Positions 1 to 64,000 of a DNA stretch of 64,000 nucleotides are shown one piece after another. Positions within the stretch are counted from its first letter, which is position 1, and each line of letters opens with the position of its first letter. The notes under the pieces are model-generated. The model saw only the letters and a list, made by a program, of their open reading frames with translations, did no database searches and was not told the DNA's origin. A program made the translations under genes and the position numbers. Origin of the DNA: Rahnella laticis (lineage in GTDB: Bacteria; Pseudomonadota; Gammaproteobacteria; Enterobacterales; Enterobacteriaceae). The stretch spans positions 62,001 through 126,000 of the forward strand of contig NZ_JADOBI010000012.1 of assembly GCF_015644585.1 (NCBI RefSeq), written 5' to 3'.

Positions 1-362
1 GGCGCGGCGACGCCAATTTGTGCGTAAGTCGGCAGGATACCGATGATGGCGGTGGCGATCGTCATCAGCAATACCACGGCAATCAGCGTGGGCTTACGGC
101 CAATGCGGTCGCCGATGCGGCCAAAGATAATGGCGCCAATCGGGCGGCAGAAAAAGGCCAGCGCGAACGACGCGTACGTCAGAAGTAAACCGGTCATGCC
201 GGTCTGGCCTTCGAGGGTGAAAAAGTTACCGGCGATCAGTGTCGCCAGATAGCCGTAAACGCCAAATTCGTACCATTCGATAAAGTTGCCCACCGAACCG
301 GCGATTAACGCGCGGCGTGACTGGCTGGCAGAGGCAGGGGAAAGCTGTCCGGTGCGGGTCAT
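1..362 (-). CDS. MFS transporter of the metabolite:H+ symporter type, 3' end cut by window edge
   Basis: The reverse strand encodes the N-terminal ~120 residues of an inner-membrane major facilitator protein; the rest lies outside the window. Seen directly: a short basic N-terminus, then a GNFIEWYEF-like first helix that is typical of the MHS subfamily (ProP, ShiA, KgtP relatives), and the loop GRIGDRIGRKP, which is the MFS signature between helices 2 and 3. The ATG at 362 is preferred because GAGG lies six bases upstream; another ATG one codon earlier is possible. Members move organic acids or osmolytes with protons, but the substrate cannot be read from this fragment. Confidence 0.85.
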   Translation of the reverse strand, partial: MTRTGQLSPASASQSRRALIAGSVGNFIEWYEFGVYGYLATLIAGNFFTLEGQTGMTGLLLTYASFALAFFCRPIGAIIFGRIGDRIGRKPTLIAVVLLMTIATAIIGILPTYAQIGVAA

Positions 363-524
363 CATTAACCTCATAAAAAGGAAAGAAACGGTGGGAATAA
401 AATGTAAATAATTTTCTAAATTCAGGTGATTATTATGTCAATAATTTTCATGTGTTGAGCAAAATAAAAGCGAAATCTGTGGGGTAAGGCAGATTTTTTG
501 GCAGAAACGGCAGAGTTCAGGGCA

Positions 525-557
525 TAAAAAAGGCTGCGCCCGTGAAGGTGCAGCCTG
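525..557 (-). terminator. Rho-independent terminator after the 112-aa protein
   Basis: AGGCTGC (531-537) pairs with GCAGCCT (550-556). Read on the minus strand the hairpin is followed by a run of six T, so it fits termination of the minus-strand gene that ends at 574. Confidence 0.75.
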
Positions 558-573
558 TTTAAAGAAGAGGGCG

Positions 574-912
574 TTACAGCGTGTGGATATCGATACCGTC
601 GCCGATATTACTTTTCTGGTAATAAGCCCGCGGGACTTCTACCTGATACTGTTTATCGGCGTAGGCGACTTCCAGAATAAAACGTTCGTTTTCATAAGAT
701 TCCACCGGAATAAACCCGAAGAACCCTTCCGTTACGCTGATGGTGCGGGTAGACGGAATCGCATAACGATGAACAATCCTTGCTCTGAGCGGCTGCTGAT
801 TGCCGGTTAACGTGTTCCATACGCGGTTAACGGGTTGCGCCAGAGTATCAATCACCTCTGAGGCCAGCGAGTTAAGAGCGGATGGCCAGCTCTTAGGTTT
901 TTTCATAGTCAT
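574..912 (-). CDS. Conserved-looking hypothetical protein, 112 aa
   Basis: I do not recognise this protein. It is 112 residues, soluble by appearance, with no signal peptide or transmembrane segment. The N-terminal third is basic and helical; residues ~45-112 look like a small beta-rich domain with a repeated aromatic/charged pattern (GFFGFIPVESYENERF, QVEVPRAYYQK). The ATG at 912 has GAGG about nine bases upstream, and a clear terminator follows the stop codon, so it is very likely a real single-gene transcription unit. It lies between an MFS transporter and fhuF, all on the minus strand, but spacing does not suggest an operon. Function unknown. Confidence 0.6.
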   Translation of the reverse strand: MTMKKPKSWPSALNSLASEVIDTLAQPVNRVWNTLTGNQQPLRARIVHRYAIPSTRTISVTEGFFGFIPVESYENERFILEVAYADKQYQVEVPRAYYQKSNIGDGIDIHTL

Positions 913-1028
913 GATGAATGCCTCGTTGGTCTATATAACGTAATTCTTATAATTATATGAGACTAAGATCCAATCATTTTTTACGCTTAACTTATTACCG
1001 TTTGGTAAGTGGCTGGCGCATCAGCAAA

Positions 1029-1793
1029 TTACTCCGCGACGGTTTTGCGTCTTTTGCCGGATTTACGCTCTGCTAGCAATAACGGGCAGGAAGGGCACAT
1101 TGCGTGGTCTTCCAGATCGTAACGCAGGCAGCACTGTTTACGGTATTGCGGGCTGTCGGGATCCGCGGGGTTTTCTGCACGCATCGGCTGAAACAACGGA
1201 TTTTTGCCACCGTAACGCAGCTCGCGCGATTCCATCAGCGTCATGCCGTCAGAAATATCAGCATCAACCAGTTCGGCCTGTTTCACACCCCAGCCGACGC
1301 GGATGGCCGCATTGCTCCAGTAAATACCCGGTTTCAGGCCGGAGAATTCTGCCAGTGCTTCGCAAATCGGGCGCAGCTGTTGTTCGATCATCACGTCAAA
1401 CCGCGCCATCGGTTCCTGTGAAATCAGCGCTTCGCCTTCGCCATCCAGATAAATCTGCGCCGGTAAACCTTCTTCCTGCATGCAGAGGTAGACGTTTTCA
1501 GCCGCGATCGGCAGTTGCCAGCCGTGGCGCAACGACACAATCACCCAGCTTGGCAGCAGGGTGGCGAAATACCATTGTGACCACATCGAAATGCGCGCGC
1601 GGCGTTTGTCGCACTGCGCCGCGTCAGCGGCATTGGCATCCAGATAGCGTTTCAGCACGAGGCCACAGCCCTCGGCGGTGGTCAGCTGTGACATCGGCAC
1701 CGCGTTGGTGACCAGCGGCGTCAGCGGCTTAAATGTATCGGCCACCCAGCTCACGGGCGTATCGCGGAAACTGTCGAGAAGTGTTTGCATCAT
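1029..1793 (-). CDS. fhuF: Siderophore-iron reductase FhuF
   Basis: A cytoplasmic [2Fe-2S] protein that reduces ferric iron in imported hydroxamate siderophores and so releases it as Fe(II). The diagnostic feature is at the C-terminus: Cys221-Cys222, ten residues, Cys233, two residues, Cys236, the unusual C-C-x10-C-x2-C cluster of FhuF. Length (254 aa) fits the family. The basic tail after the cluster is normal. Two adjacent ATG codons (1793 and 1790) are possible starts and neither has a strong ribosome site. A Fur-box-like sequence lies about 60 bases upstream, in keeping with iron repression. No other siderophore genes are present nearby. Confidence 0.93.
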   Translation of the reverse strand: MMQTLLDSFRDTPVSWVADTFKPLTPLVTNAVPMSQLTTAEGCGLVLKRYLDANAADAAQCDKRRARISMWSQWYFATLLPSWVIVSLRHGWQLPIAAENVYLCMQEEGLPAQIYLDGEGEALISQEPMARFDVMIEQQLRPICEALAEFSGLKPGIYWSNAAIRVGWGVKQAELVDADISDGMTLMESRELRYGGKNPLFQPMRAENPADPDSPQYRKQCCLRYDLEDHAMCPSCPLLLAERKSGKRRKTVAE

Positions 1794-1851
1794 GACGTTA
1801 TGAAAGAGATTCGGTTCGGTAAATCATGCGGATAGAGTAGCGAATATTAAA

Positions 1852-1873
1852 GCGGAATAGTAATGATTTCGAT
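1852..1873 (-). promoter_or_regulatory. Possible Fur box upstream of fhuF
   Basis: On the minus strand the segment reads GAAATCATTACTATTC, sharing AATCATTA with the second half of the Fur consensus; the first half is poor. Its place just upstream of fhuF makes it plausible, but the match is partial. Confidence 0.35.
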
Positions 1874-1931
1874 TTAGATCTGTCAGGCGTTTTCCTCCCT
1901 CGTTGCGGAGGGAGGATGGCGGGGCGTGCAA

Positions 1932-2840
1932 TCAGTTCAGGACGCCTGCCTGCCTGAGGATTTCACGGACGATCTTCTGTTTATCATTACTCAGCGGCAA
2001 CGCCGGTTTCAGCGAATAAACAGGTACGTCGATACCGACCTGCGAGATGGCGTATTTGATGACGTTGTAAATCGGCGTATCCAGCGAATACAGCGGCGGC
2101 AGGAACGACAGGCGCTGTTGCAGTTCAATGGCGGTAGCGAAATCTTTCTCTCTGAACGCGCGGTAAATGCCGCAGGTGAGCTGTGGCGCAAAGTTCGCGC
2201 TGGCGGGGATAGCGCCGTCACCGCCGAGGATCAGCGTGCCGAACAGGTATTCGTCATAGCCGGAAAACACGGCGAAATCAGGTCGCAACGGCTTCACCGC
2301 CGCCAGCGTTTCGCGGATATGGTTCAGGCTGTCTACGGTATCTTTCAGGCCGACAATATTCGGGCAATCCACCGCCAGACGTTTAATCAGACTCACGGGG
2401 ATCGGCTGACCGGTCAGCCCCGGATAGTTGTACATCACCACCGGCAGCCCGGCGTTTTCGGCAATGGTTTTGTAATGAAGATACAGCGCTTCTTCCGTGA
2501 TCGGGTTGTAATACGGATTCACCACCACCACGCCGTCCGCGCCGACACTTCTGGCGTGCCGGGCAAACGCCAGCGTTTCTGCCGTGCCGGGATGCGCCGC
2601 GCCAATCAGCACCGGCACGCGTCCGGCGACGTGTCTGGTGCAGAATTCGGCGACTTCATACCGCAGTTCGCGGGACATATGCGCAAATTCCCCCGCGCTG
2701 CCGAGGAAAAACAGCCCGTTAACGCCGCCTTCAATGGCGAAATCAATCAGACGCGCCATTCCCTGGCGATCAAGCTGCTCATTCTCATTCAGGATGGTAG
2801 AAACCGGCGGGATCACGCCATGAAACAGTGGACGGCTCAT
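1932..2840 (-). CDS. Dihydrodipicolinate synthase / N-acetylneuraminate lyase family aldolase
   Basis: A class I (Schiff-base) aldolase of the DapA/NanA superfamily, 302 aa as a TIM barrel. Key residues seen: Tyr137 in MYNYPGLTG and the Schiff-base Lys166 in GLKDT. The nucleotide-like loop GSAGEF replaces the GTTGE of true DapA, which points to a sugar-acid or keto-acid aldolase (YagE/YjhH-like) and not to lysine biosynthesis. The start at 2840 (MSRPLF) is chosen over the longer frame because GGAG lies eight bases upstream. It stands alone between fhuF and a repeat-rich intergenic region, so context does not reveal the substrate; 2-keto-3-deoxy acids are a reasonable guess. Confidence 0.85.
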   Translation of the reverse strand: MSRPLFHGVIPPVSTILNENEQLDRQGMARLIDFAIEGGVNGLFFLGSAGEFAHMSRELRYEVAEFCTRHVAGRVPVLIGAAHPGTAETLAFARHARSVGADGVVVVNPYYNPITEEALYLHYKTIAENAGLPVVMYNYPGLTGQPIPVSLIKRLAVDCPNIVGLKDTVDSLNHIRETLAAVKPLRPDFAVFSGYDEYLFGTLILGGDGAIPASANFAPQLTCGIYRAFREKDFATAIELQQRLSFLPPLYSLDTPIYNVIKYAISQVGIDVPVYSLKPALPLSNDKQKIVREILRQAGVLN

Positions 2841-2988
2841 AGATTTGTTCTCCATATGAAAGTGCGAAAAACTCAACACTCCATTTATAGAACGGTGTTT
2901 CAAATTTTTAAACGACCTGAGTCGAATTACATTTTTTTAGGTGAAATTTGGAAGGGGTGTCACAGAGGATGTGGGATGAAGGGGGAAA

Positions 2989-3030
2989 TTCAACTTCAAC
3001 TTCAACTTCAACTTCAACTCCAACTTCAAG
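2989..3030 (+). repeat. Hexamer tandem repeat (TTCAAC)5 at the head of repeat copy A
   Basis: Five perfect TTCAAC units (2989-3018), then TCCAAC and TTCAAG. Other copies of the long intergenic repeat begin with related hexamers (GTCAAG at 51438-51455), so this looks like a slippage-prone end of the element. Confidence 0.9.
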
Positions 3031-3285
3031 GTCGTGGGCGTCGGCCCACACCGCTAAAACCTTGGGTTGCCACCCAAACTGGCTTCAAGGAGCGCCTATC
3101 GCCGCGCCCCTTGAAAATCCCGGGCTCTTTCACTGCGCGCTATCGCTTGCTGGCTATGTTTCAGCAGCCACATCTATTGCCGCAAAATCCCGCCGCTGCG
3201 CGGTTCCCTTCACTCGGGTTACAAACCGCGCGAACAGATACGCGGTTTTCCACCTCTCCTTACAGCGTGATTTTTGAAAGCGGCC
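2989..3285 (+). repeat. Long intergenic repeat, copy A (+)
   Basis: The first of the large modular repeats. In order: hexamer array, the hairpin GTGGGCGTCGGCCCAC, a hairpin with TTGGG/CCCAA arms, a stem TTCAAGG...GCGC (3084-3115), the ACTGCGCGCTATCGC block, a TTGCCGCAAAATCCCGCC block, and the terminal motif TTTTGAAAGCGGCC. It faces copy B tail to tail. The gene-free stretch 2841-3677 holds little else; open frames here are repeat-derived. Confidence 0.9.
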
Positions 3286-3370
3286 ATAGCCTGTTAGTTC
3301 ACAACCTGGCCATACCATTCATTATTTTGAAAAACGAAGAAGCATGAATATTGATTCTCTTGAATGGTGG

Positions 3371-3634
3371 GATGGCGCGCTCAGAAATTTTGCTGACCGA
3401 GGGTTCGAGACCGCAAGGCTCGAAGCCCGTAGGGAAGGTACCGCGCAGCGGCGAGATTTCGCGCCACCCGCGGATGTGGCGGAACATGTCCATCGTCCCA
3501 GCGATAGCGCGCAGTAAAAGAGCCCGGGGGTCTTGGGGGCGGCGGCGATATGCCGCCCCCAAGTCGGTGTGGGCCGACGCCCACGACCTTGAATTTTATT
3601 TTGACCTGAGGACCGTTTGGGTGGCAACCCAAGG
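3371..3634 (-). repeat. Long intergenic repeat, copy B (-)
   Basis: Inverted partner of copy A. It shares the ACTGCGCGCTATCGC block, the GTGGGC/GCCCAC hairpin and the TTGGG/CCCAA hairpin. Its internal stem is CTTGGGGGCGGC (3532-3543) with GCCGCCCCCAAG (3552-3563), different in sequence from copy A but still paired. Confidence 0.88.
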
Positions 3635-3677
3635 TGTTGACTTATATGAGCTCCTCACGGTAAGTGAAAAACTCAAA

Positions 3678-5285
3678 TCACATCACCAGCGCCTGACCGT
3701 CTTTCCTTGATTCTGTCCCCGCCAGATATCCGCCCGCCGGATTCACGACAATCACCTGCGCGCCGCCGAACGAATGGCCGCCAAGCGGATCTTCGACAAT
3801 CAGCTCATGCCCCATTGCGCGCAGTGCCGCCAGCGTATTGTGGTCGTAAGTGGCTTCCATCGCGACCTGACGGCCACCGTCAATCCGCCAGCGCGGCGCA
3901 TCGATGGCGGCCTGCGGATTCTGTTTGTACAGCATAATGCGCAGCGCCAGTTGCAAATGCCCCTGCGCCTGCATCGGGCCGCCCATCAGGCCGAAGGACA
4001 TCAGCGGTTTGCCTTCGCCGTCCTGCGCAAACGCCGGAATAATGGTGTGCAGCGTGCGTTTATTGGGCGCGACACAGTTGGCGTGCTGCGGATCGAGCGT
4101 GAAGCCGCAACCCCGGTTTTGCATACTGATACCGGTTCCCGGTACGACAACGCCGGAACCGAAACCCATGTAGTTAGACTGTATAAACGACACCATCATG
4201 CCGCTGGAATCGGCGGCGGTGAGGTAAACCGTGCCGCCCGGACGAGGTGCGCCGTAAGTCACGTCGCTGGCTTTCGCGCGGTCAATCAGGCGCGCACGTG
4301 CTTCCAGATACGCATCGTTCAGGAACAGTTGCGGGTCGAACTGCATATGGTCGTTGTCGGTGACGTGCTGATCCAAATCGGCCAGCGCCAGTTTCATTGC
4401 TTCGATGCACAGATGCGTGGTTTCGACGGAATCCACCGGTTTATCGCCGATATTAAGCTTCCCGAGAATGCCCAGCGCAATCAGCGTGGCGATGCCCTGA
4501 CCGTTTGGCGGCAGTTCGTGAACCGAACCGCCAGCGAAGGATTGTTGCAGAGTTTCCACCCAGTCGGCTTTATGATTTGCGAGGTCATCGTGCGTCATCG
4601 CACCGCCAAATTCCCGGCTGTGAGCGATCATTTTATCGGCCAGTTCGCCGCGGTAGAACGCTTCGCCTTCGGTTCTGGCGATCAGCTCCAGCGTGTCGGC
4701 CAGCTGAGGATTACGGAAGAATTCGCCGGTTTTAGGCGCACGGCCTTCAGGCGCGAAACATGCGCTGAAACCCGGCTGATTGCTCAATTTTTTCACCGCG
4801 ATTTCCCACAGGCGGCCAATCAGCGGCGACACCGGGAAACCGTTGCGGGCGTAATCGATCGCCGGTTGTGCCAGCGTAGTCAGTGGCAGGGTGCCAAAAC
4901 GTTTTGCCACCGCCACCCAGCCTGAGACTGCGCCGGGCACGGTGACGGCGTCCCAGCCATAGGTCGGCACGGCTTCATGGCCTTTGGAGGCGAAATATTC
5001 CGGCGTCCACGCCGCCGGTGAGCGGCCCGACGCGTTCAGACCGTGGGCTTTCTTACCGTCCCAGATAATCGCAAAAGCGTCGCTCCCCACGCCGTTACCG
5101 CTGGGTTCCAGCACGGTCAGCGCGATGGCGGTGGCGATGGCCGCATCGGCCGCGTTTCCGCCGAGCATCAGCATTTTCATCCCGGCCTGCGCCGCCAGCG
5201 GTTGGGAAGCGCAGACCGCGTTGGCCCCCATCATCGTCGGGCGCAGGGTAGGATAAGCGACGTTAAAATCGTAATTCTCAGACAT
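3678..5285 (-). CDS. Gamma-glutamyltransferase family protein (Ntn-hydrolase)
   Basis: A 535-aa member of the gamma-glutamyltranspeptidase superfamily, whose members self-cleave and use the new N-terminal Thr as nucleophile to transfer or hydrolyse gamma-glutamyl groups. The likely nucleophile is Thr352, in TVYLTAAD, which aligns with the TTHxSxxD of Ggt. The N-terminus LGGNAADAAIA and the SGNGVGSDAF segment are family hallmarks. There is no signal peptide, unlike periplasmic E. coli Ggt, so it is probably cytoplasmic and of the YwrD/acylase-like branch. The start has AAGGA upstream. It is flanked on both sides by paired long repeats, so it is transcribed alone. Exact substrate unknown. Confidence 0.88.
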   Translation of the reverse strand: MSENYDFNVAYPTLRPTMMGANAVCASQPLAAQAGMKMLMLGGNAADAAIATAIALTVLEPSGNGVGSDAFAIIWDGKKAHGLNASGRSPAAWTPEYFASKGHEAVPTYGWDAVTVPGAVSGWVAVAKRFGTLPLTTLAQPAIDYARNGFPVSPLIGRLWEIAVKKLSNQPGFSACFAPEGRAPKTGEFFRNPQLADTLELIARTEGEAFYRGELADKMIAHSREFGGAMTHDDLANHKADWVETLQQSFAGGSVHELPPNGQGIATLIALGILGKLNIGDKPVDSVETTHLCIEAMKLALADLDQHVTDNDHMQFDPQLFLNDAYLEARARLIDRAKASDVTYGAPRPGGTVYLTAADSSGMMVSFIQSNYMGFGSGVVVPGTGISMQNRGCGFTLDPQHANCVAPNKRTLHTIIPAFAQDGEGKPLMSFGLMGGPMQAQGHLQLALRIMLYKQNPQAAIDAPRWRIDGGRQVAMEATYDHNTLAALRAMGHELIVEDPLGGHSFGGAQVIVVNPAGGYLAGTESRKDGQALVM

Positions 5286-5423
5286 CTTTATTCCTTAAGA
5301 AGCGGTGAACGCATTACGCCCTCGCGGCGCCAGGCATTTTTGAACTCATTCAGACATTTGGAACATTCGGGAATGTCTTTGTCAAATTCAAAAAATGGGA
5401 TGCGTTTGCCGCACGGGTCAAGA

Positions 5424-5650
5424 CCTTGGGTTGCCACCCAAACCGGCCTTAAGGAGCGCCTGTAGCCGCGCCCCTTAAGAATCTCGGGCTCTTTCACTGC
5501 GCGCTATCGCTGGCTGGCACTGTTTCAGCAACGCCGGTTATTGCCGCAAAATCCCGCCGCTGCGCGGTGCCCTTCACCTCGGGTTACAAACCGCGCGAAA
5601 AGAGACGCGGTTTTCCACCTCTCGCTATGGCGTGATTTTTGAAAGCGGCC
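5424..5650 (+). repeat. Long intergenic repeat, copy C (+)
   Basis: Begins at the TTGGGTTGCCACCCAA hairpin and ends in TTTTTGAAAGCGGCC. Its internal stem CTTAAGGAGCGC / GCGCCCCTTAAG (5448-5479) differs from copy A by a paired C-to-T and G-to-A change. Part of the gene-free stretch 5286-6070. Confidence 0.9.
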
Positions 5651-5702
5651 AATAACATTTTTAATTCAAAAGCGAGTGGGTTTTTATCTTTCAAATAGGT
5701 GA

Positions 5703-5962
5703 GATGGCGCGCTAAAAATACAGCTGAACGGAGCGGCTTCGAGACCCATGGCTCGAAGACCGAGTGAAGGCAGCACGAAGTGCCTGGATTTGCGCCACCC
5801 GGAGAAGCGACAGAAAACGTTCATCGAACCAGCGGCAGCGCGCAGTAAAAAAGACGCGGAGATTCAAAAGAGGGCTCGTCATAGCCCTCTTTTGTCGGTT
5901 TCGGCACAGCGAGTTATGTGAACGCTGCGATTGAGAAACCGAAATATTCTCGGTCAGATGTC
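5703..5962 (-). repeat. Long intergenic repeat, copy C' (-)
   Basis: Inverted and more diverged partner of copy C. It carries the outer hairpin CAAAAGAGGGCT (5865-5876) / AGCCCTCTTTTG (5883-5894), followed by TCGGTTTCGG and one GAGAAACCGAAA unit that recurs in tandem in other copies. The remainder, 5963-6070, is described as a low-confidence tiny frame in the findings. Confidence 0.85.
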
Positions 5963-6070
5963 AGATGTCCGCCTTCACGGCCAGTAAAAAACCCATCGCC
6001 AGAATTAGCCCAATAATGAAACCCTTATCCCCCGATTACTCCCCCCGCGAATCGTGTCTAATACCTATCA

Positions 6071-8155
6071 TCAGAGAGGTGTAAACCCGGTCAGGCGAGA
6101 TTCTGAGGGCTGAGGCCGTCCAAAATAATATCCCTGGAACAAACTACAACCTTCTTCTTTCAGACGCCTGAACTGCTCGGGGGTTTCGACGCCTTCTGCG
6201 GTGGTCTGAATATCCAGACTGCGGCTCATGCCGGTGATGGCGCGGATGATCGCCAGCGCTTCGCGGCTGTCCTGCATATCGTTGATGAACGACCGGTCGA
6301 TTTTGATTTTGTCGAACGGGAACGAGCGCAGATAGCTCAGCGACGAATAGCCGGTGCCGAAATCATCCAGCGCGATACGCACGCCCAGCGCCTTCAGTTT
6401 TCGCAGGGTATCGATATTGCCCAGCGTATTGTCGAGCAGCACGGACTCGGTGATTTCCACTTCCAGCCGTGACGGATCCAGCCCGGACGCTTCCAGTGCG
6501 GATTCCACCACAGAAACCAGTCCGCTGTTTTTGAACTGAATCGGTGAGAGGTTCACGGCGACGGTCTGCGAGCCGGTCCAGGTTGTGGCTTCGCGGCAGG
6601 CTTCGTGCAGCGCAAAGGATCCAAGGCTGTGGATCAGGCCCGTTTCTTCGGCGATAGGGATGAAATCCACCGGCATAATCAGCCCGTTTTGCGGGTGATG
6701 CCAGCGCATCAGCGCCTCATAGCCGATGACCGCATCGTGTTTGGCGTCGGTAATTGGCTGGTAGTAAAGACGCAGCTGATTGCAGGTAATTGCGTCGCGC
6801 AAGTCCATTTCGACCACGCGGCGTTTACGGGCGGCGGCGTCCATTTCAATACGGAAATCTTCGTACCGGTTGCGGCCATTACGTTTGGCTTCGTAGAGCG
6901 CCATGTCCGCGCAACGCAGCAGCTGATCCGGTGTGTTCTCGATGGAATCCGCCAGCGCGATGCCGATACTCAGGCCGACCGAAAGCGAGTGACCGTCGAT
7001 AATGACCGGCGGACGCACGGATTCAATCAGGCGTTTGGAAATCTGATGCGCAGCGGAGATATCTTTCAGGCCGGGCAGCACGACGGCAAACTCGTCGCCA
7101 CCGATGCGCGCCAGCGTGTCGTCATCGCGCAGTGTCATCCGCAGACGTTTGGAAATCGCCCGCAGCAGCTCATCGCCGACCTGATGACCCAGCGCGTCAT
7201 TCACGTTTTTGAAGTTATCCAGATCCAGGCACAACGTGGCAGTGTGGCTGTGCGTATAGCTGTCGCGCTGCAACGCTTCATTAAGGCGCTGGCTGAAAAG
7301 AATGCGGTTGGGCAGGCTGGTCAGATTATCGTGGTGCGCCATGTGATGAATGCGCGCATGCGCAGCCTGCTGATCGGTCACGTCATCAGCAATCATCATC
7401 ACGTAACTGGTTTGCGGATCGTGTCCGCGGATCACCGAACTGGTGGTTTGCAGCGTACGGTCGCCGATGGCCGTCAGCAGCTGTTGCTCGCTTTTATGTA
7501 CACCTTCAGCGCGCAGGCATTCGTCCGACTGCTTATTAATAAAGTTGCTGAGCCCGAATCCCATGCAATCCTGCGGGCGTTTGCCGAGCATTTTCTCGCG
7601 CGAAATCCCCAGCAGGCGTTCGGCCTGACGGTTCACCAGCAGAATTTCCCGCGAAACGGCATTTTCGACGATCACGGAAGAGGGAATATTTGCGATCACC
7701 GTGTTCAGAAATTGCGATAAAGAGGAGAGCTGTTCGCTGTTGGATTCGGCCAGTTCTTTGGCCTTCAGCAACTCCTTTTCAGTTTCACGCCTTTGCGTTA
7801 CGTCACGGGTGATCTTGGCAAAACCAATGATTTCACCGGCTTCGCGCAGGGCTTCAATAATGATGTGCGCCCAAAAACGCGAGCCATCTTTGCGCTGTCG
7901 CCAGCCCTCAGATTCATAGCGGCCCGTTGAACGCGCGGTCTCCAGACCGTGCTGCGGCCAGCCACTCTTTTTGTCTTCTTCCGTGTAAAAGCATGAAAAA
8001 TGCTTCCCCACGACTTCTTCAGGCGTATAGCCTTTTGCCCGCTGCGCACCGGCATTCCAGTTCGCAATGGTGCCGTCCGGTGTCAGCATATAGATGGCGT
8101 AATCTTCTACGCGTTGGACCAGCAACCGATACAGTACATCAGAATCTTCGCTCAT
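6071..8155 (-). CDS. PAS-PAS-GGDEF-EAL cyclic-di-GMP synthase/phosphodiesterase
   Basis: A 694-aa soluble sensor that makes and/or breaks cyclic-di-GMP. Domains: PAS with PAC (about residues 5-125, NWNAGAQRAKGY), a short coiled linker, a second PAS (about 150-265), GGDEF (about 275-440) and EAL (about 445-690). The cyclase motif GGDEF (352-356) is intact, as is an RDDD inhibitory site (343-346) five residues before it. The EAL side keeps YEALMRWHHP, EITES, DDFGTGYSSL and TAEGVET, so both activities look possible. The open frame extends to a TTG at 8200, but the first ATG at 8155 is the better start. No transmembrane segments; the signal sensed by the PAS domains is unknown. Monocistronic. Confidence 0.93.
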   Translation of the reverse strand: MSEDSDVLYRLLVQRVEDYAIYMLTPDGTIANWNAGAQRAKGYTPEEVVGKHFSCFYTEEDKKSGWPQHGLETARSTGRYESEGWRQRKDGSRFWAHIIIEALREAGEIIGFAKITRDVTQRRETEKELLKAKELAESNSEQLSSLSQFLNTVIANIPSSVIVENAVSREILLVNRQAERLLGISREKMLGKRPQDCMGFGLSNFINKQSDECLRAEGVHKSEQQLLTAIGDRTLQTTSSVIRGHDPQTSYVMMIADDVTDQQAAHARIHHMAHHDNLTSLPNRILFSQRLNEALQRDSYTHSHTATLCLDLDNFKNVNDALGHQVGDELLRAISKRLRMTLRDDDTLARIGGDEFAVVLPGLKDISAAHQISKRLIESVRPPVIIDGHSLSVGLSIGIALADSIENTPDQLLRCADMALYEAKRNGRNRYEDFRIEMDAAARKRRVVEMDLRDAITCNQLRLYYQPITDAKHDAVIGYEALMRWHHPQNGLIMPVDFIPIAEETGLIHSLGSFALHEACREATTWTGSQTVAVNLSPIQFKNSGLVSVVESALEASGLDPSRLEVEITESVLLDNTLGNIDTLRKLKALGVRIALDDFGTGYSSLSYLRSFPFDKIKIDRSFINDMQDSREALAIIRAITGMSRSLDIQTTAEGVETPEQFRRLKEEGCSLFQGYYFGRPQPSESRLTGFTPL

Positions 8156-8506
8156 TTTTTTTGCCTGGTAGCCTGCCGTCTCTGCCCGGATTCCGTCCAA
8201 ATCAGAGTGCGGCTAAATAGTGCGCCTGTCCCGACGCATTTTTGCTGTGATGTGCTCATGAAACGTTAGCATAAGATAATTCTTAGTTCGCCAAATTTTG
8301 CTTCTAACATGCTTAAAATTAAGCGTTTTTAGCTAAAAGATCGGACTTAAGTTAAATTGCACTTTTGAGTTTTAGTGACCAAATCCGTTATCGGCACGGT
8401 AGGAATGAAACTTTAGTGGAATGGCATAAAAAGCTAAGGGAAATATGAGGGGATCCAATGTGTTAAATAAACAGGCCGCAAATTATTGCGGCCTGTTAAA
8501 TTTTGG
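8156..8506. other. Gene-free region with a terminator
   Basis: AT-rich leader between the divergent-facing ends of the GGDEF-EAL gene and the small exported protein. Apart from the hairpin at 8470-8497 and a short GCTTAA/TTAAGC inverted repeat with a T run (about 8311-8329), I see nothing coding in it. It must hold the promoter of the GGDEF-EAL gene. Confidence 0.6.
8470..8497 (-). terminator. Hairpin terminator after the His/Pro-rich protein
   Basis: AACAGGCCGCAA and TTGCGGCCTGTT form a perfect 12-bp stem with a four-base loop directly downstream (minus strand) of the stop codon at 8507. The following bases are T-rich but not a long T run. Confidence 0.7.
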
Positions 8507-8740
8507 TTACGGACGCTGCGGTTTGGGTTCGTGCTTCACCGGTGGTTTTGGCTTCGCTTTATGATGAACCGGCGCAGGTTTAACCTGATGATGCGGTTTT
8601 TCGTGTTTCACGACAGGCTTGTGAACTTTATGAACCGGCTGCGGCTGAGTGACCGGCCCATTGTGCGGACCATCAGCGTAAGCACTCAGGCTGGCGGTCG
8701 CCAGCAACGCACACAGAACAACCATTCCTGACTTAATCAT
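8507..8740 (-). CDS. Small exported His/Pro/Lys-rich protein
   Basis: A 77-aa protein with a clear signal peptide (about residues 1-22, hydrophobic core MVVLCALLATASL, cleavage near AYA). The mature ~55 residues are almost only Pro, His, Lys, Val and Gln in short irregular repeats such as KPVVKHEKPHH and KPKPPVKHEPKP. The start at 8740 is chosen over longer frames because GAGGAA precedes it and the signal peptide begins there. Such sequence is expected to be unfolded in the periplasm. Histidine content makes metal binding conceivable, but that is inference only. Its own terminator follows. Confidence 0.75.
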   Translation of the reverse strand: MIKSGMVVLCALLATASLSAYADGPHNGPVTQPQPVHKVHKPVVKHEKPHHQVKPAPVHHKAKPKPPVKHEPKPQRP

Positions 8741-8935
8741 TGTATTCCTCGTTCCCGTTTTGACGGTGTTTTCTGATAACACACAGACTTTGCGGGGCAA
8801 ACGGGAAAACGACAATTCGGATAAGGCTTAATAGAGGGGTTTTAACGGAAAATTTAAACTGCGTTTACGTAAAGCTGAGGGAAATGCAGGGCGCTTACGG
8901 TATTTCCTGTAAGCGCGCCGGAATATTCCTGTGAA

Positions 8936-9958
8936 TTACTGCACAACTTTATAAGGGCCGTCGGTCACAGAATCGCGCAGAATAAGATCGGATGAAAATT
9001 TGTTCTGACCGGATAAATAACCGCCATCAAGCATGGCGATAATCTGGTTGATCACCTCGCTGACCATATCGCTCACCGGATCTTTCACGCTCGACAGTGC
9101 CGGAATAAGAAACGGTGCGGTCGGAATATTATCAAACCCGATCACCGAAACCTGCGCAGGCACGGCAATTCCGGCGGTGCTGAGCTGCTTCATTGCCCCA
9201 ATCGCCATTTCGTCGTTACTGGTAAGCAGGGCGCTGAAAGGTTGCCCGGACGACAACAACGTTTCCACCGCCGCCGCACCGCTGGCCGGCGACCATTTTC
9301 CCTGCACGATCAGCGATTCCTTGACCGGCAAACCGGATGCCGTCAGCGCGTCGCGATAGCCGGAAAGCCGCTCAATGGCGGTCGGGGAATCCATCGACCC
9401 GGTGATAAACGCAATATCCCGATGTCCGCGTTCAATAAGCGCCTGCGTGGCATTAAAACTCGACCCTTTGTGATCGCAATAAATACAATGGCTCTGATGT
9501 TTGCGTAATTTGCGGTTCACGACCATCACCGGTTTCTTATATTTATCGATGAGCAAATCCATTTCATCGACCGATAAAAAGCGCGGATAAATAATAATGC
9601 CGTCGCAGCGCAAATCGTGCAAAAACTGAATGGCGTCCTGTTCTTCTTCGGCGCTGTGTTTGCCATCCACCAGAATCAGCTGGCGTCCGTTGGCGTCGAG
9701 TTTTTTCGCGGCCTGAGAAATTAACTCGCTGAAATAATGCCCGTTATACAGCGTATTCGTCACCACCAGCCCGATGCACATCGATTTGCTGGTCGCCAGA
9801 TTTCTTGCCAGTAAATTGGGCCGGTAACCCGCTTCCTCAATGGCTTTATAGACCTGATCTTTGGTTTCCTGGCTTACATAACCCTTGCCGGAAAGCACAC
9901 GGGAAACCGTGGCTTTCGAGACGCCCGCTTTGGCTGCCACTTCCTGCATTGTCGACAT
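8936..9958 (-). CDS. ascG: LacI-family repressor AscG of the asc operon
   Basis: A 340-aa DNA-binding regulator that closely resembles E. coli AscG along its whole length. The helix-turn-helix covers about residues 5-25 (VAAKAGVSKATVSRVL), the hinge helix includes RPNLLARNL, and the sugar-binding domain keeps GLVVTNTLY, ITGSMDSPT and PALSSVK. It is divergent from ascF, as in E. coli, with a 260-bp spacer containing an AscG-type operator at 10111. AAGG lies upstream of the ATG. It should repress the asc genes until a beta-glucoside inducer is present. Confidence 0.95.
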   Translation of the reverse strand: MSTMQEVAAKAGVSKATVSRVLSGKGYVSQETKDQVYKAIEEAGYRPNLLARNLATSKSMCIGLVVTNTLYNGHYFSELISQAAKKLDANGRQLILVDGKHSAEEEQDAIQFLHDLRCDGIIIYPRFLSVDEMDLLIDKYKKPVMVVNRKLRKHQSHCIYCDHKGSSFNATQALIERGHRDIAFITGSMDSPTAIERLSGYRDALTASGLPVKESLIVQGKWSPASGAAAVETLLSSGQPFSALLTSNDEMAIGAMKQLSTAGIAVPAQVSVIGFDNIPTAPFLIPALSSVKDPVSDMVSEVINQIIAMLDGGYLSGQNKFSSDLILRDSVTDGPYKVVQ

Positions 9959-10110
9959 CAGGCACCTTCTGGATGAGAAAAATTATTCGTCATTCTACAC
10001 ATTCCACGCGTCCTGAGATGATTTCACTGCGCAGGGAGATCGTCATCACAAAAATGAAACGGTGTTGTATTTATTTGTTGAAGTCAGAAGAAGAACTGAA
10101 CATTCTCGTG

Positions 10111-10124
10111 TGAAACCGGTTACC
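10111..10124 (+). promoter_or_regulatory. AscG operator candidate
   Basis: TGAAACCGGTTACC matches 12 of 14 positions of the palindromic AscG box TGAAACCGGTTTCA described for E. coli. It lies about 95 bases upstream of ascF in the divergent ascG-ascF spacer. A related half site, TGAAACGGTGTT, is near 10055. Confidence 0.65.
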
Positions 10125-10218
10125 TACTGTTTCGGAAAAAGCCCGCTACGTTTCATAAAAAAGGCTCCCCGAAAAGATAATTATTCATAACCCTATGAAT
10201 CCGAGAGAGTTATCACTC

Positions 10219-11694
10219 ATGGCTAAGAATTTTGCAGCAATTTCCAGGTCAATCGTCGATGCCATCGGCGGCGCGGGCAACGTGGTTGCGGTGACGCATT
10301 GCATGACGCGCCTGCGCTTCGTGCTGAACGACGAATCCGTCGTGGACGCGGCGACGCTGAAATCCATCACCGGCGTGATGGGCGTGGTGCGCAATGAAAA
10401 ACAGTGCCAGGTGATCATCGGCAATAACGTGTCGCAGGCTTACGCCGAAGTGCTGAAACTGCTGCCGGAAGGCTTTGCAGCGGCCAGCGATACCCCCGCC
10501 AAAAACAAAATTACGCTCAAACGGATTGGTGCAGGAATCCTCGATGCGCTGATTGGCACCATGTCGCCGCTGATCCCGGCGATTATCGGCGGTTCGATGG
10601 TCAAACTGCTGGCGATGATTCTGGATATGACCGGCGTGTTTGAAAAGGGCGCTTCCACGCTGGTGATCCTCAACACCATCGGCGACGGCGCGTTCTTCTT
10701 CCTGCCGGTGATGGTGGCCGCGTCGGCGGCGGTGAAATTCAAAACCAATATGTCGCTGGCGATTGCGATTGCCGGGATCCTGGTGCATCCGGCGTTTATC
10801 GACCTGATGGCGAAAGCCGCGCAGGGGCAGAAAGTCGAGTTCATCGGCATTTCCGTCACGGCGGTGAAATACACCTACACCGTGATCCCCGCATTGTGCA
10901 TGACGTGGCTGCTGTCCTACATCGAAAAATGGGTGGATCGCATTACGCCGGTCGTCACCAAAAACTTCCTCAAGCCGATGCTGATCATGCTGATTGCGGC
11001 ACCGATCGCCATCGTGCTGATCGGGCCGCTGGGCATCTGGATTGGTACCGGTATTTCCGCCGTGGTGTACACCGTTCACAGCTATCTCGGCTGGCTGTCG
11101 GTGGCGATTATGGGCGCGGCCTGGCCGCTGCTGGTGATGACCGGCATGCACCGTGTGTTCACGCCAACCATTATTCAGACCATTGCTGAAACCGGAAAAG
11201 AAGGCATGGTGATGCCGTCAGAAATCGGCGCAAACCTGTCGCTGGGCGGTTCATCGCTGGCGGTGGCGTGGCGGACGAAAAACCCGGAACTGCGCCAGAC
11301 CGCACTGGCTGCGGCGGCTTCCGCGATTGTGGCCGGGATTTCAGAACCTGCGCTATACGGCGTGGCGCTGCGGCTTAAACGTCCGCTCATCGCCTGCTTA
11401 ATCAGCGGTTTTATCTGCGGCGGTATTGCCGGTTTAGGCGGCCTCGCCAGCCATTCGATGGCGTCGCCGGGGCTGTTTACCAGCGTCCAATTCTTCGACC
11501 CGTCCAATCCGATGACCCTTGTCTGGGTGGCGGGCGTCATGATCCTCGCGGTGGTGCTTTCGTTTGTCATCACCCTGTTACTCGGATTTGAAGATATTCC
11601 CGTGGAAATCGTGACGCCGAAAGAGGGCAAAACGGCAGAGATCACCACGCCTGCGCCGTTGCCGGTGGCAGCCGACGCAGCGCGTTCACATTAA
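10219..11694 (+). CDS. ascF: PTS EIIBC component for arbutin/cellobiose/salicin, AscF
   Basis: Inner-membrane phosphotransferase permease that imports aryl-beta-glucosides and related sugars and phosphorylates them at C6. It is very close to E. coli AscF. Residues 1-85 are the EIIB domain with the phosphorylated Cys28 (VTHCMTRLRF); residues ~105-470 are the EIIC membrane domain with GMHRVFTP and GISEPALYG. There is no EIIA domain, so EIIA(Glc) must supply phosphate. The start is set at 10219 (MAKNF) to match the family. A short gap of 14 bases separates it from ascB. Confidence 0.95.
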   Translation: MAKNFAAISRSIVDAIGGAGNVVAVTHCMTRLRFVLNDESVVDAATLKSITGVMGVVRNEKQCQVIIGNNVSQAYAEVLKLLPEGFAAASDTPAKNKITLKRIGAGILDALIGTMSPLIPAIIGGSMVKLLAMILDMTGVFEKGASTLVILNTIGDGAFFFLPVMVAASAAVKFKTNMSLAIAIAGILVHPAFIDLMAKAAQGQKVEFIGISVTAVKYTYTVIPALCMTWLLSYIEKWVDRITPVVTKNFLKPMLIMLIAAPIAIVLIGPLGIWIGTGISAVVYTVHSYLGWLSVAIMGAAWPLLVMTGMHRVFTPTIIQTIAETGKEGMVMPSEIGANLSLGGSSLAVAWRTKNPELRQTALAAAASAIVAGISEPALYGVALRLKRPLIACLISGFICGGIAGLGGLASHSMASPGLFTSVQFFDPSNPMTLVWVAGVMILAVVLSFVITLLLGFEDIPVEIVTPKEGKTAEITTPAPLPVAADAARSH

Positions 11695-11705
11695 AGGAGA
11701 CGTAA

Positions 11706-13139
<1,434 letters not shown>

Positions 13140-13152
13140 TTTGTATTCAGGG

Positions 13153-13176
13153 CGGTCAGGTTGTATTACCTGACCG
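13153..13176. terminator. Hairpin between convergent ascB and LacI-type gene
   Basis: CGGTCAGG and CCTGACCG form an eight-base stem around an eight-base loop at the meeting point of the two genes; it overlaps the last codons of the minus-strand regulator. There is no good T run, so a terminator role is likely but not certain. Confidence 0.45.
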
Positions 13177-14194
13177 TACTCGCCCGAACCTTCAGTTTCC
13201 CCGCCATAATGACCCGCGTGGCGGCATCTTCGCCGGAGCACAAATATTCCACTGCCATCCGGCCTAATTCGTTATAGGGCAACTGGACGCTGGTGAGTTT
13301 TGGCGTCATCTGATCGGCGATGCGCTGATCGTCGTATCCGGCGACCAGAATGTCCTGCGGAATTCGCAGATGCAGTTCGGTCAGCGCCTGATAACAACCG
13401 ATGGTCATCCAGTCGCTGGAGCAGAAAATCGCATCCGGCGGCTCGGGCTGATCCATCAGCTGTAACGTCGCGCGGTAGGTTTCATTGAGTGACCAGTTGG
13501 TGGCCTGCACCAGCTTGTCATCGGGCATCATTCCCGCCTGCGTCAGGGCTTCGCGGTAACCTTCGAGACGCTTTTCACATGCTTCCATCCAGTTATCACC
13601 CATGATGTGCGCAATTCGCGTCGCACCCTGATCGATAAGATGACGGGTAATTTGCAACGCATTTGCCCGGTCGTCAGGCAGGAAAGTGGGCAGCAGCGGA
13701 TACGCGCGGTCGTACACATTCAGCAGAACGACAGGCAACGTGGTCTGGTTAACAAAAGGCGAGAAATCAATGGACTGAGTGACCGGCGACGCAATAATTA
13801 TGCCTGCACAACGCCGCTGATTGAGTTGTGCGATGATCCGCACGGCAAGTTCGGCGTCGTCGCCGTAATCGTAGATCGTCAGAAGCGTATCATGCCGCCA
13901 CGCTGCTTCCCGGGCTTCGCTGAGGGCATCAACAAACGGGTCATAGCTGGGCATCCCGTTGATCAGCAATGCAATTTCTTCCTGACCGTTGTCCCGGTGT
14001 GGAGCTGGCATTTTTTTGTAACCCAGCGAGAGCGCGGTATTGAACACGCGTTCACGGGTTTCTTCGCTGAGTTTAACGGAACGTGAATTGTTTAAAATCA
14101 GTGAAACGGTTGCCTGTGAAACCCCGGCTTCCCGCGCAATATCACTCATCGTGACTTTGTTTTTCTTCTCCATTTCCCTTTTCCCGTCTGCCAT
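13166..14194 (-). CDS. LacI-family transcriptional regulator
   Basis: A 342-aa repressor with an N-terminal helix-turn-helix (about residues 16-36, MSDIAREAGVSQATVSLIL), a hinge, and a periplasmic-binding-protein-like ligand domain. The ATG at 14194 has AAGGAGAG upstream. It is divergent from the glycosidase gene at 14374 and the GPH symporter behind it, so these are the likely targets. An AT-rich palindrome, CTAATAATATTAG, sits in the shared spacer. The ligand is probably the sugar handled by that pair, not identified. It is distinct from AscG in sequence. Confidence 0.88.
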   Translation of the reverse strand: MADGKREMEKKNKVTMSDIAREAGVSQATVSLILNNSRSVKLSEETRERVFNTALSLGYKKMPAPHRDNGQEEIALLINGMPSYDPFVDALSEAREAAWRHDTLLTIYDYGDDAELAVRIIAQLNQRRCAGIIIASPVTQSIDFSPFVNQTTLPVVLLNVYDRAYPLLPTFLPDDRANALQITRHLIDQGATRIAHIMGDNWMEACEKRLEGYREALTQAGMMPDDKLVQATNWSLNETYRATLQLMDQPEPPDAIFCSSDWMTIGCYQALTELHLRIPQDILVAGYDDQRIADQMTPKLTSVQLPYNELGRMAVEYLCSGEDAATRVIMAGKLKVRASTVR

Positions 14195-14331
14195 TTATCT
14201 CTCCTTTTTCACTATATCACAGCGATCTTTTTTGCCCGACCACCCCGCAGTCTGGCTAAAAAGAGTGTGATCTCACCAGCAGAACCCGCATGACGGATTT
14301 GCAGCAATGTCAGTCAGGTAATAAAAATTAG

Positions 14332-14344
14332 CTAATAATATTAG
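14332..14344. promoter_or_regulatory. Palindrome, possible operator of the LacI-type regulator
   Basis: CTAATAATATTAG is a perfect inverted repeat about a central A, 30 bases upstream of the glycosidase start. Most LacI-family operators have a central CG, so this is only a positional candidate. Confidence 0.35.
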
Positions 14345-14373
14345 TCAATGAGCGATAACGCGAGGAGAAAACG

Positions 14374-15453
14374 ATGAAAGAGCAATGGAATGAACAGCAG
14401 GCGGCACAGTGGAGCAAACAGCAGGGATGGATCTGCGGATTCAACTACTTACCGCGCACGGCGGTGAACTGGACGGAACTCTGGCAGCGTGAAACATTCG
14501 ATGCGCCGACTATCGATCAGGAGCTGGGCTGGGCGCATGACGCCGGTTACAACCAGCTGCGCATTAATTTGCCGTTTATTGTCTGGCAGGTTGACCGCGA
14601 GGGTTTGCTGGCGCGTATCGGTCAGTTCCTGAGTATCGCGGCACGTCATCAGATTAAAGTGATGCTGACGCTGATGGACGATTGCGGTTTTTCCGGCGAC
14701 GAGCCGTATCTCGGGCCGCAAAAAGCGCCTGAGCCGGGAAAACATAACAGCCAGGCGGCGGCAAGTCCGGGGCGCGATGTGGTGTGCAACCGCGAAATGT
14801 GGCCGCAGGTTGAGGATTATGTGCGCGACATCATCCGCCATTTCCGCACGGACGCGCGCATCGCTATCTGGGATTTGTACAACGAGCCGGGGAATCGCGG
14901 CACGTTTGCGACCGGGCTGGAAGAAGTGCTGTATGACGAAAAGCTGGAAGTTTTCGCGCTGGAACTGATGCAAAAGGCGTTTGTCTGGGCGCGTGAGGAA
15001 GACCCGCAGCAACCGCTGACCGTCGGTGCGTGGCATTTCTCGCAGGATCCGGATCAGCCGGAAAGTGAGTTTTTCACGCACCCGATTGATGTAGCAGCGG
15101 CAAAACTGTCTGATGTCATCAGCTTTCACGCCTACGTCGCCACACCAAAACTTTTGCAGGCGCTGCGTTTCTGGCAGAAATTCAACCGCCCGATGCTCTG
15201 TACCGAATGGCTGGCGCGTCACGTCGGCAGCGTTTTCGAAGAACAACTGCCGCTGTTCAGCGCGTTCAACGCCGGGTGCTATCAGTGGGGGCTGGTGCGC
15301 GGAAAAACCCAGACCACGCTGCCGTGGCCGGTAGTGCGCAAGGGCAATCATGATTACGCCCATTTGTGGTTCCACGATGTGCTGGACGAATACGGTATTC
15401 CGTTCCGTCGCGCTGAAATGGATCTGGTCCGCCGTTTAACGCGTATGAAATAA
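14374..15453 (+). CDS. Cytoplasmic GH5-like (clan GH-A) glycosidase
   Basis: A 359-aa TIM-barrel glycosidase of the cellulase-like clan. Predicted acid/base is Glu171 in DLYNEPGN and the nucleophile Glu278 in CTEWLAR; both sit at strand ends as in clan GH-A. It begins directly with a soluble domain and has no signal peptide, so it works in the cytoplasm on short imported oligosaccharides or glycosides and not on polymers. GAGGAGA precedes the ATG. The next gene is a GPH sugar:cation symporter 42 bases downstream, which supports a transport-then-hydrolysis pair. Substrate unknown; beta-linked gluco-, manno- or xylo-oligosaccharides are possible. Confidence 0.8.
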
Positions 15454-15495
15454 CCCTTCAACATGCTGCACAGGGAAGTGCGAGGCTGAATAAAA

Positions 15496-16893
15496 ATGAC
15501 GATTTCAATGAAAATCCCGTCCAGGGAATTGTGGTCTTATTTTGGTTACGGGCTGGGGCAATGCTTCAGTTTCGGATTAGTGGGTTCATTTATTAACTAT
15601 TTCTACACCGACGTATTGGGTATTTCCGCGCTGGCGGCGAGTACGATATTTCTGGTCGCCCGCGCGTGGGATGCCATACACGATCCGTTATTTGCCAGCG
15701 TCATGGATACCATCCAGACCCGCTTCGGGAAATTCCGTCACTTTATGTTGCTGGCGCCTTTCCTGATTACGCTGGTCACGCTGGCGTCGTTTTATAATAT
15801 TGATGCGCCGATGGGGACGAAAATTCTTTATGCCGGGGCAACGTATATATTGTGGGGCACGCTGTACGCCATTTCGGATATTCCTTTCTGGTCGATGAGT
15901 TCGGTGATGAGTTCAGAGCCGAAAGAGCGTACCAAAGCGGTCACCGCCGCCGTGCTGGGCGTGAACGCCGGTATCGCGTGTGCGTCGATCTTCTTCCCGC
16001 GTCTGACGGCATTTTTCGCGCCGGGCTCCGGCGATCACGGTTACTTTATGGCGACCGTGGTGATGATGGTGATCGGGTTACTGCTGATGATTAACGGGTT
16101 CTGGAATATCAAAGAACGCGTACCGCCCAGCAGTGAAAAAGTCACCATGCGCGATACGTTCCATAACCTGAAAAATAACCGGCCACTGTTCTTTGTTCTG
16201 GCGGCATTCTTTTTCTGTGTCCTGCACAATATCGCCAACGGCATTTACATCTATTTCTTTATTTATAATATGGGCGATGGCGCATTACAGGCAGCGATTG
16301 GTGTAATGGGGATATTAGCGGCGATTGCCTGTCTGACCGCACCGTTATTAACGCGTCGATATAAAAAACGTTCTCTGTTTATTGTGCTTTGTATGCTGGA
16401 TATTGTGGTGCGCGTTATCTTGTGGTTCAGCGGATATCACAATATGACCTGGCTGTTTATTCTGCTGGGGCTGAGCACGGTATTTGTCATGATGAGCAAC
16501 CTGTTTACCTCGGCGATGATTGTCGACACCATCGAATATGCCGAATACAAAACCAATAAACGCTGTGCGGCGATCACGTTCTCCGGCCAGACGTTTACCG
16601 GGAAGATGTCCGTTGCGGTCGGCGGCGGGCTGGTCGGGATATTCCTGACCGCAATTCATTACGTCCCGCAGGCCGCCCACCAGACGGAAAGCGTGATGAA
16701 CGGCTTGTTCTTCGGTATCAGCCTGTTGCCCGCCATCGGCTCATTAATCCGCATTGGCTTCATGTGGTTCTTTGATTTCACCGAAGATAAACACGCCGAG
16801 GTGCTGGCCATTCTCGAGCAGCGCCGCAAATCCGGTGAAGTGTTCGAAGAGCCGCAGCAGCCGGGGGAATTATTGCCTTCCGGCAGGGCATAA
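15496..16893 (+). CDS. GPH-family sugar:cation symporter
   Basis: A 465-aa inner-membrane transporter of the glycoside-pentoside-hexuronide family (MelB, YicJ, XynB-transporter relatives) with about 12 helices. Seen: the N-terminal YFGYGLGQ...INYFYTD segment, WDAIHDP (the family's cation/sugar-binding Asp region on helix 2) and RFGKFRHFM in the following loop. It forms an operon with the upstream glycosidase and is probably controlled by the divergent LacI-type regulator. A Met four codons in (15508) is an alternative start, but GAGG sits nearer the first ATG. Substrate unknown. Confidence 0.88.
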   Translation: MTISMKIPSRELWSYFGYGLGQCFSFGLVGSFINYFYTDVLGISALAASTIFLVARAWDAIHDPLFASVMDTIQTRFGKFRHFMLLAPFLITLVTLASFYNIDAPMGTKILYAGATYILWGTLYAISDIPFWSMSSVMSSEPKERTKAVTAAVLGVNAGIACASIFFPRLTAFFAPGSGDHGYFMATVVMMVIGLLLMINGFWNIKERVPPSSEKVTMRDTFHNLKNNRPLFFVLAAFFFCVLHNIANGIYIYFFIYNMGDGALQAAIGVMGILAAIACLTAPLLTRRYKKRSLFIVLCMLDIVVRVILWFSGYHNMTWLFILLGLSTVFVMMSNLFTSAMIVDTIEYAEYKTNKRCAAITFSGQTFTGKMSVAVGGGLVGIFLTAIHYVPQAAHQTESVMNGLFFGISLLPAIGSLIRIGFMWFFDFTEDKHAEVLAILEQRRKSGEVFEEPQQPGELLPSGRA

Positions 16894-16971
16894 CGGACAT
16901 TTTTGGTGCAAAAAATCACCAGTATGAAAGTGTCTTCTGGCTAAGGTTCTGAATTTGTTATAGCTGTGAAG

Positions 16972-16989
16972 TTGGCATACAAGCTGCAT
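16972..16989 (+). promoter_or_regulatory. Sigma54 (-24/-12) promoter candidate
   Basis: TTGGCATACAAGCTGCAT carries GG at 16974-16975 and GC at 16986-16987, exactly the 12-base phase of sigma54 promoters, in a good flanking context (TTGGCA, TGCAT). A predicted start falls near 16999. An imperfect inverted repeat GGTGCAAAAAATCACC at 16905-16920, about 55 bases upstream, could bind an activator such as NtrC but does not match the NtrC consensus well. Confidence 0.55.
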
Positions 16990-16998
16990 TAGCTTTTA

Positions 16999-17092
16999 TG
17001 ACATGAGTGAAATACGTCAGTACAGAGAGATTACGGATGAAGGCGTCCGTTAGCGTTCAGGTTGCTGAGCGCTAACAGGACGCTTTTTTTTT
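16999..17092 (+). ncRNA. Candidate small RNA with strong terminator
   Basis: The predicted sigma54 start and the terminator at 17042-17092 bracket a transcript of about 94 nt. No protein-coding gene of normal size fits. A 12-codon frame (ATG at 17037, reading MKASVSVQVAER, stop inside the terminator stem) has GAGAG upstream and might be translated. The unit lies alone after the GPH symporter, with the nearest downstream gene 740 bases away. I do not recognise the RNA family. Confidence 0.45.
17042..17092 (+). terminator. Strong Rho-independent terminator
   Basis: GCGTCC-GTTAGCG pairs with CGCTAAC-A-GGACGC (one bulged A) and is followed by nine T. This is the best intrinsic terminator in the window on the plus strand; it may end the candidate small RNA and also any read-through from the symporter gene. 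Confidence 0.9.
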
Positions 17093-17093
17093 G

Positions 17094-17355
17094 GTTTGTG
17101 GCCAACCAAACTGGCCTTCGGTCAAAATCAAGGTCGTGGGTGTCGGCCCACACCGACCAAAGACCCGGTAACGCGCGGGTCTCTGGACTCTGCGCTTTTC
17201 TAACTGCGCGCTGTCGCTCGCTGGCACTATTTCAGAGACTCCGGTTATTGCCGCAAAATCCCGCCGCTGCGCGGTTCCCTGCACTCGGGTTACAAACCAC
17301 GCGAACAGATACGCGGTTTTCCACCTCTCGCTTTGGCGTGATTTTTGAAAGCGGC
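17094..17355 (+). repeat. Long intergenic repeat, copy D (+)
   Basis: Starts at a TTGG...CCAACCAA hairpin, then GTCGTGGGTGTCGGCCCAC, a private stem AGACCCG / CGGGTCT (17161-17182), the ACTGCGCGCTGTCGC block, the TTGCCGCAAAATCCCGCC block and the terminal TTTTTGAAAGCGGCC. It is the only plus copy without a full inverted partner. Confidence 0.9.
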
Positions 17356-17427
17356 CAATAACTTTCTAATTCGTAACCTCACCACTAATTGTTATTCAAA
17401 ATGCCTTTGAATTTAGATAAGCCTCCG

Positions 17428-17570
17428 GCCGCTTTCAAAATATAATTACGGTTTGGTGTGCTCCTCCCCCTGCGAAGGGGGAGGTCGGGAGGGGGTTTAG
17501 CAGACAACTCACCTTCAAAGTTGCCATTTCGAACCCCATCCCAGCCTTCCCCTTGCCAAGGGGAAGGAGC
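17428..17570. repeat. Double-hairpin (REPIN-like) element next to an inverted repeat terminus
   Basis: Begins with GGCCGCTTTCAAAA, the inverted terminus of the long repeat, and contains two GC-rich palindromes: CCTCCCCCTGC/GAAGGGGGAGG (17463-17484) and CCTTCCCCTTG/CCAAGGGGAAGG (17545-17567). The inner flanks GGGAGGGGGTT and AACCCCATCCC are also inverted, so the whole can fold as one long hairpin. A second copy is at 30981-31080. The rest of the gene-free stretch, 17571-17831, shows nothing but the ABC-operon leader. Confidence 0.85.
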
Positions 17571-17831
17571 AAAAATACCAGCCTTCCGAATTACACAACC
17601 TCTGGGCCAGTTTGGCTGGCGAGCCCAAGCTTTGACCAGAGATGCGCCCCCGCATCCTGCCACTCAGATCCAACCCTTATGCATTAATCATCCATCTATA
17701 TCCTTTTTTGTTAGTGGCAGCCGCCCGTTCCTATATGCAATTCTCTGACCTACAAAACAAAAACGTTATTTACCTGCCAGATTAAAAATTTAGGGCGCGA
17801 GCCTTCTTAAGATGACTTATAAGGAAAAACT

Positions 17832-18674
17832 ATGGCTGCTTCTTCAGTAATCAAAAATAAATTCAATAAAAGCGTTGTTTCCGCCGGTCTGTTTTTGGCG
17901 CTCAGCGCAGTCTCAACTTTTGCAGCCCATGCAGATCAGCTGGCTGATATCAAGAAAGCCGGCGTGGTGAAAGTGGCCACGTTTGATTCCAATCCACCGT
18001 TCGGTTCTGTGGATGCCAAAACGCACGATATCGTCGGTTATGACGTTGATTTTGCGAAAGCGCTGGCGAAAACGCTGGGCGTGAAACTGCAACTGGTGCC
18101 GACGAATCCGGCGAACCGTATTCCGTTATTGCAGTCCGGAAAAGCCGATCTGATTGTGGCGGATATCACCATCACGCCGGAACGCGCGAAAGTGATCGAT
18201 TTCTCCATACCTTATTTCGTGACCGGCCAGCAGTTCCTGGTGCCGGCCAATTCACCGGATAAACTCGACGCCTACGCCACGGCGCGTATCGGCGCAGTGA
18301 AAGGCACCACCGGCGAGCAGGAATTGCATAACCGCTTCCCGCAATCTCGCGTGTTGTCTTACGACGATATTCCTCTGGCGCTTTCTGCGCTGCGTAACGG
18401 CAACGTGCAGGCGATTACACAGGACAGCACCATTCTGGCCGGTTTGCTGGATGGCGCGCCGGACAAGGCAAAATACAAAGTTTTGCCTGAATTACTGAGC
18501 AAAGAAGAGATTGGCGTTGGCGTGAAAAAAGGCGAAACCAGCCTGCTGAAAGTGGTGAATGACGAGCTGCTGAATCTGGAGAAAAACGGTCAGGCGGTGA
18601 GCATTTATAACGTCTGGTTTGGCCCGCAGACAAAATCTCCGCAGCCACGTCTGTTCAAGATTGAAGCCAAATAA
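17832..18674 (+). CDS. Polar amino-acid ABC importer, periplasmic binding protein
   Basis: A 280-aa family 3 solute-binding protein. Signal peptide about residues 1-34 (cleavage near AHA). The mature protein opens with LADIKKAGVVKVATFDSNPPFG and keeps GYDVDFAKALA and ADITITPERAKVIDFS, the amino-acid-binding core. AAGGAAA precedes the ATG. It is the first gene of a four-gene operon with an ATPase and two permeases, the layout of Glu/Asp or Gln importers. The two distinct permeases fit GltJK-like systems, but the exact amino acid is not readable. Confidence 0.9.
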   Translation: MAASSVIKNKFNKSVVSAGLFLALSAVSTFAAHADQLADIKKAGVVKVATFDSNPPFGSVDAKTHDIVGYDVDFAKALAKTLGVKLQLVPTNPANRIPLLQSGKADLIVADITITPERAKVIDFSIPYFVTGQQFLVPANSPDKLDAYATARIGAVKGTTGEQELHNRFPQSRVLSYDDIPLALSALRNGNVQAITQDSTILAGLLDGAPDKAKYKVLPELLSKEEIGVGVKKGETSLLKVVNDELLNLEKNGQAVSIYNVWFGPQTKSPQPRLFKIEAK

Positions 18675-18692
18675 TCCGCTTTATGCAAGGTA

Positions 18693-19529
18693 ATGCACAT
18701 GCAGCAAGACACCTTATCAACCGCAGCGACGTCTGCGGTTTTTTCGCATTCAAACGCCGCGAAAACCACGGCGGTCGAGTTTCGTCAGGTCAGTAAATCT
18801 TTCGGTCATCACCTTGTGATCCGGAATGTCAGTCTGAGCGTCGCCAGCGGTGATGTGGTGGCGGTCTGCGGGCCGTCCGGCTCAGGGAAATCCACGCTCA
18901 TCCGCCTGATTAATCAGCTGGAAACCGTCACGGATGGCGAAATTCTAATTCACAACAAACCGACGCGGGGCCTGAACGGACCGGCGCTACGCGAGTTACG
19001 TACGCACATCGGTTTTGTGTTTCAGCAGTTCAACCTGTACGCCCATCTGACCGCGCAGGACAACGTCAGCCTCGCGCTGATTAAAGTCCACGGCTGGAAG
19101 AAAAGTGATGCGAGCGAGAAGGCGCTGGCGCTGCTGACCCGCGTCGGTTTGCAGGACAAAGCGCAGCATTATCCCGAGCAGCTTTCCGGCGGACAGCAGC
19201 AGCGCGTGGCGATTGCCCGGGCGCTGGTGACGGATCCGGACATCATTTTGTTCGATGAACCGACGTCGGCGCTGGATCCGGAGATGATTGGCGAAGTCCT
19301 GCTGGTGATGCAGGAACTGGCGAAAAGCGGCATCACGATGATTGTCGTGACGCACGAAATGAGTTTTGCCCGTGAAATTGCCGACCGGGTGATTTTCATG
19401 GACGGCGGCGAGGTCCTGGAACAGGCGGAACCGGAGGATTTCTTCCTGCGGCCGCAGCATCCGCGTGCGCAGCGTTTTCTGCAAAAAGTCCTGTTCCCGC
19501 TGCATCCTGAAACAGGAGCGGGGCAATGA
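18693..19529 (+). CDS. Polar amino-acid ABC importer, ATP-binding protein
   Basis: A 278-aa cytoplasmic ATPase of the GlnQ/HisP type. Walker A is GPSGSGKST, the signature [15 protein letters not shown], Walker B ILFDEP, and the switch His is in VVTHE. It has about 28 extra N-terminal residues before the usual [11 protein letters not shown] start; an ATG two codons later (18699) is also possible. It shares ATGA with the next permease gene, so translation is coupled. Confidence 0.92.
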
Positions 19530-20299
19530 TCTGGCATCCCGACTGGGCTGGCGTGCTCACCGGCCAGCCTTTGCAGTGGATTATTTCCGGCTTTCTCACC
19601 ACGCTTTACGTCAGTATTGCGGGCAGTGTGCTGGCGACGCTTCTGGTGGTGTTACTGATCGCGCTGCGCCTGAGTCAGTCGCGTCTGGCACGCGGTGCGG
19701 TAGCGGCGTTTGTGTCGGTTTTCCGCAACACGCCGCTGCTGGTTCAGCTGCTTTTCTGGTATTTCGCCGCGTACGGCGCGCTGCCGCAAAGCTGGCGTTT
19801 TTACATCGGCGATACCCACGCGTGGGCGGTTTTCCCCGGCAATATCGCGTGGCTCACACCGGAATTTCTGTGCGCTGCCTGGGGGCTGGGATTATTCACT
19901 GCCGCGTTTCTGGTGGAAGAAGTGCAGGCGGGGCTGAATTCGGTGCCGAAAGGCCAGACCGAAGCCGCGATTTCACAGGGTTTCAGCCGCAAAACGCTGC
20001 TGCTTTCGATCCTGTTACCGCAGGCGCTGACCAACGCGTGGCAGCCGATCACCGGGCAATATCTCAACCTGATGAAGCTTTCCTCACTGGCGACAGGCAT
20101 CGGATTTTCCGAGCTGACGTATCAGGTCAGTCAGATTGAAAGTTACAACGCGCACGCCTTTGAAGGTTTTGCGGTCGGCACGTTGCTGTATCTGGCGCTG
20201 GGGATGATCCTTGGCGGGCTGATGACAATATTTGGTCCGAAACGCCCGCAGCAAAGGCCGCAGGCCGCGCAGAAGGCAGAGGTGAACGATGGAATTTGA
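19526..20299 (+). CDS. Polar amino-acid ABC importer, permease 1
   Basis: A 257-aa inner-membrane HisM/GlnP-type permease with about five helices. The EAA loop reads [22 protein letters not shown], and [10 protein letters not shown] is the family's second signature. It overlaps the ATPase gene by four bases and the next permease by eleven, showing tight coupling. It probably heterodimerises with the following permease. Confidence 0.92.
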
Positions 20300-20981
20300 C
20301 TGGTCGGTTCTGCACGATAACTTCACCTACATGCTGTGGGGAAGGCTGGCCGACGGCGAACCGGGCGGCGTTTTACTTACGCTGATCATGGCCGTTTCTG
20401 CTGGCGTGCTGGCGTTAGTGCTGGGCGTCGCAATGGCGGCATTAGCCTGGCGTTTCGGTGGCTGGACGCGAAAATTACTTTTTCTGTGGGCGTCGTTTAT
20501 ACGCGGCATCCCGCTGATTTTTGTGATTTTCTGGCTGTATTTCCTGCTGCCGGTGGTGTTTGGCGGCTCGATCCCCGGCCCGCTGACGGTGATTATCGCA
20601 CTTGCCTGGTTTACCTCGGCCGCGGTGATGCACTCCACGCTGGCCGGGCTGGAGTCACTGCCGCGCGGGCAAACCGAAGCGGGGATTGCGTCCGGCATGA
20701 GTTACAGCCAGGTTTTGCTCAATGTCCTGCTGCCGCAGGCGTGGCCGAACCTGTTGCCGTCGTACCTCGGGTTGCTGATCTCGCTGGTGAAAGACACCTC
20801 GCTGGCGTTTATCGTCAATGTGCCGGAGCTGACCACCGTCGCGGGGCAGGTGAATAACCGGGTGCAAATCTACCCGGCGGAAATCTTCCTGTTTATCGGC
20901 CTGATGTATTACCTGCTGTGCGCAACGCTGGCGTATGTTGCGGGCAAATCGATTAAACGCCGTCAGGCATTGCGGGCGTAA
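20289..20981 (+). CDS. Polar amino-acid ABC importer, permease 2
   Basis: A 230-aa HisM/GlnP-type permease, last gene of the operon. FIRGIPLIFVIFW is the helix-1 signature and STLAGLESLPRGQTEAGIASGM the EAA loop. It overlaps the upstream permease gene and is convergent with arsH, whose stop codon is only 26 bases away. Confidence 0.92.
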   Translation: MEFDWSVLHDNFTYMLWGRLADGEPGGVLLTLIMAVSAGVLALVLGVAMAALAWRFGGWTRKLLFLWASFIRGIPLIFVIFWLYFLLPVVFGGSIPGPLTVIIALAWFTSAAVMHSTLAGLESLPRGQTEAGIASGMSYSQVLLNVLLPQAWPNLLPSYLGLLISLVKDTSLAFIVNVPELTTVAGQVNNRVQIYPAEIFLFIGLMYYLLCATLAYVAGKSIKRRQALRA

Positions 20982-21007
20982 CAGGCCATAAAGCCATCTG
21001 TGAAATC

Positions 21008-21712
21008 TCAGATTTTCGCCTGATTCACACGGGCAGAGAGTTCCTGATGGCTTTCCTTTCTTTCGCTGTAACGGTCAGCCAGATACGCCGTATGGGGTTT
21101 CAGAATTAACGTTATTTTGAACAACTCCTCGGTGATATCCACAATCCGGTCGTAAAGGGCAGAGGGCTTCATCCGGCCTGCATCGTCAAACTCCTGCCAG
21201 GCTTTGGGGACGGAGGACTGATTCGCAATAGTGAACATCCGCATCCAGCGACCCAGGATCCGCATCTGATTGACCGCATTGAAAGATTGCGAACCGCCGG
21301 AAACCTGCATAACGGCCAGTGTTTTCCCCTGAGACGGACGAACCGCGCCTTCACTCAACGGGAGCCAGTCTATCTGCGCCTTCATCACCGAACTCATGGC
21401 GCCATGTCTTTCCGGCGAACTCCAGATCATGCCATCACACCACCTCACCAGCTCGCGTAACTCCAGCACTTTGGGGTGCGTATCAGGTGCATCGTCCGGC
21501 AACGGCAAGCCGGAAGGGTTAAAAATTTTCACCTCTGCGCCCATTTTCGTCAGCAAACGACCGGCTTCCACTGCGGCAAACCGGCTGTAAGAACGCTCAC
21601 GCACGGATCCATACAGGATCAGAAAACGTGGCATTGGCGAGGCGCCCTCCGAAAGATTACTGGCAATAGCATCATCGAAGTATTCGGGGTTAACCGCAGG
21701 TAAATCAGACAT
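21008..21712 (-). CDS. arsH: Arsenical resistance flavoprotein ArsH
   Basis: A 234-aa NADPH-dependent FMN reductase of the flavodoxin-like fold. ArsH enzymes oxidise trivalent organoarsenicals and lower oxidative stress. The FMN phosphate loop [14 protein letters not shown] and the segment [22 protein letters not shown] are diagnostic. The ATG at 21712 is favoured over 21721 because a GGA lies upstream at normal distance. It is divergent from arsR, sharing an 85-bp promoter region, so it is probably controlled by ArsR. Confidence 0.95.
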
Positions 21713-21739
21713 GGTGTTCATCCGTTGTAAAGAGGGAGA

Positions 21740-21772
21740 TTGATTTAGATCATATATGAATTATCATATGTG
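21740..21772 (+). promoter_or_regulatory. arsR promoter and likely ArsR operator
   Basis: TTGATT (21740-21745) and TATCAT (21762-21767) are 16 bases apart and fit a sigma70 promoter. CATATATGA and TCATATG around the -10 form an imperfect inverted repeat that could be the ArsR site controlling both arsRBC and arsH. Confidence 0.5.
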
Positions 21773-21797
21773 TTGTCAATCACTATCGGAGTCACTG

Positions 21798-22121
21798 ATG
21801 CAGCATCCTGTTCAGCTTTTTAAACTGCTCGCCGACGAAACCCGCTCAACCATTGTGATGCTGTTGAGAGAGGCCGGGGAGATGTGTATTTGCGATCTCT
21901 GCGCAGTAACGCAGGAGTCTCAGCCTAAAATATCCCGCCACATGGCGCTGTTACGCGAAGCAGAGCTGGTTATTGACCGCCGAGAAGGCAAATGGGTGTA
22001 CTACCGTTTATCTCCGCATATGCCCGCCTGGGCAGCGGCTGTCATCGACACCGCGTGGAACTGCGAGCGTGAAGATATCCGGATTTCACTGAACAACAGT
22101 AAACTCTCGTCTTGTTCATGA
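21798..22121 (+). CDS. arsR: Arsenic-responsive repressor ArsR
   Basis: A 107-aa winged-helix repressor of the SmtB/ArsR family. The As(III) site CICDLC is complete (Cys30, Cys32, Cys35, matching Cys32/34/37 of the E. coli protein), followed by the recognition helix SQPKISRHMALLREA. The start at 21798 is set by GGAG eight bases upstream and by family length; the longer frame adds 14 residues without a ribosome site. First gene of arsRBC. Confidence 0.95.
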   Translation: MQHPVQLFKLLADETRSTIVMLLREAGEMCICDLCAVTQESQPKISRHMALLREAELVIDRREGKWVYYRLSPHMPAWAAAVIDTAWNCEREDIRISLNNSKLSSCS

Positions 22122-22162
22122 CAGAGATATATTCACCAATTCGAATGTGATTGAGGTGTGGA

Positions 22163-23455
22163 ATGCTTCTGGCAGGGTCGATTTTTTTACTCACGCTTAT
22201 TCTGGTCATCTGGCAGCCTCGCGGATTGAGCATTGGCTGGAGTGCCGGCGCTGGCGCTCTGTTAGCGCTTCTGAGCGGAGTCATTCATTTCAGTGATATT
22301 CCTGTCGTGTGGAATATTGTCTGGAACGCCACGGGGGCATTTATTGCGGTCATCATCATCAGCCTTTTGCTTGATGAGTCCGGCTTTTTCGAGTGGTGTG
22401 CCCTTCACGTTGCCCGCTGGGGTAAAGGTAACGGCAGGGTGCTTTTTACCTTCATTATTCTGCTTGGCGCTGCGGTTGCGGCTCTGTTTGCCAATGACGG
22501 CGCCGCGCTGATCCTGACGCCGATCGTCATCGCGATGCTGGTTGCCATGGGTTTCAGCCCGGCAACGACGCTGGCATTTATTATGGCAGCCGGATTTATC
22601 GCCGACTCCTCAAGCCTGCCGCTGGTGGTATCGAATCTGGTGAATATTGTTTCGGCAGACTATTTCAGCATCGGTTTTGACCGGTATGCAGCGGTGATGC
22701 TCCCGGTCAATCTGGCGGCAGTGGCCGCCTCGCTGGGGGTGCTGCATCTCTATTTCAGAAAGGATATTCCGACACGCTACGATATTACGAAAGTGAAAGA
22801 ACCCGCGGGTGCGATTAAAGATCTGCTGACATTTCGTATCGGCTGGGGTGTCCTGATTTTGCTGCTCGCAGGCTTCTTCATTCTTGAACCTGCGGGCGTT
22901 CCTGTCAGTGCAATTGCTGCGGCCGGGGCGGTTGTTCTCCTGATTGCGGCAAGAAAAGGCCGGGTGATCAATGTCAGAAAAGTGATCAAAGGCGCACCGT
23001 GGCAGATTGTCGTATTTTCACTGGGGATGTATCTGGTGGTATACGGCCTGCGCAATGCCGGATTAACCAATGCCCTGACGGAGCTGCTCAATGTTTTTGC
23101 CGTTCAGGGGCTGTGGGCGGCAACGCTGGGAACGGGGCTGGTGACCGGTTTTCTTTCTTCCGTGATGAACAACATGCCCACCGTTCTGATTGGCGCGTTG
23201 TCCATTGATGCAAGTACGGCGCAGGGTGTTGTCAGGGAAGCGATGATTTATGCCAATATTATCGGTTGCGATCTGGGGCCGAAAATAACGCCAATCGGTA
23301 GTCTGGCGACCTTGTTGTGGCTGCACGTTTTGTCGCAAAAAAATATCAATATCGGATGGGGATATTATTTCCGCACAGGAATTGTATTGACCCTGCCGGT
23401 TCTGTTTATCACGCTCAGCGCGCTGGCGTTGCGTTTGTCGATTACTCTCCAATGA
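22163..23455 (+). CDS. arsB: Arsenite efflux permease ArsB
   Basis: A 430-aa inner-membrane As(OH)3/antimonite:H+ antiporter with about 12 helices, recognisable by [18 protein letters not shown], the [15 protein letters not shown] segment and [13 protein letters not shown]. The ATG at 22163 has GAGG upstream; the frame opens four codons earlier. No arsA or arsD is present, so it works without the ATPase. It is followed after ten bases by arsC. Confidence 0.96.
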
Positions 23456-23465
23456 GTCCTGAAAA

Positions 23466-23891
23466 ATGAGCAATATAACGATCTACCATAATCCGGCTTG
23501 CGGCACATCGCGTAATACGCTGGAACTGATCCGCAACAGCGGCGCTGAGCCTGAAATCATTTTGTATCTGGAAACATCGCCTTCGCGTGAAGAACTGGTG
23601 AAACTGATTGCCGCGATGGGCATTTCTGTCAGGGAACTGCTGCGCGTTAACACCGCGCCTTACGGCGAACTCGGGCTGGATAATCCGGACTTCACCGATG
23701 CGCAGCTTATTGACGCGATACTTTTGTATCCAATCCTGATGAACCGCCCGGTCGTGGTGACGCCGCTCGGGGCCGCGCTGTGCCGCCCGTCAGAGAAGGT
23801 TCTGGATATTCTTCCGGATGCGCAGAAAGGCGCGTTCACCAAAGAAGACGGCGAACGCGTGGTGGATAAAGACGGCAAGCGGCTTGTCTGA
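23466..23891 (+). CDS. arsC: Glutaredoxin-coupled arsenate reductase ArsC
   Basis: A 141-aa reductase that converts arsenate to arsenite for export by ArsB. All known active-site residues of the R773/E. coli type are at the same numbers: Cys12 (HNPACGTS), Arg60, Arg94 and Arg107. Last gene of the ars operon, seven bases from the convergent ABC ATPase gene. Confidence 0.96.
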   Translation: MSNITIYHNPACGTSRNTLELIRNSGAEPEIILYLETSPSREELVKLIAAMGISVRELLRVNTAPYGELGLDNPDFTDAQLIDAILLYPILMNRPVVVTPLGAALCRPSEKVLDILPDAQKGAFTKEDGERVVDKDGKRLV

Positions 23892-23898
23892 ACGGTGT

Positions 23899-25530
23899 TT
23901 AAAACGCTGCCGCCGTTTGCCGGTTTGAACTCACCACCGGCAGGGCATTAATCAGCTTTTGGGTCCACGGATGAGCAGGGCGGTGGAAGACGTCATCGAC
24001 CTGCCCGTGTTCGACCACGCTGCCGTCTTTCATCACCATCACCCTGTCCGCCAGGTGATGGACTACGCCGAGATCGTGCGAAATAAACAGCAGCGCGGTA
24101 CGGTGTTCGGCCTGCATTTCGGCCAGCAGATCCAGCACCTGCGCCTGTACGGAAACGTCCAGCGCGCTCACCGGCTCGTCGGCCACGAGTAATGCAGGAT
24201 TCGGGGCAAAAGCGCGGGCGATCGCAACACGCTGGCGCTGGCCGCCGGAAAGTTCACGCGGGTACCGCCGTAAAAATCCTTCGCCGAGCTGCACTTCATC
24301 GAGCAACTGAAGAATGCGGCGACGTCGTTCATCGCCAAAAATGCCCACGCTGTCGAGGCTTTCCCCGATGATTTTTTCCACGTTATAACGCGGATCAAAA
24401 GAGCTGAGCGGATCTTGAGCGATCAGCTGAATCCCGCGGCGTTGCAGCCTGCGGACGGATTCGTGGATCTGACACCAGCGCTGCCCCTGAATAGTAATCG
24501 TGCCGGAACCGGGTTCAGTCAGGCCGAGCACCATTCTGGCCAGCGTGGTTTTCCCCGAGCCGGACTCACCCACAATCCCCAACGTTTCGCCCGCCGCCAG
24601 CGTCAGGCTGACGTGGTTAACCACGGCTTTGTCCGCGTAATGCTTGCTCAGGTTGCGCACGTCCAGCACCGGTTCGCCAGTGGCGATATTTTTGGCAGGC
24701 AGCGGCCTGCCGCTCTCGCCGGAGAGTTTCAGCCCGCGCGTGGCAGGGCCGGGAATGGCGGCGAGCAGCTGGCGGGTATACGGGTGATCGGGCGTGCTCA
24801 GCAGTTTTTCGCCGGAGCCTTCTTCCACCACTTTGCCCTGATGCATAACCAGGATCCGGTCGGCGAGTTGCCCGACCACGGAAAGGTCGTGGCTGATCAG
24901 CAGCAGGCTTTCGCCCCGGTCGCGGCGCTGTTGCAGCAGATCCAGAATCTGCTTCTGCACCGTCATATCCAGCGCCGTGGTCGGTTCATCGGCAATCAGC
25001 AAACCGGGTTTCCCGGCCAGCGCGGTGGCAATCAGCACACGCTGACGAAGCCCGCCGGAAAGCTGATGCGGATACGCCGTCAGCCGGTTTTCAGCATCAG
25101 GAATACCCACCGATTTGAGCAACAAAATGCTTTGCGGATGCAGCTCGTGCGCATTACCGGCGCGGTTAGCCTGTAACGCATCGCGTAGCTGCTGGCTGAT
25201 GCGGCGCAACGGGTCAAGCGACACCAGCGCATCCTGCAAGACATAGCCAATTTTGCTGCCACGAATTTTACGCCAGCGGCGCTGGCTGGCGCCGAGCATA
25301 TTCTGCCCGTCGATCACAAAACGGTCGGCGGTGATACGCGCCTTGGCGTCCTGTAGCCCCAGCAAGCTGCGGGCGGTCACGGTTTTCCCTGAGCCGGATT
25401 CCCCGACGAACGCGATGGATTCCCCGCGTTTAAGCTGTAAGTTCAGGCCGCTGACGGCCGGTTTTTCGCCGTCGGCTGAGGGAAAGGAGATCGAAAGATT
25501 GCGGATATCAATAAACAGTTCGTCGCTCAT
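23899..25530 (-). CDS. Dpp/Opp-type ABC importer, fused double ATPase
   Basis: A 543-aa cytoplasmic protein with two ATPase domains in one chain, as in GsiA. Domain 1 (about 1-265): Walker A GESGSGKT, signature LSGGLRQRV. Domain 2 (about 280-535): GESGSGKTT, signature LSGGQRQRV, Walker B LLVADEP. It ends a four-gene minus-strand operon (binding protein, two permeases, ATPase) whose frames overlap by ATGA. Members import peptides, glutathione, nickel or sulfur compounds. The FMN monooxygenase genes next door suggest an organosulfur or similar substrate (inference). Confidence 0.92.
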
Positions 25531-26366
25531 GGCTGTTTCCCTTCAAAAGTGGCCTGCCAGTAGCGGCCAAGCGTGTTCACAGAAATTACCGTCAGGGTGA
25601 TCGCCACGCCCGGCCAGACGCCAATCCACCACGCATTGCGCAGATAATTACGGCCTTCGGCCAGCATCAGCCCCCATTCAGCGGTCGGCGGTTGCGGCCC
25701 CATGCCGAGAAAACTTAAACCTGCCGTGCCGATAATTGCGGTGCCCAGCCCGAGCGTAGCCAGCGCCGGAACGTGCGCGATAGCGTGCGGAAGCACATGC
25801 CGCCAGACCAGAACGTGGCGTTTGAGGCCCAGAGTGCGCGCCTGCTCCACGTAACCGGAGGACATGACTACAAAAGTTTGCGCCCGCACCACGCGGGTGA
25901 ATCGCGGCACGGAAGCGACGCCGAGCGCAAAGATCAGATTGGTGGTGCCGGGGCCGGTGAACGCAATCAGCATCAGTGCGAGCAGTAAATCCGGGAACGC
26001 GGAAACCACGTCCACGGCGCGGCTGATCAGTTCATCGAGCGGGCCTTTGAATAATCCGGCGAGTAAACCGAGCAGGCTGCCTATGCTGACCGCCACGGCC
26101 ATCGCCGCGAGGCTGATCAGCAGGGAATACCGGCTGCCGTAAATGATGCGCGCCAGCACGTCGCGCCCCAGCTGGTCGGTCCCCAGCCAGTGTTCAGACG
26201 AAGGCGGAAGTTGCGCGTTAACCGGATCGGCGTTCAGCGGGTCGAAATGCGTCAGCCACGCGGGGAAAATCACCGCCAACGCGACCAGCAGCAAATACAC
26301 GGCTGCGAGAATATAACCGGTGGAAAACCGGCGCTTCACGCCGCCTGAGATCAGTAACTGACTCAT
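25527..26366 (-). CDS. Dpp/Opp-type ABC importer, permease (DppC type)
   Basis: A 279-aa inner-membrane permease with the DppC-type N-terminal extension (DPLNADPVNAQLPPSSEHWLGTDQLGRDVLARI) and the EAA loop EQARTLGLKRHVLVWRHVLPHA. It overlaps its neighbours on both sides by four bases. Confidence 0.93.
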   Translation of the reverse strand: MSQLLISGGVKRRFSTGYILAAVYLLLVALAVIFPAWLTHFDPLNADPVNAQLPPSSEHWLGTDQLGRDVLARIIYGSRYSLLISLAAMAVAVSIGSLLGLLAGLFKGPLDELISRAVDVVSAFPDLLLALMLIAFTGPGTTNLIFALGVASVPRFTRVVRAQTFVVMSSGYVEQARTLGLKRHVLVWRHVLPHAIAHVPALATLGLGTAIIGTAGLSFLGMGPQPPTAEWGLMLAEGRNYLRNAWWIGVWPGVAITLTVISVNTLGRYWQATFEGKQP

Positions 26367-27358
26367 GCATTCTCTCCGTCATTCTGGCCGTTATCCCGCA
26401 GGCGCGGGTCGATAAACAGATACAAAATATCCACCAGCGTACTCAGCACGACGTACACCAGCGCGGAGAAAATCGCCACCGCCAGCACCACCGGCAGGTC
26501 TTTACCCAAAACCGCGTCGACGGTGATTTTGCCCAAACCCGGGCGGCCAAATACCTGCTCGGTGATCACCGCGCCGCTGAGCAAACCGCCAATCAGCCAG
26601 CCGGTCAGGGTGACGGCGGGCAGGGCGGCGTGGCGCAGCGCGTGGCGTAAACGGATAATGCGGTTGCCCAGCCCCCATGCGCGCAGCGTCAGCACAAAAG
26701 GTTCGTCGAGCGCATCTTCCAGTCCGCGCCGCAATACCTGAGAAACCACCGCGCCCTGCGCCAGTCCGAGGGATAACGCCGGTAAAACCAGCGAGGAAAA
26801 ACTGCGGTCGCCCGCCACCGGGAACCAGCGCAGCGTAAAGCTGAAGATAAACAGCAGCACGATGCCGAGCCAGAAAGAGGGCGTCGAGGCCAGAATCAGC
26901 TCGATGCCGCCCGCAATGCGTTGCCCCCAACGACGGTGCGCGGTCGCGACGGCCATCACCACGGCAAATACCAGGCTGACGACCAGCGCCAGACCGGTGA
27001 GTTTAAGCGTTGGCCACAGCTGCGATAACACCAGCGAACTGACGTCGGTATTGAGCATATAAGAACGGCCAAAATCACCGTGCAAAACGCGCCAGAGATA
27101 GTGCAGATATTGCATGTACAGGGGCTGATCCAGCCCCCATTCCGCGCGGATCGCCGCTTCAATCGCCGGTGTTTGTACCTGTTCGCCCATCAGCAAACTG
27201 ACGATATCGCCCGGCGCGAGATACACGCTGATAAAAGACAGCGTGACCGCGGCCCACAGCACCAGCACGCCGCTCAGCAACCGCCGGACAACGCGACCGC
27301 GCCATGACGGCGCTGACTTAGGCCGCTGCGGGGGAATAAAGGTACTTTCAGCCGACAT
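26363..27358 (-). CDS. Dpp/Opp-type ABC importer, permease (DppB type)
   Basis: A 331-aa inner-membrane permease of the DppB type: first helix near 25-45, the YLAPGDIVSLLMG segment, YLHYLWRVLHGDFGRSY, and an EAA loop with LRAWGLGNRIIRLRHALRHA. It has an unusual proline- and serine-rich N-terminus of about 20 residues before helix 1. AAGGAG precedes the ATG. Confidence 0.93.
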   Translation of the reverse strand: MSAESTFIPPQRPKSAPSWRGRVVRRLLSGVLVLWAAVTLSFISVYLAPGDIVSLLMGEQVQTPAIEAAIRAEWGLDQPLYMQYLHYLWRVLHGDFGRSYMLNTDVSSLVLSQLWPTLKLTGLALVVSLVFAVVMAVATAHRRWGQRIAGGIELILASTPSFWLGIVLLFIFSFTLRWFPVAGDRSFSSLVLPALSLGLAQGAVVSQVLRRGLEDALDEPFVLTLRAWGLGNRIIRLRHALRHAALPAVTLTGWLIGGLLSGAVITEQVFGRPGLGKITVDAVLGKDLPVVLAVAIFSALVYVVLSTLVDILYLFIDPRLRDNGQNDGENA

Positions 27359-27379
27359 AATAAAGCTCCTTACTTCTGA

Positions 27380-29002
27380 TTAATGCTTGCTCAGCCAGAC
27401 GTCGTAGGCGTTTTCCGGCATCTGTTTGAACGGCCTGAAACCGACGCCGTGAACGTAAGACGCCGCCGCAATCTGGTCTTCCGGCTCGTAAAGCGGGATC
27501 GCCAGCGCCTGCTGCAACACGGCAAAGTTCTGCAACTGGCCGTAGTAGGTTTTGCGTTCTGCGTTATCCAGCGTTTGCGACGCCCCTTTCAGCAGCGGAA
27601 TAATTTCCGGTGCATCGGTGCGGCTGTAGTTGATCGCGCCACCGGCGTTGACCGGCAGGTAATGGTTCTCGATATCGATGCCGTCGGTGTCGGTATTGGA
27701 GTTGGCAATTGAGCCAAACTGACCGGTTTTTCTGACTTCGGTATAGGTCCCGGAATCGACGTAACGGATTTTCAGATCCACGCCCAGCCGCTGCCGTGCC
27801 TGTGCCTGCAAGGCCTGCAACAGGACATCACGCTGATCGCGCACGGTGGCCTGTGCCTGAATAATTTCGATGCTCAGCGGCTTGCCGTCTTTGGTGCGGA
27901 TGCCGTCAGCGCCTTTGGTTTTCCAGCCTGCTTCGTCCAGAAGCTGGTTCGCAAGCTTTGGATTATTGCCGTATTTGCCGGTCAGGCTGGCGTCATACAG
28001 CGGGTCAACCGGCGACGTAATGCCCCAGACGCGCGTGCGTTCGCCGCGATAAATCGATTGCAGAATCGGAGAAATATCCAGCCCCTGTAAAATCGCCTGC
28101 CGCACTTTCACTTCCTGCGTCGGGCCATATTTCACATTCAGGAACAGCGAATACGGTGTGCCGGTGTTCAGCGCGTGCTGATAGCTGAAATCCGCGTTCT
28201 CCTTGAATTCGCCCGCATCGTTGCCGGACACGCCTTCTATCACATCCACCTGACCGGAAAGCAGCGCGCCGGTTCGCACGGAAGATTCCGGCAGGAAACG
28301 GTACGTTACGCTTTCGAGATACGCCGGGCCCTGATGTTTCGCATTCGCCGACGCCCAGTGATAATCCGGGTTGCGCACATATTCAATCTGCTGGCCTTTC
28401 TCATAACGCTTGAGAATGAACGGGCCGGTGCCTGCGATATCTGTGCCACCGGCTTTCAGCTGCGGCGATGTCCACGACGACGGTGAGATCAGTTTCAGGC
28501 CGGAAGCAAACGAGAGGAACGGGCTGTAAACCTGCTTCAGCGTGAGGATAACCGTGTGCTCGTCCGGTGTGGCGATGGTATCGATTCGCCCGGCCAGCGC
28601 ACAAATACTCGAACCCGCGCAATACGCCGGGTCTTGTGCATGACGGAAGTTTTCTGCCACGGCGGCGGACGTCAGTTTTTCCCCGTTAGAAAACTTCACG
28701 TCATCGCGCAGGGTAAAGGTGTAAGTTTTGCCGTCATCGGAAACGTGATAACCGGTCGCCAGCCACGGGATATACGCGCCGTCCGGCTTGCGCGCCAGTA
28801 GTGATTCATAGGCAACACGCAGGATAAGCTCGGCTTTAGATTGCCCGTTTAACTGCGGATTCAGCGTATTGGGCTCGGTTTCGACGCCCCACGTCAGGCT
28901 TCCGCCTTGCTGAGGTTGTTCAGCGGCATACAGCGACTGCCCGGAGGAAAGCACCAGAAGTGTTAAAGCAGAAAGAGAACGCACACCAGCAAAAGATTTC
29001 AT
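27380..29002 (-). CDS. Dpp/Opp-type ABC importer, periplasmic binding protein
   Basis: A 540-aa family 5 solute-binding protein. Signal peptide about 1-27 (cleavage near LYA). Mature part keeps GGSLTWGVETEPNTLNPQ and the DVKFSNGEKLTSAAV segment. It is the first gene of the importer operon and is divergent from an FMN monooxygenase gene; this pairing is common for sulfur-scavenging loci, though the ligand is not known. Two cysteines (YCAGSSICAL) may form a disulfide in the periplasm. Confidence 0.9.
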   Translation of the reverse strand: MKSFAGVRSLSALTLLVLSSGQSLYAAEQPQQGGSLTWGVETEPNTLNPQLNGQSKAELILRVAYESLLARKPDGAYIPWLATGYHVSDDGKTYTFTLRDDVKFSNGEKLTSAAVAENFRHAQDPAYCAGSSICALAGRIDTIATPDEHTVILTLKQVYSPFLSFASGLKLISPSSWTSPQLKAGGTDIAGTGPFILKRYEKGQQIEYVRNPDYHWASANAKHQGPAYLESVTYRFLPESSVRTGALLSGQVDVIEGVSGNDAGEFKENADFSYQHALNTGTPYSLFLNVKYGPTQEVKVRQAILQGLDISPILQSIYRGERTRVWGITSPVDPLYDASLTGKYGNNPKLANQLLDEAGWKTKGADGIRTKDGKPLSIEIIQAQATVRDQRDVLLQALQAQARQRLGVDLKIRYVDSGTYTEVRKTGQFGSIANSNTDTDGIDIENHYLPVNAGGAINYSRTDAPEIIPLLKGASQTLDNAERKTYYGQLQNFAVLQQALAIPLYEPEDQIAAASYVHGVGFRPFKQMPENAYDVWLSKH

Positions 29003-29312
29003 ACATTTCCCGTCAGGTCATTAATCATGAATTATTTGAATAAGCGCATAAATAATAAGGATGCCGCGCTATTAACCGGCGGCTGAAAGGAATTATTAAG
29101 GGCTGGTTACTAAGTTGTAAAATCACAATATTTGCTTATCAGCGAAAATAAATGACTTAGCGGAAAATTATTTTTTTGATCAGTCACGGAATAATCAGGA
29201 AAACCCGGCTTATCTATATTCAGGGTTATGAAATGCTTTTTTCTTCGTGGCTTAATCACTTCTGTTCTCTATTTTTAACGCAGGTTTATCTTTCCCGTTA
29301 AAGGAGATCAGT
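29003..29312. other. Divergent promoter region
   Basis: AT-rich spacer between the importer operon (minus) and an FMN monooxygenase gene (plus). It must hold both promoters. No operator or riboswitch structure could be named. Confidence 0.5.
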
Positions 29313-30605
29313 TTGACCAGTTCATCCCGCAGACGTTTAAAAACCCTGGCCGGAGCAGGGAGCGCGATCTATGCCTCTGATGATCCGCGCCCGGATACCG
29401 GTATTTCCCGCGCTGTAGCGCTGGCCAAAAAAGCGGAGAAAGAGAAATTCACCGCGCTTTTTACCGCGGATTTATTGCAGGCGGATCCCGACGGGCTTTC
29501 CGGTTCAACCGGCAGTCAGGATCCGATTGTCACACTCGCCGCGCTCAGCCAGGTGACGTCACAAATCGGGCTAATCGCCACCGTTTCAACCACCTATCAG
29601 CATCCGTACAATCTGGCGCGACTGATTGGCATGCTTGATCACGTCAGCGGTGGTCGCGCGGGCTGGAACGCCGTGACGTCCTCGGTGGGTGAGGAAAACT
29701 TCGGTGACATACAGCTTCCGGCGCCGGAAGTGCGTTACGCCCGCGCGACGGAATTTATTCAGGTCATCAATGCTTTATTTGACGCCAATCAGCCGGACGC
29801 GGTGACGCGCGGTAAGAACGGTTCGGTGAAAATTGACCCGCGTAAACTGCACCCGATTAATCATCACGGGGATTTTTTCCGCGTACAGGGCCCGCTGAAC
29901 GTACCGCCGCCGCCACAGCGCAGGCCGGTACAATTTCAGGCCGGGCAATCCGAAGAAGGCCTGAAACTCGGTGCGAAATACGCCGAAGTGATCTACACCT
30001 CGCAGCCGACGCTGGAAGATGCCAAAGCCTTTGTTGAGCGCGTGCATCATCACGCCGATGCGTCTGGCCGCCGCGAAAACCGGCCGCTGATCATGAACTC
30101 GTTCCATTCGATCATCGGCGAAAGCCCGTCAGACGTGGCGCGCCGTCTGTTCGAAAAGCACGAGCGGATTGATTATCAGCAGGGGCGGCTCAAGGTTGCG
30201 GACATGCTGGGCGGTGAAATAGACCTGCGCGATTCCCCGCTGGATCAGCCGATCCCGCTGCGGTTACTGCCGGACGTCGAACAGGTCAACCGCCGTCGCG
30301 GGCGTGCGGAAATCTTCAAACGTTTCGCCTTACAGGGGCTGACGCTGCGTGAACTGATCATCCAGGCACAGGAAACCGGCCACTGGTTTGTCGCCGGAAC
30401 GCCGGAATCGCTGGCGGACGCCATAGAAGAGCGCTACCGCGCGGGTGTGCTGGATGTGATTTCATTGCATGGACTGGGGCAGGCGGATCAGGAGGATTTA
30501 CTTCTGAACGGGTTATTACCGGAGTTGCGGAAACGGGAGCTAATCGACCGTGATTACAACGGGGGGGATTTTCGGGCAAATCTTGGTTTGCCCGGGCCGC
30601 TTTAA
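29313..30605 (+). CDS. NtaA/DmoA-family FMN-dependent monooxygenase
   Basis: A 430-aa class C flavin monooxygenase of the luciferase-like superfamily. It uses FMNH2 from a partner reductase and O2; relatives attack nitrilotriacetate, dimethyl sulfide, dibenzothiophene sulfone and S-substituted cysteines. Seen: [51 protein letters not shown], and PINHHGDFFRVQGPLN. The start is a TTG with a perfect AAGGAG six bases upstream. Its N-terminus lacks the usual GxHxxAWR signature and reads RRRLKTLAGAGSAIY instead. No flavin reductase gene is in the window. Confidence 0.88.
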   Translation: MTSSSRRRLKTLAGAGSAIYASDDPRPDTGISRAVALAKKAEKEKFTALFTADLLQADPDGLSGSTGSQDPIVTLAALSQVTSQIGLIATVSTTYQHPYNLARLIGMLDHVSGGRAGWNAVTSSVGEENFGDIQLPAPEVRYARATEFIQVINALFDANQPDAVTRGKNGSVKIDPRKLHPINHHGDFFRVQGPLNVPPPPQRRPVQFQAGQSEEGLKLGAKYAEVIYTSQPTLEDAKAFVERVHHHADASGRRENRPLIMNSFHSIIGESPSDVARRLFEKHERIDYQQGRLKVADMLGGEIDLRDSPLDQPIPLRLLPDVEQVNRRRGRAEIFKRFALQGLTLRELIIQAQETGHWFVAGTPESLADAIEERYRAGVLDVISLHGLGQADQEDLLLNGLLPELRKRELIDRDYNGGDFRANLGLPGPL

Positions 30606-30608
30606 AAC

Positions 30609-30936
30609 GGTTTTTCACTTGCAGTGAGGGGCTGACAGCTGATCGAGAAGATTTCGGTTTTTCACTTGCAGTGAGGGCTGGATCTAGATCGAGAAGATTT
30701 CGGTTTTTCAATAACTGTGATCACTTAACTCACTGCGCCGAAACCGACCAAGAGAGGGAAGTGCTTTCCCTCTCTTGGATCTCTCCCCGCTTTTTCAACA
30801 AGCGCTATCGCTCGCTGGCTATGTTTCAGATGCCGCAGCTATTGCCGCGAAAACTTGCCGCTGCGCGGTTCCCTTTCTCGGTTTCGAGCCACAGGTCTCG
30901 AAACACTTCGTTCGGCAAGCTTTCTGAAAGCGGCTG
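30609..30936 (+). repeat. Long intergenic repeat, copy F (+)
   Basis: Its outer end has three units beginning CGGTTTTTCA at 30609, 30655 and 30701 (46-base period). Then comes the hairpin CCAAGAGAGGGAA (30748-30760) / TTCCCTCTCTTGG (30766-30778), the GCGCTATCGCTCGCTGGCT block, TTGCCGCGAAAACTTGCCG, and the end TTTCTGAAAGCGGC. It is followed by a double-hairpin element and the inverted copy F'. Confidence 0.9.
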
Positions 30937-30980
30937 GAGGCTTTCTAAATGTGCAAACATTTGCGAACGGTTGGTTTGCT

Positions 30981-31080
30981 CCTCCCCCTGCGAAGGGGGA
31001 GGCCGGGAGGGGGTTTCGCAGGCCACCGAGTCGCTAAAACCAACACCCCATCCCGGCCTTCCCCTCGTGAGAGGGGAAGG
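30981..31080. repeat. Double-hairpin (REPIN-like) element, second copy
   Basis: CCTCCCCCTGC/GAAGGGGGAGG (30981-31002) and CCTTCCCCTC/GAGGGGAAGG (31057-31080) with inverted GGGAGGGGGTT and AACACCCCATCCC between them. It matches the element at 17463-17567 and lies between two halves of a long-repeat pair. Confidence 0.88.
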
Positions 31081-31128
31081 AGAAAATCAACAATCAGCCT
31101 GCATCTATCTTCCGAATTACATAGCCTG

Positions 31129-31426
31129 TGGCCGCTTTCAAAATGACGGCGAGTGAGGAGTGAGAAACGGCGAGAGTCTGTTTTCTAGCAGGTTCGAACC
31201 CGAGGCGAGAGAACCGCGCAGCGGCGGCGTTTGCGGCACTAGCCGGAGTTGCTGAAACATAGCCAGCGAGCGGAGCGCTTGTTGAAAAAGACGCGGAGAT
31301 TCCAAAGTGGGCTCGTCATAGCCCTCTTTGGTCGGTTTCGGCGCCAGCCGCTGAGCGATCACTGCAATTGAGAAACCGAAACTTTCTCGATCAATTTATT
31401 GCCCCTCACTGCAAGTGAAAAACCAC
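31129..31426 (-). repeat. Long intergenic repeat, copy F' (-)
   Basis: Starts with GGCCGCTTTCAAAA and carries the CCAAAG...CTTTGG hairpin (31303-31332), TCGGTTTCGG, one GAGAAACCGAAA unit and the CACTGCAAGTGAAAAACC end. With copy F it makes a tail-to-tail pair between two convergent monooxygenase genes. Confidence 0.9.
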
Positions 31427-31451
31427 CTTTTGCTGCGGTCTCAGCAAAAAT

Positions 31452-32792
31452 TTAAACCGTCAGGGCATCGGCATGCACTACCTCAGCGAACTGATTCTCC
31501 GGCTCCCGTAACCCCAGATTCCCGCGAAGCGTCCCGTCTTCGTACTCGGTACGATACAACCCGCGTGCCTGCAAAATTGGAATGACGGAATCAATAAAGT
31601 CATCAAACGCCGTCGGCGTGCCGCCCCGCACGATAAAACCGTCTGTTGCGCCTGACGTAAACCAGTGCTCCAGCCCGTCGGCGACGTGCTCGGCGGTGCC
31701 GAAAAATGTCGGGCGCGGCGTGGCGGCTTCCAGCGCGGCTTGCCGTAATGTCAGCCCGTGCTCTTTAGCATTCCGTTTGATTTCATCGGTCGTGCTGCGG
31801 AAGCTGTTCTGGCCTAAATCGCCGATGTCCGGGAACGGCGCATCCGGGTCGTATTGCGCGAAATCGTGATGCTCAAAGTAACGGCCCAGATAATCGAGCG
31901 CGCTTTCCAGCGTTACCAGTTGCGCGGTTTCCTGGTATTTACGCTCGGCATCCGTGACGGTGTCACCGATAATCACGCTGATGCCCTGGAAGAGGCGGAT
32001 GTCGTCAGCATTACGCCCATTTTCGACCAGCTGACGGCGGACGTCTTCGCGGAATTCGCGTGCCAGCTCCGGCGTTTCCTGACGGGTGTAAATCGCGTCG
32101 GCGGCTTCTGCTGCAAAGGCTTTTCCCTGTTCGGAAGCACCGGCCTGGAAGACGACCGGACGCCCCTGCGGAGAACGGCCGACGTTCAGCGGGCCCTGTA
32201 CCGAGAAATATTTGCCGTGGTGATTAAGCGTATGCAGTTTGTCCGGCGCAAAGAACTGGCCGGTGGCTTTGTTGCGTACAAACGCATCTTTTTCCCAGGA
32301 ATCCCATAAGCCTTTGACCACGCTGACGTATTCGCTGGCAATGCGGTAACGCTCGTCGTGTTCCGGGTGTTTGTCGCGTGAGAAGTTTTTGGCAGAACCT
32401 TCCAGCGGAGAAGTCACGACGTTCCAGCCTGCGCGGCCGCCGCTGAGATGATCGAGGCTGGCGAACTGGCGCGCGACGGTGAACGGCTCGCTGTACGAGG
32501 TGGAAAGCGTGGCGACCAGCCCGATTTTTTGTGTCACCAGCGACAGCGCGGAAAGCAGCGTAATCGGTTCAAAACGGTTAAGAAAATGCGGGATCGATTT
32601 CTCAGTAATAAACAAACCGTCGGCCACAAATAAAAAATCAAATTTAGCCTGTTCAGCTCTTTGCGCTAATTGCTGGCAGAACTGAATATTAATACTGGCG
32701 TCGGCAATGGCATCCGGGTGTCGCCATGCGGACATATTTCCCGATGCGCCCTGAATAATAGCGCCAAGACGTATCTTTTGTTTTTGAGTCAT
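31452..32792 (-). CDS. NtaA/SnaA/DszA-family FMN-dependent monooxygenase
   Basis: A 446-aa luciferase-like monooxygenase. The N-terminus keeps the family signature [20 protein letters not shown], then [46 protein letters not shown] and [14 protein letters not shown]. The start at 32792 has AAAGGGA upstream; an upstream-extended frame overlaps the GNAT gene and is unlikely. It follows a GNAT acetyltransferase and an MsnO8-type oxidoreductase on the same strand, suggesting a small operon that acetylates and then oxygenates a substrate. Confidence 0.92.
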
Positions 32793-32860
32793 TTTCTTTC
32801 CCTTTAATGGACGGCTCTCAGAAATAAAGCATTCGTGAATTAAATAGCGCTGAAGCGTGG

Positions 32861-33421
32861 TCAAACCAGCGTGCGTAATTCCGCGATGGATCGCACCAGC
32901 GGGGCCTGTTCCTGCGCGTCGAAAGCCTGCTGAATCAGCACTTTTCGCAGATAAACCAGCTCGACGCCCAGCGGATTAGTCGCGGTATGAAACGGCTCGT
33001 AACCCCGGCGCTGATACAAATCCGTCAGCCACGGGTGTTTGATGGCGGTCGCCAGATACACGGCGGGGGATTTCAGCGTGTCGCGCAAAAACGTCTCTTC
33101 GACATAACGGATAATCTCGCCGCCAAAACCTTGCCCTTTGGCGTGTTCCGCCACGGCAAACCAGTGAACGAAAGGCCAGGGCGCGAGATGATTTTTCGCC
33201 GGTGTCCACAGAAAACGGGTGGTCAGCGTGGCCGTCAGCTCGCCGTCTTTTTCCAGCACATACGTGGTTTCATTGCGGATCACATCCCGCACATCCTCCA
33301 CGCTGGCGCGGGTGATGGTGAAATGGATGCCGTGTTCGAGCAGCGGTTCATAGGCTTTTTGCAGCAGCGAATGCAGCGCAGCGGCTTCAGATTCCTGGGC
33401 AAGGCGGATCAGATGACTCAT
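32861..33421 (-). CDS. GNAT N-acetyltransferase (YxeL/SnaB-like)
   Basis: A 186-aa acetyltransferase. Acetyl-CoA-binding motif A is [15 protein letters not shown] (about 90-105). It is a paralogue of the GNAT at 45513: both have AYxPxxxxGI near residue 25, a central HWFAV/IGWFGT strand, LxTAxxHPWL and a YxxxG(Y/F)xP motif near the C-terminus. Such enzymes in Bacillus N-acetylate S-substituted cysteines before oxygenation. It lies 11 bases behind the MsnO8-type gene and 68 bases before the NtaA-type gene. Confidence 0.85.
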
Positions 33422-33431
33422 GTTCGGTTCC

Positions 33432-34430
33432 TTATGCCAGCGCCACGCTGGACGCGGCTAACAGTTCAAGTGAACGCAGGCGCGCCTTTGGCTGAGAGAC
33501 CGGTGTGTCGATAATGAATTCTTCCACGCCGTAGCGGGCCTGCAACGCTTCCAGCTGGCGGTGAACGTCCTCGCCGGTGCCGTGCAACACGTCCGACTGG
33601 CGTTCTTCAATCTGATGAGACGCCGCGCCGGATTGCCGGATATACGTTTCTGCCTGTTCAAGACTGCCGACGTTTACGCTCTGGCCGTCGCTGCCGGTCA
33701 CACGGTAACGCTGGGTGTTATCCACCAGCCGTGCGGCCTGAGCGGCGGTGTCGGCCACAATCACCGGCACGGCGAGCAGCGCGCGTCTGCCGTTGCTGTC
33801 GTAGGAATAAGCGGAAAGGGCGCTGGAAATATCGCGTTCGTCGGCATTAAGGTGCGCGGCAAAAACAAATTCCCAGCCGAGACTGGCCGCCAGCCGGGCG
33901 CTTTGTTCGCTCGCGCCAAGCAGAAAGCGTGATGCCGACTGCGGCGGTTGTGGCGTGGCCGAAAGAGAATCCACGCCGCGCCCGCGAACCGGCACAGAAA
34001 GCCAGTCATCGAGCTGACGCAGCTGATCCGCAAACTCACCTTTACGCGCCGGATCGACAGCGTATTGCAGCGCGTGGGTAGAAAGCGGCAATCCGCCCGG
34101 CGCTTTGCCGATACCGATATCGACACGACCGGGCGCGAGGGACGCCAGCTGATTAAAATTCTCGGCGACCTTATACGGGCTGTAATGTTGCAGCATCACG
34201 CCCCCCGAGCCGACCCGCAGTTTTTGCGTATGCGCGAGGATCCAGGCGATGACAATTTCCGGCGAGGAGATCGCGAGTTTGTCGGTGTTGTGATGTTCCG
34301 CCAGCCAGAACCGGTGATAACCCCAGCGCTCCGCCAGCTTCGCCAGTTCCAGCGTCCGGCGCAGCGCCCCGGCGGCATCCTCATGTTCATCCAGCGGACT
34401 TTTTTCCAGCAAACTTATGCGGTATCCCAT
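33432..34430 (-). CDS. MsnO8-type luciferase-like (LLM) oxidoreductase
   Basis: A 332-aa flavin-dependent oxidoreductase of the group with YISLLDKSP-type N-termini (here RISLLEKSPLDEHED). Other hallmarks: YHRFWLAEHHNTDKLAISSPE, RVGSGGVMLQHYSPYKVAENF and DIGIGKAPGG. The start at 34430 has AAGGG seven bases upstream; longer frames run into the AT-rich spacer. First gene of a three-gene minus-strand set with the GNAT and an NtaA-type monooxygenase. Substrate unknown. Confidence 0.9.
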   Translation of the reverse strand: MGYRISLLEKSPLDEHEDAAGALRRTLELAKLAERWGYHRFWLAEHHNTDKLAISSPEIVIAWILAHTQKLRVGSGGVMLQHYSPYKVAENFNQLASLAPGRVDIGIGKAPGGLPLSTHALQYAVDPARKGEFADQLRQLDDWLSVPVRGRGVDSLSATPQPPQSASRFLLGASEQSARLAASLGWEFVFAAHLNADERDISSALSAYSYDSNGRRALLAVPVIVADTAAQAARLVDNTQRYRVTGSDGQSVNVGSLEQAETYIRQSGAASHQIEERQSDVLHGTGEDVHRQLEALQARYGVEEFIIDTPVSQPKARLRSLELLAASSVALA

Positions 34431-34913
34431 CGTTTTCCCTTGTAATCGCAACACATCATTAACAACGATTATTAAAGTCAGGGGGAAGGGATGTAAAAGA
34501 ACAATAGTAGCTATGGAGTTGCAGGAAATGAGATTGGCGCAGTGGAGGAGGGACACGCTACCTTTGATGTCGGACAGCGTTTGCTATGCGGTTCGTTTTT
34601 TGATCAATTTTAAGAAAAGCAGTACGGTTACTACTAATCCTATTTGTACAAATAGGGATTTTTATGGATTTTTCATAAAAATGCGGATGTTTGGAATTTT
34701 TATGAGTAGAATAAATCAGGCGAAAAATCCGAATCAAATTTGACTAAAAAGTAGTCATTTGCATTATAAAGAACAGAAAATCATTTTCATCAGCTTTTGT
34801 TTATTATTAAAAATAACTAGTCAGAAGTTATTATAAGCGTCTTAAACGCATAGATAGTTATAACTCACACAAAATTTATTAATTCAAACTACACAGCCTA
34901 TGGATGTCATCTG
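34431..34913. other. AT-rich spacer at the left edge of the four-gene membrane operon
   Basis: Base composition drops sharply here. It contains a perfect 18-base palindrome, CCTATTTGTACAAATAGG (34639-34656), followed by a T run, and another inverted repeat TTTTTATG/CATAAAAA (34659-34682). No gene seen. The promoter of the operon should lie in its right half. Confidence 0.55.
34639..34666 (+). terminator. Palindrome with T-rich tail
   Basis: CCTATTTGTACAAATAGG, extended by AATC/GATT on the outside, then TTTTTAT. It looks like an AT-rich intrinsic terminator or a protein-binding palindrome; no plus-strand gene ends just upstream, so its purpose is unclear. Confidence 0.4.
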
Positions 34914-36347
34914 ATGCAATTTCTCAGAAAGATTCTCTCATGTATTACGGCCTTGTTCAAAACTGAAGACCAACTCCTTGATGTTGAAGTTTTTCCGAAG
35001 ATTGAACCAGAAAAACTGAAAAAAAATCTACAAATTGCCGAGCAAGCGAAGCGTCATGGGGCGAACGGTTTACCCCATGAAACCGCTACGGAACTGACTG
35101 ATACAGAACATAGTATACAGGCTACACTTGGTAAAATTAGGGAAGGGTTGGTTAAATGGGCGACTGCTGCGCTTAAGCAAAATCAAGACCGTCTTAATAC
35201 GATCGATATCACCGGCAGAATCAATCGTACAATTCTCCTTGGAGAAGAATATGAACGTGATGCTGATCAATTGATCTCAAGTCAGTCTGCTATGCTTGCA
35301 GAGTTACGTGAAATTGCGATTTCGAAAGCGAATGAGTTAGATTTTTTTAAGAGTAAAAATAAACTAACAAGGACGGCACAACTAAGAAATAGGGGGGCTA
35401 TTTTCCTTCATGGCACTCTTGTCTTAGCTTGTATAGCCATTGAAGGCATCATGAATTCTAGTTTCTTTGCAGAAGGTCTAAGTAGTGGTCTGGTTGGTGG
35501 TTTTCTATTTGCTGTCAGTCTCTCTGGTTTAAATGTTCTGACGTGCTTTATCATGGGACGTTTTGCTACCTTTAAGAATCATATAAGTTTATTCCAGCGC
35601 CTGTTTGGTCACGCAGCCATATTGACTATTTTAACTTTAACGATAATCCTTGGTTTAATTACTGCACACATTCGTGATGCATTGCCCCTGGTAACGGATA
35701 CGACTGAATCAGCGTGGGTTATTGCTAAAGAAACACTTGTGTCGACGCCGTTTATTCTTCATGATATTAGCTCTTATATCCTGTGGGTTTTAACGATAGT
35801 ATTTGGTTTAATTGCAGGGAGAGAAGGTTATACTTTTTCAGATCCCTATCCTGGCTATGCGAAATTGTATCGTACGTATGAAGAAATTCAGCGTGATTAC
35901 ATAAATGCCGTCGCAAGTTTGAACAATGATCTAGACATCCATAAAACTAAAATACTTGACAGTCTTGACTCTAATGTCACAGAAGCGACGAAAGATATAG
36001 CTAACTTCAAACGTAATATGAAAATGAAGTTAGTTACGAAAAAAAGACTTGATCAGGGTATGCTTTATGCTGACGAAACGCTTAAATCGCTCATAAAGAT
36101 GTATAGAATGGAAAATATGATGGCCAGGATTGAAAAGAATACGTATCCGAAATATTTTGATGAGCCTGTTAATTTCGATTTAATTCAATACCCAAATTTT
36201 GGAATTAGCCAAGATGAGATCAAATTGAATGAACAGGAACAACTTATGGCGGAAATGATATCAAAAATTGAAACTATAAGAGCAAAAATACAGGCTTCAT
36301 TTAACCAAAAGCATGATCAACTTCAGCCATTGCAACAACTCGTTTAA
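34914..36347 (+). CDS. Unrecognised four-TM protein, gene 1 of AT-rich membrane operon
   Basis: I do not recognise this 477-aa protein. It has a soluble, charged, helical N-terminal part (about 1-155), four predicted transmembrane helices (about 161-180, 192-214, 232-254, 285-302), and a C-terminal cytoplasmic part (about 303-477) rich in Lys/Glu/Gln with coiled-coil character. A short loop between helices 3 and 4 (HIRDALPLVTDTTES) would face the periplasm. There is no enzyme motif. The ribosome site is weak. Codon use is AT-rich, unlike the flanking metabolic genes. It starts a four-gene operon with two single-TM periplasmic proteins and a ZorA/MotA-like protein, so it is probably part of an envelope complex. 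Confidence 0.85.
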   Translation: MQFLRKILSCITALFKTEDQLLDVEVFPKIEPEKLKKNLQIAEQAKRHGANGLPHETATELTDTEHSIQATLGKIREGLVKWATAALKQNQDRLNTIDITGRINRTILLGEEYERDADQLISSQSAMLAELREIAISKANELDFFKSKNKLTRTAQLRNRGAIFLHGTLVLACIAIEGIMNSSFFAEGLSSGLVGGFLFAVSLSGLNVLTCFIMGRFATFKNHISLFQRLFGHAAILTILTLTIILGLITAHIRDALPLVTDTTESAWVIAKETLVSTPFILHDISSYILWVLTIVFGLIAGREGYTFSDPYPGYAKLYRTYEEIQRDYINAVASLNNDLDIHKTKILDSLDSNVTEATKDIANFKRNMKMKLVTKKRLDQGMLYADETLKSLIKMYRMENMMARIEKNTYPKYFDEPVNFDLIQYPNFGISQDEIKLNEQEQLMAEMISKIETIRAKIQASFNQKHDQLQPLQQLV

Positions 36348-36356
36348 GGAGACGCC

Positions 36357-37172
36357 ATGGTCATCCATTCGAAAAAAAAATCTAGCAATTACAGTGTCAT
36401 CGTTGGGATTTTAATCATCCTGGTTGTTATTGCGTTATCTGCTGCGACTTTATATAGTTTAATGACTAAAGAATCATTAAACTCAGAAACGTTATGCCCA
36501 ACAACCGGCCCTAAAGGGCATTATGTCATTTTAATTGATAACACATCTCCATTTCCCTACACTCAAAAAGCATCTTTATCTCAAGGTCTAAAAAATATTG
36601 TACGGAATGAATTACCAGAAGGCTACTTACTCTCTGTATTCCTGCTAGGTGAAGATGTAACTAAAAATGATAAACCTTTGTTCGAGCGTTGTAGTCCCGG
36701 TCAGTGGGGAAATAAAAGTCAACTTACATCGAATAAAAAATTCGTAGAAAGAGATTTTTACGAAAAATTCTCCAAACCTTTGGATGAGGTTGTTAAAAAA
36801 ATATCACTTGAAGAGCATTCAAAAAAATCTCCGGTTTTTGAAATGTTGCAGTTAGTGGGTATCAATGGCTTTGAGCATTCTGATGTAATAGGAGAGAAAA
36901 AATTAATAATTTACTCCGACATGTTGGCTAATACTCAAGAATTCAGTATGTATAAGGAACATATTCCATCTTATGAGAACTTTAGCAAAGTACCATACGC
37001 GCAACGGGCATTAGCACCAGGTTTGAAAGATGTATCTGTTTCTTTAAATTTTATTTCAGACCAACAGCAAAGCGGAAAATCACAAAAAACAAGATTGATT
37101 TCGTTTTGGGAAAAATATTTTGATGCCTCAGGCGCGAGCATTGAAAGCGTTCAATTCCTTGAGGGATTATAG
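36357..37172 (+). CDS. Membrane-anchored VWA-like protein, gene 2 of operon
   Basis: A 271-aa protein with a lysine-rich start, one N-terminal transmembrane helix (about 13-35) and a C-terminal domain expected in the periplasm. The domain starts GHYVILIDNTSPF (Asp61), later has KKLIIYSDM (Ser187-Asp188): a hydrophobic strand ending in Asp, then a second strand ending in SD, the pattern of a von Willebrand A fold with a degenerate metal site (DNTS in place of DxSxS). Cys47 and Cys112 could form a disulfide. A strong AAGGAG lies upstream. The stop codon TAG touches the next gene's ATG. Function unknown; VWA domains usually mediate protein contacts. Confidence 0.8.
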   Translation: MVIHSKKKSSNYSVIVGILIILVVIALSAATLYSLMTKESLNSETLCPTTGPKGHYVILIDNTSPFPYTQKASLSQGLKNIVRNELPEGYLLSVFLLGEDVTKNDKPLFERCSPGQWGNKSQLTSNKKFVERDFYEKFSKPLDEVVKKISLEEHSKKSPVFEMLQLVGINGFEHSDVIGEKKLIIYSDMLANTQEFSMYKEHIPSYENFSKVPYAQRALAPGLKDVSVSLNFISDQQQSGKSQKTRLISFWEKYFDASGASIESVQFLEGL

Positions 37173-38675
37173 ATGAGCCTAAAAGTTTTAATGAAAAAGG
37201 TTAGTACCTATTTTGTATTGGCAGTATTAATGAAAATTGGTCTTTCAGTTGCAGGGCTTGTGTTAAATGACCCTAAGTGGCTTGGGTTTATCTTGCCCAT
37301 CACGGTGATGCTCATTTATTGGGTGGTGGGTTATCAAGTTCGTAAAAAATGGGACCATGAACTTACTAAAGCCAAATTTGCTGATTCAATGTATTATCTA
37401 GGTTTTCTTTTCACTGTAGCGAGTATCATAATCTGCTTAATTGATATCGCGCGTATCGGTGATAGCCTTAATTTCATGGCTATTCGTTTTGGTGCGGCTA
37501 TGGTCAGTACCGCAATAGGCATGTTTGCAAGGGTTGTTCACACCGGTTTCCAGATAGATGCTAATGACGCGGTAATGAACATGGAAGAAAGGGTTCTGCA
37601 TTCAGCTGAAAGTTTAGCCATTGCATTTGATAATGCCCATCATGATTTGGAGCTCTTTCGCGATAAAGTAACTAATGCTTCTCAGGAGGCTATTTTAGGC
37701 GTTCAGGAACAAATTGAACAGTTATATACCCATTGTATTAACACGATGGATACATATTTTGTTAATGCTACGCAAAGTAGTAATGATGCTTTTGCTTTAA
37801 TCCTAGAAGATGCTAAATCGGCCAGCTTCGATCTATTGAAAATAATAAATACTATGTCAGATAAAAGTGCGACGACAATGTCAAAAATGGAATCAGACAC
37901 AATAGAATTTGGCGAGAAAGCAAGAAAAAGGCTGGAGCAAACTATGTTCCCAGATGATATTTTTGTTAAAAAACTTAACCCATCGATAGACACTTTGTCA
38001 GGCACTACTGACAATATAAATCAGGGGATTGTGTCACTTGCAGATGACGTTAAAACGGCTACGCGTCAGATTGGAAATGCCATTAAAGGTATTAACACCA
38101 AGACCGCCCAACTTGAAGCAAGTCTTCTTCAGGTTAGTGAGATTGTAGTTACACAGGAAAAACTTGTTGAAACGCTTGATAAACAGAACCATACATTTAT
38201 GCAACGTATCGAGCAGCAGCAAAACGACTTCCTGGATGCGTATGAAGAGATTAAAAATGATTCAGTAAGTGAAATAAAAATACAGCATCGGATGATTGAC
38301 GAATTTATTAGTAAACTAGAAACCTTTAACCAGGGTTTAGAGAAAGTTGCATCAGTAGAGGGTGTGAATAATGAATTGCTCGATGCTGTGCGTAATTTTA
38401 CTACATCGCAAAATGAAAATGCAAAGCTATTACATGATACGCTTTCGCCATTGACGCGAGCGGTTGAGAAAAGTAATGATGACAAAGAAATAAGGGTTTC
38501 TGATGCAGAGGATAAGGCATTCTCAATGCAATCAGTTAATAAAAATCTTATAAATATTATCGAAAAGATTGATACCATATATAAAGATAGTCAAATCAAT
38601 TCGTCTCACGACGAGGAGCATGGTGTTGTTAAACATGGCACGCCGGAAAATGCTTCAGATGTGAGAGTGTCTTAA
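37173..38675 (+). CDS. ZorA/MotA-like membrane protein with long coiled-coil tail, gene 3 of operon
   Basis: A 500-aa protein. Four hydrophobic segments (about 11-31, 36-56, 73-95, 103-120) are followed by about 370 cytoplasmic residues, mainly heptad-type coiled coil rich in Asn, Gln, Lys and Glu. Segments 3 and 4 (YYLGFLFTVASIIICLI and RFGAAMVSTAIGMFARVV) resemble the LGxLxTVxG and (A/L)xxTAxG helices of the MotA/TolQ/ExbB/ZorA proton-channel family. Helices plus a very long tail is the ZorA layout. The match is by eye and weak in identity. Start adjacent to the previous stop; its TAA overlaps the ATG of gene 4, implying fixed expression ratios. Confidence 0.78.
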   Translation: MSLKVLMKKVSTYFVLAVLMKIGLSVAGLVLNDPKWLGFILPITVMLIYWVVGYQVRKKWDHELTKAKFADSMYYLGFLFTVASIIICLIDIARIGDSLNFMAIRFGAAMVSTAIGMFARVVHTGFQIDANDAVMNMEERVLHSAESLAIAFDNAHHDLELFRDKVTNASQEAILGVQEQIEQLYTHCINTMDTYFVNATQSSNDAFALILEDAKSASFDLLKIINTMSDKSATTMSKMESDTIEFGEKARKRLEQTMFPDDIFVKKLNPSIDTLSGTTDNINQGIVSLADDVKTATRQIGNAIKGINTKTAQLEASLLQVSEIVVTQEKLVETLDKQNHTFMQRIEQQQNDFLDAYEEIKNDSVSEIKIQHRMIDEFISKLETFNQGLEKVASVEGVNNELLDAVRNFTTSQNENAKLLHDTLSPLTRAVEKSNDDKEIRVSDAEDKAFSMQSVNKNLINIIEKIDTIYKDSQINSSHDEEHGVVKHGTPENASDVRVS

Positions 38676-39727
38676 TGAGTTCAAAAAACGATCAGGTGTT
38701 TCAACTTTCATTGACTGAAATATTTATCATAATCTGCTTTGTTCTCCTTTTGTTGATGGGATTTCAAATTTTTCAATTGACCCATAAAAACCAAGAGTTA
38801 GAACGGAAAGTGTCATTGTCTGTTGATTTAGGCGAAAGAGAACATGCCATTAAAGTCGCTACTGCAGATTTGAAAATTCAACTTTCTTTGCTGGGTGTAA
38901 AGAAAACGGATGAACTTATAACAAAACTCATCGATGCATCTAAGGCGAAGGAAGAGGTATCACGCTTAAAAGTATTACTTGAAAATAAGGACGAAAAAAT
39001 AACAGCTTTGACTTCGATAGAAAAAGCCTTAGCGGAAGTAAATGGTAAAAAAAATGGTCCGGAAGCAAAACAGTTGTTATTGCAAACCATTATGACTTAT
39101 GAGCAGTTAAAAAAACTTGTTATTGATAAAACGGATGATAAAGACTTAGAACCTTCCGAAGTCGTTAAAAGAGTCGGGGAGCTAAAAACGGAAGTTCAAA
39201 CAATCAAAGATGCAGCAGGCACTACCGAAGATAGTTTCAAAGAGCAATTGGATGAAATTGTTAAAAATGCAAACGCATATACATCTGCTACTAAAAATGG
39301 CTCCAATCCAGTAGTGCTTGAGAAAAGTAACAAAGATTTACGTGTGCAGGTTCAATATTTGCAGAACAGATTAAACTCGGGAAGAGGTGTTGACTTACCC
39401 CCATGTTGGGTAAATGAAGAAACTGGAAAGATTGAAATGCTTTTTACGCTTTCACTTCGTGAAAATACAGTTTCATTAGCACCAGCATGGCCTGAGTCTC
39501 GTCAGGATGATGCAATGGCGCTGCCAGGTATCAATAATTTGCTGGCTAATACAAATCTTCCATATAATGAATTTATGCAATCTGTTAAAGCAATTAATGA
39601 ACTAAGTAAAGAAAAGGAATGTCGTTTTTATATTAGACTTTCCAGTATGATACCTGACGCAGTGACGTCAGATAGACGTCGTTTACTTATCGAAACAGTA
39701 TTTTATAAAACGGAAGTTCGTAGGTGA
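38675..39727 (+). CDS. ZorB/MotB-like single-TM protein, gene 4 of operon
   Basis: A 350-aa protein with one N-terminal helix (about 13-33, SLTEIFIIICFVLLLLMGF), a coiled-coil stalk (about 38-235) and a compact C-terminal domain (about 240-350) containing Cys244 and Cys316. In MotB, ExbD and ZorB an acidic residue in the single helix carries the proton; here Glu15 is at the start of the helix. The C-terminal domain has no OmpA peptidoglycan signature that I can see, so the periplasmic anchor would be different. Overlaps gene 3 by one base. A hairpin follows the stop. Function unknown; probable stator-like partner of gene 3. Confidence 0.78.
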   Translation: MSSKNDQVFQLSLTEIFIIICFVLLLLMGFQIFQLTHKNQELERKVSLSVDLGEREHAIKVATADLKIQLSLLGVKKTDELITKLIDASKAKEEVSRLKVLLENKDEKITALTSIEKALAEVNGKKNGPEAKQLLLQTIMTYEQLKKLVIDKTDDKDLEPSEVVKRVGELKTEVQTIKDAAGTTEDSFKEQLDEIVKNANAYTSATKNGSNPVVLEKSNKDLRVQVQYLQNRLNSGRGVDLPPCWVNEETGKIEMLFTLSLRENTVSLAPAWPESRQDDAMALPGINNLLANTNLPYNEFMQSVKAINELSKEKECRFYIRLSSMIPDAVTSDRRRLLIETVFYKTEVRR

Positions 39728-39736
39728 TCTAATACT

Positions 39737-39783
39737 AATTTCTGACCTGTAATAAGCTACTGTATAGTTACAAGTCAGAAATT
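39737..39783 (+). terminator. Hairpin at the end of the membrane operon
   Basis: AATTTCTGAC pairs with GTCAGAAATT and an inner TGTAA pairs with TTACA. It lies ten bases after the last stop codon. The T tract is short (ATTT), so termination strength is uncertain. Confidence 0.55.
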
Positions 39784-39943
39784 TATACCGTTAGTATGCA
39801 ATCTTATTTAGTTTGTTGCGCACGATGCGAAAAGATATGCAGTCTTCTCGGTGACCCTACTGCATGCTTTCAAAAAACGGCCACTGGTGTCTTAATTCGA
39901 AATAATAATTAATCAGTATTGATCTTCCGAAATACATATCCCC

Positions 39944-40192
39944 CCGCCGCTTTCAAAACGACGTTGAGTGAGCGGTGAGAAACGGCGAGAGTCTGTTTTC
40001 GAGCGGGTTCGAACCCGAAGCGAAAGTACCGCGTAGCGGCAAGATTTCGCGGCAATAGCCGGAGTTGCTGAAACATACTTTACAAGCGGCAGCTCGCAGT
40101 TAAAAAGCGCGGGAGTCCAGAGGGCGCGCGCGTTAACGCGCCCTTTGGGCCAGTTTGGGCGGCGAGCCCAAGGTTTGTGTGGCAACCCAAGG
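39944..40192 (-). repeat. Long intergenic repeat, copy G (-), unpaired
   Basis: Starts with GCCGCTTTCAAAACG and ends at the GGCAACCCAAGG hairpin. Its private stem is AGGGCGCG / CGCGCCCT (40121-40144). No plus-oriented partner is found nearby, unlike most other copies. The rest of 39784-40414 is an AT-rich leader with no gene. Confidence 0.88.
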
Positions 40193-40414
40193 TGTGAATT
40201 ACCCACGCGCCAGCGTAATAACCATTCCCATATTTGTGAAATCCTTATCTCATTTTCTCATTTGTCACCAAAAGGTATATACCCGCAAAATCAGTTCTAT
40301 CGGCAGAACAGGTGTTAATTCAGAGATGAAATATAAACAGCAAAAACTCTGCCGTTTTTACCACATTATATTTGTGGTTTTTCACAGGGTTTACACCAGG
40401 AAAAAGGTCCCGTC

Positions 40415-41311
40415 ATGACATTATCCAAGTTATTGCTCCCGCTGCTGATTGCCGGGAATTTATCGACTGCGTGGGCAGCCGAGCAAATTGTTCCTTCCTC
40501 TACCACTTTCCATGTATCTGCCGATGAATCGCTGAAAAGTAAACTGCCAGCTGATATTGCTAAACGCGGATATATTGTCGCGGGCACCAACCCGAATACG
40601 CCGCCGACCACATTTTTCCAGGAAGACAATAAAACCCTCGCGGGCCGTGAAATTGATGTGATGAATGCCGTTGCGGCGCGTCTGGGCGTGGAAGTGCGCT
40701 GGCAGGATACCGGCGGTTTCGACAACATTATTCCGGGGCTGAAATCAGGCCGCTATGACGTGGCGCTTTCCAATATCAACGCCACCAAAAAACGCCTCGA
40801 GCAGGTCGATTTTGTCAGCTATTACGACGCGTCGCGTCTTGGCGTGATTTCCCGTAAAGACGCCAATATCGCGCCGTTTACGTCTTTTGATGCCGTTTGC
40901 GGGCAGGAAATCGGTGCCGGTGCGGGCACGACGCAAATCGGGCGTCTCGAAGCGGCCAGCAAAACCTGTACCGATGCGGGCAAGCAGCCGATCAAAATTT
41001 CCGTATTCCCGGACCGTCCGTCGGGCGTGCAGGCCGTGGTCAGTGGTCGCGTGCCGATGTTCTTTGGCCCGTATGAAGGCCTGACGTATCAGGTCAGCCA
41101 GGTGAAACCGCTGGCGCTGTCCGGCACGATTCATGTGGATGACGCACCGGTTTCGGTTGCGTTCCCGAAACAATCTGCGTTGGAAGAGGCCGTTCAGGCA
41201 TCGCTTAACTCGCTGATTAAAGACGGAACTTATCAGAAGATCCTCGATAAATGGTCGATTGGCTTTGGCGCAGTGAAAGAATCCAAACGTAATGAAGAGA
41301 TTTTCGGATGA
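40415..41311 (+). CDS. Amino-acid ABC importer, binding protein (YxeM-like position)
   Basis: A 298-aa family 3 solute-binding protein with a signal peptide (about 1-21, cleavage near AWA). Mature hallmarks: GYIVAGTNPNTPPTTF, EIDVMNAVAARLGVEVRW, YDVALSNINATKKRLEQVDFVSY. Compared with generic members it starts with about 30 extra mature residues. It is the first gene of binding protein-permease-ATPase, facing a convergent set of MmgE/PrpD, M20, GNAT and lyase genes. That gene set matches S-(2-succino)cysteine clusters, so an S-substituted cysteine is the likely ligand (inference). Confidence 0.9.
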   Translation: MTLSKLLLPLLIAGNLSTAWAAEQIVPSSTTFHVSADESLKSKLPADIAKRGYIVAGTNPNTPPTTFFQEDNKTLAGREIDVMNAVAARLGVEVRWQDTGGFDNIIPGLKSGRYDVALSNINATKKRLEQVDFVSYYDASRLGVISRKDANIAPFTSFDAVCGQEIGAGAGTTQIGRLEAASKTCTDAGKQPIKISVFPDRPSGVQAVVSGRVPMFFGPYEGLTYQVSQVKPLALSGTIHVDDAPVSVAFPKQSALEEAVQASLNSLIKDGTYQKILDKWSIGFGAVKESKRNEEIFG

Positions 41312-42246
41312 GCACTGAAACACACGGTCAGCAGCCGGAAGAACTGCGGATCGTCGGTAAGAAATACATCGGGCGCTGGATAAGCGCCCTGATCGTCGTT
41401 CTGGTGCTGGGCGCCGCCGCCCATTCCATGCTCAATAACCCGCGTTTTGAATGGTCAGTGATTGCCGAAAACTTCACCGGCCCGTCGATTTTGCAGGGCG
41501 TTTTGATGACGTTGCAGCTGACTGCCATTTCGGTGATTTTCGGCTTTGCCGGTGGCACCGTGCTGGCGCTGATGCGGTTATCGTCCAATCCGGTGCTGGT
41601 CGCTGTGAGCTGGGGGTATACCTGGTTTTTCCGCGGCGTGCCGATGCTGGTTCAGCTGTTTCTCTGGTACAACATTGCCGCGCTGTATCCGACCATTTCG
41701 TTTTCGCTGCCGTGGGTAGGGGAAATCTGGAGTGCGTCGGCCAACTCATTAATCAGCCCGTTCAGCGCCGCCGTGATTGCGCTGGTGATGCACCAGTCGG
41801 CGTATGCCGCTGAGATTATCCGTGCGGGGATCCAGAGCGTGGGCACCGGCCAGATTGAAGCCGCGCGTGCCCTCGGTTACCGGCCTGCTTCCATATTCCG
41901 TCATACCGTGTTGCCGCAGGCGATGCGGGCGATTCTGCCGCCAGCCGGTAATGAAGTGATCGGTCAGCTGAAAACCACCGCGGTGGTGTCGGTGATTTCA
42001 CTGCAAGACGTACTGTTTTCCGCGCAGATTATTTATCAGCGCACGTATGAAGTGATCCCGTTATTGCTGGTCGCGACGCTGTGGTATCTGGTGCTGACGT
42101 CGCTGCTTTCGGTGATTCAGTATTACGTCGAGCGTCATTTCAGCCGCAGCAGTTTGCGCAAGGTGAAGCGTAAATCCAAACCGCGTGACGAGACGCCGCG
42201 GGCGGTGAACACCGGCCTGAATGCAGGAGAAACCAGCCATGGGTGA
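41308..42246 (+). CDS. Amino-acid ABC importer, permease (YxeN-like position)
   Basis: A 312-aa HisM/GlnP-type permease. FRGVPMLVQLFLWYN is the first signature and EIIRAGIQSVGTGQIEAARALGYRP the EAA loop. It has a longer cytoplasmic N-terminus (about 28 residues) and a basic C-terminal tail. The start overlaps the binding-protein stop by four bases. Confidence 0.93.
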   Translation: MSTETHGQQPEELRIVGKKYIGRWISALIVVLVLGAAAHSMLNNPRFEWSVIAENFTGPSILQGVLMTLQLTAISVIFGFAGGTVLALMRLSSNPVLVAVSWGYTWFFRGVPMLVQLFLWYNIAALYPTISFSLPWVGEIWSASANSLISPFSAAVIALVMHQSAYAAEIIRAGIQSVGTGQIEAARALGYRPASIFRHTVLPQAMRAILPPAGNEVIGQLKTTAVVSVISLQDVLFSAQIIYQRTYEVIPLLLVATLWYLVLTSLLSVIQYYVERHFSRSSLRKVKRKSKPRDETPRAVNTGLNAGETSHG

Positions 42247-43000
42247 GGCGATTGAATTCCGGAAAGTCACCAAACGTTTTTCAGGAAACACCATTCTCGA
42301 TGAAATCAGCCTGGATATTCCGGCGGGTTCGGTGACGGTGATTTTAGGGCCATCCGGTTCCGGGAAATCCACGTTGCTGCGCTGTATTAATCATCTGGAA
42401 AAACTCGACGGCGGCACCATCCGTATCGGTGGCGAACTGGTCGGCTACCGGCAAAAAGGCAATGCGCTTTATGAACTGAGCAGCGGGAAAATCGCCGCTC
42501 AGCGCAGCCGTACCGGTATGGTGTTTCAGCAATTTAATCTGTTCCCGCACCGCACGGTGCTGCAAAACATTACCGATGCGCCGCTGCGCGTGAAAAAACA
42601 AAGCCGTCAGCAGGTGCTGACCAAAGCCCGCGCGCTGTTGCAGCAGGTGGGGTTAGCCAGCCGTGAAGATGACTGGCCGCAGCAGCTTTCCGGCGGTCAG
42701 CAGCAGCGCGTGGCGATTGCCCGTGCGCTGGCGATGGATCCGGAAGTGATGCTGTTTGATGAGCCGACATCGGCGCTCGATCCCGAACTGGTGGGCGAGG
42801 TGTTGCAGGTCATCAAAAAGCTGGCGCATTCGGGGATCACCATGGTGATCGTGACGCACGAAATTGGCTTTGCACGTGAAGTCGCCGATAACGTGATCTT
42901 TATGGAAGGCGGAAAAATCGTGGCGTCGGGGCCGGTGAAAACCGTGCTGGATGAAGCGGAGAACGTCCGTGTCCGCAATTTCCTGTCTACCGTGTTGTAG
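42239..43000 (+). CDS. Amino-acid ABC importer, ATPase (YxeO-like position)
   Basis: A 253-aa GlnQ/HisP-type ATPase: Walker [10 protein letters not shown], signature [15 protein letters not shown], Walker B MLFDEP, His in VTHE. The start at 42239 is set by AGGAG nine bases upstream and overlaps the permease stop by eight bases; the open frame reaches back to 42221. Its 3' end overlaps the convergent MmgE/PrpD gene by 14 bases. Confidence 0.93.
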   Translation: MGEAIEFRKVTKRFSGNTILDEISLDIPAGSVTVILGPSGSGKSTLLRCINHLEKLDGGTIRIGGELVGYRQKGNALYELSSGKIAAQRSRTGMVFQQFNLFPHRTVLQNITDAPLRVKKQSRQQVLTKARALLQQVGLASREDDWPQQLSGGQQQRVAIARALAMDPEVMLFDEPTSALDPELVGEVLQVIKKLAHSGITMVIVTHEIGFAREVADNVIFMEGGKIVASGPVKTVLDEAENVRVRNFLSTVL

Positions 43001-44324
43001 AATCTGCTCTGAAAAGTAAATCACACAGCTGCGGCAAACTGTCGCGGCTTTCCAGCCTGCTCAGCGCCACAATATTTGCCCGCTGTGCATCCGTCATATC
43101 CGGCAAACAGGCGCGCAATTTTCCCGGTAAATCGAATGCAATCGCCAGACTTTGCTGACGCGTAAAGCGTTTTTGCCGCGTTTCTCCGTTGCGTAAAAAT
43201 ACCGTCACCTGATGAAAACGCGCAGCCGGGTTTAGCTCGTCCGGCGGGGCGCTAAGATCCGGATGACGGGTGACACGGGCGGCCAGCGCGGCGATTTCGG
43301 CATCCGGCGGGTTTTCTGAGAAATCCTGTATCAGCAAGGCGTCGCGCAGCAGGCTGGCGGCAATTACGTATTCCAGGCTGAAACGCGCCTCAATACCGTT
43401 TGCCGGCACGCGCACCGAGGCCGCAATATCGCCGCCCGGCGGGAATGACACTTCAATCCTCTCCACCGCATTTTTCAGGTCACTGACCAGATTTCCCTGT
43501 TGCAGCCAGTCATGGCGGATTGCCCGCGCGGCATCGGCGGCGCTGTGCGTGCCGCCACAGGTCGGATAAGGTTTGAATTCCAGCCCCGGTGAGACGATAC
43601 GCCACGGCGCGCCCCAGCTTTCGGTGAGTTTCTCAGGTTGCTGCTGACCGGCGCAGTAAGCAGTGAAAAAACTGTCGAGCACGTTTTCTGCCTGACCGTG
43701 AAAACCGGCCAGCGTCAGCAGGGTGGCCGTGACTGCAATCTGAGCCGCCAGCCCGGCGTGCAGCGGTTTAACCGCGCTGCCAAACTGCGCGCGTAACCCG
43801 CCCGCCTGCGTAGCCGCCGTCCCAAGAATAAGGGTTGTTTCCGGTTCGCTGGCGCCGACCAGCCGCGCACAGGCCGCCGCCGCGGCAATGGTGCCGAGCG
43901 TGGCGGTATTGTGGAAGCCCAGTTTGTAATGCTGCGAACCGGCAGCCAGCCCGAGGCGACCGGCGGTTTCCACGCCCGTCACCCACGCATTGAGAAACTG
44001 CTCGCCGCTGATGTCGGGGCGACCGGCTGCCAGCGCCAGCAAAGCAGGCAAAATCACCACGCCGGGATGACCGCGAAAATCCGGGTGAAAATCATCGAAA
44101 TCCAGCGCATGACCGGCGTAACCGAGCAGTACGGCGCGCGTCTGTGCATCGTCAGCACGGTAAACCTGTTGCAAACTTTTCAGCCCGGAATCGCCGGCTT
44201 CGCCGCGAACAACGGGCAGGGTGACGGCCAGAAAATCGAGCAGCCCTTCGCGGGCATTTTCACGCGCTTCGGCGGAGGGACGCGCACTGACAATAAGCTT
44301 TGCCAGCGATGAAGTCAGTGTCAT
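42987..44324 (-). CDS. MmgE/PrpD family protein (YxeQ-like)
   Basis: A 445-aa member of the MmgE/PrpD superfamily, which includes 2-methylcitrate dehydratase and cis-aconitate decarboxylase. Seen: the ALDFDDFHPDFRGHPGVVILPALLA segment (usually ALDxDDxxxxxxxHP) and KPYPTCGGTHSAADA near 265-280. No prp genes are around, so propionate metabolism is unlikely. It is the last gene of a four-gene minus operon with M20, GNAT and lyase; the Bacillus yxe operon has the same kind of protein (YxeQ) whose role is not settled. CAGGAA precedes the ATG. Confidence 0.88.
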   Translation of the reverse strand: MTLTSSLAKLIVSARPSAEARENAREGLLDFLAVTLPVVRGEAGDSGLKSLQQVYRADDAQTRAVLLGYAGHALDFDDFHPDFRGHPGVVILPALLALAAGRPDISGEQFLNAWVTGVETAGRLGLAAGSQHYKLGFHNTATLGTIAAAAACARLVGASEPETTLILGTAATQAGGLRAQFGSAVKPLHAGLAAQIAVTATLLTLAGFHGQAENVLDSFFTAYCAGQQQPEKLTESWGAPWRIVSPGLEFKPYPTCGGTHSAADAARAIRHDWLQQGNLVSDLKNAVERIEVSFPPGGDIAASVRVPANGIEARFSLEYVIAASLLRDALLIQDFSENPPDAEIAALAARVTRHPDLSAPPDELNPAARFHQVTVFLRNGETRQKRFTRQQSLAIAFDLPGKLRACLPDMTDAQRANIVALSRLESRDSLPQLCDLLFRADSTTR

Positions 44325-44338
44325 GTTTTTTTCCTGTT

Positions 44339-45502
44339 TCAGGCCTGCGGGCTGAGGTGTTCAAGGGCGTTAACGGCCAGCTGCGCGAGATAATGTGCTG
44401 TCGGGAAGAGCGCGCGGTCATCGACGCGAAATTCCGGGTGATGCAGCGCGAACGGGCCGCCCGAGCCGATCATCAGGAATGCGCCGGGCAGTTTTTGCTG
44501 ATAGAAGGCGAAGTCTTCGCCAATCGGGCTGGCTTCCACGCGACGCGCTTCAAAGCCCGAACCGGCGGCCTGCGCCAGTGCAAAATCCACCCATTCAGCG
44601 GTATTCACCACCGACGGCGGGCCGGGCTGCCAGTCGAGTTCAATTTGCGTATCAAAGGCACCGGCGATGCCGTTGAGCACCTGACGGAAACGGCGTTCGA
44701 TAAGCTCGCGGGTGTCCTGATTAAACGAGCGCACCGTGCCTTCGAGCCAGGCGGAATCGGGGATCACGTTCCACGTACTGCCGCTGTGCACCTGCGTGAC
44801 GGACACCACCGCGTTGTGATCTGACTGCACGTTGCGCGCAATCAGCGTCTGTAATGCGCCGATGATTTGCCCGGCAATAATAATCGGGTCATTGCCTTCA
44901 TGCGGGCGGGCGGCGTGGCTGCCCGTGCCTGAAATAGTGATGGCAAAACGGTCGACGCCTGCGGTGAGTGCGCCGTCTTTGCTGCCGATTACGCCAACCG
45001 GCAGCGTCGGATCGTTGTGAATACCAAAAATCACGGCGGCGTCGTGGAGCGCGCCGGTTTCTATCAGCGCCGGTGCGCCGTGGCCGGTTTCTTCCGCTGC
45101 CTGGAATAAAATGCGCACGGTGCCGGCAAGCGTTTCCTCACGTTCTTTGAGCAAAATCGCCGCACCAAGCGCCGCCGAAGTGTGGAAATCATGGCCGCAG
45201 GCGTGCATGACGCCGGGGTTTTCCGAGGTGTATTCCACGCCTGACTTTTCTTCGATCGGCAGGGCATCGATATCGGAACGTAACACCACCAGCTTACCGG
45301 CTTTCTGGCCGCCAATTTCGGCCACCAGACCGGTTTTCAGCGGCAGATTCAGAACGCGGATCTGATGACTTTCCAGCACGGCTTTAATGCGCGCCGTGGT
45401 CCCGAATTCCTGATTGGAAAGCTCAGGATGGCGGTGCATGTTATGGCGAAAATCCTCAATGAATTTCGCCAGCGCCTGATGTTCCTGACCGGTATTCAAC
45501 AT
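44339..45502 (-). CDS. M20 metallopeptidase / N-acyl amino-acid deacylase (YxeP-like)
   Basis: A 387-aa zinc amidohydrolase of the M20D type (HipO, YxeP, IlvE-leucine relatives). Metal ligands visible: Cys102 and His104 in ACGHD, Glu137-Glu138 in AAEETGHGA, and His residues in the lid (SGTGSHAARPHEG) and C-terminus. HRHPELSNQEF is the N-terminal hallmark. The start at 45502 has AAGGAG at the right distance; the longer frame overlaps the GNAT gene. In the predicted pathway it removes acetyl from N-acetylcysteine to give cysteine. Confidence 0.9.
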   Translation of the reverse strand: MLNTGQEHQALAKFIEDFRHNMHRHPELSNQEFGTTARIKAVLESHQIRVLNLPLKTGLVAEIGGQKAGKLVVLRSDIDALPIEEKSGVEYTSENPGVMHACGHDFHTSAALGAAILLKEREETLAGTVRILFQAAEETGHGAPALIETGALHDAAVIFGIHNDPTLPVGVIGSKDGALTAGVDRFAITISGTGSHAARPHEGNDPIIIAGQIIGALQTLIARNVQSDHNAVVSVTQVHSGSTWNVIPDSAWLEGTVRSFNQDTRELIERRFRQVLNGIAGAFDTQIELDWQPGPPSVVNTAEWVDFALAQAAGSGFEARRVEASPIGEDFAFYQQKLPGAFLMIGSGGPFALHHPEFRVDDRALFPTAHYLAQLAVNALEHLSPQA

Positions 45503-45512
45503 GTAAAACTCC

Positions 45513-46040
45513 TTAAGCGGGCTGACGCGCCAGCCATCCGGCATGGCGTTCTTCGTCGAGGATCTTTTTCAGATACAACGTGATATGGCCTTTGCCGAGG
45601 TCTCTTTCGAAGACCGGCTGAAAGCCCAGTTTGATGTACATTTCGCGCAGCCACGGATGGCTGGTGGCAGTGCCAAGCGAATACGCCGGGGCTTTGAGTT
45701 CGCCGATAAGAATGTGGTCTTCCAGCCATTCCAGCAGCCGTTTTCCGAGATTCTGGCCTGTGTAGTCCGGGTGCGTGCCGAACCAGCCAATATGCGGCAG
45801 GCCCATCGGGCCCGGCAGGGTGCCCCACGGGAAACGCAAAGTGACCGAGGCGGCCATGCGCTGGCCGTCAAACAGGCCAAATACCGCATGTTCATCGAGA
45901 TGTTTCGTCACCCGCGCCAGATCGGCGGTGGCCGCATCAAACTGAATGCCGAGGGCTTTAATCGGTGCGTACGCGGCCAGCATGAGCGACAGATATTCGT
46001 GCCTGTCGTCTGAACTGAGCCGCCGGAAATGTGGGGTCAT
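45513..46040 (-). CDS. GNAT N-acetyltransferase (YxeL-like)
   Basis: A 175-aa acetyltransferase with the acetyl-CoA loop DYTGQNLGKRLLEWLED (about 93-109) and GTATSHPWLREMYIKLGFQP near the C-terminus. Related to the GNAT at 32861. Its start overlaps the lyase stop as ATGA, so the two are co-translated. In the described succinocysteine pathway the first step is N-acetylation of the imported amino acid, which is the role proposed here. Confidence 0.88.
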   Translation of the reverse strand: MTPHFRRLSSDDRHEYLSLMLAAYAPIKALGIQFDAATADLARVTKHLDEHAVFGLFDGQRMAASVTLRFPWGTLPGPMGLPHIGWFGTHPDYTGQNLGKRLLEWLEDHILIGELKAPAYSLGTATSHPWLREMYIKLGFQPVFERDLGKGHITLYLKKILDEERHAGWLARQPA

Positions 46041-47419
46041 ATCTCAGGTTTCTCCGGGGATGATAAATGACCGGACTGTTCGGCGAAGCGGATCACGTCA
46101 TCCACTTTTTGCGGCGCACAGCCGATGTAATTTGCCGGATCCAGCCAGTGGTCCAGATCTTCTTCTGAGATGCTGGCGGCCAGAACCGGGTGTGCTAAAA
46201 GCACGGTTTTAAAAGATAGACGGTTCTCGAACGCCTGCATAGCGCACTCGTAAACCAGATGATGCGCCGTCTGTTTGCCGAGTTTTTTACCGGCTTCAAA
46301 CATAACTTTTTCCGACAGCAGCAGGCCGTCCTGCATCTGCAAATTCGCCAGCATGCGGGCTTTATTGACCGTCAGGCCGGACAAAATAGCGCGGGCGTTT
46401 TGCAGCTGGGCAGAAAGGTAAATCGAGATTTCCGGCAGGGCGATCCACTCCGCGCGCCAGCTCATAGCATCGCGTTCGTGCTCGACGTGCATAGACTGAT
46501 AAATCAGCGACGCGCTGTGTAAAAGCGGGGCGGTCAGGCTGGCTAAGCCTTCGATGGCGGCCGGATTACGTTTATGCGGCATGGTGGTCGAGCCGATTTT
46601 CCCCGCGCTGAACGGTTCTTCGACTTCATTAATTTCCGTGCGCATCAGGTTATAAAGTTCGTTGCCTATTTTGCCCAGCGTGCCGCTGATGAGCACCGCC
46701 GTGCTGGCGTATTCGGAGAAACGGTCGCGCGCTGCCTGCCAGCCGATATTCGGCGTGTTCAGATTCAGGCGTGCCAGCGTGCGGCGTTCGACTTCCGGGC
46801 CTGCTTCGCCGAGCGCGGCATAGGTGCTGATCGCACCGCTGAGATTGCCGGTCAGCAGACGCGGCGTGATGGCCTGAAGGCGGTCAAGATGGCGGATAAA
46901 TTCATCCAGCCAGACGGCGACTTTAAAGCCGAACGTCGTCGGCAGCGCCTGCATTCCGTGGGTGCGGCCTGCCATCAGGGTGTACTGATGCTCGTGCGCC
47001 AGATTTTTCAGCACGTCCGCCAGCGCGGTGGCGTCACGCACGATCACTTTCATTGTCTGGGCGAGCTGTAAAACCGTGGCGGTATCGACGATATCCTGCG
47101 TGGTCGCGCCGTAATGAATGTATTCTCCGGCCTCACCGCACTGTTTTTGCAGCGCCGTCAGCACCGGCATCAGGGAATGTTTCATCTGCGCACCGGACGC
47201 CGCGATGTCGTCAATGTTCAGCTGGCTGGCGTCGGCCAGTTCCGCTATCGACAGTGCTGCCTGTTGCGGGATCACGCCGAGTTCGCCTTCGGCTAATGCC
47301 AGCGCCACTTCGACATTTATTTGCTGCGTCAGACGGTTTTTTTCTGACCAGATTTCCCGCATTTCCGGTGTGCCAAAATTATTGCCAAGTAAAAGAAAAT
47401 CAATCGGATGTGAGGCCAT
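46037..47419 (-). CDS. Fumarase/adenylosuccinate lyase superfamily enzyme, probable S-(2-succino) lyase
   Basis: A 460-aa lyase of the superfamily that eliminates fumarate (PurB, ArgH, aspartase, carboxymuconate cycloisomerase). Seen: TTQD (106-109), GRTHGMQA (catalytic His154) and the flexible-loop signature GSTTMPHKRNP (276-286). The loop has Thr where most relatives have the second, catalytic Ser (GSSxMP). It is not the housekeeping purB or argH: it sits first in an operon with GNAT, M20 deacylase and MmgE/PrpD, next to an amino-acid importer. Published S-(2-succino) lyases in such clusters split N-acetyl-S-(2-succino)cysteine to fumarate and N-acetylcysteine; I infer that activity. Confidence 0.82.
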   Translation of the reverse strand: MASHPIDFLLLGNNFGTPEMREIWSEKNRLTQQINVEVALALAEGELGVIPQQAALSIAELADASQLNIDDIAASGAQMKHSLMPVLTALQKQCGEAGEYIHYGATTQDIVDTATVLQLAQTMKVIVRDATALADVLKNLAHEHQYTLMAGRTHGMQALPTTFGFKVAVWLDEFIRHLDRLQAITPRLLTGNLSGAISTYAALGEAGPEVERRTLARLNLNTPNIGWQAARDRFSEYASTAVLISGTLGKIGNELYNLMRTEINEVEEPFSAGKIGSTTMPHKRNPAAIEGLASLTAPLLHSASLIYQSMHVEHERDAMSWRAEWIALPEISIYLSAQLQNARAILSGLTVNKARMLANLQMQDGLLLSEKVMFEAGKKLGKQTAHHLVYECAMQAFENRLSFKTVLLAHPVLAASISEEDLDHWLDPANYIGCAPQKVDDVIRFAEQSGHLSSPEKPEI

Positions 47420-47765
47420 AATAATCTCTGTTTTTCTGAGGGTTAATTAATGCGTTTCGCAAAAACAATAATAAAGACCGGGATAATACCGTTTCCGACA
47501 TTTCTGTTTTTGTTCATTAAATTAACCCTTTACAACGCTATCATTTCTTTGATCCAGCACAGGATGCAAGGGGTTTTGATGCTATAGCTAAAATTCATCT
47601 ATTCTATTGCGAATTAGTGAATAAGGATCCGTAATCAGAACTTTGTTTATTTTTTCAATTCTCGTACGATGTTTATATAACGACTTAATATATCCAATAT
47701 CCGAATTCCTGTTTATTACGGGCAGGCAGTTTATTCAATTACTGACCAGAGAATAGGGCATCATC
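47420..47765. other. Divergent promoter region of the lyase and dehydrogenase operons
   Basis: AT-rich spacer between two divergent operons. No gene, hairpin or recognisable operator was found; promoters for both sides should be here. Confidence 0.5.
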
Positions 47766-48845
47766 GTGTTCGCTATAAAATCACCGCAAACCTATCACCA
47801 TCAGCCGGGGCTGCGTGCCCGCACCGGCGAACTTCTTGCCGTTCATTCGAATGAAATCGCCATTATCACCAGCCCGAAAGCCTGGCAGGCGGTGAATCCG
47901 CAGCTGGAAAACAGCCTGCGTGAGGCGGGGATCCGCTGGCAGGTGAATTTTCTGACCACCGAATGCACCGATGCCGCGATCGAAACACATCTCAACGCCG
48001 TGCGGGCGCAAAACGCCACGCTGGTGCTGGGTATCGGCGGCGGACGCGTGCTGGACTGCGCGAAAGCTATCGCGAATCTGATTGATGACATTGTGCTGGT
48101 GACGCTGCCGACAGTGGCCGCCACCTGCGCCGCCTGGTCGCCGGTCAGCATTATTTACAACGCGCACGGCGGACACGTCCGCAGCCAGCCGTTATCGCGT
48201 ATGCCGCTGATGGTGCTGGTGGACAGCGAAGTCATCGCGCAAAACGACGTGCGTTATCTGAAAGCGGGCATCGTGGATGCACTGGCGAAATGGTACGAAT
48301 TCCGGCCGTATAAACAGAAAAGCGACGACAGCCTGGCGCTGAATCTCAAGATTCAGGCGGCAAAACTGGCGGTGGAAACCTTTGAGAAATATGGCGCACA
48401 GGCATTGCTTGATAACGTCCGCCATGAAGTGACCCCGGCGCTGATTAAAGTGATCGACGCCAATATCGCGGCGGCGGGTATGGCCAACAGCATGCGCGAT
48501 GAAACGCCTGCACCGGGCGTGGCGCACGCCATTCACAACCGTTTTACCCATCAGCCTGAACTGCACGACTGGCTGCACGGCGAGAAAGTCGGTTTCGGTT
48601 TGCTGGTGCAGTCGCTGATGGAAAGTGACAACGGCGAACCGGAGCCGGACCTGCTGGCGCTGCTGCGGCAGTACGATGCGCCGCTGGCGCTGCCGGAATT
48701 CAACGGTAACCGCGATGAAATCCTTTCATCTATTGCCCGTGAAGTGAAGTTCTCCGCCGAAAACGCGGCGCGCCTGCCGTTTTCCATGGCCGCTGAACAC
48801 ATCGAAAAAGCCCTGCGGGCGACAGAAAATCAACATTATTCTTAG
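47766..48845 (+). CDS. GldA-like iron/zinc-dependent alcohol dehydrogenase family protein
   Basis: A 359-aa dehydrogenase of the glycerol dehydrogenase group. GIGGGRVLDCAKAIA (about 93-107) is the NAD-binding GGGSxxD-type loop, TLPTVAATCAAWSPVSIIY the next signature, and metal-ligand positions are expected in DALAKWYEF, GVAHAIHNRF and LHGEKVGFGLL. It starts with GTG and a modest AGGG. First gene of an operon with an FMN monooxygenase and an aminotransferase. In this context it may reduce a keto or aldehyde product; the substrate is unknown. Confidence 0.88.
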   Translation: MFAIKSPQTYHHQPGLRARTGELLAVHSNEIAIITSPKAWQAVNPQLENSLREAGIRWQVNFLTTECTDAAIETHLNAVRAQNATLVLGIGGGRVLDCAKAIANLIDDIVLVTLPTVAATCAAWSPVSIIYNAHGGHVRSQPLSRMPLMVLVDSEVIAQNDVRYLKAGIVDALAKWYEFRPYKQKSDDSLALNLKIQAAKLAVETFEKYGAQALLDNVRHEVTPALIKVIDANIAAAGMANSMRDETPAPGVAHAIHNRFTHQPELHDWLHGEKVGFGLLVQSLMESDNGEPEPDLLALLRQYDAPLALPEFNGNRDEILSSIAREVKFSAENAARLPFSMAAEHIEKALRATENQHYS

Positions 48846-48854
48846 GAACATTTC

Positions 48855-50159
48855 ATGACTTCTTCTTCAGAAAACACCAGAAAGCTGCGCCTCGGCCTGT
48901 TTGTTCAACCGCTTGGGCATCACGTCAGCGGCTGGCGCTTAACCGAAAAGCTCGGTTCGCCAACGGACGTTGAATGGCTGACATGGATCGCCAAAAAAGC
49001 CGAAGAAGGCAAGTTCGATATGTTCTTCATCGGTGACGCGCTGGCGACCAGCGTTTACCGCCTGCCTTCTACCATGGCGCGCCTCGAGCCGCTGACGTTG
49101 CTGGCGGCGCTGGCAGTGCAGACCCGTCACATCGGGCTGGCGGCGACCGCATCGACCACATTTACCGATCCGTTTAATCTGGCGCGCAGCTTTTCGTCGC
49201 TGGATCACATCAGTCATGGCCGGGCGGCGTGGAACGTGGTGACGTCGTTTTCCACCGACGTGGCACGCAATTTCAGTCGTGAAGATATGCCGATGCACGC
49301 CGAGCGTTACGCCGTGGCGCACGAGTTTCTCGACGTGGCATTTAAGTTGTGGGAAGGCTGGCAGGAAGGCGCCGTCGCGCCGGATAAAGACAGCGGCCAG
49401 TATTTCGTGAATGAAAAAATTCAGCCGGTTAATCATCGCGGGAAATATTTCCAGGTGCAGGGGCCGCTGAATATCACCCGTTCACCGCAGGGACGTCCGG
49501 TGATTATCGAGGCCGGTTCTTCCGCTGACGGCCAGAAGCTGGCGGCCGCCACCGCTGAAGTGGTGTTTACCGCCGCCGCAACGTTGGAAGAAGCGCAGAC
49601 GTTTTACCGTTCGCAGAAACAGCAGGTGAAAGACGCAGGGCGCAATCCGGATCATGTGCTGATCCTGCCTGGCGTGATGCCGATCGTGGGGCGCACGCGG
49701 GAAGAAGCGCGTGAAACCTGGCGTGAACTCAATTCACTGGTGGATATCGATAACGGCATTCGTCAGCTTTCGACCCGCTTTAATATGGATCTCAGCCCGT
49801 TCCCGCTCGACGGCCCGGTGCCGGATGTGCCAGCCGGAGAAGGCAATCAGAGCCGTGTGAAACTGCTGACGGATCTGGCATACCGCGAGAATCTGACCTT
49901 GCGTGAACTGGCTGCGATTGCTGCCGGTTCACGCGGGCATCGCGTGCTGGTGGGAACCGCTGAAGACATCGCCGATGATTTCCAGCACTGGCTGGAGCAG
50001 GGCGGTGCGGACGGTTTCAATATTATGCCCGCCATCATGCCGGAGCAGCTTTCGCTGTTTGTCGAGCTGGTGATCCCTGAATTACGCCGTCGCGGGTTGT
50101 TCCGCGAAGAGTATGAATTCAGCACATTGCGCGAAAACCTGGGTTTGCCCGCGCTCTGA
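48855..50159 (+). CDS. NtaA/DmoA-family FMN-dependent monooxygenase
   Basis: A 434-aa luciferase-like monooxygenase and the most canonical of the three here: LGLFVQPLGHHVSGWR at the N-terminus, KKAEEGKFDMFFIGD, STTFTDPFNLARSFSSLDHISHGRAAWNVVTS and VNHRGKYFQVQGPLN. In Bacillus the yxe pathway uses a member of this family (YxeK) to oxygenate N-acetyl-S-(2-succino)cysteine. Its presence beside a probable lyase suggests either a second route or a related substrate. AGGAA precedes the ATG; nine bases separate it from the dehydrogenase gene. No flavin reductase is in the window. Confidence 0.92.
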   Translation: MTSSSENTRKLRLGLFVQPLGHHVSGWRLTEKLGSPTDVEWLTWIAKKAEEGKFDMFFIGDALATSVYRLPSTMARLEPLTLLAALAVQTRHIGLAATASTTFTDPFNLARSFSSLDHISHGRAAWNVVTSFSTDVARNFSREDMPMHAERYAVAHEFLDVAFKLWEGWQEGAVAPDKDSGQYFVNEKIQPVNHRGKYFQVQGPLNITRSPQGRPVIIEAGSSADGQKLAAATAEVVFTAAATLEEAQTFYRSQKQQVKDAGRNPDHVLILPGVMPIVGRTREEARETWRELNSLVDIDNGIRQLSTRFNMDLSPFPLDGPVPDVPAGEGNQSRVKLLTDLAYRENLTLRELAAIAAGSRGHRVLVGTAEDIADDFQHWLEQGGADGFNIMPAIMPEQLSLFVELVIPELRRRGLFREEYEFSTLRENLGLPAL

Positions 50160-50174
50160 TATAAGGATAACGGT

Positions 50175-51386
50175 ATGACGATTTCGTTGTCACAGCGCGT
50201 GCAACGCGTTTCGCTTTCCGCCAACGCGGCGGCAAAGCAGCGCACTAATGATCTGAAAAAGGCCGGTGTCGATATTCTGGATCTCACCACCGGTGAACCG
50301 GATTTCGATACGCCGGAGCACATCAAGCAGGCGGCGTATGAGGCGATTGCACGCGGCGAGACCAAATATACGCCAACGCCCGGAATACGGGCGCTGCGTG
50401 AGGCGGTACAGCGCAAATTGCAGCAGGAAAACCGCCTGGAATTTGGCATCGACAACCTGATGATTGCCAACGGCGCGAAGCAGGTCATTTTCAACGCGTT
50501 TGCGGCGACGTTAAACGACGGCGATGAAGTGATTGTGCCGGTGCCGTACTGGCCGACGTTCCCGGACAGCGTGCGTTTTAACGGCGGCACGCCGGTGTTT
50601 GTGGAATGCCATCTGGAGCAGGGTTATAAGCTTTCACCGGCGCAACTGGCGGCCAGCATTACGCCGCGCACGCGCTGGCTGGTGCTCAATCATCCGGGGA
50701 ATCCGAGCGGTGCGGTGTATTCAGCGCAAGAATTACAGGTGCTGGCGGATGTGTTGCGCGCGCATCCGCAGGTGCTGGTGATGCTCGACGATTTGTATGA
50801 ACACATTCTGTTTGATGGCCGCGAACACCGTAATTTGCTGAACGTGGCAGGCGATTTTCAGGCGCGCAGTTTGCTGGTCGGCGGCGTCTCTAAAACCTAC
50901 GCCATGACCGGCTGGCGCATCGGTTTCGGGGCCGGGCCAAAAGAACTGATTACCGCGATGACCGTGGTGCAGTCGCAAATCAGTTCGGGCGCAAGTTCTG
51001 TCAGCCAGGCCGCGGCGCTGGCGGCGTACACCGGCGGGCTGGATTTCCTCGTCCCCCAGGTGGCGGCCTATCAGCAGCGGCGTGATGACATCACAGGCAT
51101 CCTTTCCGCCGTTGACGGGCTGGAACTGTTACAGCCACAGGGCGGTTTCTTCGTCTTCTGCCGCTGTGCGGGGCTGATCGGGCGTTACCGTCCGGGCGGC
51201 GCGAAAATCGAAAATGAAGCCGACGTGATGGACTATCTGTTAGAAAACGGCGTCTCCGGCGTGGGCGGCAGTGCGTATGGTTTGTCGCCATACTTCCGGC
51301 TGTCGATTGCCACAGACAACGCCACGGTGATTGAGGCCGGGCGGCGTATTGCGGCGGCGTGCGGACGGTTAAGCCCGGTGTTTTAG
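50175..51386 (+). CDS. Class I/II PLP aminotransferase
   Basis: A 403-aa aspartate-aminotransferase-like enzyme (type Ib, like thermophilic AspC or prephenate aminotransferase). The PLP lysine is Lys240 in GGVSKTYAMTGWRIG; other contacts are LDLTTGEPDFDTP, LNHPGNPSGA and LDDLYEH. It is the last gene of the dehydrogenase-monooxygenase operon, with AAGGA upstream. A role in transaminating a cysteine- or oxaloacetate-derived product is possible but unproven. Confidence 0.9.
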   Translation: MTISLSQRVQRVSLSANAAAKQRTNDLKKAGVDILDLTTGEPDFDTPEHIKQAAYEAIARGETKYTPTPGIRALREAVQRKLQQENRLEFGIDNLMIANGAKQVIFNAFAATLNDGDEVIVPVPYWPTFPDSVRFNGGTPVFVECHLEQGYKLSPAQLAASITPRTRWLVLNHPGNPSGAVYSAQELQVLADVLRAHPQVLVMLDDLYEHILFDGREHRNLLNVAGDFQARSLLVGGVSKTYAMTGWRIGFGAGPKELITAMTVVQSQISSGASSVSQAAALAAYTGGLDFLVPQVAAYQQRRDDITGILSAVDGLELLQPQGGFFVFCRCAGLIGRYRPGGAKIENEADVMDYLLENGVSGVGGSAYGLSPYFRLSIATDNATVIEAGRRIAAACGRLSPVF

Positions 51387-51437
51387 CCCGGTAACCCTGT
51401 GGGTTGGCCGCCTGTGCGGGGGGGCGTCATGTTTAAG

Positions 51438-51668
51438 TTCAAGGTCAAGGTCAAGGTCGTGGGCGTCGGCCCACACCGACTTGGGGGGCGGCCTATCGCC
51501 GCCACCCCCCAAGACCCCCCGGGCTCTTAACTGCGCGCTGCCGCTGGCTGGCTAAGTTTCAGCAGCCACCGTTATTGCCGCGAAAACTTGCCGCTGCGCG
51601 GTTCCCTTGCTCGGTTTCGAGCCTCAGGTCTCGAAACACTTCGCTCGGCAAGCTTTCTGAAAGCGGCC
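51438..51668 (+). repeat. Long intergenic repeat, copy H (+)
   Basis: Begins with three GTCAAG-type hexamers, then GTGGGCGTCGGCCCAC, the private stem CTTGGGGGGCGGC/GCC...CCCCCCAAG (51480-51513), ACTGCGCGCTGCCGC, TTGCCGCGAAAACTTGCCG and TTTCTGAAAGCGGCC. A short fragment of the last motif recurs at about 51690. Part of the gene-free stretch 51387-52227. Confidence 0.9.
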
Positions 51669-51778
51669 ACTGGCTATGTAATTCAGCAAGCTTTCTGAGA
51701 GTGGCTCGAGGCTTATCTGAATTCAACGGCATTATTTAACTAACAGTCAGCGGCAAGGTTGCGAACTAAAAAGCCTCT

Positions 51779-52157
51779 GGCCGCTTTCAAAACGACGTTG
51801 AGTGAGTGGTGAGAAACGGCGAGAGTCTGTTTTCGAGCAGGTTCGAGCCCGAAGCGAAAGTACCGCGCAGCGGCGGCGTTTGCGGCAATAGCCGGAGTTG
51901 CTGAAACATACTTTACAAGCGATAGCGCGCAGTTAAAAAGACGTGGAGATTCCAAAGAGGCCCCGTCCTGGGCCTCTTTGGTCGGTTTCGGCGCTGTGAG
52001 TTAAGCGATCACAGTTATTGAGAAACCGAAATTTTCTCGATCAAGCCATCAATGCAATTGAGAAACCGAAACTTTCTCGTTCTGAGAATTCAGCCCCTCA
52101 CTGCTAGTGAGAAACCGAAACTTCCTCGATCCCGCCATCACTGCAAGTGAAAAAAAC
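51779..52157 (-). repeat. Long intergenic repeat, copy H' (-) with tandem outer units
   Basis: Begins GGCCGCTTTCAAAACG, has the hairpin CCAAAGAGGCCC (51952-51963) / GGGCCTCTTTGG (51970-51981), then three GAGAAACCGAAA units at 52020, 52060 and 52109, and ends CACTGCAAGTGAAAAAAACC. It is the longest copy. Confidence 0.9.
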
Positions 52158-52227
52158 CAAATTTCATAAAAGCGTCACTTAACCCCGCTAGGTTATGCCC
52201 ATCACCGGTCAGAGACGGGCAACGGAC

Positions 52228-53331
52228 ATGAGTTATTTATCACTCCATCACATACACAAAACCTGGGGCAATAAAGTTGCGCTCAATGACATCAGCTTTG
52301 ATGTGGAAGAGGGCGAATTTATTGCACTGCTGGGCCCTTCCGGCTGCGGAAAATCCACCATGTTGCGCACGATTGCCGGGCTGGAATCGGCTGACAGCGG
52401 AGCGATTTATTTCCAGCAATCCGACGTCACCGCGCTGACGCCGTCACAACGTAAGTTGTCGATGGTGTTTCAGTCCTATGCGTTATTTCCACACATGAGC
52501 GTGCGGGAAAACCTGCTGTTCGGGCTGCGGGCGCGTGGCGAAGATAAGCGGCAATTTGCTTCGCGGCTGGCGGATGTCAGCCGGCTGATGGAGCTGGAGC
52601 CGCTGCTGGAGAGATTGCCTGCGCAGCTTTCCGGCGGTCAGCAACAGCGCGTGGCGCTCGGGCGGGCGGTGATCGCCAATAACCGGCTGTGCCTGATGGA
52701 TGAGCCGCTGTCCAATCTCGACGCCAAACTACGCCAGAGCATGCGCCGCGAAATCCGGGCGATTCAGAAAAAACTCGGCCTGACGATGGTGTACGTCACC
52801 CACGATCAGACCGAAGCGATGAGCATGGCGGACAAAATCATTCTGCTTAATGACGGGCGCATCGAACAGCACGACACGCCGGACAATCTCTACAACAACC
52901 CGGAAAGCATTTTTGCGGCGCAATTTATCGGTGCGCCGCCGATGAATATCCTGCCGCTGTCGCGTCGCGGTGAACATCATTATCTCGCCGCTATGCCGGT
53001 TCCGGTGGTGGAAATGCCGGGTGACGCCTCGCTCAGCCTCGGGCTTCGCGCTGAAGATATTGAGCTGACCGATGCCACGCAGGCCGGGCTGACGGCGCAG
53101 GTGATCAGCCACGAATATATGGGTGCCGATACGCTGGTGGTGTGTTCCATCGCCGGTGCCGCAGAGCCGCTGACCGTAAAAGTGGCCGGTATGAAGCGTT
53201 TTGCCGAAGGCCAGCCGGTCGGGTTGCAATGGCTGACCAGCGCACAATATTTTTTCTTCACGACGGGCGGAAAACGCTGTTATGACGCGGAGGAATTTTG
53301 TTTGCCCTCCGGCCAGAGAGTCGCCGTCTGA
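52228..53331 (+). CDS. Ugp/MalK-type ABC importer, ATPase
   Basis: A 367-aa ATPase with Walker A GPSGCGKST, signature [15 protein letters not shown], Walker B CLMDEP and His in VTHDQTEAMS, plus a C-terminal OB-fold (TOBE) regulatory domain (about 235-360) typical of UgpC, MalK and FbpC. Start at 52228 (MSYLSL) fits the family; the frame extends 11 codons further. It heads an operon with binding protein, two permeases and a phosphoesterase, so a phosphorylated or nucleotide-linked organic compound is a reasonable substrate. Confidence 0.92.
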   Translation: MSYLSLHHIHKTWGNKVALNDISFDVEEGEFIALLGPSGCGKSTMLRTIAGLESADSGAIYFQQSDVTALTPSQRKLSMVFQSYALFPHMSVRENLLFGLRARGEDKRQFASRLADVSRLMELEPLLERLPAQLSGGQQQRVALGRAVIANNRLCLMDEPLSNLDAKLRQSMRREIRAIQKKLGLTMVYVTHDQTEAMSMADKIILLNDGRIEQHDTPDNLYNNPESIFAAQFIGAPPMNILPLSRRGEHHYLAAMPVPVVEMPGDASLSLGLRAEDIELTDATQAGLTAQVISHEYMGADTLVVCSIAGAAEPLTVKVAGMKRFAEGQPVGLQWLTSAQYFFFTTGGKRCYDAEEFCLPSGQRVAV

Positions 53332-53395
53332 CGGCCATTTATCGTCGTGAATTCATTTTTCTACACTTACAACAACACTTGCCGAAGGGAAAATC

Positions 53396-54676
53396 ATGTC
53401 AATTGTTCATCGCTTTTCACGCCTTGCTACCGCTGTTTTGCTGATCACCGGAACCTCTGCTTTTGCGGCGGATCCGGTGAAATTGCAGATGTACTACCCG
53501 ATTGCCGTGGGCGGAAAAATCAGCCATACGGTCGATACGCTGGTGGAAGATTTTCAGAAAACGCACCCGGATATCAGTATTCAGCCGGTGTATACCGGGG
53601 ATTATGCAACGACGGTAACGAAAGCGCTGACGGCGTTTCGCGGAGGCAACGCGCCGCAAATGGCGGTGATCGGTGACATTGAGGCCTATTCCCTGATTGA
53701 TGCGGGCGCGATCGTGCCGGTGAGCGATCTCGCTAATGACGCGGAAGGGAAAAAGTGGATCGACGGCTTCTATCCGGCCTTTATCCGTCACATTCAGGAC
53801 AAAGTCTGGAGCATTCCATTCCAGCGTTCGACGGTGGTGTTGTACTGGAACAAACAGGCGTTTGAGAAAGCGGGTCTGAACGGCGATACGCCTCCGGCCA
53901 ACTGGCAGCAGGTAGTGGATTTCGGTAAAAAACTGGTGGTGCGTGACGGCAGCGACGTTAAACAATGGGGCATCGAAATCCCCTCCACACCAAACGGTTA
54001 CTGGAATTTCCAGGGCATCGCCGCCACCAACGGCAGCCATCTCGATAACGGCAAAGGCACCGCCGTCACGTTTGACACGCCAGCCAACGTGGAAGCGCTG
54101 CAATGGCTGACGGATCTGGCGCAGAAAGACGCGGTTTCCCCGAAAGGCGCGATTGCCTGGGGCACCACGCCGCAGGATTTCATCGACGGCAAAACGGCCA
54201 TGATGGTGACCACCACCGGCAACCTGACGACGGTGCGTGACAACGCGAAATTCCCGTTCGGCGTAGCGATGCTGCCGGAGAAAACCCAGCGCGGTAGCCC
54301 GACCGGCGGCGGCAATCTGTATGTGTTCAAAAACGCGACGCCTGAGCAGCAGAAAGCGGCGATGGAATTTATCCGCTGGGTTTCTGCTCCGGAACAGGCG
54401 GCGCGCTGGAGCATCGCGACCGGTTATGTTGCGACGTCGCCTGCCGCGTGGGAAACACCGGTGATGCAGGATTACGTGAAACAGGTTCCGCAGGCGCTGG
54501 TGGCGCGTGAGCAGCTGAAATACTCACAGCCGGAACTCTCGACGTACAACAGCGTGCAGATTCAGGAGCTGATGAACCATGCGATTGAAGCGGCGGTGAC
54601 GCAGGCGAAAACGCCAGCCGACGCGCTCAGTTCTGCACAAAAACAGGCGGACCGTCTGTTGAAACCGTATCAGTAA
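53396..54676 (+). CDS. Ugp-type ABC importer, binding protein
   Basis: A 426-aa family 1 solute-binding protein similar in build to UgpB. Signal peptide about 1-24 (cleavage at AFA). Mature hallmarks: KLQMYYPIAVGGKISHTVDTLVEDF, TKALTAFRGGNAPQMAVIGD and GGGNLYVFKNATPEQQKAAMEFIRW. GAAGGGA precedes the ATG. UgpB relatives bind glycerol-3-phosphate or its diesters; the YPIAVGGK motif is shared with that subgroup. Confidence 0.9.
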   Translation: MSIVHRFSRLATAVLLITGTSAFAADPVKLQMYYPIAVGGKISHTVDTLVEDFQKTHPDISIQPVYTGDYATTVTKALTAFRGGNAPQMAVIGDIEAYSLIDAGAIVPVSDLANDAEGKKWIDGFYPAFIRHIQDKVWSIPFQRSTVVLYWNKQAFEKAGLNGDTPPANWQQVVDFGKKLVVRDGSDVKQWGIEIPSTPNGYWNFQGIAATNGSHLDNGKGTAVTFDTPANVEALQWLTDLAQKDAVSPKGAIAWGTTPQDFIDGKTAMMVTTTGNLTTVRDNAKFPFGVAMLPEKTQRGSPTGGGNLYVFKNATPEQQKAAMEFIRWVSAPEQAARWSIATGYVATSPAAWETPVMQDYVKQVPQALVAREQLKYSQPELSTYNSVQIQELMNHAIEAAVTQAKTPADALSSAQKQADRLLKPYQ

Positions 54677-54685
54677 GGCTCGCGG

Positions 54686-55609
54686 ATGAGCATTCCTCAC
54701 AGCACGCTTCACGCTGTTGCCCCGGCAGCCCGCACACGCGGGTTGTCTTTGCAGATTTACGGTTATCTGCTGATTTTGCCCGCGCTCTGTTTTTTGCTGC
54801 TGTTTACCCACTATCCGGCGCTGGCAACGATTTGGGAAAGCGTGTTCAGCGCCGCCCGTAACGGGCATCCGGCGCAGTTTGTCGGGCTGGATAACTACCG
54901 GGCGCTGCTTGATGACGACACGTTTATGCTGTCGCTGCGCAACAATCTGCTTTATGCGGTGATCACCATTCCGCTGTCGGTCGCGCTGGCGCTGATGATG
55001 GCGCTGGCGGTCAACCGCCGTTTGCGCGGTAACGCCATGGTTCGCGCAGCGTTTTTTATCCCTTCATTATTGCCAATGGTGGCGATCGCCAATCTCTGGC
55101 TGTTTTTCTATACACCGCAGCTCGGGTTGCTTAACAAACTGATGGCGCTGTTTTCGCTGCCCGCCGTGAACTGGCTCGGCGAACCGGGGACCGCGCTTTA
55201 CAGCCTGATGGTGGTTTCCGTCTGGCGCGAAGCCGGGTTCTTTATGATTTTTTATCTCGCGGCGTTACAGCAAATCGATCCGCGTCTGGCTGAGGCGGCA
55301 GAAATAGAAGGGGCGTCGCGCCGCTACTTTTTCCGTCGCGTGCAGTGGCCGCTGCTGATGCCGACCACGCTGTTTATTCTGATCAATGCGTCTATGAACG
55401 CCTTCCGCATCGTCGATCAGGTGATTGCGATGACCAACGGCGGGCCAAATAACAGCACCAGTCTGCTGCTGTTTTATATCTACCGCACCGCGTTCAGCTA
55501 CTGGGATTTGCCGTACGCCTCGGCGATGACCGTGGTGTTGCTGGCGATTCTTGCCACGATTGCGCTGATCAAATTCAATTTGCTGGATAAAAGGACGCAC
55601 TATCAATGA
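54686..55609 (+). CDS. Ugp-type ABC importer, permease (UgpA-like)
   Basis: A 307-aa MalF/UgpA-type permease with six helices: YGYLLILPALCFLLLF first, then RAAFFIPSLLPMVAIANLW, and the EAA loop EAAEIEGASRRYFFRRVQWPLL. It overlaps the next permease gene by four bases. Confidence 0.93.
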   Translation: MSIPHSTLHAVAPAARTRGLSLQIYGYLLILPALCFLLLFTHYPALATIWESVFSAARNGHPAQFVGLDNYRALLDDDTFMLSLRNNLLYAVITIPLSVALALMMALAVNRRLRGNAMVRAAFFIPSLLPMVAIANLWLFFYTPQLGLLNKLMALFSLPAVNWLGEPGTALYSLMVVSVWREAGFFMIFYLAALQQIDPRLAEAAEIEGASRRYFFRRVQWPLLMPTTLFILINASMNAFRIVDQVIAMTNGGPNNSTSLLLFYIYRTAFSYWDLPYASAMTVVLLAILATIALIKFNLLDKRTHYQ

Positions 55610-56451
55610 GCAGCCTGACGATGACGTTAACGCCGGTGCGGACGTTTTCCGCAGGCCGTTTGTGCCTGAATATTGCCATCTGGCTGGCGGCGTTTTTGTG
55701 GTTTTTGCCGGTGCTGGTGTCAGTCTGGGTCGCGATTCATCCGGCATCTGAACAGGGGAGCTTTTCCCTGTTTGCGCCGCTGACTTTTCAGAATTTTATC
55801 AACGCCTGGCAAGCCGCGCCGTTCGGGCGCTATTTTCTCAATACCACGCTGCTGGTGCTGATGATTGTGGTGTGCCAGCTGGTTTTAGCGACGCTCGCCG
55901 CCTACGCGCTGGTACGGTTTAAACTTAAAGGCGCGGGGATCATTTTTGCGCTGGTGCTGTTGCAACTGATGATCAGCCCCGACGTTCTGATCCTCAATAA
56001 CTACAAAACGATCGGCGCGTTCGGCCTGCGCGACAGTTTGCTCGGGATAGCGCTGCCGTATTTCGCCTCGGCGTTTGCCATTTTCCTGCTGCGCCAGACG
56101 TTCCGGAGCATTCCGCTGGTGCTCGAAGAAGCCGCGATTGTGGAAGGTGCCAGCCGTTTTTACATTCTGCGCAAAATCTATATCCCGCTGGCGAAACCGG
56201 TATACGTGGCGTTTGCGCTGGTGTCGGTAAGCTTTCACTGGAACGATTTCCTCTGGCCGCTGGTGATTACCGATTCGGTAAAAGTGCGGCCGATTACCGT
56301 CGGGCTTCAGCTGTTTTCCGCGCCGGAACAGGGCGTGCAGTGGGCGCTTATCGGCGCGGCAACGCTGATGACGGTGCTGCCGTTATTGGCTTTATTCCTT
56401 ATTTTTCAACGTCAGTTCGTTCAATCCTTTATGCGGGCTGGGATTCGTTAA
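55606..56451 (+). CDS. Ugp-type ABC importer, permease (UgpE-like)
   Basis: A 281-aa MalG/UgpE-type permease; the EAA loop reads EEAAIVEGASRFYILRKIYIPLAKP and the C-terminus FQRQFVQSFMRAGIR is the normal family ending. Followed after 18 bases by the phosphoesterase gene. Confidence 0.93.
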   Translation: MSSLTMTLTPVRTFSAGRLCLNIAIWLAAFLWFLPVLVSVWVAIHPASEQGSFSLFAPLTFQNFINAWQAAPFGRYFLNTTLLVLMIVVCQLVLATLAAYALVRFKLKGAGIIFALVLLQLMISPDVLILNNYKTIGAFGLRDSLLGIALPYFASAFAIFLLRQTFRSIPLVLEEAAIVEGASRFYILRKIYIPLAKPVYVAFALVSVSFHWNDFLWPLVITDSVKVRPITVGLQLFSAPEQGVQWALIGAATLMTVLPLLALFLIFQRQFVQSFMRAGIR

Positions 56452-56469
56452 GAACAACCGGAGCATCTT

Positions 56470-57414
56470 ATGACCGTCATCACCTCATCCCCTTTGTTAT
56501 CGGAAGCGCAGGAACGGGCTCTGGGCAACGTGAATGCTTTGTATCAGTTGCCGGATATGCATGACGCGGCAGTTTCAGGCGTCAGGCTGCGTTTCGGGCT
56601 GATTGCTGACCCGCAATACGCCGATGCCGATGTACAAAAAGAGCGTCATTACCGCAACAGCCTGAATAAACTGGCGACCGCTATAAATGAGCTGAATGAT
56701 TTAAAGCTCGATTTCGTGGTTACGCTGGGCGACCTGGTGGATCGCGACTGGAGCAGTTATCAGGCGGTGCTGGCGCGGTACGAGGCGTTGCGCCATCCGC
56801 ACGCCGTGCTCATTGGTAACCACGATGCGCAGGTGATTTCCCAACATCTGGCGGCGCAGTCTCCAGCGCTGGGATTGCCGAAAAGCTATTACCAGTTCAG
56901 CCTGCCGGGCTTTCGTTTTCTGGTCATTGACGGCAACGACGTCAGTTTGTACTGCAATCATGCCAACGGCGAAGACCGTCAGCTGGCAGAATTTATGCTC
57001 GATGAACTGACTGAATGCCAGCAGTCGCAGGCGCAGCCGTGGAACGGCGCGGTAGGGCGTAAACAGCTGGAATGGATTGAGCAAAACCTGAAACAGGCGC
57101 GTGCGCAGGGCGAAACGGTGCTGGTGTTCGGCCATTACCCGCTGACGCCGGTGAACACGCATAACCTGTGGAACTGCGAAACGCTGGTGGAATTGCTATG
57201 CCGCTATAACGTGCGCGCGTATTTCGCCGGGCACGATCACCGCGGGGGGTATGACCGCGTGGAAAACACCGATTTTATTACGCTTAAAGGCATGGTGGAC
57301 GGGGAAAGCAGCCTGCCATTTTCATCCGTCACGCTGACCGGCGAAGTGCTGACAATCACGGGATACGGGCCGGAAATCAGCAGGGTGTTGAGCCGCCAGG
57401 TTGAGTCTCTGTAA
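56470..57414 (+). CDS. Metallophosphoesterase, ADP-ribose/CDP-alcohol diphosphatase-like
   Basis: A 314-aa calcineurin-fold phosphoesterase, cytoplasmic. Motifs: ADPQYADAD (Asp47, Gln49), TLGDLVDRD (Asp88), GNHD (Asn117, His118), GHYPLTP and GHDHRGG. DxQ instead of DxH in the first motif and the following ERHYRNSLNKLATAINELN closely resemble the Mn-dependent ADP-ribose/CDP-alcohol diphosphatase (ADPRM) family. It is the last gene of a Ugp-like importer operon, at the place where E. coli ugp carries the phosphodiesterase ugpQ, so it probably hydrolyses the imported phosphodiester or pyrophosphate compound. Confidence 0.85.
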   Translation: MTVITSSPLLSEAQERALGNVNALYQLPDMHDAAVSGVRLRFGLIADPQYADADVQKERHYRNSLNKLATAINELNDLKLDFVVTLGDLVDRDWSSYQAVLARYEALRHPHAVLIGNHDAQVISQHLAAQSPALGLPKSYYQFSLPGFRFLVIDGNDVSLYCNHANGEDRQLAEFMLDELTECQQSQAQPWNGAVGRKQLEWIEQNLKQARAQGETVLVFGHYPLTPVNTHNLWNCETLVELLCRYNVRAYFAGHDHRGGYDRVENTDFITLKGMVDGESSLPFSSVTLTGEVLTITGYGPEISRVLSRQVESL

Positions 57415-57420
57415 CAAGCA

Positions 57421-57444
57421 AAAAGCCCGCCGTAGCGGGCTTTG
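57421..57444. terminator. Bidirectional terminator between phosphoesterase and ldhA
   Basis: AAAGCCCGC and GCGGGCTTT form a nine-base stem with a CGTA loop, A-rich on the left and T-rich on the right, at the convergent point of the two genes. Confidence 0.9.
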
Positions 57445-57459
57445 AACATTATGACAGGG

Positions 57460-58452
57460 CTACGCCGTCAGCAGGTTCGGGCAGTTTTGCCCTTTGGTCA
57501 GCTGATCAATGTTCATCAGCGTGGTTTCAGAAATGCTGGTCAGCGCGTCACTGGTCAGGAATGCCTGATGGCCGGTGAACAGCACGTTGTGGCATGAAGA
57601 CAGGCGGCGGAAAACGTCGTCGAGGATGACTTCGTTTGAGTTGTCCTCGAAGAACAAATCGCGCTCGTTTTCATACACGTCCATACCCAGCGCGCCGATT
57701 TTCTGTTTTTTCAGCGCGTCAATGGCGGCTGTCGCGTCCAGCAAAGCGCCGCGGCTGGTGTTCACGATCATCACGCCGTCTTTCATTTTGGCAAAGGACT
57801 GAGCGTTGAGCAGATGGTGGTTTTCCGGCGTCAGCGGGCAGTGCAGGGAAATTACGTCGGATTCTGCGTAAAGCGTATCCAGATCGACATATTCTGCGCC
57901 CAGTTCCAGCGCAAGCGGGCTTGGATACGGGTCAAAAGCCAGGATCCGCATTCCAAAACCTTTCAGAATACGCATCGTTGCCACGCCGATTTTACCGGTG
58001 CCGATGATACCGGCGGTGCGCTGGTACATGTTAAAACCAATCAGCCCTTCGAGTGAGAAGTTGGCTTCGCGGGTGCGCTGATAAGCACGGTGAATGTGGC
58101 GGTTAAGACACATCATCATGCCGACGGTGTGTTCTGCGACGGCTTCCGGTGAATAGGCCGGAACGCGCACAACGGAAATGCCCAGTTCTTTCGCCGCCTC
58201 AAGATCGACGTTGTTAAAGCCCGCGCAGCGCAACGCCAGCGTTTTTATCCCCAGAGAAGCCAGTTCCTGCAACACTTCGCGGCTGCCGTCATCATTGACG
58301 AAAATACAGACGGCATCTGCACCGGCTGCGGTTTTTGCAGTTTGCGGGGACAGCAGAAAATCGAAAAATTCCAGTTCATAGCCATAATGTTCATTGACCA
58401 GTTCCAGATATTTCCGGTCGTAATTTTTAGTACTGTAGACAGCCACTTTCAT
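57460..58452 (-). CDS. ldhA: D-lactate dehydrogenase (fermentative) LdhA
   Basis: A 330-aa cytoplasmic NAD-dependent 2-hydroxyacid dehydrogenase that reduces pyruvate to D-lactate in fermentation; almost identical in outline to E. coli LdhA (MKVAVYSTKNYDRKYL, LALRCAGFNNVD, GIIGTGKIG NAD loop, VYENERDLFFED, FTGHQAFLT with the catalytic His). The start at 58452 is set by homology; the open frame runs 57 codons further upstream without a ribosome site. Divergent from ydbH, as in E. coli. Confidence 0.97.
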   Translation of the reverse strand: MKVAVYSTKNYDRKYLELVNEHYGYELEFFDFLLSPQTAKTAAGADAVCIFVNDDGSREVLQELASLGIKTLALRCAGFNNVDLEAAKELGISVVRVPAYSPEAVAEHTVGMMMCLNRHIHRAYQRTREANFSLEGLIGFNMYQRTAGIIGTGKIGVATMRILKGFGMRILAFDPYPSPLALELGAEYVDLDTLYAESDVISLHCPLTPENHHLLNAQSFAKMKDGVMIVNTSRGALLDATAAIDALKKQKIGALGMDVYENERDLFFEDNSNEVILDDVFRRLSSCHNVLFTGHQAFLTSDALTSISETTLMNIDQLTKGQNCPNLLTA

Positions 58453-58689
58453 GGTGTTTCTCCGCAGTGAGTTTGAATCTCTGGCGAAATCGTTTCCGAC
58501 TGTTTTATAAGGAATAAACATTTTCAGAAACAATTCGCAATATGCCACCAAACTAACAGAGCATCGGGGTGCCGACAATTTTTCCTGTGCTATTTGGGTG
58601 CCGGATACTGGTATTTCAACCATCAGTTGTTACGATAATTATGATATCTTGCGGGCGGTCAGACGATTAAGTGCAAAACAAGGCAAGTC

Positions 58690-61416
58690 ATGAGGAACGG
58701 ACTGAAGAGAAGCGCGCAAATTATCCTGAGTATAGTGGTGATTCTCGCGCTGCTGATGTGGGGGTTATGGAAAACGGTGCCGCGCTGGCTGCCACCGGTT
58801 GCCAGCCACTGGCTCCCGAAAGGAACACAACTGACGCTCAGCGGTGCGCCGCACTGGTCGGACGGCGTGTTGCAATTGCCGGGGCTGCGTTATTCCGCCG
58901 GTGAATGCCAGCTTGCGACTGCGGAAAATGCACGCCTGAGCAAAGAAGCCGGTCACTGGGCGCTCAATATTGATGCGCTGAAAGTCGATACTGCCTGTCT
59001 GGCGCAACTGCCAAAAAGTGACACCTCATCGCCGCTCTCCGTGGCGGATTTACAACATCTGCTGCCCGACGGGCGCGTCAACGTGACGCAACTTTCCGTT
59101 ACGCCCTGGCAGCGTTATGCGGGGCAGGTTCAGCTCAGCAGCGAAGGCGGCGTACAGCATCTGACCGTGAGCGGCGACGCGCTGAAACTCGACGCCGTAC
59201 TCGGTGCCGACCGTACGCTGGCGATCCATTCGTTCAGCCTGATCCCACCCGGCAGCGAACAACCTGTCACGCTCAGCGGCAAACTGCTTCTGCCCGCCAC
59301 GTTCGATCAGCTGCCGGAGTCCGGCGAGCTTCATGCAGAAATTCAAACCGCGCAGGTTCCATCTCCGCTGGACATTATTCTCAGCTGGCAGGCAACGGAA
59401 GGCCAAATCACGCTGACGGAAAAAGACAGCGATAAGCCGCTGGCGATGCTGCCGTGGAAACTCAATGGCAATGCATTGCAGATTTCACAAGGGCAATGGC
59501 GCTGGCCGTATGCCGCGCAGCCGCTGGCCGGTGGTGTTAACCTGACGCTCAGCGACTGGTCACCGGCGTTTGATCAGACCAATATCACCGCACGTCTTAA
59601 CGTACTGACGCAGGGCCACAACGGTAAAGCCAACGTGGTGCTGAGCATGGGGCCGGGGCGCATCGGGCTGCTCGACAGCAATTTAGGTTTCCGGCTGACC
59701 GGGCAGGCGAATTTGCAGGCCACTTCTCTGAGCGCCTCATTGCCCGGCGAACTGAGCGGTTCCGTGCTTAACCCGACGCTGTTACTGCGCAGCGGTTCAC
59801 TGTTGCGCGCGTGGGGAAAACCGACGCCGGAGCTGACCATCACCGACGCACGCTGGCCGCTGGCGGGCGTGAAAGTGTCGGCGCAGGGCGTCAGCGGGCC
59901 GTTGCAGGCGATTCTGAAAGCCAGTCACCGCTTCTGGGGTAAATTCGATCTGCACCTCAGCGGCAAATCGCAGGAATTCTGGCCGGACGCCGGGCAGTGG
60001 GATTTCAACTACTGGGGTAACGGGCATCTGCCGCCGCTTAACGGCCGCTGGGATATGTCCGGCAAAGGGCAATGGCACGATAACCGGATCAGCATTAACA
60101 GCCTTTCGACCGGTTTCGACCGTCTGCACTATGGCCTGGTCGACGTGGAAGCGCCGCGCCTGACGCTGGATAAACCCCTGGTCTGGCTGCGCCCTCCGGC
60201 TGCGCGATTCAAACCGCAATATCCTGATTTACCGACAGTATTCAAAGGCGACATCAAATTGGTGGCGAAGAAAATTGCGCTCACCAACGGCGGTTATCTG
60301 CCGCCTGCGACGCTGGTATTGCAGCTCAGCGGCGACAGCCCGGATCGTTTTGGCATGCGCGGTATGCTGGACGCCAGACCGATTGGCCCTATCCGGCTGA
60401 CCGGACGCTGGGACGGTGAGCGTCTGCGCGGCGAAGCCTGGTGGCCGAAGCAGCAACTGACGTCTTTCCAGACGCTGCTGACGCCAGATCTCAACATCAA
60501 ACTGCGCGACGGGAGTTTCTACGCCCAGTCGGCGTTTTCCGCCGCACGGGGTCAGGGTTTTGTCGCCGGTGGTCACTGGGTGGTGAAAAATGGCGGGCTG
60601 TGGATGAAAGACGGCGACCTGAGCGGGCTGGATTTCAGTCTGCCGTATCGTTTGCAGGATTCCGTCTGGCAGCTCGGCGTGAAAAAGCCCGTTACGCTGC
60701 GTATTGGCGAGGTGAATAATCTGGTGGCGATGAAAAATATCACCGCCGATTTACAGGGACATTATCCGTGGAGCGAAAACAAACCGCTGACGCTCACCAA
60801 TCTGGGCGTGGATATGCTACGCGGGCATCTGAGCCTGTCGGCGCTGAGAATGCCGCAACACGATGCGGCGGTGCTGAAACTGGAAAAAATCAATCTCAGC
60901 GAGCTGTTTACGGCGCTGAAACCCAAACAACTGGCGATGTCCGGCGTGATTTACGGCGAACTGCCGCTGTTTGTTGAGAATCCGAAATGGATCATTCAGA
61001 ACGGGTGGATCAAAAATGACGGCGGCCTGACGCTGCGTCTGGATCCGCAATTTGCCGATGCAATGGCCAGCGGTAATTTCGCCAATAAAATGGTGGTGAG
61101 TCTGTTGCGTTACATGGAAATCAGCCGCTCCGACGCGCAGGTCAGCCTCGATAATCTGGGCATGCTGACGATGGCGGCGAAAGTCGACGGCGTGAATTAC
61201 ACCGACACGACTCACGGCGGCGATAAGGAAAAGCGCGAAATCGTGCTCAATTACACCCATCAGGAAAACATTTACCAGCTGTGGCGCAGTTTGCGTTTTG
61301 GCGACAACCTTCAGGACTGGCTGCAACAGGAGGTGTCATTGCCTGCTGATGCGCTGTCGAAAGGTCCGGTTTCTGCCGGACAGAAAAAGGAACAAACAGT
61401 GAGGAAGGAACAATGA
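58690..61416 (+). CDS. ydbH: Intermembrane phospholipid transport protein YdbH (AsmA/TamB-like)
   Basis: A 908-aa protein anchored by one N-terminal helix (about 10-28) with a very long periplasmic beta-rich body, an AsmA-like repeating-groove bridge that carries phospholipids between inner and outer membranes alongside TamB and YhdP. The C-terminal DUF2993-like part includes GGLTLRLDPQFADAMASGNFANKMVVSLLRYMEI. AAGG lies upstream. The gene overlaps ynbE by four bases and ydbL follows, the conserved ydbH-ynbE-ydbL operon. Confidence 0.95.
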   Translation: MRNGLKRSAQIILSIVVILALLMWGLWKTVPRWLPPVASHWLPKGTQLTLSGAPHWSDGVLQLPGLRYSAGECQLATAENARLSKEAGHWALNIDALKVDTACLAQLPKSDTSSPLSVADLQHLLPDGRVNVTQLSVTPWQRYAGQVQLSSEGGVQHLTVSGDALKLDAVLGADRTLAIHSFSLIPPGSEQPVTLSGKLLLPATFDQLPESGELHAEIQTAQVPSPLDIILSWQATEGQITLTEKDSDKPLAMLPWKLNGNALQISQGQWRWPYAAQPLAGGVNLTLSDWSPAFDQTNITARLNVLTQGHNGKANVVLSMGPGRIGLLDSNLGFRLTGQANLQATSLSASLPGELSGSVLNPTLLLRSGSLLRAWGKPTPELTITDARWPLAGVKVSAQGVSGPLQAILKASHRFWGKFDLHLSGKSQEFWPDAGQWDFNYWGNGHLPPLNGRWDMSGKGQWHDNRISINSLSTGFDRLHYGLVDVEAPRLTLDKPLVWLRPPAARFKPQYPDLPTVFKGDIKLVAKKIALTNGGYLPPATLVLQLSGDSPDRFGMRGMLDARPIGPIRLTGRWDGERLRGEAWWPKQQLTSFQTLLTPDLNIKLRDGSFYAQSAFSAARGQGFVAGGHWVVKNGGLWMKDGDLSGLDFSLPYRLQDSVWQLGVKKPVTLRIGEVNNLVAMKNITADLQGHYPWSENKPLTLTNLGVDMLRGHLSLSALRMPQHDAAVLKLEKINLSELFTALKPKQLAMSGVIYGELPLFVENPKWIIQNGWIKNDGGLTLRLDPQFADAMASGNFANKMVVSLLRYMEISRSDAQVSLDNLGMLTMAAKVDGVNYTDTTHGGDKEKREIVLNYTHQENIYQLWRSLRFGDNLQDWLQQEVSLPADALSKGPVSAGQKKEQTVRKEQ

Positions 61417-61607
61417 AACTGCGACTCGTCGGGCCATCTCTGGCGCTCAGCGTGATGATGCTCAGCGGCTGTGTTCCGCGCATCGAACTGGCGGCGCCGA
61501 AAGAGCCGATCACGATAAACATGAACGTTAAAATCGAGCATGAAATTCATATCAAAGTTGACAAGGATGTCGAGAACCTGCTGAAAAATCAAAGCGATTT
61601 GTTCTAG
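61413..61607 (+). CDS. ynbE: Outer-membrane lipoprotein YnbE
   Basis: A 64-aa lipoprotein with lipobox LSGC (Cys20) and a short beta-rich tail (KEPITINMNVKIEHEIHIKV). In E. coli YnbE pairs with the C-terminus of YdbH to complete the transport bridge at the outer membrane. Start overlaps the ydbH stop (ATGA). Confidence 0.95.
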   Translation: MKLRLVGPSLALSVMMLSGCVPRIELAAPKEPITINMNVKIEHEIHIKVDKDVENLLKNQSDLF

Positions 61608-61615
61608 GAGCCTGT

Positions 61616-61954
61616 ATGTCCGGAGTATTGTTCAAAAGATTCAGCCTGATGATCCTGGCCAGCGGATTACTGTTTTGTAGCCAGGCTTTTGCGTTAACGC
61701 TCAATGAAGCCAAACAGCAGGGGCGCGTGGGCGAAACGCTTTCCGGCTATCTGGCGCCCGTGAAGCAGGATGCAGAAAGCGTCGCGCTGGCGGCAAAAAT
61801 CAACGATGCGCGCAAACAGCAATATCAGCAGGTGGCGCAGGATAATAACGTCAGCACCGACGACGTCGCCAGGCTCGCCGGGCAAAAACTGGTCGCCAGA
61901 GCCGCAACAGGTGAGTACGTGCGCGGCATAAACGGGAAGTGGTTGCAGAAGTAA
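61616..61954 (+). CDS. ydbL: Periplasmic protein YdbL
   Basis: A 112-aa exported protein (signal peptide about 1-26, cleavage near AFA) of the DUF1318 family: LTLNEAKQQGRVGETLSGYLAPV...INDARKQQYQQVAQ. It acts with YdbH-YnbE, thought to prevent excess YdbH-YnbE association. AGGAG lies upstream; eight bases after ynbE. Confidence 0.95.
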   Translation: MSGVLFKRFSLMILASGLLFCSQAFALTLNEAKQQGRVGETLSGYLAPVKQDAESVALAAKINDARKQQYQQVAQDNNVSTDDVARLAGQKLVARAATGEYVRGINGKWLQK

Positions 61955-61971
61955 CCCGGAAATTAAGGCAT

Positions 61972-61998
61972 AAAAAAAGCGCGCCATTCGGCGCGCAA
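61972..61998 (-). terminator. Terminator of azoR
   Basis: GCGCGCC (61979-61985) and GGCGCGC (61990-61996) form the stem; read on the minus strand it is followed by seven T. It also faces the end of ydbL, where it can act as a stem without T run. Confidence 0.85.
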
Positions 61999-62075
61999 GT
62001 GCTTTATCACAACATCATCTGAGCGGGTCTGAAAGATTCTAAAGTGAATGATGGCTCAGATTGTGATAACAGATG

Positions 62076-63117
<1,042 letters not shown>

Positions 63118-64000
63118 GTGAAATCACCGCTCGCGGCATTATCAGCGCAGTTAGACGGGCTGATGCTACGTGACCGGCAACGCCTGCAACGTCGTTTGCA
63201 GGGTGCCAAAAAGACTTTTGATCAGAACACCAACCCTCAGGCCGTTGAAGCATTAACGGCTGAGCTTCAGAACGCCATTTCCGAAAGCCTGAAGAAAGTC
63301 ACTGCCCGTGAAGCATCGCGGCCAAAAATCAGCTATCCGGCAAATCTGCCGGTCAGCCAGAAAAAAGATGACATCTTTAAGGCCATCCGCGACCACCAGG
63401 TGGTGATTGTCGCCGGTGAGACCGGTTCCGGTAAAACCACGCAGATCCCGAAAATCTGTATGGAACTCGGGCGCGGCATTAAAGGGGTGATCGGGCATAC
63501 GCAGCCACGCCGTCTGGCGGCGCGTACTGTCGCCAACCGTATCGCCGATGAGCTGGATACCACGCTCGGCAATACCGTCGGTTATAAAGTCCGATTTAAC
63601 GATCAGGTCAGCGATAACACGCTGGTGAAGCTGATGACCGACGGTATTCTGCTGGCGGAGATCCAGCAGGATCGCATGCTGATGCAGTACGACACGCTGA
63701 TCATCGATGAAGCCCACGAACGTAGTCTCAACATCGACTTTATACTCGGTTATCTGCGCCAGTTGTTGCCAAAACGCCCGGATCTGAAAGTCATTATTAC
63801 GTCTGCGACTATCGATCCGCAGCGGTTCTCCCGGCACTTTAATAATGCGCCGATCATTGAAGTTTCCGGCCGTACCTACCCGGTTGACGTGCGTTATCGC
63901 CCGATTGTGGATGATGCGGACGACGTTGACCGCGACCAGTTGCAGGCGATTTTCGACGCTGTGGATGAACTGGGTCGCGAAAGCATGGGCGATATCCTGA
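63118..64000 (+). CDS. hrpA: ATP-dependent RNA helicase HrpA, 3' end cut by window edge
   Basis: The first 294 codons of a DEAH-box helicase of about 1300 aa that rescues stalled or collided ribosomes. Seen: Walker [10 protein letters not shown] (100-108), TQPRRLAA (motif Ia), DEAH (197-200) and SAT. Closely matches E. coli HrpA. The GTG at 63118 has AAGGA eight bases upstream and gives a near-family N-terminus; an in-frame ATG at 63064 without a ribosome site is the alternative. Confidence 0.95.

What the first reader, a model, noticed from the sequence alone, without database searches (positions are those of the whole stretch)
34914..39727. Unrecognised four-gene membrane operon, AT-rich, all products membrane-anchored
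Seen: four genes with almost no gaps (strong AAGGAG before gene 2, TAG|ATG between genes 2 and 3, TAATG overlap between 3 and 4), all with transmembrane segments and long coiled coils, in DNA much richer in A+T than the metabolic genes on both sides. None is a recognised family by eye. Gene 3 looks like ZorA/MotA, gene 4 like ZorB/MotB, gene 2 has a VWA-like periplasmic domain, gene 1 has four helices and large cytoplasmic ends. Together this suggests an ion-powered envelope-spanning complex, possibly anti-phage or stress sensing. No cytoplasmic nuclease or helicase effector is present, so it is not standard Zorya.
Basis: partly seen in the sequence, partly recalled or inferred. Interest (0 to 1): 0.88.

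Follow-up and report, generated by a model that had tools for sequence, protein, structure and literature searches.

The report
Motor-like membrane operon, nuclease-linked relatives
Four linked membrane genes look like a proton-powered engine in the bacterial inner membrane with two dedicated partner proteins, and because about half of the related operons carry a DNA-cutting enzyme that faces the space outside that membrane, it may be a new kind of defence against incoming DNA that can now be tested.

Summary
The four genes are real, tightly packed and AT-rich (GC 0.35-0.38), on a ~5.4 kb stretch that a same-genus genome lacks. Order 1-2-3-4 holds in 95 of 96 related operons examined, mostly rhizobial; the other is cut by a contig end. 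Gene 2 has a VWA fold (AlphaFold pLDDT 87.5; 101 PDB matches at E<=0.001). The gene 3 membrane part matches ExbB/TolQ/MotA in all top 20 Foldseek rows, but weakly (E 0.16-1.4), and profile comparison with TolQ/ExbB failed. Gene 4 has one membrane helix with a glutamate invariant in 95 of 95 where ZorB uses aspartate; 92 of 95 carry an OmpA-type motif, whereas the window, L013 and L038 have an unknown 'PPCW' domain. New here: of 44 non-redundant operons, 23 have an SNase nuclease gene next door, mostly with signal-like N-termini, and two more have a nuclease (SNase or HNH) fused to gene 4's periplasmic end. The window copy and its genome have no SNase. PADLOC's Zorya models do not match. I read it as a MotAB/ZorAB-like motor with VWA and four-TM partners, probably acting against incoming DNA: motor likely, defence unproven.

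The parts
34914..36347 (+). Gene 1: 477 aa, four predicted TM regions between large N- and C-terminal parts; 0 families at E<=1 in Pfam, PADLOC, NCBIfam and PHROGs
36357..37172 (+). Gene 2: 271 aa, N-terminal TM anchor and VWA-fold domain (about residues 50-271); D61, T/S63, S158, D188 conserved as a possible variant metal site; C47 and C112 invariant
   Evidence: AlphaFold; Foldseek; VIA; conservation
37173..38675 (+). Gene 3: 500 aa, MotA/TolQ/ExbB/ZorA-like A subunit: four TM helices then a long helical tail
38675..39727 (+). Gene 4: 350 aa, MotB/ZorB-like B subunit architecture: one TM helix, long middle part, C-terminal domain
38717..38719 (+). Codon of Glu15 of gene 4 in its TM helix, invariant in 95 of 95 gene 4 sequences (a redundant set); candidate ion-carrying residue (Asp in ZorB)
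   Evidence: ZorB D24 from passages of PMC11890865
39395..39724 (+). 'PPCW' C-terminal domain of gene 4, shared with L013 and L038, in place of the OmpA domain of the other relatives
34530..39945 (.). Stretch missing from the matching site of same-genus genome G937 (flanks about 94-97% identical); holds the operon and its AT-rich leader

Best explanation
Genes 3 and 4 form an ion-driven inner-membrane motor of the MotAB/TolQR/ExbBD/ZorAB type: gene 3 the A subunit with a long cytoplasmic helical tail, gene 4 the B subunit whose TM glutamate carries ions and whose C-terminal part reaches the periplasm. Genes 1 and 2 are dedicated partners: gene 1 a four-TM protein with large end parts, gene 2 a membrane-anchored periplasmic VWA domain that could bind a target or switch the motor. 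Across the family the machine acts on DNA in the periplasm, because SNase nucleases with signal-like N-termini sit beside the operon, or nucleases (SNase, HNH) are fused to the periplasmic end of gene 4. Most likely it senses entry of foreign DNA (phage genome, perhaps plasmid) at the envelope, and force or ion flow triggers cutting or exclusion. The window copy keeps the engine and both partners but has no nuclease of its own; its PPCW domain presumably recruits or replaces the effector. Shown: gene order, fold of gene 2, fold resemblance of gene 3, TM glutamate, nuclease linkage and fusions, insertion site. Inferred: ion flow, stoichiometry, topology of the nucleases, DNA target, defence role.
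For: Order 1-2-3-4 in 95 of 96 operons, 82 of which were found with gene 3 alone. Gene 2 model pLDDT 87.5, pTM 0.83; 101 PDB matches at E<=0.001, VWA-type by the titles of most of the 50 listed; VIA Z up to 12.9. Gene 3: all top 20 Foldseek rows (14 entries, of 350,542 chains) are ExbB, TolQ or MotA complexes; VIA puts chain C of a type II ZorAB complex (8vvi_C, taken to be ZorA) at Z 9.0, rmsd 2.9, 96 residues aligned of 99, and 25 of 50 rows are this superfamily. Gene 4 TM Glu 95 of 95. OmpA with SNase (PF00565, 2.3e-13) in L040 gene 4, and with GmrSD_C HNH (PF07510, 2.3e-11) in L039 gene 4. Of 44 operons (80% dereplicated on gene 2) the script counts 22 with SNase within 1.5 kb, 17 of them on the same strand; L059, which its overlap rule dropped, also has one on the opposite strand, so 23. 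Density by the script: 0.178 per kb within 1.5 kb against 0.0028 per kb at 1.5-6 kb, and 0 in 240 kb elsewhere in seven source genomes. The R..DxPE-type core is kept in 24 of 24 SNase ORFs listed; 21 of 23 tested have a hydrophobic segment near the N-terminus, and L059 does once read from its internal start. SNases occur upstream, downstream, on either strand and fused, which argues for repeated recruitment. Mobility: plasmids, empty site, patchy occurrence. Defence genes near some copies.
Against: Gene 3 is not significantly related to TolQ/ExbB/MotA by profile comparison (hhalign probability 0.5%, no better than reversed decoys at 1.5 and 2.2%), scores below the PF01618 cut-off (17.3 vs 22.9 bits), matches it in only 1 of 34 relatives at E<=0.01 and 2 of 8 at E<=0.1, and its TM profile finds no motor protein in the PDB. 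Foldseek E-values are 0.16-1.4 and pTM is 0.46; helical bundles give middling Z by chance, and unrelated bundles rank above the ZorAB chain. 19 of 44 operons, the window among them, have neither a recognised SNase beside or in them nor the HNH fusion, and the window genome has no SNase. The window's gene 4 has no OmpA match. Flank enrichment in defence genes is modest and rough (84 against 25 PADLOC families; families are redundant). No phenotype is known.
Confidence: 0.5

Rival explanations
1. DNA import or scavenging machine: the motor pulls extracellular DNA into or through the periplasm, and the SNase cuts it for uptake or nutrition.
For: Nucleases beside or fused to a presumed force-generating envelope complex; genes 1+2 also occur beside a VirD4/TraG DNA-pumping ATPase (L016 by eye, L037 by Pfam).
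Against: No competence or nucleotide-uptake gene was seen among the neighbours read by eye in 21 loci or in the 25 of 108 Pfam families listed; 19 of 44 operons lack a recognised nuclease; patchy occurrence on plasmids and an insert suits an accessory defence better.
Confidence: 0.15
2. Envelope maintenance or nutrient-energising system like Tol-Pal or Ton: the motor drives an outer-membrane or cell-wall process, and nucleases are incidental neighbours.
For: OmpA-type motif in 92 of 95 gene 4 sequences; ExbB/TolQ chains lead the fold list.
Against: Rare and patchy (gene 3 in 1 of 198 family genomes; gene 1 in 5 of 369 class genomes); no receptor or TonB-like gene seen by eye in 21 loci; nucleases fused to gene 4 and a roughly 60-fold nuclease density drop beyond 1.5 kb are unexplained.
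Confidence: 0.15
3. A divergent Zorya: the ZorAB motor works as in Zorya and signals to a cytoplasmic nuclease encoded elsewhere in the genome.
For: A tight superposition of gene 3 is on a type II ZorAB chain (8vvi_C); same plan of A subunit with long tail and B subunit with TM acid.
Against: No PADLOC model matches any of the four proteins at E<=1; the window's two neighbouring genes look metabolic (read by eye); genes 1 and 2 have no Zorya counterpart that I know of (recall).
Confidence: 0.12
4. Entry-exclusion or maintenance module of plasmids and integrative elements, acting against rival conjugative DNA rather than phage.
For: 23 plasmid records carry gene 1 relatives, 11 of them typed conjugative; genes 1+2 with a T4SS coupling ATPase in L037 and by eye in L016; ParA-like ATPase by eye before gene 1 in L014.
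Against: The window copy lies between metabolic genes that G937 shares; in several of the 21 loci read by eye no plasmid genes were seen beside the operon.
Confidence: 0.08

Closest known systems
Zorya ZorA/ZorB (types I and II)
   Same: A subunit with a TM bundle and long helical tail; B subunit with one TM helix bearing an acidic residue and, in most relatives here, an OmpA-type domain. ZorB D24 and PG binding matter for defence (passages of PMC11890865).
   Different: No PADLOC Zorya match; Glu not Asp in the TM; extra four-TM and VWA proteins; no cytoplasmic ZorC/D/E-type effector seen beside it; nucleases with signal-like N-termini or fused to the B subunit in relatives.
MotAB / TolQR / ExbBD motors
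   Same: Fold resemblance of the gene 3 TM part; A-B gene pairing; TM acid in B.
   Different: No significant sequence relation; linked VWA and four-TM genes; nuclease fusions in relatives.
VWA-domain proteins (VWF A, integrin I, Rpn10, Sec23)
   Same: Fold of gene 2 residues 50-271.
   Different: Metal-site motif is DxTS in the window and Dx(T/S)D in most relatives in place of the canonical DxSxS (recall), with S158 and D188.
Glycine-zipper/OmpA lipoprotein three-gene operon (L043-L047)
   Same: Contains a related VWA protein (hhalign 98.4%, E 8e-15) and an OmpA-domain protein (PF00691 1.3e-21 in L045).
   Different: No motor pair tagged; the middle gene's relation to gene 1 is inconclusive (16%, decoy 1.2%).

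Membership tests
Zorya | ZorA and ZorB recognisable by curated models | tested here: not met
   0 PADLOC families at E<=1 for all four proteins
Zorya | Cytoplasmic effector genes (ZorC/ZorD or ZorE) in the operon | tested here: not met
   four genes only, neighbours read by eye as a monooxygenase and a solute-binding protein; window flanks not scanned with models
Zorya | B subunit with essential TM acid and peptidoglycan-binding domain | tested here: inconclusive
   Glu in 95 of 95 where ZorB has Asp; OmpA-type motif in 92 of 95 gene 4 sequences but not in the window
Zorya | Protection against phage | not testable with these tools
   needs an infection assay
MotA/TolQ/ExbB superfamily (gene 3) | Sequence match above the PF01618 cut-off | tested here: not met
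   17.3 bits against 22.9; 1 of 34 relatives at E<=0.01; hhalign 0.5%
MotA/TolQ/ExbB superfamily (gene 3) | Fold of the TM domain | tested here: inconclusive
   top 20 of 20 Foldseek rows are this superfamily but at E 0.16-1.4; VIA 8vvi_C Z 9.0, rmsd 2.9, 96 aligned, among unrelated bundles of similar Z
MotA/TolQ/ExbB superfamily (gene 3) | Conserved polar pore residues in the last two TM helices | tested here: inconclusive
   T81 and T113 invariant in 34 of 34; their match to ExbB/TolQ pore threonines is from recall
MotA/TolQ/ExbB superfamily | Pentamer of A around dimer of B | not testable with these tools
   needs complex prediction or cryo-EM
VWA domain (gene 2) | VWA fold | tested here: met
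VWA domain (gene 2) | Canonical MIDAS metal site | tested here: inconclusive
   D61, S158, D188 33 of 33 and T/S63 33 of 33, without the canonical DxSxS (canonical motif from recall); no metal test
SNase nucleases linked to the operon (relatives) | PF00565 match and catalytic residues | tested here: met
   L034, L035 and L040 above cut-off; 17 of 136 flanking proteins at E<=1e-5; R..DxPE-type core in 24 of 24 ORFs listed, one as DALE
SNase nucleases linked to the operon | Present in or beside the window operon | tested here: not met
   none in the whole genome at E<=0.001

The most novel reading that the evidence does not exclude
A new class of immune machine that works in the periplasm: an ion-driven rotary motor with a glutamate ion carrier, gated by a VWA sensor, that detects DNA crossing the envelope and brings a periplasmic nuclease (separate, fused or borrowed) onto it before the DNA reaches the cytoplasm.
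Probability: 0.35. Interest if true: 0.9.

Novelty: new variant of a known kind. Interest (0 to 1): 0.72.

Why it matters
How Zorya-type motors turn an envelope event into nuclease action is, as far as I know, open. In L040 and L039 a nuclease is fused to the presumed B subunit on its periplasmic side (inferred), so a link between motor and cutting becomes directly testable in one polypeptide. If right, it would be a defence that destroys foreign DNA before it enters the cytoplasm, and a new set of partners (VWA plus four-TM protein) for the ion-driven motors. The libraries tried give no family for the four window proteins (none in PADLOC at E<=1, none above cut-off in Pfam or NCBIfam, best PHROG E 0.032), although 220 relatives of gene 3 were found among GTDB species genomes.

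Tried and rejected
Standard Zorya: rejected as a membership claim, kept as an analogy. Sequence proof that gene 3 is a motor A subunit: failed; the first full-length profile against the PDB mostly hit coiled coils, apolipoproteins and spike proteins, so it was discarded. PDB profiles of genes 2 and 4: nothing significant. OmpA homology of the PPCW domain: none (hhalign 0.1%, only 3 sequences); no PPCW-domain relatives on plasmids. Gene 1 against PDB: two weak coiled-coil matches. E. coli genomes: no megablast match to the operon DNA. Gene 3 on plasmids by single-sequence tblastn: none. Gene 1 in phage records: none; gene 1 in viral contigs: none; gene 3 alignment in viral contigs: 2, not shown to be phage. 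Promoter-like sites no more than in shuffles (15 against 18.7); terminator-like 8 against 3.7, none on the + strand after the operon. The greedy gene caller missed core genes in GC-rich loci and was replaced by tagging all ORFs; flanking proteins still come from the greedy caller and include some spurious ORFs. PADLOC family counts (84 against 25) are redundant, and only 25 of the 84 rows were shown, so this is a rough comparison.

Literature: (search listings with starts of abstracts; 60, 110 and 111 show 20 of 419, 95 and 46 papers) listed no paper that by title or abstract describes this operon, a Zorya-thermonuclease link or an OmpA-nuclease motor; one search found 0 papers with both 'Zorya' and 'thermonuclease'. 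Passages of PMC11890865 and PMC12505986 were seen, no other paper. Only open-licence PMC papers are searched.
Full report
Observation. Their GC is 0.35-0.38 in a window that is 0.47-0.62 per kb outside 34-40 kb. Hydropathy gives 4, 1, 4 and 1 membrane regions. PADLOC has no match at E<=1, Pfam and NCBIfam none above their cut-offs, and the best PHROG E-value is 0.032; the only suggestive match is MotA_ExbB in gene 3 (E 0.004, 17.3 bits against a cut-off of 22.9). No tRNA lies in the window.

Insertion. Of 14 same-genus genomes searched with the right-hand flanking gene, 2 hold a full match, the window's own and G937 (a third, G934, matches over 36 bases only). In G937 the flanks are about 94-97% identical, but window 34530 to about 39945 is missing, and a short different spacer stands there. 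So the operon lies on a discrete insert. It is rare: gene 3 occurs in 1 of 198 family genomes (the window's own), gene 1 in 5 of 369 class genomes (own included), the gene 2 profile in 16 of 398 phylum genomes (own and non-motor types included). No E. coli genome matches by megablast.

Relatives. Gene 1 found 23 plasmid records of Rhizobium, Paracoccus, Microvirga, Sinorhizobium and Tistrella; I opened 6 of the 23, and all 6 have the four genes. A gene 3 profile found 220 relatives in GTDB species genomes, of which the tool kept the best 80, and 2 in viral contigs. With the window and 13 loci from plasmids and G handles, 96 operons were examined: 95 have all four genes, and L070 is cut off by the contig end; in all 95 the genes are on one strand in the order 1-2-3-4. 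Some loci in this set come from the same record as another (for example L010 and L048, L011 and L067), so the nuclease counts below use a set dereplicated on gene 2.

Gene 2. AlphaFold on an alignment of 33 sequences (A6) gives pLDDT 87.5 and pTM 0.83. Foldseek finds 101 PDB chains at E<=0.001; most of the 50 listed are VWA-type proteins by their titles. VIA gives Z 12.9 (8s05) and 12.6 (4fx5). D61, S158, S187, D188, C47 and C112 are invariant in 33 of 33, and position 63 is T or S in 33 of 33. Position 64 is D in 32 of 33 and S in the window. A variant metal site is plausible but untested; two invariant cysteines suit a periplasmic domain (inference).

Gene 3. The model of residues 1-230 has pLDDT 80.3 and pTM 0.46. 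No Foldseek match is significant (best E 0.16), but the 20 top rows, from 14 entries, are all ExbB, TolQ or MotA complexes. VIA ranks chain C of a type II ZorAB complex (8vvi_C, taken to be ZorA) at Z 9.0, rmsd 2.9, 96 residues aligned, 17% identity, among unrelated helical bundles of similar or higher Z; 25 of its 50 rows are this superfamily. Against this, hhalign with 31 TolQ/ExbB/MotA proteins gives probability 0.5%, no better than reversed decoys, the TM profile finds no motor in the PDB, and only 1 of 34 relatives, the window, matches PF01618 at E<=0.01 (2 of 8 at E<=0.1, best 0.00025). Fold and operon context together make a motor A subunit likely, not proven.

Gene 4. The TM helix holds a glutamate (window E15) in 95 of 95 sequences. 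ZorB uses aspartate, and D24 is crucial for defence (PMC11890865, passages). OmpA (PF00691) matches 5 of 8 first relatives at E<=0.1 (best 5.1e-6), and an OmpA-type GHTDE/GHAS motif is present in 92 of 95. The three exceptions, the window, L013 and L038, share a different C-terminal domain with a PPCW motif and a second shared cysteine; hhalign sees no link to the OmpA group (0.1%).

Nucleases. In L040 gene 4 continues into an SNase domain (PF00565, 2.3e-13) and in L039 into a GmrSD_C HNH domain (PF07510, 2.3e-11), both after OmpA. Given the TM helix and OmpA domain, these ends should lie in the periplasm (inference). Elsewhere a separate SNase gene sits beside the operon. At 80% dereplication on gene 2, 44 operons remain. 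The script counts 22 with SNase within 1.5 kb, 17 on the same strand; it dropped L059, whose opposite-strand SNase just before gene 1 is real, so the count is 23. One more is fused to SNase (L040), one to HNH (L039), and 19 have neither, the window and L013 among them. SNase density by the script is 0.178 per kb within 1.5 kb and 0.0028 per kb at 1.5-6 kb; 240 kb elsewhere in seven of the source genomes hold none. The SNase profile was built from seven such nucleases, so distant SNases could be undercounted, but a Pfam scan also ranks SNase first among flanking proteins (17 of 136). Of the 23 SNase ORFs tested for it, 21 have a hydrophobic segment near the N-terminus; L059 was one of the two failures and has one when read from an internal start. 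The R..DxPE-type core is kept in 24 of 24 ORFs listed, once as DALE in L129. SNases occur upstream, downstream, on either strand or fused, which suggests repeated recruitment. The window's genome has no SNase at E<=0.001, so its effector is unknown.

Context. PADLOC scanning of 136 flanking proteins (from 38 of the 44 operons, up to 2 genes each side, greedy gene calls, window not included) matches 84 families, of which 25 were shown, among them type IIG and type II restriction-modification, AbiEii, Cas2, PDC-S06 and PDC-S46; AbiEii is beside L011, Cas2 beside L040, PDC-S06 beside L066 (in which 7 of the 10 proteins tested had no match). A control of 135 proteins from 20 stretches elsewhere in seven source genomes matches 25 families. 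This is a modest, rough enrichment.

Module variants. The gene 1+2 pair also occurs without the motor: beside a VirD4/TraG coupling ATPase (L037, PF02534 2.4e-37; L016 by eye), without a recognised partner (L015, L041), and gene 1 follows a ParA-like ATPase by eye at a contig end (L014). A related VWA protein is in a glycine-zipper/OmpA lipoprotein operon (L043-L047; hhalign 98.4%), where the middle gene's relation to gene 1 is inconclusive. Neighbour names without a family search were read by eye.

Mechanism. Taken together: a presumed ion-driven A/B motor (genes 3, 4), a periplasmic VWA partner (gene 2) and a four-TM partner (gene 1), with nucleases placed where DNA first enters the cell. 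The economical reading is a Zorya-like sensor motor whose effector works in the periplasm. The motor reading I hold at about 0.8, action on DNA at about 0.6, defence at about 0.5. For the window itself the effector step is open. The corrected nuclease count (23 in place of 22) does not change these odds.

Novelty. Full-text searches of open-licence PMC papers (listings, some capped at 20) listed no description of such an operon. I call it a new variant of a known kind (ion-driven motor systems); it would be a new class if the periplasmic cutting is shown.

Noticed in passing
window 39946-40135 and 31110-31298: A repeat of about 190 bp at the right edge of the insert and again 8.8 kb upstream both match the same stretch at the empty site of G937 at 86%.
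   Followed up: partly
L043-L047 (for example L045:9186-13101): Three-gene operon in other bacteria including the window's family: glycine-zipper/OmpA lipoprotein, ~524 aa protein, VWA protein related to gene 2; the last two had no Pfam match in L045.
   Followed up: partly
L037:7079-10993, L016:1076-4948: Genes 1+2 next to a VirD4/TraG-type coupling ATPase, with no other T4SS gene recognised by eye in the stretch; in L037 a type III restriction system is nearby by eye.
   Followed up: no
L014:2939-5542: ParA-like ATPase (by eye) followed by a gene 1 relative at a contig end.
   Followed up: no
flanks of 38 dereplicated operons: Bacterial SH3-domain proteins (SH3_3, 6 of 136) and DUF4236 proteins (3 of 136) recur beside the operon; possible further cell-wall-linked parts.
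   Followed up: no
L034:7668-8594: SNase with an Excalibur calcium-binding domain near the operon.
   Followed up: no
L013:5933-6415: Small 160 aa, probably membrane protein overlapping the end of gene 4 in the window's closest relative found; no Pfam match.
   Followed up: no
L039:11786-14026: 746 aa protein, GHKL-like ATPase by eye, just upstream of the HNH-fused operon, no PADLOC match at E<=1e-10.
   Followed up: no
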